This document shows positions 1 to 33,847 of a stretch of 33,847 bases of DNA, in pieces. How positions within the stretch are numbered: position 1 is the first letter of the stretch; every line of letters starts with the position of its first letter. The translations under genes were made by a program, and so were the position numbers. Source of the stretch: an uncultured Sphingomonadales bacterium. GTDB lineage: Bacteria; Pseudomonadota; Alphaproteobacteria; Sphingomonadales; Sphingomonadaceae. The stretch spans positions 1 to 33,847 of the forward strand of contig CALGEE010000150.1 in NCBI GenBank assembly GCA_937881525.1, given 5' to 3'. The notes below the pieces were generated by a model that was not told where the DNA came from, did not search any database, and was given only the letters and a program-made list of their open reading frames with translations.

Positions 1-487
1 CTGCCATTTTGACAAAGGGCAATCCAGTTGCGCGGATTTTCAGCAAGGCAACATCCGAAGATGGGTCGCGGCCAACGATTTCGGCCTGATATTCTTTGCC
101 ATCGAACAAAGTGACCGTGACGCGGTCAACGGCATCGCCAGCTGGGCCGCCGGCAACGACATGATTATTCGTGACGATGTAGCCGTCGGCCGAGATCAGA
201 AAGCCCGATCCGCCACTGGCCTGTTCTTGCGTCACTGGCCGGCGTTCACCGGTCAGCGGGTTGAGGCTGGTGGCGACCTGCACCTTTTGACGCGTGGCGA
301 TGTTCACAACGGCTGGCTGCAACTGCCCGGCGAGGTCTGCGAAGGTTGCCGGTGCCCCGCCGGGTGCCAGATTGGCTTGTTCTGAAACGGCAAGGCCAGT
401 CTGTGCGGTGACAGGGTTGCCATTGACCAGAGCGACTGTGCCGCCAGCCATCAGGAGCGCGGTGGTAACTGCATAAGCGTAACGCAC
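1..487 (-). CDS. DegP/HtrA-family serine protease, N-terminal part (3' end lies outside the window)
   Basis: Minus-strand reading from a GTG at 487 gives a signal-peptide-like start, then ...ASGGSGFLISADGYIVTNNHVVAGG...VTLFDGKEYQAEIVGRDPSSDVALLKI, the classic HtrA His/Asp region. It follows hflKC, a common arrangement. Confidence 0.9.
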   Translation of the reverse strand, partial: MRYAYAVTTALLMAGGTVALVNGNPVTAQTGLAVSEQANLAPGGAPATFADLAGQLQPAVVNIATRQKVQVATSLNPLTGERRPVTQEQASGGSGFLISADGYIVTNNHVVAGGPAGDAVDRVTVTLFDGKEYQAEIVGRDPSSDVALLKIRATGLPFVKMA

Positions 488-591
488 GGATATAATTCCT
501 TTCGTCTATTCAATGGACAATTGGCCCGAAAATCAGCCCTTTGATGGCGTGGCAAAGCTTAACGCCAATTGAATGGATGTCTTAATGTCTA

Positions 592-1437
592 CTAAGGTCC
601 GTTGCGGAATTTCTCCAGATACGCGTTTTGCGGAGACAAGATGACGTTGCTTGAACCTTCGCCATTTTGGAACGTCTGACGATAGCTCTGCATTGCGCGA
701 TAGAAATCATAAAATCCTGGGTCCTTGCCATAGCTTATCGCGTAGATGCGGGCGGCCTCTGACTCGGCGTCAGCGCGGATGATCTGCGCTTCCTTTTGGC
801 CTTCGGCGTCGATGGCGATGGCCTCTTGGTTTCTCGCACTGCGCATGCGGTTATAAGCTGATTGTAAGGTTGCTTCCGGCAAGTCGGCTCGCTTGATGCG
901 TACGTCAATGACTTGGGCCCCATATTTGCGCGCTTCGCGGTTTAACGCGGTCTGGATATTCTCCATCACTTTGCCGCGTTCGGCACTTAGCAAGGCTCCA
1001 AAGGTCCGTTTGCCAAGCTCATTGCGCAGCGATGAACCCAAAATGGTCCGCAATTGGTCACGCAGGCGATCTTCGGTGCGGATTGTGCGGTACATCACGG
1101 CAGGCTGGGTAACGCGGAACCGAGCGAATGCGTCAACCTGCAACCGCAACTGGTCGGTGGAGAGCACTTCCTGCTGCTCCATCTGAACGCTCAAGACCCG
1201 TTTGTCGACCATCTGGATCTGTTCAACAAAGGGCATGCGGAAGGTGAGCCCGGCACGTGTTTCGCCAAATTTTTCGCCGGGCCTATAGGAGTTTACGATC
1301 CGCTTGACCTTGCCATAGCTACTAATAATAGCCTGTTGTGTTTCAGGAACGATATTAACCGACATGCTCATTAAGATGAGCGTGCCGATTGCGCCAACCG
1401 CGAGATAAATTGGGTTTCGCAGGAATGTGCTAATCAT
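592..1437 (-). CDS. hflC: Protease modulator HflC (SPFH/band 7 family)
   Basis: 281 aa; N-terminal TM then VPETQQAIISSYGKVKR..., SPFH architecture; start overlaps the hflK stop. Confidence 0.93.
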   Translation of the reverse strand: MISTFLRNPIYLAVGAIGTLILMSMSVNIVPETQQAIISSYGKVKRIVNSYRPGEKFGETRAGLTFRMPFVEQIQMVDKRVLSVQMEQQEVLSTDQLRLQVDAFARFRVTQPAVMYRTIRTEDRLRDQLRTILGSSLRNELGKRTFGALLSAERGKVMENIQTALNREARKYGAQVIDVRIKRADLPEATLQSAYNRMRSARNQEAIAIDAEGQKEAQIIRADAESEAARIYAISYGKDPGFYDFYRAMQSYRQTFQNGEGSSNVILSPQNAYLEKFRNGP

Positions 1438-2552
1438 TGCTTGTTCCCTGTCACAACTACGGGCTCCGTTTTTTGAGCCGCCTTTTTCTGGAATTCGGGA
1501 ATGGGCAGGTAAGGCATTACGCCGCCAGATTCGATAATTGTTTTGTCAACCTTACCCAGCACCTGTTCCATGGTTTCATAATATAGACGGCGCTTAGTCA
1601 CCTCAGGCGCCTGTTTATATTGCACATAGATTTTGTCGAACTCCGCAGTTTCACCCAGCGCAAGTTCCGTTACCCGGCTGGCATACGCGCGGGCATCGTT
1701 GAGATAACTTTCGCGGCGTTGCTGCGCAGCGTTCACTTCACGGAACGCGTCGGTTACTTCGGCTGGAGGATCCGACTGGCGTATGGAGATGCTCTGGATC
1801 AAAACGCCGGCCCGATATTCGTCGAGCACTTGCTGCATCCCGCGGCGCACTTCAAGCTCAATTGCACCCCGGCCAGGGCCAATGGCTTGTATCAGCTCAA
1901 AATTTGCCACCGCCGCACGCATGATGCTTTCGGCCACTTCCTTCACGGTGTCCGGCGGGTTGTCGAGTTGGAATAGATACAGTTCCGGTTCTTTAATCGA
2001 CCAACGGACATCATAAGCAATGTCGATGATACTTTGGTCCTTGGTCAGGATCAAATTCTCGCTGCCTGCCTTTGGCGAACCTATGGATATCGTCTGAATC
2101 TGTCGGGTATCAATTTTTGTGATGTTTTCGATCGGTGCGGGTAGGGTAAATTGGATGCCCGGCTGAACTGTGCGCGCATATTTGCCCAGTTGCATGACAA
2201 CACCCTCTTGCTCCGGACCAATTCGGTGGATGCTTGCCCAGACCAGCCACAGCGCAAGAAAGACGCCGATGATGAGGGGAAACCAGCTTTTGCCGTTGGG
2301 ACGTTTGGGTAAGCCGCCAAAGCCAGCGCCTGTTCCGCGCAGCATTTCTTCGAGCGAAGGACCGCGTGCGCGCGTGCGCGCCGCCGGGCCGGGTGTCGGA
2401 TCCCATGGATTGACGGGATCTTGTTTTGATTCACCGCCGCGTCCGCTTGGATCGCTAGCCGTTCCATTATCCGTAGGATCTGATGAATCCCACGGTCCTT
2501 TGCCATTTGTTGCCAAAATTACCGTTCCCTGATCGTCAATTTTTTTGCTCAT
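1434..2552 (-). CDS. hflK: FtsH protease activity modulator HflK
   Basis: 372 aa; Gly/Pro-rich N-terminus (NPWD), one TM, IGPEQEGVVMQLGKYARTVQPGIQFTLPAPIE. Confidence 0.94.
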   Translation of the reverse strand: MSKKIDDQGTVILATNGKGPWDSSDPTDNGTASDPSGRGGESKQDPVNPWDPTPGPAARTRARGPSLEEMLRGTGAGFGGLPKRPNGKSWFPLIIGVFLALWLVWASIHRIGPEQEGVVMQLGKYARTVQPGIQFTLPAPIENITKIDTRQIQTISIGSPKAGSENLILTKDQSIIDIAYDVRWSIKEPELYLFQLDNPPDTVKEVAESIMRAAVANFELIQAIGPGRGAIELEVRRGMQQVLDEYRAGVLIQSISIRQSDPPAEVTDAFREVNAAQQRRESYLNDARAYASRVTELALGETAEFDKIYVQYKQAPEVTKRRLYYETMEQVLGKVDKTIIESGGVMPYLPIPEFQKKAAQKTEPVVVTGNKQ

Positions 2553-2624
2553 AACAATATATATGGGAATGGTTTTTCAGAAAAACAGTGTCAATCCCGC
2601 AATTCTGTATCTATTCGGCAAGAC

Positions 2625-3599
2625 ATGACAGATTTCAACACTTTTTCTGATGCCATAATTGCCGCTGTAGGAAGTCGCGCAGGCGGCTTGAAGGTCGTTG
2701 ATAACGCCGTTTCGATCATGGTTGACGTATCGGGCCTAAACGAAGATCAACGCGTCGAAATAGAGGCCGATGTCCGGGCAGCCGCCGAGCAGGCCGGCGC
2801 GCAATCCGTTCGCATCATGTTAACCGCTGAACGTTTTGTGCCGCGCCTTATCGCGGTAGCCAGCGGCAAGGGCGGCGTAGGCAAGTCAACACTGTCGACC
2901 AACCTTGCCATTGCCATGGCGCGCGCCGGTCGATCGGTTGGCTTGGTAGACGCAGATATCTACGGCCCGTCGCAGCCAAGGTTGATGGGCGTCGAGGGCG
3001 TTAAACCGGAGGCCGAAGGCAAGACCATGATACCTGTTATGGGTGCAGGTGGCGTGCCATTCCTATCGATGGGGCAATTGGTCAACCCAGGGCAGGCAAT
3101 TGCGTGGCGCGGGCCGATGGCGGGCAATGCGCTATCGCAGCTGGTTGATGCCAAATGGGGAAATGTCCGCGATATTGTGGTTGATATGCCGCCGGGTACA
3201 GGCGACATTCAATTGTCGATGGTTCAAAAGCACAAGCCCATGGGCGCAGTCATCATTTCTACGCCGCAGGACCTGGCGCTCATGGATGCCATGCGAGCCA
3301 TCAGCTTTTTTGACACGGCTAAGGTGCCTATCATTGGCTTGGTCGAAAATATGGCGGGATATTTGTGCCCGCATTGCGGTGAAATGAGTGACCCGTTCGG
3401 TTCGGGCGGCGCAGAGGCGGCTGCGAAAGAGCTCGGCATCCCCTTTTTGGGACGCATCCCGCTCGACATCAATATACGAATAGAGAGCGACGCCGGAACA
3501 CCGCCAGCGTTGGGTGAAGGACCAATCAGCGATGCCTATTCCGCGATCGCGCAGCGTGTCGCAACGTGGATTGATTCGCCGAAAGATACCGTTGCATGA
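2625..3599 (+). CDS. mrp: Mrp/ApbC-family iron-sulfur carrier ATPase
   Basis: Deviant Walker A VASGKGGVGKSTLSTNLA, DADIYGPSQPRLMG, DMPPGTGDIQLS, and the C-terminal CPHC pair. Confidence 0.94.
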   Translation: MTDFNTFSDAIIAAVGSRAGGLKVVDNAVSIMVDVSGLNEDQRVEIEADVRAAAEQAGAQSVRIMLTAERFVPRLIAVASGKGGVGKSTLSTNLAIAMARAGRSVGLVDADIYGPSQPRLMGVEGVKPEAEGKTMIPVMGAGGVPFLSMGQLVNPGQAIAWRGPMAGNALSQLVDAKWGNVRDIVVDMPPGTGDIQLSMVQKHKPMGAVIISTPQDLALMDAMRAISFFDTAKVPIIGLVENMAGYLCPHCGEMSDPFGSGGAEAAAKELGIPFLGRIPLDINIRIESDAGTPPALGEGPISDAYSAIAQRVATWIDSPKDTVA

Positions 3600-5872
3600 A
3601 GGAAGCGCCTGCGCTTAAAGAAGGTTTAAGCCGCCGAAAGCTGATGGTTGGCGGGGGTGTGGGTGTTGGACTATTGGTGGCATGGGGACTTTGGCCGCGC
3701 CGTTATGCGCCAAATTTACGCGCAGCAGATGGTGAGCATCTGTTCGGCCCGTGGCTTAAAATCGCAGAAGACGGCAAGGTTGTTGTCGCCATTCCGCAAA
3801 GCGAGTCCGGGCAAGGCGTGTATACGGCGCTGGCGCAGATTGTAGCAGGTGAATTGGGTGCCGATTGGCGTTCAGTTGCAGTGCAACCTGTTCCGCCAAG
3901 CCCGATTTTTGCCAATACTTTGCTAGCGCGCGAATGGTCGCCGGCATTCTTGCCCGAAAATGTCGGCGTCGATGGCGATAGCGGCGTCCTTTCCAGCAGC
4001 ATTAATGAATTGGCCCGCCGCGACATGTTTGTCGTAACCGGCGGATCGTCATCCATCCGGCAGTTCGAAATGCCATGCCGCGAAGCTGGCGCTGCTGCGC
4101 GGGCTTTATTGTGTCAGGCAGCCGCCGCGCGCTGGGATATTGCGTGGGAACAGTGCCGGACCGATCGGGGCTTTGTAATAGCGGGAAAGCGGCGTTTGTC
4201 CTTTGCCGAGTTGGTGGTTGCGGCATCGGCGCTTGACGTGCCGTCGCTGATCCCGCTGAACCCATCGGCACGAAACCATCTTTCCGGACGGGACGCGCCG
4301 CGCCTTGATTTGTCGGCCAAGGTTGATGGCAGTGCAAGTTTCGCAGCGGATATCCGCTTGCCAGATATGCTGTTTGCTTCGGTCCGGGCGGGGCCAGCGG
4401 GGAACACCAGCCTGATATCAGCGGATACGAAGGCCGGAATGAAGACACGCGGCGTGACTCAGGTCGTCAAAACCGACAATTGGGTCGCGGCGGTGGCAAG
4501 CAATTGGTGGGCGGCTAATCATGCACTTGATACCATGAAGCCGGTGTTCAGAACGAAGGGCCGAATGGCGGACAGCGCGCAGATTGCGGAGTCCCTTTCC
4601 AACGCAATTGCCAAGGGGCCTGGCTTTCGCGCCGTTAAAACGGGTGACGTAGATGCGGCAATTGCGCCCGAGACCGCGCCGCGCATTTTCAAGGCAGACT
4701 ACTCGGTTGGCGCAGCTGTTCACGCCCCTATTGAGACGCGGACGGCGACAGCAAATTTCCACGATGGGCGCTTGCAATTGTGGCTCGCAACGCAGGCGCC
4801 GCAAGGGGCAAAGCGCGCAGCAGCAGATGCCATCGGCATAGATGTTGATGATGTCGTGCTATATCCGGTCATGGCCGGAGGCAGTTTCGATCGCAATTTC
4901 GACAATGTCGTCGCTGCGCAGGTTGCGGTTATTGCCAAAGAAGTCGGCCGACCCGTGCAATTAACGTGGTCTCGCACAGAAGATTTCATGCGCGATCATG
5001 TTCGCAGCCCAGCACTTGGCAGACTTTCAGCAGCCATGAACGCGGATGGCGCGATTACTGGCCTTGCAATAAGGGTGGCGGCGGCATCGACCATGCGTGA
5101 GCTTGCCAACCGGATCGATGGCCAAACACCGGATAAAGCTCGAAAGTCGGCATCGGGCGCATTTGATGTTATGGCGGTTGAAGGGGCGCAGGTCCCTTAC
5201 GCCATCCCAAATATCGCCATTGATCATTTCCCTGTCGCAATGCCAATGTCGACGGGCCCATGGCGCGGTCTGGCAAACAGCTATAATTGCTTTTTCGTCG
5301 AAGGGTTTATCGATGAACTTGCACACAAAGCAGGCGTTGAGCCACTGTCATTCCGTATGCAGATGCTGGTTGGACAGACCCGTCTGGCGCGTTGCCTGAC
5401 GGGTGTTGCAAAGATGGCTGGCTGGGATGGCGGCGGGTCGGGGAGCGGGCGTGGTATTGCATGCCACAGCATGCGCGGTAGCCATATTGCCATCATTGTG
5501 ACCGCGCGCACCGGCTCGACCGGCGTACGCGTTGAGCGCATTCATGCCATGGCTGATTGCGGCCGGTTAATTAACCCCGATCTGGCACGCCAGCAGATTG
5601 AAGGCGGCATCGTCTTTGGATTGGCGCAGGCATTGGGGGCGGTTACGGACTTTGAAAGTGGCATGCCAACGGCGCGCCGATTGCGCGACATTGATTTACC
5701 CAAATTGGTCGACGTACCAGACATCACGGTCGAATTTGTCCGCAACGACGCGGCGCCGGGCGGGGTGACTGAACTTGGTGTACCTGCCGTGGCCCCAGCC
5801 ATTGCCAACGCCCTTTTTTCTGCATCCGGTATAAGGCTGCGCGAATTACCTCTATTGTCCAAAGGACTATGA
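3596..5872 (+). CDS. Molybdopterin-binding aldehyde/xanthine dehydrogenase-type large subunit (isoquinoline 1-oxidoreductase beta-like), probable Tat substrate
   Basis: 758 aa; twin-Arg SRRKLMVGGGVG near the N-terminus; GGSFDRNFDNVVAAQVAVIAKEVGRPVQLTWSRTEDF and TGPWRGLANSYNCFFVEGFIDELAHKAG motifs. Confidence 0.85.
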   Translation: MKEAPALKEGLSRRKLMVGGGVGVGLLVAWGLWPRRYAPNLRAADGEHLFGPWLKIAEDGKVVVAIPQSESGQGVYTALAQIVAGELGADWRSVAVQPVPPSPIFANTLLAREWSPAFLPENVGVDGDSGVLSSSINELARRDMFVVTGGSSSIRQFEMPCREAGAAARALLCQAAAARWDIAWEQCRTDRGFVIAGKRRLSFAELVVAASALDVPSLIPLNPSARNHLSGRDAPRLDLSAKVDGSASFAADIRLPDMLFASVRAGPAGNTSLISADTKAGMKTRGVTQVVKTDNWVAAVASNWWAANHALDTMKPVFRTKGRMADSAQIAESLSNAIAKGPGFRAVKTGDVDAAIAPETAPRIFKADYSVGAAVHAPIETRTATANFHDGRLQLWLATQAPQGAKRAAADAIGIDVDDVVLYPVMAGGSFDRNFDNVVAAQVAVIAKEVGRPVQLTWSRTEDFMRDHVRSPALGRLSAAMNADGAITGLAIRVAAASTMRELANRIDGQTPDKARKSASGAFDVMAVEGAQVPYAIPNIAIDHFPVAMPMSTGPWRGLANSYNCFFVEGFIDELAHKAGVEPLSFRMQMLVGQTRLARCLTGVAKMAGWDGGGSGSGRGIACHSMRGSHIAIIVTARTGSTGVRVERIHAMADCGRLINPDLARQQIEGGIVFGLAQALGAVTDFESGMPTARRLRDIDLPKLVDVPDITVEFVRNDAAPGGVTELGVPAVAPAIANALFSASGIRLRELPLLSKGL

Positions 5873-6870
5873 TGACCTTACCTATTGATCACCCACTCGT
5901 TGCTACGCCAAAGATTGGCGTTCTTCTTGTTAATTTAGGATCGCCGGACGCGCCGACGACGTCTGCTGTGAAGCGTTACCTAAAGCAGTTTCTTTCTGAC
6001 CGCCGCGTTGTCGAAATTCCTGCGCTTATCTGGCAACCGATCTTGCGCGGCATTATCTTGAACACGCGCCCGCAGAAATCTGCCCAAGCATATGCGAAAG
6101 TGTGGACGGATAAAGGATCGCCGCTTGCGTTTTTCACGGCCGGACAGGCCGAGGCACTTCAGGAACGGATGGGCGACAGCGCCGACGTCCGTTATGCCAT
6201 GCGTTATGGTAATCCGTCGGTCGCCGATCAGCTTGCGGCGATGAAGACGGCTGGATGTAACCGCATATTGATTGCGCCCATCTATCCGCAATATTCGGGC
6301 GCGACGACTGGAACCGTGCTGGACGAGGCTTACGCCGCCCTGACAGCGATGCGCTGGCACCCTGCCATACGCACGCTTCCCGCCTATCATGACGATGCAG
6401 GCTATATTGGCGCGCTCAAAACTTCGATTGAAGCATCATTGGCGGCACTTGATTTTGAACCTGAAGCCATTGTCATCAGTTTCCACGGGATGCCCGAACG
6501 GACATTGCAGCTGGGCGATCCTTATCACTGCCACTGCCAAAAAACGGCGCGTTTGTTGTCCGAGGCCATGGACCGCGATCTCGTGATCAGTTTTCAGTCA
6601 CGTTTTGGTCGGGCCAAATGGCTTGAGCCGGCGACTGACCATACGCTGATGCGCCTAGCACGCGAAGGGACCAAGAAAGTGGCCATTTTTGCACCTGGGT
6701 TTTCCGTTGACTGCCTTGAGACGCTCGAAGAGTTGGCCATGCAGGGACATGAGCAGTTCGAGGAAGCTGGCGGAACCCATTACGCCTATTTGCCGTGCCT
6801 AAACGACAGCCCCGTGGGTATGGACATGGTCGAGACCATTGTGCGCCGCGAACTCGGTGGCTGGATTTGA
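5869..6870 (+). CDS. hemH: Ferrochelatase
   Basis: KIGVLLVNLGSPDAPT, SFHGMPERTLQLGDPYHCHCQKTARLL, FAPGFSVDCLETLEEL. Confidence 0.96.
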   Translation: MMTLPIDHPLVATPKIGVLLVNLGSPDAPTTSAVKRYLKQFLSDRRVVEIPALIWQPILRGIILNTRPQKSAQAYAKVWTDKGSPLAFFTAGQAEALQERMGDSADVRYAMRYGNPSVADQLAAMKTAGCNRILIAPIYPQYSGATTGTVLDEAYAALTAMRWHPAIRTLPAYHDDAGYIGALKTSIEASLAALDFEPEAIVISFHGMPERTLQLGDPYHCHCQKTARLLSEAMDRDLVISFQSRFGRAKWLEPATDHTLMRLAREGTKKVAIFAPGFSVDCLETLEELAMQGHEQFEEAGGTHYAYLPCLNDSPVGMDMVETIVRRELGGWI

Positions 6871-6978
6871 CGCACTGCCCAGGCGGTTGGTAAATTGTCT
6901 GTGCTAACGTTCACGGCAACTTGCGCTTGCCCTTCGCCGCATTAATTATCGCAGCAGTTGTTTGGTAAAGGAGCGTGT

Positions 6979-7701
6979 ATGACTCGAGTTGCTGTGGTTA
7001 CCGGGGGAACCAGAGGTATTGGAGAGGCGATTAGCCTCAAGCTGCAAGAAAAAGGCAGGCACGTCATCGCCAATTACGGCGGCAATGATGCCGCAGCAAA
7101 GGCGTTTTCGGAGCGTACAGGAATTGCGGTGCAAAAATGGGACGTGGGTGACCATAAAAGCTGCATTGATGCCTGTGCGGCGATTGAGGCCCAATTTGGC
7201 CAGATCGACATCATGGTGAATAACGCCGGTATCACGCGCGACGCCACCATGATGAAGATGACCTTTGAGCAATGGGACGAGGTTATCCGCGTTGACCTTA
7301 CCGGCTGCTTCAACATGGCAAAGGCGGTGTTTGCGGGCATGCGCGAACGCAAATGGGGCCGCATCGTCAACATCGGCTCCGTAAACGGCCAAGGGGGCCA
7401 AATCGGCCAAGTGAACTATGCCGCCGCCAAATCCGGCATTCACGGGTTCACAAAATCACTTGCGGCAGAAGGCGCGCGTTACGGCGTAACCGCAAACGCC
7501 ATCGCGCCAGGATATATTGGCACCGAAATGCTTTCGACGATCCCTGAAAATGTGATGGAAAAAATTATCGCGCAGATACCTGTTGGGCGTCTTGGGCAGC
7601 CCGAAGAAATTGCGCGCGGTGTTGAGTTTTTGACCAGTGACAATGCAGGGTTCATCACCGGGTCGACTTTGTCGATCAATGGTGGCCAGCACATGTATTG
7701 A
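6979..7701 (+). CDS. phaB: Acetoacetyl-CoA reductase (SDR family)
   Basis: MTRVAVVTGGTRGIGEAIS, NNAGITRDATMMKM, VNYAAAKSGIHGFTKSLA, GQHMY C-terminus. ATG at 6979 preceded by AAAGGAG; the ORF-track start at 6958 is less likely. Confidence 0.93.
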   Translation: MTRVAVVTGGTRGIGEAISLKLQEKGRHVIANYGGNDAAAKAFSERTGIAVQKWDVGDHKSCIDACAAIEAQFGQIDIMVNNAGITRDATMMKMTFEQWDEVIRVDLTGCFNMAKAVFAGMRERKWGRIVNIGSVNGQGGQIGQVNYAAAKSGIHGFTKSLAAEGARYGVTANAIAPGYIGTEMLSTIPENVMEKIIAQIPVGRLGQPEEIARGVEFLTSDNAGFITGSTLSINGGQHMY

Positions 7702-7750
7702 TGGTCATTGGGACTTGAACAACATTTACCACCCTCCCGTTAAGCGCAGC

Positions 7751-7942
7751 ATGACGGTTGCGGGGCATCAGACGTCAATTAGCCTTGAGCCATTATTCTG
7801 GAATAGGCTGCGCGCTGCGGCGGAAGCAGAGGGCTTGCCAGTAAACGCGGTTGTGGCCCAGATCGATGTTGCGCGTCTGGAATCGGAAACGCCATGCGGT
7901 CTGGCTAGCGCAATAAGATTGTGGCTTATGACGCGTACATAA
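7751..7942 (+). CDS. Small ribbon-helix-helix domain protein (RHH_4-like)
   Basis: 63 aa MTVAGHQTSISLEPLFWNRLRAAAEAEGLPVNAVVAQIDVAR...GLASAIRLWLMTRT, matching the family pattern (HxTSISLE.FW..L...A...). Confidence 0.75.
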   Translation: MTVAGHQTSISLEPLFWNRLRAAAEAEGLPVNAVVAQIDVARLESETPCGLASAIRLWLMTRT

Positions 7943-7985
7943 AACTAACCCATGTGCCCTGTGATCCAGAACATGTGATGTGAAG

Positions 7986-8654
7986 TTAAAGCCCTGCTTC
8001 TACAGCAATTCTGACGGCATCAGCGGCGTTTGAAGTCGCAAGCTTCTTAAACATAAGCATCCGGTGCATCTGAACTGTTTTTTCACTTAGCGACAGACGA
8101 TACGCAATTTGTTTCGTGCGGAATCCGTGGGCCATTTGCTGCAATATCTCGCGTTGACGTGGGGATAGGCGGTCCACAATTTGTGCAGCCTGTTGTTGCC
8201 GCACCAGGGCAATACTTTCTTCCTCGGGCAAAACCTCAATCTGCGAGCCTACGAAAAGCTGCAGATTGCCCAGATCGTCGAACAAGGGCGCGATCATCAC
8301 AGCGTTGCGAAATGGTGACCCGTCTTTCCGATAGTTGATAAGCTCGGCCAAAGCAGGACGCTGCCCATATACGGCGGAACGCAGTTTTTCGGTCTGGCCA
8401 TTTTCGGTGTCCGGCCCCCGCAAGAAACGGCAATTCCGACCAATCGCTTCGGCTTCAGCATATCCGGTCAGTGTGCAAAACGCGGCGTTGACTGCGATAA
8501 TCGGATTGTCAGATTTAGTCGGGTCGCTGACGACCGTCGCAATCGGACTAAACTTAATCGCAGCCAGAACCGGATGCCGGCTGGCTGAAACGGGGGAGGA
8601 GGGAATGTCTAACTTCACTCGGTAGAGGATACCGCCAAAATGTCCTTCTGGCAA
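7986..8654 (-). CDS. LOV (PAS) - LuxR-type HTH putative blue-light-responsive transcriptional regulator, EL222-like
   Basis: GRNCRFLRG adduct-Cys motif, NYRKDGSPFRNAV and VGSQ motifs, then LSPRQREILQQMAHGFRTKQIAYRLSLSEKTVQMHRMLMFKKL (GerE/LuxR HTH). Start codon uncertain. Confidence 0.9.
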   Translation of the reverse strand: MPEGHFGGILYRVKLDIPSSPVSASRHPVLAAIKFSPIATVVSDPTKSDNPIIAVNAAFCTLTGYAEAEAIGRNCRFLRGPDTENGQTEKLRSAVYGQRPALAELINYRKDGSPFRNAVMIAPLFDDLGNLQLFVGSQIEVLPEEESIALVRQQQAAQIVDRLSPRQREILQQMAHGFRTKQIAYRLSLSEKTVQMHRMLMFKKLATSNAADAVRIAVEAGL

Positions 8655-8693
8655 CCGTTGCTTCGTTACCAGGTCACAATGTAACCGAGTGTT

Positions 8694-9974
8694 TCATTCT
8701 GTGCCAACGCGTTCGATATCCGCGCCCACCAGCTGAAGCTTTTCTTCAAGCCGTTCGTAACCGCGATCGAGATGATAAAGGCGGCTGACATGGGTTTCGC
8801 CCTCTGCTACCAAGCCCGCAATGACTAGGCTCATCGACGCGCGAAGGTCGGTTGCCATGACTGGTGCGCCCGTGAGTTTCTTGACGCCATGGACGATAGC
8901 CGTGCGGCCCTTGGTTTCGATATGTGCGCCCATCCGGTTCAATTCGGGGACATGCATATAGCGGTTTTCAAATATGGTCTCCGTCAGCACGCTGGCGCCG
9001 TCTGCCATGCAGAGCATCGCCATGAACTGCGCCTGCATATCGGTGGCAAAACCGGGATAGGGTGCAGTTGAAATCGTGAGTGGCTTCAATTTGCCGTCCG
9101 ACTTCACGCGTATACCAGTCCCTGTATCTTCCACGGTCACGCCGGCCTGACGCAAGGCATCAAGCGTCGCGTCCATCTCGCTTGCTTTTGCACCGACGAG
9201 TTCAACATCTCCGCCCGTCATGGCAGCAGCGCAGGCGTAGCTGCCTGCTTCGATCCGGTCGCTCATGACGCGGTAGGTCGCACCATGCAAGCGGTCCTTA
9301 CCCTGAATGATGAGATCGGATGTGCCAATACCTTCAATCTGCGCACCCATGGCGACAAGCATATTGCATAGGTCCACAATTTCAGGCTCGCGCGCCGCAT
9401 TGTGTAAAACGCATGTGCCCTTTGCAAGGCTCGCAGCCATCAACGCATTTTCGGTTGCGCCCACAGATACGACGGGGAAGGTATATGTACCGCCCGGAAT
9501 GCCCTTTTTGGCGATAGCTTTGACATAGCCTGCGGCCACTTCAATCTCGACACCAAAGGCCTGTAGCGCCTTCAGGTGGAGGTCGATCGGGCGGTTGCCA
9601 ATCGCGCATCCGCCGGGCAGCGAAACTGTCGCCTCACCTGCCCGCGCCAGCATTGGTCCAAGCACCAAGATTGATGCGCGCATTTTGCGGACGAGGTCGT
9701 AAGGCGCGACGTTGCTGGTAATCCGCGTCGCTTCAAGGGTCATGACGCGGCCAAAATCTTCGGGGCGCGATCCTGCAACAGTGGTCGATATGCCGAACTG
9801 GTTCATCAGATGCTGGAAGCCGTCAATGTCGGCCAGACGCGGCAAATTGCGCAGCGTCAACGGTTCATCGGTCAGCAGCGCGCACGGGATCAGCGTCAAT
9901 GCGCTGTTCTTTGCACCGGAAATAGGAATTTTGCCTTTAAGTGCGTTGCCGCCATGTACGATTATTTTGTCCAT
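8694..9974 (-). CDS. murA: UDP-N-acetylglucosamine 1-carboxyvinyltransferase
   Basis: 426 aa [53 protein letters not shown]. Confidence 0.97.
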
Positions 9975-10010
9975 CGCAGCGTATTTAGCGGGAATTGGTC
10001 GCGGCGCAAC

Positions 10011-10613
10011 TTAGGACTTGGTGAGCGCAGCCTCAACCTGCCCAAGCCGTTCCTTGCCCCAGAACATCTCTTCGCCCACAAAGAAGGTAGGTACGCCAAA
10101 TGCGCCGCGTTTTGCAGCAGCTTCGGTGTTCGCCATCAGCTCGGCTTTCACATCGGGATCATCGGCCAAAGCAAGCAAGGCTGCACTGTCGAGGCCAGCG
10201 CTGTCGAGGACTTGGCGAACAATCTTTGCTTCGCCCATGTTCTTGCTGTCTTCCCACATCGCCGCCATGACCGTGTCGACATAAAGCGCAAAGCAGGCAA
10301 GCTGCTGGGCAGCAACTGCGCCGCGCATCAGATATAGCGAGTTTATCGGAAAACGCGGGTTCATCTTGAACGGCAACGCATGCGCCTTCACGAAGCGGTC
10401 AAACTCGAGCATTTCGTAATTCCGCTTAGCCGGCGTTTCGGCATAACGCATGATGGGCGCTTGGTTGTTCGTCAGTTTGAACAGGCCACCGAGCAGAATG
10501 GGGACATACACGAGCTCTGCGCCGGCGCGCGCACAGATCTCGGGCAAGCTCTTGTGCGCGAGATAGCTATTTGGTCCGCCAAAATCGAAAAGAAACTCCA
10601 AATTTTTTGCCAT
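10011..10613 (-). CDS. DsbA-like 2-hydroxychromene-2-carboxylate isomerase family protein
   Basis: [31 protein letters not shown]...FGVPTFFVGEEMFWGKERLGQVE. Confidence 0.88.
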   Translation of the reverse strand: MAKNLEFLFDFGGPNSYLAHKSLPEICARAGAELVYVPILLGGLFKLTNNQAPIMRYAETPAKRNYEMLEFDRFVKAHALPFKMNPRFPINSLYLMRGAVAAQQLACFALYVDTVMAAMWEDSKNMGEAKIVRQVLDSAGLDSAALLALADDPDVKAELMANTEAAAKRGAFGVPTFFVGEEMFWGKERLGQVEAALTKS

Positions 10614-11341
10614 CAGAAACTCTCCGACCAAGGGCGCAAGTCCATCTCATGTGTCCAGGCGGTGCGGTGTTGTTTATGTAAGGCGACATATTGCAGCGCG
10701 ATGGCATCGGGCGACAATATACCGTCAGCGGCCTTCGCTGCTTCAAAATCAGGGTGGATGCCGCGGATGAACGCCGTATCGATTCCGCCGTCGATAATGA
10801 CATGCGCGACATGTATATTCTGTGGTCCAAGTTCACGCGCCATCGACTGCGCGAGCATGCGCAATGCACCTTTCGCGCCAGAAAAGGCTGAAAACCCCTT
10901 GCCGCCGCGAATACTTGCAGTTGCGCCAGTAAAAATGATGGTGCCCGATTGCCGCTCGACCATCCGCCGTGCGGCCTCACGCCCCATAAGGAAGCCAGCG
11001 AACGCCGCCATCTCCCACACCTTTCGGTACACTTGCGCGTTCATATCAAGCACCGAGAAATTGACGTTGGCGCCGATGTTAAATACCGCGACTTCTATCG
11101 GCCCGACGTCGCGTTCAATCGCGTCGACCATCGCGACCACATCGTCTTCGATGCGAGCATCGGCAGGGTAAGCGTGCGCTTTGTAACCCTCATTGCGGAT
11201 CGATTGCGCGAGAGCCTCAAGTTGATCGGCATTGCGCGCACGGCGGTTGACGCAAGCGACATAGCCTTCGCGCGCAAAGGCCTTGGAGATTGCGCCGCCT
11301 GTCGCGTCACCTGCGCCGACGATAAGGGCCGCCTTACTCAA
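10613..11341 (-). CDS. SDR family oxidoreductase
   Basis: [64 protein letters not shown] start overlapping the clpS stop. Confidence 0.87.
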
Positions 11342-11667
11342 TCTTTTTCAAGTGTGCATTGCAGTGGGTGCTGGTTCTTCAGGGCAAAGTCCATCACCTG
11401 CGTTACCTTTGTTTCAGCCACTTCATAGGTAAAAATGCCGCAAACGCCGACGCCCTTTTGGTGTACATGAATCATAACCCGCGTGGCTTGATCAGTGTCC
11501 ATCTGAAAAAACGCCTTGAGGACATGTACGACAAATTCCATCGGCGTGTAATCGTCGTTCAGCAGCAACACCTTATACAGGCTTGGCTTCTTTGTTTTCG
11601 GGCGCGTGCGCGTGGCAAGGCCGACCCCTGGTCTGCCACCATTTTTATCGTCATCATCTTGCGCCAT
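11338..11667 (-). CDS. clpS: ATP-dependent Clp protease adaptor ClpS
   Basis: [60 protein letters not shown]; start set at [11 protein letters not shown]. Confidence 0.95.
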
Positions 11668-11742
11668 ATATATTTGCATAAAGCTGAAATAGGATATGAG
11701 AGGGGGACTCCGCAAGCCCCGTTCACCATCAATTCGGTCGCA

Positions 11743-11780
11743 CCAAAAAGAAACCGCCCTTTTCCCAAGGGAAAGGACGG
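11743..11780 (-). terminator. Rho-independent terminator, probably of the phasin gene
   Basis: Minus strand CCGTCCTTTCCCTTGGGAAAAGGGCGG followed by TTTCTTTTTGG. Confidence 0.75.
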
Positions 11781-11884
11781 CTTCTTCGTTGGATTGCACC
11801 GGTTTATTTCGACTGCCCACCACCAAAAGGAGGAGAGAGAAGGTGGCAGGCGCATAACCCACCGGCGCAATATCGTTCGAAAGC

Positions 11885-12505
11885 TTATGCAGCTTTCTTG
11901 AAAAGCTCAGTCGTTACCGCGATGCGGTTTGAGATTGGCTGGAACATTTCGCTTACCAGCTTGACCATTGCTTCTGTGTTCTTAGAACCCTGAGCAACGG
12001 CGGTGTCGAAACCCTTGCGAGCCATCTCACCCTGCAGCTTGACGAAATCGGTTGGAGATTTCACGGCGGTCAGTTCCTTAACTGCGACCTGGACGTCTTC
12101 GAAATTCTTCTTGGCGAATTCCATATTGGTCTTGCCCATTTCTTGAGCGCCCTTGGCAACGATCTTGCCGGCTTCAACGACGGCTTCAACATTCGCCTTG
12201 TTGAATTCGACGGCTTCAGCGGCAAACTTCTTGCCCTTTTCAGCGGCTTCGTTCGCCTTATTGCGTACGTCTGCGAAAAACTCAGTCGCTTTTTCTGCAG
12301 TGGCTTTAACAGTGTCAGTCATCTTAGATACTCCTTGTGCAATCGGTGTTGTTTCAACAGACACAGTTTTATGCGCCGGCGAAGCAGCGGGCGCTTCCGC
12401 CTTGGTCTTCGCAACGGCGCTCGATTCAGCCTTCAAAGCCACGTCCTTCTTCGCCGCGACTTTGGCGGTTCTCGATGGTGCAAGGGTTTCTGCTTTGAGC
12501 GTCAT
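11885..12505 (-). CDS. phaP: Phasin family protein (PHA granule-associated)
   Basis: Amphipathic helical [50 protein letters not shown]...; Lys/Ala-rich N-terminal extension. A shorter form starting at 12322 is equally plausible. Confidence 0.85.
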
Positions 12506-12526
12506 AAGTAATCACCATTGCTGTTG

Positions 12527-12541
12527 TGTTGCACTGCACAA
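12527..12541. promoter_or_regulatory. Candidate PhaR-type operator copy 1 (TGTTGCACTGCACAA)
   Basis: 15-nt near-palindrome with a TGCA-N-TGCA core, repeated at 12574-12588 with one central mismatch; lies 5' of the phasin ORF. Confidence 0.5.
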
Positions 12542-12573
12542 TAAATGCAGTGACAAACCGTGTCAACAAAAAA

Positions 12574-12588
12574 TGTTGCAGTGCACAA
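12574..12588. promoter_or_regulatory. Candidate PhaR-type operator copy 2 (TGTTGCAGTGCACAA)
   Basis: 14/15 identical to 12527-12541, centres 47 bp apart. Confidence 0.5.
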
Positions 12589-12606
12589 AAATGACTTGGC
12601 GGCGCA

Positions 12607-13746
12607 TTAGTCCGCCAATGTTAGACGTTCAAAGCGTTCATAGTGATGATCAGCAGAACCGAACTGGTTTTCGATCATTGTTGCCCGTTTGAAGAAATGG
12701 CCGATCGCCAATTCTTGGGTAATGCCAATACCGCCATGTGTTTGGATGGCGCTTTGGCCAACAAACTTTGCAGAGCGCGAAACCTTCGCCTTGCAAGCCG
12801 ATACCGCGGCCATGCGTTCGGCAGCGGGCAGATCAAGCTTCAGCGTTGCCATTGTGGTCATGGATTTCGATTGCTCAACTTCCATGAACATGTCGACCAT
12901 CCGGTGCTGAAGCACTTGGAAACGCGAAATTGGCTGACCGAATTGGTTACGCTGGCGTGCATATTCGAGCGTGCCTTGATGCAGCTTAGCGGTCACACCG
13001 CAGGATTCTGCGCAGACTGCTACGGTTGCTTCGTCGACGATGCGTTCGATAAGCGGCAGGCCTGCGCCTTCGTCGCCCAACAGGGCATTGCCCGGTATTG
13101 CGGCATTTTCAAAGTAAATTTCAGAGGCCTGAAAACCATCTACCGTTGGGTAATCGCGACGGACAATACCTTTTGCGCTCGCGTCGATCAGGAGCAGAGA
13201 CACGCCGTTTACATCGGTGTTCGCGCCGCCGGTGCGTGCGGTGACGAGTAAATGCGTTGCCCATGGCGCGGCGTAAACGACGCTTTTATGGCCGTTCAAC
13301 ACATAGCCCGCGCCGTCCTTCTTCGCCGTTGTGCGAATATTGGCAAGGTTGTAGCGCCCTTGTGGCTCAGCATATGCAAAGCCAATTATGACATTCCCGC
13401 CAATGATTTCAGGGATAACCGAGTCAGCGACAGCGCCACCAACAGCCTTCAACGCACCGCCACCCAGGACGACGGTCTGGAGATAAGGCTCAATCGCGAT
13501 GACCTTGCCAAGCTCTTCCATAATCAACGCATTTTCGAGATATCCGCCACCAAGGCCACCATGCTCTTCGCTGAAGGACGCGCCAAGCATGCCAAGATCC
13601 TGCGCCAGTGCCTTCCAAATGCCTTGGTCACGCCCGCTGCTGCTGGCGATCATCTTGCTGCGGCTGTCGAAATCGTAGGTGTCCGCCAAAAAGCGGCTCA
13701 ATGTGTCGCGTATCATGTCCTGCGTTTCGGTGTAGCTGAAATCCAT
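12607..13746 (-). CDS. Acyl-CoA dehydrogenase family protein (small-subunit-like, pimeloyl-CoA dehydrogenase PimD-like)
   Basis: MDFSYTETQDMIRDTLSRFLADTYDF...; THGGIGITQELAIGHFFKRATMIENQFGSADHH C-terminus lacking the usual IYGGxxEIQR. Confidence 0.85.
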   Translation of the reverse strand: MDFSYTETQDMIRDTLSRFLADTYDFDSRSKMIASSSGRDQGIWKALAQDLGMLGASFSEEHGGLGGGYLENALIMEELGKVIAIEPYLQTVVLGGGALKAVGGAVADSVIPEIIGGNVIIGFAYAEPQGRYNLANIRTTAKKDGAGYVLNGHKSVVYAAPWATHLLVTARTGGANTDVNGVSLLLIDASAKGIVRRDYPTVDGFQASEIYFENAAIPGNALLGDEGAGLPLIERIVDEATVAVCAESCGVTAKLHQGTLEYARQRNQFGQPISRFQVLQHRMVDMFMEVEQSKSMTTMATLKLDLPAAERMAAVSACKAKVSRSAKFVGQSAIQTHGGIGITQELAIGHFFKRATMIENQFGSADHHYERFERLTLAD

Positions 13747-13770
13747 TATAGTTATCCCGTCCAGTGGCCC

Positions 13771-13883
13771 GTTATGCTGAACTCGTTTCACCTGCGGTGA
13801 CTTCGTTCCAGCACCTTACTTTCGACGTTGCGAATTAAGACCCTGAAACGGAGTGACCATCGGTCAAACCAGTTCAGGGTGAC
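13771..13883. repeat. Intergenic REP-like palindromic repeat remnants
   Basis: GTTATGCTGAACTCGTTTCA, then ACCCTGAA...TTCAGGGTGACG with a perfect 8-bp inverted repeat (13840-13847 / 13873-13880). Confidence 0.45.
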
Positions 13884-13897
13884 GGTTAAATGTTAGA

Positions 13898-15091
13898 TTA
13901 AATACCCAGCACCATCTTGGCGATGATGTTGCGCTGGATCTCGTTCGATCCACCGTAAATCGTCGTCTTGCGGGTGTTGAAATAGGTCGGTGCGGCACGA
14001 TGTGCGTAGTCCGGACCTATGGGGTGCTCATTGTCGCCTTCGCCAAAGCCACGAAAATAAGGGGCGCCATAATGGCCGACTGCTTCCAATGCGAGCTCGG
14101 TAATCCGCTGTTGAATTTCCGAACCTTTGATTTTCAGCAAGCTCGATTCAGGGCCAGGGCCCTTGCCCGATGCTTCGCCGGCAAGACTGCGCAATTCCGT
14201 GAACTCAAGCGCGGTAAGATCAATTTCAAGTTCCGAAATCTTACGCTTGAAAAATGGATTGGCGATCAACGGGCGGTCGCCGTCCTGTTCGGTGCGGGCA
14301 ATCGCCTTGATCTTCTCTACGCCGCGCTTCGAACGGGCAACGGCAGCAATGCCTGTACGCTCATGCGCAAGCAGGAACTTGGCACAGGTCCAGCCCTTAT
14401 TTTCTTCATAAACGCGGTTTGCGACCGGCACGCGTACATCTTCCAACCAAACTTCGTTGACTTCATGCTCGCCGCCCAAGGTAATGATTGGACGCACGGT
14501 GACGCCCGGCGTCTTCATGTCGATTAACAGGAAGCTGATGCCTTCTTGCGCCTTGGCATCGGAATCGGTGCGCACGAGGAAGAAGCCCCAGTCGGCATGT
14601 TGCGCCATTGTCGTCCACGTTTTCTGACCATTGACGACATAATCGTCGCCGTCACGAACTGCCTTGGTACGCAAGGATGCCAAGTCGGAACCTGCGCCTG
14701 GTTCGGAATATCCCTGACACCACCAATCATCACCCGACAATATGCCGGGAAGGAACTTAGCCTTCTGTTCCGGTGTGCCGAAGGTGTAGATCACCGGACC
14801 AACCATCGACAGACCGAATGGCATCGTGCCTACGCAGTCAGCAGCGGCCAGTTCTTCCGACCAAATGAAACGCTCGGTCGCGGTCCAGCCTGTACCGCCA
14901 TATTCGACGGGCCATGCAGGTGCGATCCAGCCTTTTTTAGCGAGAATACGATGCCATGACAGGAAATCTTCCTTCGAAAGCTCATGCCCCTCGTCCTGTA
15001 CGGAGCGGAGATTTTCGGGATAATTTTCGGCGATGAATGTACGCACTTCCTTCTGGAAGGCGATTTCTGCGGGGCTGAATTCCAGTTGCAT
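13898..15091 (-). CDS. Acyl-CoA dehydrogenase family protein (large-subunit-like, PimC-like)
   Basis: MQLEFSPAEIAFQKEVRTFIAENYP; WCQGYSEPGAGSDLASLRTKAVRDGDDYVVNGQKTWTT; TTIYGGSNEIQRNIIAKMVLG. Confidence 0.93.
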   Translation of the reverse strand: MQLEFSPAEIAFQKEVRTFIAENYPENLRSVQDEGHELSKEDFLSWHRILAKKGWIAPAWPVEYGGTGWTATERFIWSEELAAADCVGTMPFGLSMVGPVIYTFGTPEQKAKFLPGILSGDDWWCQGYSEPGAGSDLASLRTKAVRDGDDYVVNGQKTWTTMAQHADWGFFLVRTDSDAKAQEGISFLLIDMKTPGVTVRPIITLGGEHEVNEVWLEDVRVPVANRVYEENKGWTCAKFLLAHERTGIAAVARSKRGVEKIKAIARTEQDGDRPLIANPFFKRKISELEIDLTALEFTELRSLAGEASGKGPGPESSLLKIKGSEIQQRITELALEAVGHYGAPYFRGFGEGDNEHPIGPDYAHRAAPTYFNTRKTTIYGGSNEIQRNIIAKMVLGI

Positions 15092-15124
15092 CTCGATTCT
15101 CCTAAAAACGTTCAGCCCGAATTA

Positions 15125-15148
15125 GTCGACGTTTACGTAAACGTCAAC
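15125..15148. promoter_or_regulatory. Palindromic operator candidate upstream of the acyl-CoA dehydrogenase genes
   Basis: GACGTTTACGTAAACGTC (15128-15145) is a perfect 18-bp palindrome; it extends to 24 bp with one mismatched pair. Confidence 0.6.
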
Positions 15149-15154
15149 TGAATC

Positions 15155-16795
15155 TCAGCGTGCCTTCACATAGCTTCCTGGTGCTGATTCTAGAGCCTTC
15201 AGAGTGCCTTGGCCAGGTTGACGGCCTCCCGTCGCCGGCACGCACGCATTGCCCCTCTCTGTCAGCCAAACGAGCCAATCAGGCCACCAGCTGCCTTTGG
15301 TCTCGGTTGCGCCTTCAATGAACGCTTCAAGCGAAGGCGCAGCAGCGTCATTGGTCCAATATTGATATTTCATCTGCGCCGGGGGGTTCACCACGCCTGC
15401 TATATGCCCACTGCCAGCCAGCACAAATTTCATAGGCCCGGTAAAATGGTCCTGTAGTTTCCAAACGCTTTCGGCAGGTGCAATATGATCTTCGCGACCT
15501 GCCTGAATGTAAGTTGCCGTTTTTACGCGGCGCAGGTCAATCGGGGTGCCCAAAGCCGACAAATCGTGAGGCTTCACCAGCCGATTGTCGCGATAGAGGT
15601 CGACAACATAATTTCGATGCCATTTGGCGGGCAGGTTGGTGACATCGCCATTCCAGTGGAGGAGGTCAAACGCGGGATAATCCTCACCCAGCAAATAGTT
15701 CTTCACGACCGTCGACCAGATCAGGTCCTTGCCGCGCAACATATTGAAGGTGAGCGCGAGGAACCGTCCGTCCATATAGCCTTGAGGTGCGCTGAGCGCT
15801 TCCATCATGGCAATCTGCTGATCATCGATGAAATGCAGCAGTTCACCGCTGGTGCTAAAGTCGACCTGTGCGGTAAAAAATGTCGCGCTGCGCACCTTAT
15901 CCGCAGCGTCAGTGGCAGCCAGGATGGAGAGGGTTGCCGCTAAGGTTGTTCCGGCAACGCAATAGCCAATCGCATGCACGTCTGGCACATCAAGACCGGA
16001 GCGGACGGTATCAATTGCATCGATCTGCGCCGCGATATAATCATCCCAGACGATGTCTTTCATAGTGCTGTCGGCCGATTTCCAAGACACGACAAACACC
16101 GTGATGCCTTGGTCCACGCAATATTTGATGAAGCTTTTTTCTGCCGTCAGATCCAGAATATAAAAACGGTTAATCCATGGCGGAAATATAATCAGCGGCG
16201 TCTCCAGCACATCTTCCGTCGTCGGATCATATTGAATAAGCTGGTACAGTGGGGTTTGGTGCACGACCTTGCCCTTTGTCGCCGCGATGTTTTCCCCAAG
16301 TTTGAATGCGGTGGGATTGGTATGCGTAATCTGTCCGCGTTGCATGTCTTCTATCAGGTGCTGCATTCCGGACATGAGACTTGCGCCATTGGTTGCCATC
16401 GCTCGCTCAAGCGCCACTGGATTGGTAAAGGGCGAATTGGCCGGGCTCATCGCCTCGATAATAGTGCGCAAGGCAAAGTCCATCTTGGCCTTGTCATGAT
16501 CAGCCAAGCCAACCAACTGATCGGCGGCAGTTAACATATATTCAGACATGACCTGATAACTCTGCCGCACAAGGTCAAAAACCGGGTGTTCCCATTGCGG
16601 TGCTGTAAATCTGCGGTCAGACGTATCGACCTTATCACGCCCGGCCTTGGCAAGCGGCTCGAGCACAGCCCCCCACGCGTCCAACGCGGCGCGATAGGCC
16701 TTTAAGGGGTCAGTGGTTGCAACAGCTGACTGCCCAAACAGTTTCATAAACTGGTCCGCGTCTATAAACGGCGGGATATTGGTTGAGTCGGCCAT
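15155..16795 (-). CDS. phaC: Class I poly(3-hydroxyalkanoate) synthase
   Basis: 546 aa; lipase-like box GYCVAGTT with Cys nucleophile, LIIFPPWINRFYILDLTAEKSFIKYCVDQGITVFVVSWKSAD, GSGHIAGVVNPP. Confidence 0.95.
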   Translation of the reverse strand: MADSTNIPPFIDADQFMKLFGQSAVATTDPLKAYRAALDAWGAVLEPLAKAGRDKVDTSDRRFTAPQWEHPVFDLVRQSYQVMSEYMLTAADQLVGLADHDKAKMDFALRTIIEAMSPANSPFTNPVALERAMATNGASLMSGMQHLIEDMQRGQITHTNPTAFKLGENIAATKGKVVHQTPLYQLIQYDPTTEDVLETPLIIFPPWINRFYILDLTAEKSFIKYCVDQGITVFVVSWKSADSTMKDIVWDDYIAAQIDAIDTVRSGLDVPDVHAIGYCVAGTTLAATLSILAATDAADKVRSATFFTAQVDFSTSGELLHFIDDQQIAMMEALSAPQGYMDGRFLALTFNMLRGKDLIWSTVVKNYLLGEDYPAFDLLHWNGDVTNLPAKWHRNYVVDLYRDNRLVKPHDLSALGTPIDLRRVKTATYIQAGREDHIAPAESVWKLQDHFTGPMKFVLAGSGHIAGVVNPPAQMKYQYWTNDAAAPSLEAFIEGATETKGSWWPDWLVWLTERGNACVPATGGRQPGQGTLKALESAPGSYVKAR

Positions 16796-16894
16796 GAATT
16801 AACGCATATCAAAGCTAACTGAATTGTCGAAGATTGTTTTGTTGTGCGGCGCAGCGTGGACATTGGATAAAAAAGAGCGCAAAGGCGCCCCATA

Positions 16895-18721
16895 ATGACA
16901 TTTGAAAACATACCCCCGCTTCTTGACGAAGCGCTTACCGCCCGTGGATATACTGCGCTAACCCCCGTGCAAACCGCTGTTATCGCAGAAGAAGCCGTAA
17001 GACGTGACTTGGTCGTCTCCGCGCAAACGGGCTCAGGCAAGACCGTAGCCTTCGGCCTCGCCATGGCACCCCAAATCCTTGATGGAGGCCTTGTAAGCCT
17101 CGCACGTGAGCCTGCTGCGCTGATCATCGCGCCGACCCGTGAGCTTGCCTTGCAGGTGAGCCGTGAACTCATGTGGCTCTATGCCAAAGCTGGTGTGCGT
17201 ATCGCGACCTGCGTCGGTGGTATGGATGCATCAAAGGAACGCCGCACCTTGAACCAAGGCGCGCAGATCGTTGTCGGCACACCCGGGCGCCTGCGCGATC
17301 ACCTTGAGCGCGGCGCGCTGGACCTGTCGGCGCTGAAAGTAGCGATCTTGGACGAAGCAGACGAAATGCTCGACATGGGCTTTCGCGAAGAGCTCGAAGA
17401 AATATTGAATGCAACGCCAGAAGGTCGGCGGACATTGTTGTTCTCGGCAACTATACCGAAACCGATTGTTTCGCTGGCAAAGCGTTACCAGCACGATGCA
17501 TTGCGCATTTCGACCGTTGGTGAAGACCGCGGTCATGGAGACATCAGCTATCAGGTTTGCACGGTAGCGCCGCCGGACATTGAAAACGCAGTGGTCAACC
17601 TTTTGCGTTTACATGAAGCCGAAACCGCTATCCTGTTCTGCGCGACACGTGAAAATGTTCGCCGTTTGCATGCCAGCCTGACAGAGCGCGGCTTCAATGT
17701 CGTTGCGTTGTCGGGTGAGCATTCGCAGTCCGAACGCAACCAAGCGCTTCAGGCTCTGCGCGACCAGCGGGCCCGCGTCTGCGTTGCAACCGATGTTGCC
17801 GCACGTGGGATCGATTTACCGAACCTGTCGTTGGTTGTGCACGTGGAACTGCCACGCGATGCAGAAGGGCTTCAGCATAGGTCTGGACGTACTGGTCGCG
17901 CCGGTCGCAAGGGTACTGCCGTATTGATCGTGCCATATCAGCGTCGCAAGCGGGTTGAATCCATGCTGCGCGGTGCAAAGATTGAGGCGGATTGGATTAA
18001 GGTACCAACCGCTGCCGACATTCGCGCGAAAGATCATGATCGTTTGCTTGAGACACTACTGGCGCCTGTGGAGGTCGAAGACGAAGACCGTGCTTTGGGC
18101 GCAAAGCTGCTCGAGACGATGTCTCCAGAAGACATTGCTGCAGCACTTGTGCGTGTGCATCGTGCTAAGATGCCGCAGGCTGAGGACATGCTGGATGACG
18201 GAAGCCGCGAGCGTCCACGTGACGACCATCGTGCAGGGTTCGATGATTCCGTATGGTTCAAACTGAACGTTGGTCGTCGTAATAATGCAGATCCCAAATG
18301 GATTTTGCCGTTGTTGTGCCGCCGTGGCGGCGTGACCAAAAATGATATTGGTGCCATTCGCATTGCTGCGAATGAAACCCATGTCGGGATTGCGGCAGCT
18401 GCCGTGGCCAAGTTCACCAAAGGCATCGCGCAACCGGGGCACGAAGAAGACAATGACGTCGAAATCGTGCAGGCCAATGGCCCGCCACGTGAAGCGGCGC
18501 GTGAAAACAAGCGTATGGGGCGCGATAGCGACCGCCCGCAGCGTTCGCAGCTTGGCGTCAATCCGCGCGGCGATGGCCTACCACGGGGCGGTAACTTCCG
18601 CAGCGATGGGCCGCGTGGCGGTGGATCGAACCGTGATGGTGCACGTCCGTTCCGCAAGGATGGTCCACCACCGTCAAAGCATGGCGTCAAACATAAGGCA
18701 AAGGGCAATCGGCCGCGTTAA
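16895..18721 (+). CDS. DEAD-box RNA helicase with DbpA-like RNA-binding domain and RG-rich basic tail
   Basis: SAQTGSGKTVAFGLA, PTRELALQV, DEADEMLDMGF, SATIPK, HRSGRTGRAGRKG; WFKLNVGRRNNADPKWILPLLCRRGGVTKNDIGAIRI; RG/GG-rich basic C-terminus. Confidence 0.94.
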   Translation: MTFENIPPLLDEALTARGYTALTPVQTAVIAEEAVRRDLVVSAQTGSGKTVAFGLAMAPQILDGGLVSLAREPAALIIAPTRELALQVSRELMWLYAKAGVRIATCVGGMDASKERRTLNQGAQIVVGTPGRLRDHLERGALDLSALKVAILDEADEMLDMGFREELEEILNATPEGRRTLLFSATIPKPIVSLAKRYQHDALRISTVGEDRGHGDISYQVCTVAPPDIENAVVNLLRLHEAETAILFCATRENVRRLHASLTERGFNVVALSGEHSQSERNQALQALRDQRARVCVATDVAARGIDLPNLSLVVHVELPRDAEGLQHRSGRTGRAGRKGTAVLIVPYQRRKRVESMLRGAKIEADWIKVPTAADIRAKDHDRLLETLLAPVEVEDEDRALGAKLLETMSPEDIAAALVRVHRAKMPQAEDMLDDGSRERPRDDHRAGFDDSVWFKLNVGRRNNADPKWILPLLCRRGGVTKNDIGAIRIAANETHVGIAAAAVAKFTKGIAQPGHEEDNDVEIVQANGPPREAARENKRMGRDSDRPQRSQLGVNPRGDGLPRGGNFRSDGPRGGGSNRDGARPFRKDGPPPSKHGVKHKAKGNRPR

Positions 18722-18809
18722 TTGATGCGAAACATAGTTTTTCTGGAAATGGGTGGAAACATCGCCCATGAAGACGGCTCGTAAATCAACCAACGGGAAA
18801 CGGGAGCCA

Positions 18810-20021
18810 ATGTCCGAAGAATTCTACCGCATCAAGCGTCTGCCGCCTTATGTTATCGCCGAAGTCAACGCGATGCGTGCAGCGGCCCGCAGCGCGGGAG
18901 AGGACATCATTGACTTAGGCATGGGCAACCCAGATTTGCCGCCGCCAGCGCATGTCATCGAAAAACTCTGCGAAGTGGCGCAGAAGCCCGACTCTCATGG
19001 CTATTCAGCATCAAAGGGTATTCCCGGTCTGCGGAAGGCGCAGGCCAATTATTATGGCCGGCGTTTTGGGGTTGATATCGATCCTGAAAATGAAGTTGTC
19101 GTAACCATGGGTTCCAAAGAGGGCTTGGCGAGCCTTGCCACGGCCATCACCGCGCCGGGCGACGTTGTGCTTGCGCCAAACCCAAGTTACCCGATCCATA
19201 CATTTGGGTTCATCATTGCAGGGGCGACCATTCGGTCAGTGCCGACCACGCCGGATGAAAATTACTTCCGTTCGCTTGAGCGCGCGATGGCATTCACCGT
19301 CCCGCGTCCTTCGATATTAGTGGTAAATTACCCGTCGAACCCGACAGCAGAGACCGTTGACCTCGCTTTCTATGAACGGCTTGTCGCATGGGCAAAGGAA
19401 AATAAGGTCTGGATCTTATCCGACTTGGCGTATTCAGAGTTGTATTTCGACGGCAATCCAACGCCGTCAATCTTGCAGGTTAAAGGTGGCAAAGACGTCG
19501 CCGTGGAATTTACCACCTTGTCCAAAACCTATTCGATGGCGGGTTGGCGCGTCGGCTTTGCTGTTGGAAACCGCGATCTGATTGCGGCAATGACCAGAGT
19601 GAAAAGCTATCTCGACTATGGCGCATTCACACCAATTCAGGCAGCCGCCTGCGCTGCGCTCAATGGTCCGCAAGACATTGTTGAACAAAACCGCCAGCTT
19701 TATCACAAGCGCCGTGATATCCTTGTGGAGGCGTTTGGGCGGGCAGGTTGGGATATACCACCGCCACGCGCATCAATGTTTGCCTGGGCACCGGTACCGC
19801 CCGCACTGGCGCATTTGGGTAGCCTGGAGTTTTCCAAACAGTTGCTGACAGAGGCCAATGTCGCTGTTGCACCGGGCGTCGGATATGGCGAAGATGGCGA
19901 GGGCTATGTCCGCATTGCCATGGTCGAAAACGAACATCGTCTGCGGCAGGCCGCACGCAACGTGAAACGTTATCTGCAATCCATGGGTGTCAACACGCCT
20001 AGCCAGTCGAACGCGATTTAA
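18810..20021 (+). CDS. alaC: LL-diaminopimelate/alanine-type class I/II aminotransferase (AlaC-like)
   Basis: MSEEFYRIKRLPPYVIAEVNAMRAAARSAGEDIIDLGMGNPDLPPPAHVIEKL; lysine region TTLSKTYSMAGWRVGFAVG; SD CGGGAG before 18810. Confidence 0.88.
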   Translation: MSEEFYRIKRLPPYVIAEVNAMRAAARSAGEDIIDLGMGNPDLPPPAHVIEKLCEVAQKPDSHGYSASKGIPGLRKAQANYYGRRFGVDIDPENEVVVTMGSKEGLASLATAITAPGDVVLAPNPSYPIHTFGFIIAGATIRSVPTTPDENYFRSLERAMAFTVPRPSILVVNYPSNPTAETVDLAFYERLVAWAKENKVWILSDLAYSELYFDGNPTPSILQVKGGKDVAVEFTTLSKTYSMAGWRVGFAVGNRDLIAAMTRVKSYLDYGAFTPIQAAACAALNGPQDIVEQNRQLYHKRRDILVEAFGRAGWDIPPPRASMFAWAPVPPALAHLGSLEFSKQLLTEANVAVAPGVGYGEDGEGYVRIAMVENEHRLRQAARNVKRYLQSMGVNTPSQSNAI

Positions 20022-20022
20022 C

Positions 20023-20487
20023 ATGGCGCGCAGCGACTTTGCTTTTCACTATCGTTTCCGCGTGCGTTGGTCCGAAACCGATGCGCAAGGCGTCGTCTTT
20101 AACGCCCGTTATCTGGATTACGCCGACGTCGCGATCACCGAATATTGGCGCGCAGTGAAGTTTCGCGAATATGCGGACGGCGCGCCGCTGGAGTTCCATG
20201 TTAAAAAGGCCACAGTGACCTTGTTCGCCCCCATTAAACCGGATGAGTTGATTGAGGTCATGGCACGTACGATTGCTACCGGCCGGACAAGCATGACCCA
20301 GTTGGTTGAAATCCACGGTGTTACCGAAGATGGGTCGGACGATTTGCGTGCTACGGTTGATTTGGTCAGCGTGCATGTGGACCTTGATGTTCACCGGCCC
20401 ATCCCGTTGCCCGATTGGGTGCAGGACGTGTTCGTTTCATTCGACAGCCAAGCGGGTTCCGCGCCGCTTGAGCTGATCGAAGGCTAA
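20023..20487 (+). CDS. YbgC/FadM-type acyl-CoA thioesterase (hotdog fold)
   Basis: FRVRWSETDAQGVVFNARYLDYADVAITEYWRA. Confidence 0.88.
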   Translation: MARSDFAFHYRFRVRWSETDAQGVVFNARYLDYADVAITEYWRAVKFREYADGAPLEFHVKKATVTLFAPIKPDELIEVMARTIATGRTSMTQLVEIHGVTEDGSDDLRATVDLVSVHVDLDVHRPIPLPDWVQDVFVSFDSQAGSAPLELIEG

Positions 20488-21243
20488 GTGCAACGCGACA
20501 TGCGTAATTGCTTCGCGACCATTGGGCTCGCCGCACTTGTGCTGGGCAGTATGGCCGTCGGCGCCTGTTCAGCCGGCGGTTCGTCGGAAACCAAAAATGC
20601 CACGTCACAAGAATTCCCGCGTGCCGAACGCCGTGTATCTGCGGCTGGCGACACACAGTTTTCCACCGAAGCCGCACGTGACGAAGCCGGCGAGTCCGAA
20701 TTCGTTATGGAATGGGCAGGTATTCAGCTTGGCACAACCGTGGCCGATATTGGTGCGGGCGAGGGATATTACACCATAAGGCTTGCCGAGCGGGTTGGCC
20801 CCAAGGGCCGCGTATTGGCGCAGGATATTAATCGCGGCGCGCTGGATCGTCTGGGGGAGCGCGTCACCCGGGAGCAACTCGACAATGTTGCAATCAAGGA
20901 AGGTGCGGTAGATGATCCCCGCCTTCCGGAGAATAGCTTCGACCGAGTTTTCATGGTCCATATGTATCATGAAATAGAAGAGCCATACGCGTTTCTGTGG
21001 CGTATGCGGCCTGCATTGGCAAAGGGCGGACAAGTAATCGTCGTTGACCGCGACCGCGCAACGGACCGCCATGGCATTCCGCCGAAGCTGCTGTTTTGTG
21101 AATTTGAAGCGGTCGGCTATCGCCTGACGGGATTCACCGAGCAATTGAAATTGGGCGGATATATTGCGCGGTTCGAGGTGAGCGGCCCGCGACCCGATCA
21201 ATCGGCGATCCGGACCTGCGCAAACCGCTACCCGCAATCCTAA
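20488..21243 (+). CDS. Class I SAM-dependent methyltransferase with predicted signal/lipoprotein N-terminus
   Basis: N-terminus ATIGLAALVLGSMAVGACSAGGSSE (lipobox-like VGAC) followed by motif I VADIGAGEGYYTIRLAERVGPKGRVLAQDI. GTG at 20488 or ATG at 20500. Confidence 0.83.
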   Translation: MQRDMRNCFATIGLAALVLGSMAVGACSAGGSSETKNATSQEFPRAERRVSAAGDTQFSTEAARDEAGESEFVMEWAGIQLGTTVADIGAGEGYYTIRLAERVGPKGRVLAQDINRGALDRLGERVTREQLDNVAIKEGAVDDPRLPENSFDRVFMVHMYHEIEEPYAFLWRMRPALAKGGQVIVVDRDRATDRHGIPPKLLFCEFEAVGYRLTGFTEQLKLGGYIARFEVSGPRPDQSAIRTCANRYPQS

Positions 21244-21248
21244 GGGTT

Positions 21249-21785
21249 TCAGTCGCCGTCGAAGCCCATGAGTGCATCAACGCGTATGTTTTTCCTGCGC
21301 AATTTTTCTGCGCCGCCCAAGTCGGGCAAATCGACGATAAACAAAGCCTGTTCGACTTTGCCTCCGCCTTGCCGGATGAGGTCGACGCCGGCCAATGCGG
21401 TGCCGCCAGTGGCAATGAGATCGTCGACAAGCAGAACTTTCTGATCCGGTTTAACGTGGCCGACATGCATTTCGATCCGGTCGGTGCCATATTCAAGCGT
21501 GTAATCGATGCCGATTTTCTCCCCCGGTAATTTGCCGGGTTTGCGGAGCATCAATTGCCCAAGGCCAAGCGCATAGGCGATGCCAGAAGCCACAATGAAG
21601 CCGCGCGCCTCAATACCAGCGACAAGCGCAGTATCGGGGTCAACCAAGGCCGCCAGCCGGTCAATCGTGGTGCGATAGCCGCCTGCATCCAGAAGCAAGC
21701 TGGACACGTCGCGGAACATGATCCCCGGTTTTGGGTAATCCGGGATGTTGCGGATTAGGGCCGCGAGGTCTGCATTGTCACTCAT
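21249..21785 (-). CDS. apt: Adenine phosphoribosyltransferase
   Basis: IRNIPDYPKPGIMFRDVSSLL; PRPP motif VLLVDDLIATGGTALA; start at MSDNADLAALIR. Confidence 0.95.
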   Translation of the reverse strand: MSDNADLAALIRNIPDYPKPGIMFRDVSSLLLDAGGYRTTIDRLAALVDPDTALVAGIEARGFIVASGIAYALGLGQLMLRKPGKLPGEKIGIDYTLEYGTDRIEMHVGHVKPDQKVLLVDDLIATGGTALAGVDLIRQGGGKVEQALFIVDLPDLGGAEKLRRKNIRVDALMGFDGD

Positions 21786-21851
21786 ATCTTCTGACTGCCT
21801 GTTGCTGCGGACAATTTCAAGGAAATCTGGCGAAGCCATCGCGTGCGTTTT

Positions 21852-21893
21852 TAGGACAAAAAAAGGGCGGAGCCAAAGGCGCCGCCCTTTTTA
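21852..21893 (-). terminator. Rho-independent terminator downstream of rplL
   Basis: Minus strand AAAAAGGGCGGCGCCTTTGGCTCCGCCCTTTTTTTGTCC; flanking A and T tracts mean it may act on both strands. Confidence 0.85.
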
Positions 21894-21926
21894 AAATCAT
21901 ATTTGGAGACACGCCCCAAAGCAAGA

Positions 21927-22298
21927 TTACTTCAGTTCGACGGTTCCGCCGGCTGCAAGGATCTTCGCCTTGATGTCTTCGGCTTCTGTCTTGTTCACGC
22001 CTTCCTTGATCGCCTTTGGCGCGGACTCAACAAGAGCCTTTGCTTCGGTCAGACCAAGCTGGGTGATTGCGCGGACTTCCTTGATGACTGCAATCTTGTT
22101 TCCGCCGTCACCGGTCAGGATAACGTCGAATTCAGTCTGCTCTTCAGCAGCAGGTGCAGCAGCAGCGGCAGGGCCAGCAACAGCAACAGCAGCAGCTGCG
22201 CTAACGCCCCACTTTTCTTCCAAAGCCTTTGCAAGGTCAGCCGCTTCAAGAACGGTCAAAGCCGAAAGTTGGTCTACAAGCTTTTCAATATCAGCCAT
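21927..22298 (-). CDS. rplL: 50S ribosomal protein L7/L12
   Basis: [38 protein letters not shown]...EKTEFDV-type C-domain, Ala-rich hinge. Confidence 0.98.
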
Positions 22299-22386
22299 TT
22301 AAATAACACTCCGATTTTCTGTCATATCTGTAGGGCTCGCCCAGCCGGTTAAAAACCATGGGACGCAGCCGGTTTCATTTAAAAAG

Positions 22387-22902
22387 TTACGCTGCCTTTT
22401 GGTCAGCATAGGCACCAAAAACGCGTGCCAATTTCGCAGCTGGTGCTGTCGACAGCTGAGCGATCTTCGTTGCCGGTGCTTGTACAAGCCCGATAATCGT
22501 CGCGCGCAGTTGATCGAGCGATGGCAATGAAGCCAGCGCCTTAACACCATTTACATTGAGGAATGTGTCACCCATCGCACCGCCGACAATTTCAAGTTTG
22601 TCATTAGTTTTTGCAAACTCGACCGCAATCTTTGCAGCGGCGACCGGGTCCGACGATGTGGCGAGCGCCGTAGGTCCGGTTAGCAATTCAGCTAACGCAC
22701 CATAAGACGTTCCCTCAAGGGCGATTTTGGCAAGACGGTTCTTGGCGACCTTATAAGTTGCGCCCGCATCGCGCATCTTCAAACGAAGGTCGGTCGATTG
22801 TGCAACCGTCAGCCCGAGATTCCGGGTGACGACGACAACCGCCGCTTCATTAAAAGTGGCGTTCAGCGATGCAACTGTCTCGGTCTTTTCAGAACGGTTC
22901 AT
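22387..22902 (-). CDS. rplJ: 50S ribosomal protein L10
   Basis: [62 protein letters not shown]. Confidence 0.97.
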
Positions 22903-23172
22903 GCATTACTCCTTATTCGAGCCCTCCCGGCGAACCGGTCAAGCCCAACACGAAAAGCGAAGCACCCGGATGGGCACTAACGCTGACTTAGTCCGTGGGG
23001 AAGTTTCATGCCGAACGCACACGACATTATGTCGGAGCAATGGCGAAGGATGGCCAAAGCCAATCCTGAAATCTCTATCCCCGTCTAGGCTGGACATTAA
23101 GATGGGCAAATTCCCATCACCAACTGTCTCGGACGGTTGCCGGTGAAGCCGTCGCTCCACCGAACAGGGGTT

Positions 23173-23200
23173 CAACTAGCAGGGTTAGGGGCAGAGTCAA
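23173..23200 (-). promoter_or_regulatory. rplJ: Candidate sigma70-type promoter for rplJL
   Basis: Minus strand TTGACT - 16 nt - TAGTTG, about 260 nt upstream of rplJ. Confidence 0.45.
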
Positions 23201-23225
23201 GCACGGCTATCCCATTGCCCTATCG

Positions 23226-23813
23226 ATGCGGTTGACGGGCGAGCGGGTGCGCGGATTCCAATGGGCTGCGGTCGGGTTGGCGACGAGCGGCCTTGCGGTC
23301 ATTCTAACCCATTCGGACGGCAGCGCGACGCCATTGGGATTGGTGCTTGTCGTCATGGCGGCCTTTTGTTGGTCGAGCGGGAATATGGTTTCGCGTGCCG
23401 CTGGTAAGGTCGACATGCTCGCTTATGTGGTCTGGGCCAGCATCTTTGCCGTGCCGCCACTGCTCATCCTCGCCTTGCTCTTTGAAGGTGCACCAGCGTT
23501 TATGGCGGGTGTGCACGCGGCAACAGCGACGACTTGGGCCGCCGTGGTCTGGCAAGCGGTTGGTAATACCATGTTCGGCTATGGCATTTGGGGATGGCTT
23601 TTGGCGCGGCATCCGGCCGCAACCGTTGCACCGATAGCGTTGCTGGTAGCGATATTCGGCATGGGGGCGTCCGCCTTGTTCTTGGGCGAGTCGTTGCAGA
23701 GCTGGAAATTACTTGCCGCTGCGCTGGTCATGGGCGGATTGGCGTTAAGCCTTTTATGGCCGCGATTTGTTCAACCTATTTCGAAAGATGGATCTCCGCC
23801 TGCGCGGGGATGA
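23226..23813 (+). pseudogene. EamA/DMT-family transporter fragment (C-terminal half only)
   Basis: ORF begins with the inter-domain region (MRLTGERVRGFQWAAVGLATSGLAVIL) and contains only one EamA repeat; no first-half EamA sequence upstream in any frame. Confidence 0.7.
23792..23811. repeat. REP-like palindrome (ATCTCCGC-CTGC-GCGGGGAT)
   Basis: 8-bp stem with one G.U pair and 4-nt loop; encodes the last residues (KDGSPPARG) of the EamA fragment. Confidence 0.5.
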
Positions 23814-23877
23814 CGAGTTTTTGCGAGGATAGGTCCGTCCCGACGCGAACGGATGTATGGAGAACGCGTATAGCCAC

Positions 23878-23916
23878 CCAAAGAAAAAGGGCCGGAGGTT
23901 TCCCTCCAGCCCTTTT
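23878..23916 (-). terminator. Rho-independent terminator downstream of rplA
   Basis: Minus strand AAAAGGGCTGGAGGGAAACCTCCGGCCCTTTTTCTTTGG. Confidence 0.85.
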
Positions 23917-23936
23917 GTGTTCATTGCCGAAACGCC

Positions 23937-24632
23937 TTAAGCGCCAGGGACGTCCGCCAGATCAATCTTGAGGCCTGGGCCCATGGACGAGCTGACCGCA
24001 ACGCGGCGGACATATTTGCCCTTTGATCCGCTGGGCTTGCTCTTGATGACCGCATCTACCAATGCGTCGAAATTCTTGCGTAGGTCGGAGTCAGAGAAGC
24101 TCTTCTTACCGATGCCGCTGTGGATGATGCCTTGCTTTTCAACGCGGAATTCAACCTGACCGGCCTTTGCAGCCTTAACCGCTTCAGCCACATCCATGGT
24201 TACGGTGCCCAGCTTAGGGTTTGGCATCAGGCCCTTTGGACCCAAGGTCTTACCCAAGCGGCCAACTATGCCCATCATGTCTGGCGTTGCAATGACGCGG
24301 TCATAATCGAGATTGCCAGCCAGCATGTCTTCCATCAGGTCTTCAGCGCCGACCTTATCGGCACCAGCGGCCGTTGCCGCAGTGGCCTTGTCGCCACGAG
24401 CGAATACGGCGACTTTCATGTCCTTACCGGTGCCGGCGGGAAGCGAAACCATGCCACGGACCATCTGGTCGGCATGGCGTGGGTCAACCCCAAGGTTCAA
24501 CGCGACTTCAATGGTCTCGTCGAACTTGGCAGTCGCCATTTCCTTAATTGCCTTCAACGCTTCATCAACGCCGTACAATTTGTCCGCATCGAGATGCGCG
24601 AGCGATTTTGCTTTTTTGGTCAGCTTGGCCAT
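23937..24632 (-). CDS. rplA: 50S ribosomal protein L1
   Basis: [56 protein letters not shown]. Confidence 0.98.
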
Positions 24633-24636
24633 CGGA

Positions 24637-25068
24637 TCAGCCCTCCACTACTTCGAGGCCCATGGCGGTAGCCGAGCCTGCGATGATTTTAACTGCTGCG
24701 TCCATATCGTTCGCGTTGAGGTCGGCCATCTTGATGGTTGCGACTTCTTCAAGCTGCGCACGTGTGATTTTTCCAGCGGTGATCTTGCCTGGCTCTTTCG
24801 AACCGGACTTCAGGCCCAAAACCTTCTTGATCAGATAGGTCGCAGGCGGTGACTTCATGGCGAAGCTAAAGCTTTTGTCAGAAAAAACTGTGATCTTCGT
24901 TGGAATTGGCGTGCCTTTTTCCATGTCGGCGGTCGCCGCATTGAATTGCTTGCAGAATTCCATGATGTTCACGCCGCGCTGACCCAATGCTGGGCCGATT
25001 GGCGGGGATGGTGTGGCTGAACCTGCAGGTACTTGCAGGCCGATATAGCCGTCAATTTTCTTGGCCAT
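24637..25068 (-). CDS. rplK: 50S ribosomal protein L11
   Basis: [54 protein letters not shown]. Confidence 0.98.
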
Positions 25069-25141
25069 CTGTGGCCTCCTTTCATTCTTTCTCCACCGAA
25101 GCCCGCAAGGGCGAAGGCGGATCAAATTAAGCGGTCAAACA

Positions 25142-25200
25142 GTCGCGTCCAAATCTCTTTGGCGACAACCTCCCGCGCGGGATCCCCCGATTCTCATCGG
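25142..25200 (-). promoter_or_regulatory. rplK: Structured leader of rplK-rplA with two GAGA-tetraloop hairpins
   Basis: Minus strand CCGAT-GAGA-ATCGG (25200-25187) and GTCG-CCAAA-GAGA-TTTGG-acg-CGAC (25166-25142), both between nusG and rplK. Confidence 0.5.
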
Positions 25201-25302
25201 AGGAGGGTCGGAAATAGGTGAAGTGGGCCGGAAAAGCAAGCCAAGCCTGTGGCTGGGCGGGTCGCCGGTTGCTATATCCTTTCCCTCGCAGGGAAAGGGC
25301 CA

Positions 25303-25839
25303 TTACTTCATCAATTCGACTTCTTCAAAGTCCAGCTCGACTGGAGTTGCACGGCCAAAGATGCTGACCGATACCTTGACGCGGTTCTTGTCGAAATCGA
25401 GCTCTTCTACCAAGCCGTTGAAGCTTGCAAATGGCCCGCCAAGTACCTTGACCTGATCGCCAATTTCGTAGTCTACCGAAACGCGCTTCTTTGGCGCGGC
25501 ATCGAGTTCCTGCTTGGTGTTCAGGATGCGTGCTGCTTCGGCTTCAGTGATCGGCTGCGGCTTATTGCCCGCGCCTAAAAAGCCAGTGACCTTTGCCGTG
25601 TTCTTGACCAAATGGTACACATCATCGTTCATGTTCAGCTTTGCCAGAACATAACCAGGGAAGAATTTGCGCTCCGCCTTAATCTTCTTGCCGCGGCGCA
25701 CTTCCGTGACCTGTTCGGTTGGAACCTCGACAGCCTCTACCAACTGCGAGAGGCCAATGCGCTCTGCTTCAGAGAGAATCTGGTCGCGGACCTTGTTTTC
25801 AAAGCCCGAATAAGCATGAATGATGTACCAGCGTGCCAT
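25303..25839 (-). CDS. nusG: Transcription termination/antitermination factor NusG
   Basis: [30 protein letters not shown]...[18 protein letters not shown]-type C-terminus. Confidence 0.97.
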
Positions 25840-25881
25840 AATATCTATTCTTTTCCCCAAAACTCTCTGTAGGGTCTGCGC

Positions 25882-26082
25882 TTAGCCTTCGGCGAGCGCG
25901 AGCAGTCCCTTTACGATTGCGGCAAATACCGCGTCGACGCCCAAAAAGAAAACGGCAAGGATGATGGTCATGATCAACACCATGATTGCGGTCTGCACGG
26001 TTTCCTGCCTTGTCGGCCATACCACCTTACCGATTTCAGTCCGCACTTGACGGATGAATTCACCGGGGCCTGTCTTTGCCAT
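25882..26082 (-). CDS. secE: Preprotein translocase subunit SecE
   Basis: MAKTGPGEFIRQVRTEIGKVVWPTRQETVQTAIMVLIMTIILAVFF. Confidence 0.96.
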   Translation of the reverse strand: MAKTGPGEFIRQVRTEIGKVVWPTRQETVQTAIMVLIMTIILAVFFLGVDAVFAAIVKGLLALAEG

Positions 26083-26332
26083 ATCGTTTCTTCCTGTTCG
26101 ATCCCGAGGATAGCCGCCAGCGCTCCGACCGGGGGGTCGAGAGCGATATAGGTTCCCAATTCGGAAAGACTAGGTCTGTAGCGATGGATTCGCCGCAGCG
26201 CAAGATACCAAACAAACGCAGGTAAGTCCGTTTAGGAAAGCGGGCCTGTGGATCGCGCAATACCGAACGGCCTTGAACTGTTGAGGTTTTTGGCTATCTC
26301 TCAAGGCTCTATCTCATCAAGGGAAATTCCAC

Positions 26333-27238
26333 ATGCCATCCGGTCTCGCTGCCTTACTTGACGATATTGCGATGATTGCCAAGGTTGCCGCTGCATCCTT
26401 AGACGATGTCGCCGCCGCAGCGGGTAAGGCCGGCAGCAAGGCCGCAGGTGTGGTGATCGACGATACCGCAGTCACCCCGCAATATGTGACCGGATTTACC
26501 CCAGACCGCGAATTGCCAATCATCTGGCGCATTGCAAAGGGTTCGTTCTTCAACAAGCTGGTGATCATATTGCCAGTTGCGTTGCTGTTGAGCCTGTTCC
26601 TGCCTTGGGCTGTAACGCCGCTTCTTATGCTGGGCGGCGCCTATCTGTGTTTTGAAGGCGCAGAGAAGGTCTGGGAAAAAATCGTGCCGCATGAGACGGA
26701 AAATCTGGCCGAGCAATTAGCGGAATTGACCAGCTCCGAACATGAACAAAATATGATCAAAGGCGCGGTGCGTACGGATTTTATCTTGTCGGCAGAAATC
26801 ATGGCAATTGCACTGAACGAGGTAAAGAGCCTTGCCGAAACATCCATCTGGCTGGAGGCTGGGACATTGGCCTTTGTTGCGGTGGCGATCACCATCGCGG
26901 TGTATGGCGTTGTTGGCCTGATCGTGAAGATGGATGATATTGGACTGCACATGGCGGGCAAAGAAAACGGCGCTTCGCAGGCGATTGGACGCTTTTTGGT
27001 GCAGGGCATGCCAAAATTGCTGACCGCGCTGTCAACTGTGGGTACGGCCGCGATGCTATGGGTTGGCGGGCAGATTGTCGTCCACGGCTTTGGCATCCAC
27101 CCGGCGGAGTTTATCGGCCTGCATGAAGGGGCACTGGCGTGGGTGGTTGACGCAGCCTTGTGCGGCATTGCGGGCCTAGCCATCGGTGCGGTGATTGTAT
27201 TGGTCCACCACATGGTCGCCAAGCGCAAGGCGCATTGA
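26333..27238 (+). CDS. DUF808 family (YedI-like) inner membrane protein
   Basis: MPSGLAALLDDIAMIAKVAAASLDDVAAAAGKAGSKAAGVVIDDTAVTPQYVTGF; multiple TM segments. Confidence 0.93.
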   Translation: MPSGLAALLDDIAMIAKVAAASLDDVAAAAGKAGSKAAGVVIDDTAVTPQYVTGFTPDRELPIIWRIAKGSFFNKLVIILPVALLLSLFLPWAVTPLLMLGGAYLCFEGAEKVWEKIVPHETENLAEQLAELTSSEHEQNMIKGAVRTDFILSAEIMAIALNEVKSLAETSIWLEAGTLAFVAVAITIAVYGVVGLIVKMDDIGLHMAGKENGASQAIGRFLVQGMPKLLTALSTVGTAAMLWVGGQIVVHGFGIHPAEFIGLHEGALAWVVDAALCGIAGLAIGAVIVLVHHMVAKRKAH

Positions 27239-27298
27239 GTTTAGTTAAGCCGGTCAGGCGGGCGAGGGGCCGTAAATACCTGTAAAAGTGAAAGAAAA

Positions 27299-27374
27299 TG
27301 GCAGGAGTTGGGGGACTCGAACCCACGGCCCTCGGTTTTGGAGACCGATGCTCTACCAACTGAGCTAAACTCCT
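27299..27374 (-). tRNA. tRNA-Trp (anticodon CCA), 3' CCA encoded
   Basis: AGGAGTT TA GCTCAGTTGGTAGAGC A TCGGT-CTCCAAA-ACCGA ... GTGGGTTCGAGTCCCCC AACTCCT G CCA. Confidence 0.97.
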
Positions 27375-27453
27375 GCACTTCGCATTTCTACGAAGAATAG
27401 TGCCTTTAACGCCGATATGCGCACGGGGCAAGTCTGCTTTCGATACCAATCGA

Positions 27454-28827
27454 TTAGAAGCTCATTTCGTCATAGACGCGCGATACATCGCCGCCCCATT
27501 CGCTATGAAATTTGTCGAGTAGCTGTTCGGCGACAGTTTTGCCGCTGGCGACGATTTCACGCAATGGGTCGAGATAGCCGGTTTCATTGTCGCCGCTGCT
27601 GTTCAGGCAGTTGCGGGCAGCCAAGCCAGAAGATGAGATCTCCAATATGCGGCCAGCCAGATCCAGCAGCTTGCCACCGCCAGGAATTGCTGCGTTCAAT
27701 CCTTGCGCTGGAACTGCACTGCGCAGCGTTTCACGCTCTTCCATGGTCCAATGCTTTACCTCGTCCCATGCAGCGTCAAGGGCAGCTTGATCATAGAGCA
27801 AGCCGACCCAGAAAGCAGGCAGGGCGCAAATGCGGTTCCATGGGCCACCATCGGCGCCGCGCATTTCCAAGAAGCTTTTCAGGCGCACTTCAGGAAAAGC
27901 GGTCGACATATGGTCTTCCCAGTCGCTCACCGTGGGTTTTTCCCCCGGCAGAACCGAAAGCTCGCCCTTTAAGAAGTCGCGGAAATCAAGGCCCGCCGCG
28001 TCAATATATTTGCCGTCGCGGTAGACGAAATACATCGGCACCTTCAGCAGATAATCGACATATTGTTCATAGCCGAAATTGGCGTCGAATACGAACGGCA
28101 ACATGCCCGTGCGCTGCGGGTCCGTGTCGGACCAGATATGGCTGCGGTAAGACAGGAACCCGTTGGGTTTACTTTCAAAGAAAGGCGAATTTGCAAACAA
28201 GGCGGTGGCCAAGGGTTGCAGCGCAAGCGACGTACGGAACTTATGCGCCATGTCGGCTTCGCTCGCATAATCAAGATTAACCTGAATCGTGCATGTGCGC
28301 AGCATCATATCGAGGCCCATGCTGCCAACGCGCGGCATATGGCGCAGCATGATGTCGTAACGGCCCTTGGGCATGACGGGCAGTTCGGCGCGTGTCTTGT
28401 CCGGCCAAAGCCCAAGGCCCAAAAAGCTGGTGTTGGTCTTGTAGCCAATGGCTTTGACCTGCTTCAAATGCCGCCCGGTCTCGGCGCAGGTTTGGTGCAG
28501 ATTCTCAAGCGGCGCACCCGACAGTTCAAGCTGGCCAGCAGGCTCAAGACTTATGGCACCGTCGCTGCCGCTCATCGCGATAACTTTGCCGTTTTCGTAC
28601 ACAGGCTCCCAACCAAACTCGGTCATCGCCATTAACAGGTCGCGAATACCGCCCGGTTCATCATAAGACGGCGCGTGATGGTCACTGCGGTTATAGACAA
28701 ATTTCTCATGCTCGGTGCCGATGCGCCAACGGTCCTTCGGTTTTTCCCCCTTGGCAATCGCAGCGACCAATTGATCGCGAGTTTCGATGACAGGATCTTT
28801 AAAGTCCGAAGTTGTTTTTGTGCTCAT
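27454..28827 (-). CDS. gshA: Glutamate--cysteine ligase (plant/alphaproteobacterial type)
   Basis: RWRIGTEHEKFVYNR...GGIRDLLMAM...DGAISLEPAGQLELSGAPLENLHQTCAE; 457 aa. Confidence 0.95.
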   Translation of the reverse strand: MSTKTTSDFKDPVIETRDQLVAAIAKGEKPKDRWRIGTEHEKFVYNRSDHHAPSYDEPGGIRDLLMAMTEFGWEPVYENGKVIAMSGSDGAISLEPAGQLELSGAPLENLHQTCAETGRHLKQVKAIGYKTNTSFLGLGLWPDKTRAELPVMPKGRYDIMLRHMPRVGSMGLDMMLRTCTIQVNLDYASEADMAHKFRTSLALQPLATALFANSPFFESKPNGFLSYRSHIWSDTDPQRTGMLPFVFDANFGYEQYVDYLLKVPMYFVYRDGKYIDAAGLDFRDFLKGELSVLPGEKPTVSDWEDHMSTAFPEVRLKSFLEMRGADGGPWNRICALPAFWVGLLYDQAALDAAWDEVKHWTMEERETLRSAVPAQGLNAAIPGGGKLLDLAGRILEISSSGLAARNCLNSSGDNETGYLDPLREIVASGKTVAEQLLDKFHSEWGGDVSRVYDEMSF

Positions 28828-28915
28828 GCCGGCCGTTTAGAAATGTAGCGTCTATATTGCCAGCAGATTTATGGTTCATGCCATACAGTGTTGAACGGGT
28901 AAGTCGCAGCATAAG

Positions 28916-29659
28916 CTACGCCGACCAATCGCCGTTCTTGGCCATCCAAACGGAAATAGCAGTGACCGCGGCGGTGTCGGCGCGCAATACGCGCGGGCCA
29001 AGCGATACTGATCGCGCGCTGGGATGTGCACGGATGGCCGCATTTTCGCTGTCTGTGAAGCCACCTTCTGGCCCGATTAACACTGCGCCAGGTCCGGCCG
29101 TAATGGCGTCTAGAAACGGTTCGCCACCGCGTTCATCGCAGAAATAGAGCGTTCGTTCGGTTGGCCATTTTTGTAAGAGCGCCTCGATTCGGGTGAGCGT
29201 TGCAATCTGTGGTAACGCGGTGCGCTCACATTGCTCGGCGGCTTCAATCATATGCGTGCGCAGGCGTTCATCCTTGACCTTATCCACTACGCAGCGCGCG
29301 GTCAGCACAGGCACAAAGCGCGATATGCCAAGCTCACACGCTTTTTCGGCGATCCAGTCGAAACGGTCCTTTTTAACGAGCGCCTGACATATCCATAGGT
29401 CCGGGCTGAGTTCGCGATCACGCAATTTGCTATCGACTGTAAGGTCAAGGTCGCGTTTGCCCAGATGTGCTATCGTCGCAAGATATTCGCCAGAAATATC
29501 GTCAAACAGCTTTACCGGCGCACCCTCTTTCAGGCGCATGACGCCTGTGAGGTAATGCGCGCTGTTGCCAGCGATGTTCAGGGTCGCGCCCACAGCCAGC
29601 GGTTGTTCCACAAACAACCGGGGTGTCGATTTTGGGGGCCAGGCGGGTGTTGCGGGCAT
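28916..29659 (-). CDS. rsmE: 16S rRNA (uracil(1498)-N(3))-methyltransferase
   Basis: RLFVEQPLAVGATLNIAGNSAHYLTGVMRLKEG; AVLIGPEGGFTDSE; SLGPRVLRADTAAVTAI. Confidence 0.93.
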   Translation of the reverse strand: MPATPAWPPKSTPRLFVEQPLAVGATLNIAGNSAHYLTGVMRLKEGAPVKLFDDISGEYLATIAHLGKRDLDLTVDSKLRDRELSPDLWICQALVKKDRFDWIAEKACELGISRFVPVLTARCVVDKVKDERLRTHMIEAAEQCERTALPQIATLTRIEALLQKWPTERTLYFCDERGGEPFLDAITAGPGAVLIGPEGGFTDSENAAIRAHPSARSVSLGPRVLRADTAAVTAISVWMAKNGDWSA

Positions 29660-29760
29660 GTCTCGTGTCTACCCGCAAATAGGGCTGCCGTCATCTCCCA
29701 ACTGAACCCGCGCGAACTTCTCAGATGACGCGCAGGATTAATTTTGGCAGTACCCGCGTT

Positions 29761-30669
29761 ATGACATCGAACCTTGTCCCCGACAGCGAGCATAGCGGCA
29801 TCATTAGACTGCTGCCGGTGAAGCTGGGCGCGTTGGCCCTTTTGGCGCGATTGGACCGTCCCATTGGCTGGTGGCTGTTGTTTTGGCCCTGTATGTTCGG
29901 GCTGGCGCTATCGGGTGGGCTTATCCAGCGCTGGGACCTTGCTTTGTGGATGCTGCTGGGCGCGATCGTGATGCGCGGGGCGGGGTGCGTGTATAATGAT
30001 ATCGTGGACCGCCATCTTGATGCGCAAGTCGCGCGCACTGCGTCACGGCCGTTGCCCAGTGGCGATATTGGCGTGCAGGCGGCATGGGCGTTTCTGTTTG
30101 GCTTATGCGCCATCGGCCTGCTGGTGCTCATTCAGCTCCGGTGGGAGGCGCAGATTGCCGCCTTGGGCAGCATCCTTCTGGTTGCGGCATACCCGTTTAT
30201 GAAGCGCATAACCTGGTGGCCGCAGCTTTGGCTTGGACTGGTGTTTAGCTGGGGTGCATTGGTCGGCTGGGTAGCAATCATGGGGCAGGCCAATGCTGCC
30301 ATGTTCTGGTTGTATGCCGGCACGATATTCTGGGTCGTTGGCTATGACACCATCTATGCCATGCAGGACCGCGAAGATGATGCGTTGGTCGGGATTAAAT
30401 CGAGCGCCTTGCGGCTTGGCGGCAACGTCCGAGCAGGTGTGGCGGCATTCTATATTTTGACGCTGCTCGGCTGGGGCATGGCGATTTGGAGTGTCCGGCC
30501 CGAAAAGCAGGCTTTGGTCGCGCTCCTTCCCGTCGCCTTTCATTTGGGCATGCAAGTCGCATCGCTGAAATCTGATGGCAGCAATGCGCTTGGCCAGTTC
30601 CGTTCAAACCGCGTGGCAGGTTTGCTGGCCGCGCTTGCATTTTTGGTCGTTGGTGCGACCGGACAATAA
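29761..30669 (+). CDS. ubiA: 4-hydroxybenzoate polyprenyltransferase
   Basis: ARLDRPIGWWLLFWPCMFGLAL; GAGCVYNDIVDRHLDAQVARTASRPLPSG; YDTIYAMQDREDDALVGIKSSA. Upstream start at 29725 also possible. Confidence 0.94.
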   Translation: MTSNLVPDSEHSGIIRLLPVKLGALALLARLDRPIGWWLLFWPCMFGLALSGGLIQRWDLALWMLLGAIVMRGAGCVYNDIVDRHLDAQVARTASRPLPSGDIGVQAAWAFLFGLCAIGLLVLIQLRWEAQIAALGSILLVAAYPFMKRITWWPQLWLGLVFSWGALVGWVAIMGQANAAMFWLYAGTIFWVVGYDTIYAMQDREDDALVGIKSSALRLGGNVRAGVAAFYILTLLGWGMAIWSVRPEKQALVALLPVAFHLGMQVASLKSDGSNALGQFRSNRVAGLLAALAFLVVGATGQ

Positions 30670-30695
30670 TAAACCACGGCCTAAAGAGAGCATAT

Positions 30696-31711
30696 ATGGA
30701 ACATCGTCGTATCGGCAAAAGCGCCATTTACGTGTGCGACATCTGCATGGGCACCATGACTTTCGGGTCGCAAACCGATGAAGCGCAGGCGCATCGCATT
30801 CTCGACAAATGCCTTGATGCAGGCATCAATTTTTTCGACACAGCCGAAGGCTATCCCGTCCCGCCGGATATCAAATGGGTTGGCCGAACCGAGGATATTG
30901 TTGGTCGCTGGATGAAGGGTAAGAACCGCGATGCTATCATCATGGCCACAAGGGTCTCCGGACCAAGCCACACATGGTTCAAATCGCCCAAGCGCGGCTG
31001 CATACACTTGACCGCCACAATATCATCACCGCGGTTGAGGAGAGCCTGCGCCGACTGCAGACCGATTATGTCGACCTGTACCAGACGCATTGGCCCGACC
31101 ACGGCCTCGCTTATGACGAGACGATGGAAGTCCTCGACGAACTGGTACGGTCGGGCAAGGTGCGCATATTGGCTTGTTCGAATGAGACAAGCTGCGGCCT
31201 GATGAAGTCGTTGGCGACATCAGAATGCCTTGGCGTCGCGCGCTACGAGAGCATCCAGAATAATTTCTCGATCAACAACCGCCGGTTTGAAGACGAGTTA
31301 AAGCAAGTCTGCCGTCAGGAGGGCATTTCCCTGCTGCCTTATTCGCCCTTGGGTGGCGGCGTGTTATCGGGCAAATATCTCGACGGCGCACGCCCGGAAG
31401 GCGCGCTTTTCGCCCGCTATCTCGAAATGGCCGGATCGCGCCAAGTCGAAATGGCACAACGTTTTGCGGGCCCCCGCGCGCTCGAAAGCACGATGCGGAT
31501 CGTCGCGATTGGGCAAGAGGCGGGCATGTCTCCAGTGACGCTGGCGACTGCTTGGTCGAAACAGCATAACTTTGTCGCGTCGACGATAGTCGGCGTGAGC
31601 AAGGAAGACCAACTGGACGATATCTTCGCCGCGATTGACCTGAAGCTGAGCGATGAAGTGATGACCGCAGTGCACAAGGTGACGAAAGAGATACTGTACC
31701 CGATGGGGTGA
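30696..31711 (+). pseudogene. Aldo/keto reductase split by an apparent one-base frameshift
   Basis: N-terminal part in frame of 30696 (MEHRRIGKSAIYVCDICMGTMTFGSQ...TRVSGPSHTWFKSPKRG), C-terminal part in frame of 30974 (TLDRHNIITAVEESLRRLQTDYVDLYQTHWPDHG...); crossover near 30990-31015. Confidence 0.8.
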
Positions 31712-31760
31712 GAGCGTGATGGGGAGACGGAAACTCTCCTCCCGCACCGCCAAACTGGGT

Positions 31761-33224
31761 TCAGCCTATAATCTCCGCCTGCGCGCAGCCAAGCGCTTCG
31801 CCAAGCGCTTGCAAGCGCCGCGAGACGCTGTTGGACTGTAGCCGCACAGCCGAGCCGCTGAGATAGAGGCGAAGCGTCGCGCCATCGCCGTCGAGACGGC
31901 TGTCGCCAAGCGCGCCGCCGGTGCCACCATCAAGGCGGAGGGCAACGCGAATGGCAAGGCCCCAAATTACCGCTTGGGCCAGCGCCTCTGGTTTGGCCAA
32001 TGCCATCAGCGTTTCGGGAAGGGGGCGCTTTCCGGCGTGCACCGTCCATAAAGCCGCAGCGATGACGGCGCGGTCGCTGGCGCTGACGCCGGGCCAGCTG
32101 CCCTCCAATGCGAGGTCAAGCGCATGGTTGGCGCGATATTCGGGGTTCACGTTCCACACGCTGTCGGACAGCAAACACGCCGCCTGGCACAATCGCGCCT
32201 CATGTGCACTTTGCCCCGCAAATACCGGCGCAATCCATTTGGCAAGGGCATCGCCATGAAAGGGAAAGCGCCCAAGCCGTTCGCCTTCAAAACGGGCGGC
32301 GGCAATTAATGGGTCTTGCTTGCGTTCGGCAGGCGTCAATTGTTCAAACAACAACCCCTCGCGTAGGCCATAGATGCTTGTTACGAGCTTGCTTGGTTTC
32401 AATAATCCGACAATGCCACCCAACAATGTGGTCGCCCCCGGCAGTTCGGAAATGCGGCCCGCTGCGACCACGTTGGACCGCGTTAAGGCGTCTATGTCTT
32501 GGGTAAGCGGAGCGAGCACGTCTGGAGCCTCTGGCGGCATTTCATAATTGGACAATATGGTCAGCGGATAACCGGTTTCATGCATGTGCAGCCGGACAAA
32601 ACTGCGCCATGAACCGCCAATCATATAAAAGGGCAGGCCGGTTTCAATCGGGAAGGCGCGCTTGCCCATTGTCTTGGTAATATCATCGCGCAACATTGCT
32701 GTGACCTGCTTGGCCGATTTTCCCATCAGGACATCGTGCCGCAATGTGCCCAGCGGCAGCGATACGCACGCGCCCAATTTGCCATCGGCGATACGGATAA
32801 GTTCAAGGCTACCGCCGCCCAGATCACCGACATAGCCATTGGCGAAGGGATTATCGCTCAACACGCCATAGCCGGCCGCCGTTGCTTCGGCATTGCCATC
32901 AAGCACATCAACGCGAATACCAAGCGCTGCTGCTTTTTCGATCAACTCATGCCCGTTTTTGGCTTCCCGCGTTGCGGCGGTGGCGACCACGCGCATGCTG
33001 TCGACCTGCATCGCGCGGGCAAGCGTTTCGAAGCGCGCGAGTGCGGCCAGCGCCTTTTTCATCGTCGCTTTGTCAATTTCACCATCGCCGGTGAGGCACG
33101 CCCCAAGCTTTACCCTACTTTTTTCGTTGTAAATGGGCATGGGCGCGCGTGGCACCCCTGCGTAAACCACCAGCCGAACGGTATTTGAGCCAATATCTAT
33201 AACGGCCTGACGCACCGCCTTCAT
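31761..33224 (-). CDS. ppx: Ppx/GppA-family exopolyphosphatase/phosphatase
   Basis: [46 protein letters not shown]; 487 aa. Confidence 0.94.
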
Positions 33225-33847
33225 CTTTTTCGGACGAGGCTCAGCGTTGGAACCTTCTTGTCATCTGCGAGCGCGCCTCCGCGCCCTGAAAGCGACGCAT
33301 TGGTCATAAAATAATGATGCAGATTAAATGGCATTGTTCCGGCTTTCACCCTCTCATAGCGTCCATCCGAACGCAGCATCCAGCTTTGCTGGTTGTCGAG
33401 GAGGTTTGCAACCATAACCTGATCAAGGATTTGGTCATGCACGGTAGGGTTCTCAATCGGCAGCATATATTCTACGCGGCGGTCGAAATTGCGCGACATC
33501 CAATCTGCCGAAGAGATGAGGACTTTGGCATTAGGGTTCGGCAAATCTGCGCCATTGCCCATCGCCCAAATACGGCTGTGTTCAAGGAAGCGCCCGACGA
33601 CGGACTTCACGCGGATCCGCGACGACAGGCCCTTAACGCCGGGCCGCAAGCAGCAAATGCCGCGCACCACCAGGTCGATTTCAACGCCGGCCTCGCTCGC
33701 CTCATATAATTTGTCGATGACGGCCTTATCGACCAAAGAATTGAGCTTTGCCCAAACTGCACCGGGCCGCCCTGCGGCGACATGGGCAATTTCATCGTCA
33801 ATCAACGACATGACTTTGTCGCGCAAGCCCAGCGGGCTCATGGTCAA
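33221..33847 (-). CDS. ppk1: Polyphosphate kinase 1, C-terminal part (5' end lies outside the window)
   Basis: [38 protein letters not shown]...[28 protein letters not shown]; 4-bp overlap with ppx. The ORF-track Met is internal. Confidence 0.95.

Follow-up and report, generated by a model that had tools for sequence, protein, structure and literature searches.

A Sphingorhabdus LOV-HTH protein of the EL222 type and an unlinked rhodopsin gene as its candidate target

EL222 is widely used as an optogenetic tool. A gene for a protein resembling it (lov-hth) lies in the genome of an uncultured Sphingomonadales bacterium (G000), which belongs to Sphingorhabdus, and raises two questions: whether its product is a working blue-light switch and which genes such a switch would control. 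The window, i.e. the whole stretch of DNA analyzed (33,847 nucleotides), carries the only intact LOV-HTH gene found in this genome. By analogy with EL222, the LOV sheet would hold the LuxR-type HTH in the dark; blue light would lead to an adduct between FMN and Cys63 and free the HTH and the dimer helix, and the dimer would then bind a short operator and activate transcription.

The lov-hth gene and its product

The sequence-only reading placed an EL222-like blue-light regulator in an ORF at 7986-8654 and gave no strand. The ORF has been confirmed on the minus strand, the plus-strand translation being full of stops, and the motifs GRNCRFL, NYRKDGSPFRN and VGSQ were all found in the minus-strand frame, with the Cys codon at 8430-8432 as claimed. 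The frame and the stop side stood, and the 5′ end had to be revised. TTG 8654 was rejected as the start since it overlaps a TTGCNA motif kept in the alignment of all 25 orthologous upstream regions, and since in 9 of the 25 orthologues an in-frame stop precedes the next start. In most of the 25 rows TTGCNA is followed by a 17-nt spacer, a TATCCT/TATTAA-like hexamer and, shortly after, GTG (or ATG). TTG 8654 thus probably belongs to a conserved promoter, as its -35 box, and GTG 8618 is the most likely start. The GTG begins 7 nt past the predicted promoter, so the mRNA may be leaderless. The features of the gene are as follows.

7986..8618, minus strand: lov-hth CDS, 210 amino acids, stop included; orthologues share the start GTG 8618, and in 9 of 25 a stop closes the frame ahead of it
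8626..8654, minus strand: predicted promoter TTGCCA-N17-TATCCT (window copy scored; TTGCNA in 25 orthologues)
8232..8549, minus strand: LOV (PAS) photosensor core (PAS_9, 4.4e-14; YtvA and LOV-HK models; fold match to 3p7n/8a5r)
8430..8432, minus strand: Cys63 (Cys75 of EL222), flavin adduct cysteine, invariant in 33 homologues
8418..8420, minus strand: Arg67 (position 79 of EL222)
8304..8336, minus strand: NYRKDGSPFRN with flavin-contacting Asn95 and Asn105, both invariant
8241..8243, minus strand: Gln126, signalling glutamine in VGSQ, invariant
8172..8213, minus strand: linker helix between LOV and HTH, residues 136-149 (AlphaFold2 model)
8004..8171, minus strand: LuxR/GerE helix-turn-helix (PF00196, 6.3e-18)

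The order proposed earlier, a LOV domain followed by a LuxR/GerE HTH, was borne out by the Pfam matches, and the product has the EL222-type architecture of an N-terminal LOV domain, a short linker helix and a C-terminal HTH within a range of about 210-225 amino acids. EL222 of Erythrobacter litoralis HTCC2594 (PDB 3P7N, 8A5R) shares this domain order, aligns over the full length without large gaps and was the best phmmer match in PDB (8a5r 8.6e-64, 3p7n 1.7e-63, residues 28-222). The LOV part alone is held in common with YtvA and LOV-HK photoreceptors, whose output is a STAS domain or a kinase instead of an HTH; the corresponding NCBIfam models matched it with scores below their equivalog cut-offs, as the difference in output domain would lead one to expect.

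The adduct Cys and the flavin-contacting Asn/Gln set are all present, and the alignment of 33 homologues revealed no loss of FMN-contacting residues, N38, N44, N62, C63, N95, N105 and Q126 being among the invariant ones. The AlphaFold2 model, with these 33 homologues in the input, had a pLDDT of 87.5 and matched EL222 best among PDB folds (8a5r TM 0.86, 3p7n TM 0.84; 53% identity, rmsd 1.8-1.9), so the model reproduces how LOV and HTH pack against each other in the dark state. A dN/dS of 0.03-0.07 against the informative orthologues indicates strong purifying selection, and lov-hth is a real, constrained gene. Its membership of the EL222-type LOV-HTH family is nearly certain, and by analogy the protein is a one-component blue-light transcription factor which very probably binds DNA in a light-dependent manner.

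A degenerate or light-blind LOV protein is barely credible. It could be argued from Arg67, which stands where EL222 has Ala and canonical LOV domains have Gln; however, Arg occupies this position in nearly all of the Sphingorhabdus clade, and further intact LOV-HTH proteins have it as well. The low dN/dS and the invariance of every other photochemical residue also speak against such a protein. The protein also differs from EL222 in having Ile for Leu52 and Val121 (EL222 numbering), corresponding to changes that slow the dark recovery of EL222; recovery may be slower here as well.

Recognition helix and neighbouring genes

A tree of 66 LOV-HTH rows places the protein in a supported clade of 32 from Sphingorhabdus; EL222 is among the 34 others. 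The recognition helix reads TVQMHRM in 32/32 clade members and TV/IKMHR[GAS] in 34/34 others (TVKMHRG in EL222), Q replacing K and the second M replacing G, A or S.

8043..8084, minus strand: recognition helix with clade-specific Gln183 (8070-8072) and Met187 (8058-8060)

By analogy with NarL, both positions presumably face DNA bases; the EL222 operator therefore cannot simply be assumed for this protein, and operators orthogonal to that of EL222 could be obtained from such a natural clade, in which the recognition helix has changed.

Could the targets lie next to the gene? The order murA, lov-hth, a convergent RHH_4 ORF, fabG and hemH is syntenic in 25 relatives.

8694..9974, minus strand: murA, conserved upstream neighbour, context only (TIGR01072, 9.6e-164; syntenic at 25 loci)
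7637..7942, plus strand: RHH_4 ribbon-helix-helix ORF, convergent, conserved small neighbour (PF13467, 4.2e-24, residues 34-99); its true start probably lies inside the listed ORF, whose listed start overlaps fabG

The conserved position beside murA would suit regulation of murA, hemH or fabG, and the sequence-only reading had allowed for neighbours among the targets. Control of these genes is nevertheless very improbable. The operator consensus of EL222 is RGNCYWWRGNCY (PMC10521638), and no such box was found in intergenic DNA near lov-hth; a separate promoter is predicted for the gene 3′ of murA, the neighbour on the other side is transcribed towards it, and the murA-RHH-fabG order persists in some relatives without lov-hth. 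The window as a whole contains two EL222 boxes against 1.2 expected, neither of them upstream of lov-hth, and they were rejected as evidence of local targets; RGNAYWWRGNAY occurs once against 2.4 expected. As to autoregulation, the lov-hth promoter holds no EL222 box.

At 11885-16795 of the window a phasin, two pimeloyl-CoA-type acyl-CoA dehydrogenases and a PHA synthase stand in a row, which marks a polyhydroxyalkanoate locus.

LOV-HTH genes beside rhodopsin in relatives

Clustering of the genes around related LOV-HTH genes revealed two recurrent adjoining ones, encoding a microbial rhodopsin (PF01036) and the beta-carotene dioxygenase Blh (PF15461). They adjoin LOV-HTH in Brevundimonas, in Blastomonas and at a second LOV-HTH paralogue, about 55% identical, that is present in part of the genus Sphingorhabdus. 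These rhodopsin-linked proteins belong to the same family as the window protein (52-58% identity), from which they differ in adjoining rhodopsin, in the K..A/G/S recognition helix and, outside Sphingorhabdus, in having perfect EL222 boxes at the rhodopsin promoters. Such boxes were present in 9 of the 11 rhodopsin promoters examined outside Sphingorhabdus, usually within an 18-bp palindrome TACRGCCTAAAGRCCGTA (the Brevundimonas sequence is TACGGCCTAAAGGCCGTA). Each of nine whole genomes holds the palindrome without mismatch in exactly one place, which is the LOV-rhodopsin locus; by chance, far fewer than one exact 18-mer match would be expected.

L055-L058, L060, L061, L064-L066: LOV-HTH, rhodopsin and the perfect 18-bp operator once per genome; blh seen only where the locus extends far enough

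Summed over all loci, EL222 boxes were at chance level (31 against 36), so only the placement at promoters and the 18-bp form are given weight. In several of these promoters a TTAA-like element follows the box centre at 31 nt, a -10 spacing (30-31 nt) recognizable in just 5 of 9 non-Sphingorhabdus promoters. Such a placement would fit an activator overlapping the -35 region; engineered EL222 promoters are activated with the operator upstream of -35 (PMC9614035).

Of the new results, the strongest is the link between LOV-HTH and rhodopsin in Brevundimonas and Blastomonas. Judged from gene order and promoter sequence, the sister LOV-HTH genes appear to control the adjoining light-harvesting rhodopsin, which suggests a natural role for this class of switches. 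No paper naming rhodopsin as the target of an EL222-type protein was found in a literature search whose coverage excluded the primary EL222 papers. One perfect operator per genome at a rhodopsin promoter offers a testable circuit from a blue-light switch to a light-driven membrane protein. In Aurantiacibacter luteus, the sister of EL222 in the tree, an EL222 box with one mismatch occurs within TACGGACTTTGTACCGT in a rhodopsin upstream region (L197:1283).

The rhodopsin gene of the same genome

G000 has a single rhodopsin gene (C112:13575), on a contig other than the window and in the shared glnA/PQQ-dehydrogenase neighbourhood. The second LOV-HTH beside it has decayed and is recognizable at residues 3-58 and 162-197 only; similar remnants occur at loci of other genomes with one LOV-HTH (G018, G020, G035, G066).

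L126:9044-9322, minus strand: decayed second LOV-HTH beside rhodopsin (G000:C112), adduct-Cys region missing

This rhodopsin is a better target candidate than the window neighbours. Because the LOV-HTH genes of relatives adjoin rhodopsin-blh and their rhodopsin promoters hold the single perfect operator of the genome, we infer that it could be the main target of the window protein, which in blue light would activate it in trans through a site some 42 bp ahead of the rhodopsin start; we give this reading a probability of roughly 0.35, and it is the most likely single target. The site lies in the upstream region L126:9400-9530 (rhodopsin start 9528). An element conserved in Sphingorhabdus, GGTATAAAGGAT (AGTATATAGCAT in G000), is found there, the whole conserved block being GGTATAAAGGATRGGTTG (AGTATATAGCATGGGTTG in G000), 30 nt away from TTAA. 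The element stays conserved although the neighbouring second LOV-HTH has decayed.

The same element might instead be a mere core promoter or the site of another regulator, with the window protein not acting there, which is a serious possibility a little short of even. It contains TATAAA, which could be a -10 box, lacks the C that the EL222 consensus has in each half-site, forms no inverted repeat and is identical whether the second paralogue is intact or not. On the other hand, 8 of 12 positions agree with GGCCTAAAGGCC, which at a single fixed position would happen by chance with a probability of about 0.003; GGTTG in the flank is likewise conserved, and the spacing to the TTAA-like element is within 1 nt of the EL222-box value. 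Genomes with an EL222-like second paralogue carry the same Sphingorhabdus element, which blurs its link to the altered recognition helix; a strict C-to-A change in both half-sites as covariation with the helix was weakened by this and by the lack of a palindrome.

Occurrence in the genus bears on the rhodopsin reading in both directions. The window-type gene was found in 26 of 27 rhodopsin-bearing genomes (some assigned by identity only) and in about 10 of 18 without rhodopsin, so that lov-hth accompanies rhodopsin, though it is not confined to it (Fisher p = 0.001, or 0.0002 without G010, relatedness between genomes being ignored). The exception, G010, is uninformative because murA itself is missing from the assembly; wherever a rhodopsin genome has the locus assembled (26 genomes), the gene is there. 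The ten genomes with the gene and no rhodopsin mean either that other targets exist or that rhodopsin is not a target. An EL222-type photoreceptor-activator serving mainly other genes (photoprotection, stress, carotenoids) has close to an even chance, being also in keeping with the recognition helix unlike that of the rhodopsin-linked proteins and with a LOV-HTH branch in Novosphingobium, Sphingobium and Qipengyuania (L067, L069, L073, L076) that adjoins a carotenoid-type phytoene desaturase homologue, an arrangement suggesting carotenoid control. Against it, among the intergenic matches of a genus-wide search with GGTATAAAGGATNGG, only those at rhodopsin promoters recurred. A genus-wide regulon built on this search was rejected: the other matches lay mostly inside coding sequences (acetolactate synthase etc.), with a few isolated intergenic ones.

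Extending the rhodopsin reading, EL222-type switches might naturally activate rhodopsin phototrophy, control in Sphingorhabdus having been taken over by the unlinked window copy from the linked one, whose decay in several lineages followed, while recognition helix and operator changed together; taken as a whole, this scenario is rather unlikely.

A possible 7-bp hairpin was also seen in L126, immediately before the ribosome site and some 40 nt ahead of the rhodopsin start. Across Sphingorhabdus the pairing of this 5′-UTR hairpin is kept in 91% of cells, a level reached by 24 of 500 shuffles.
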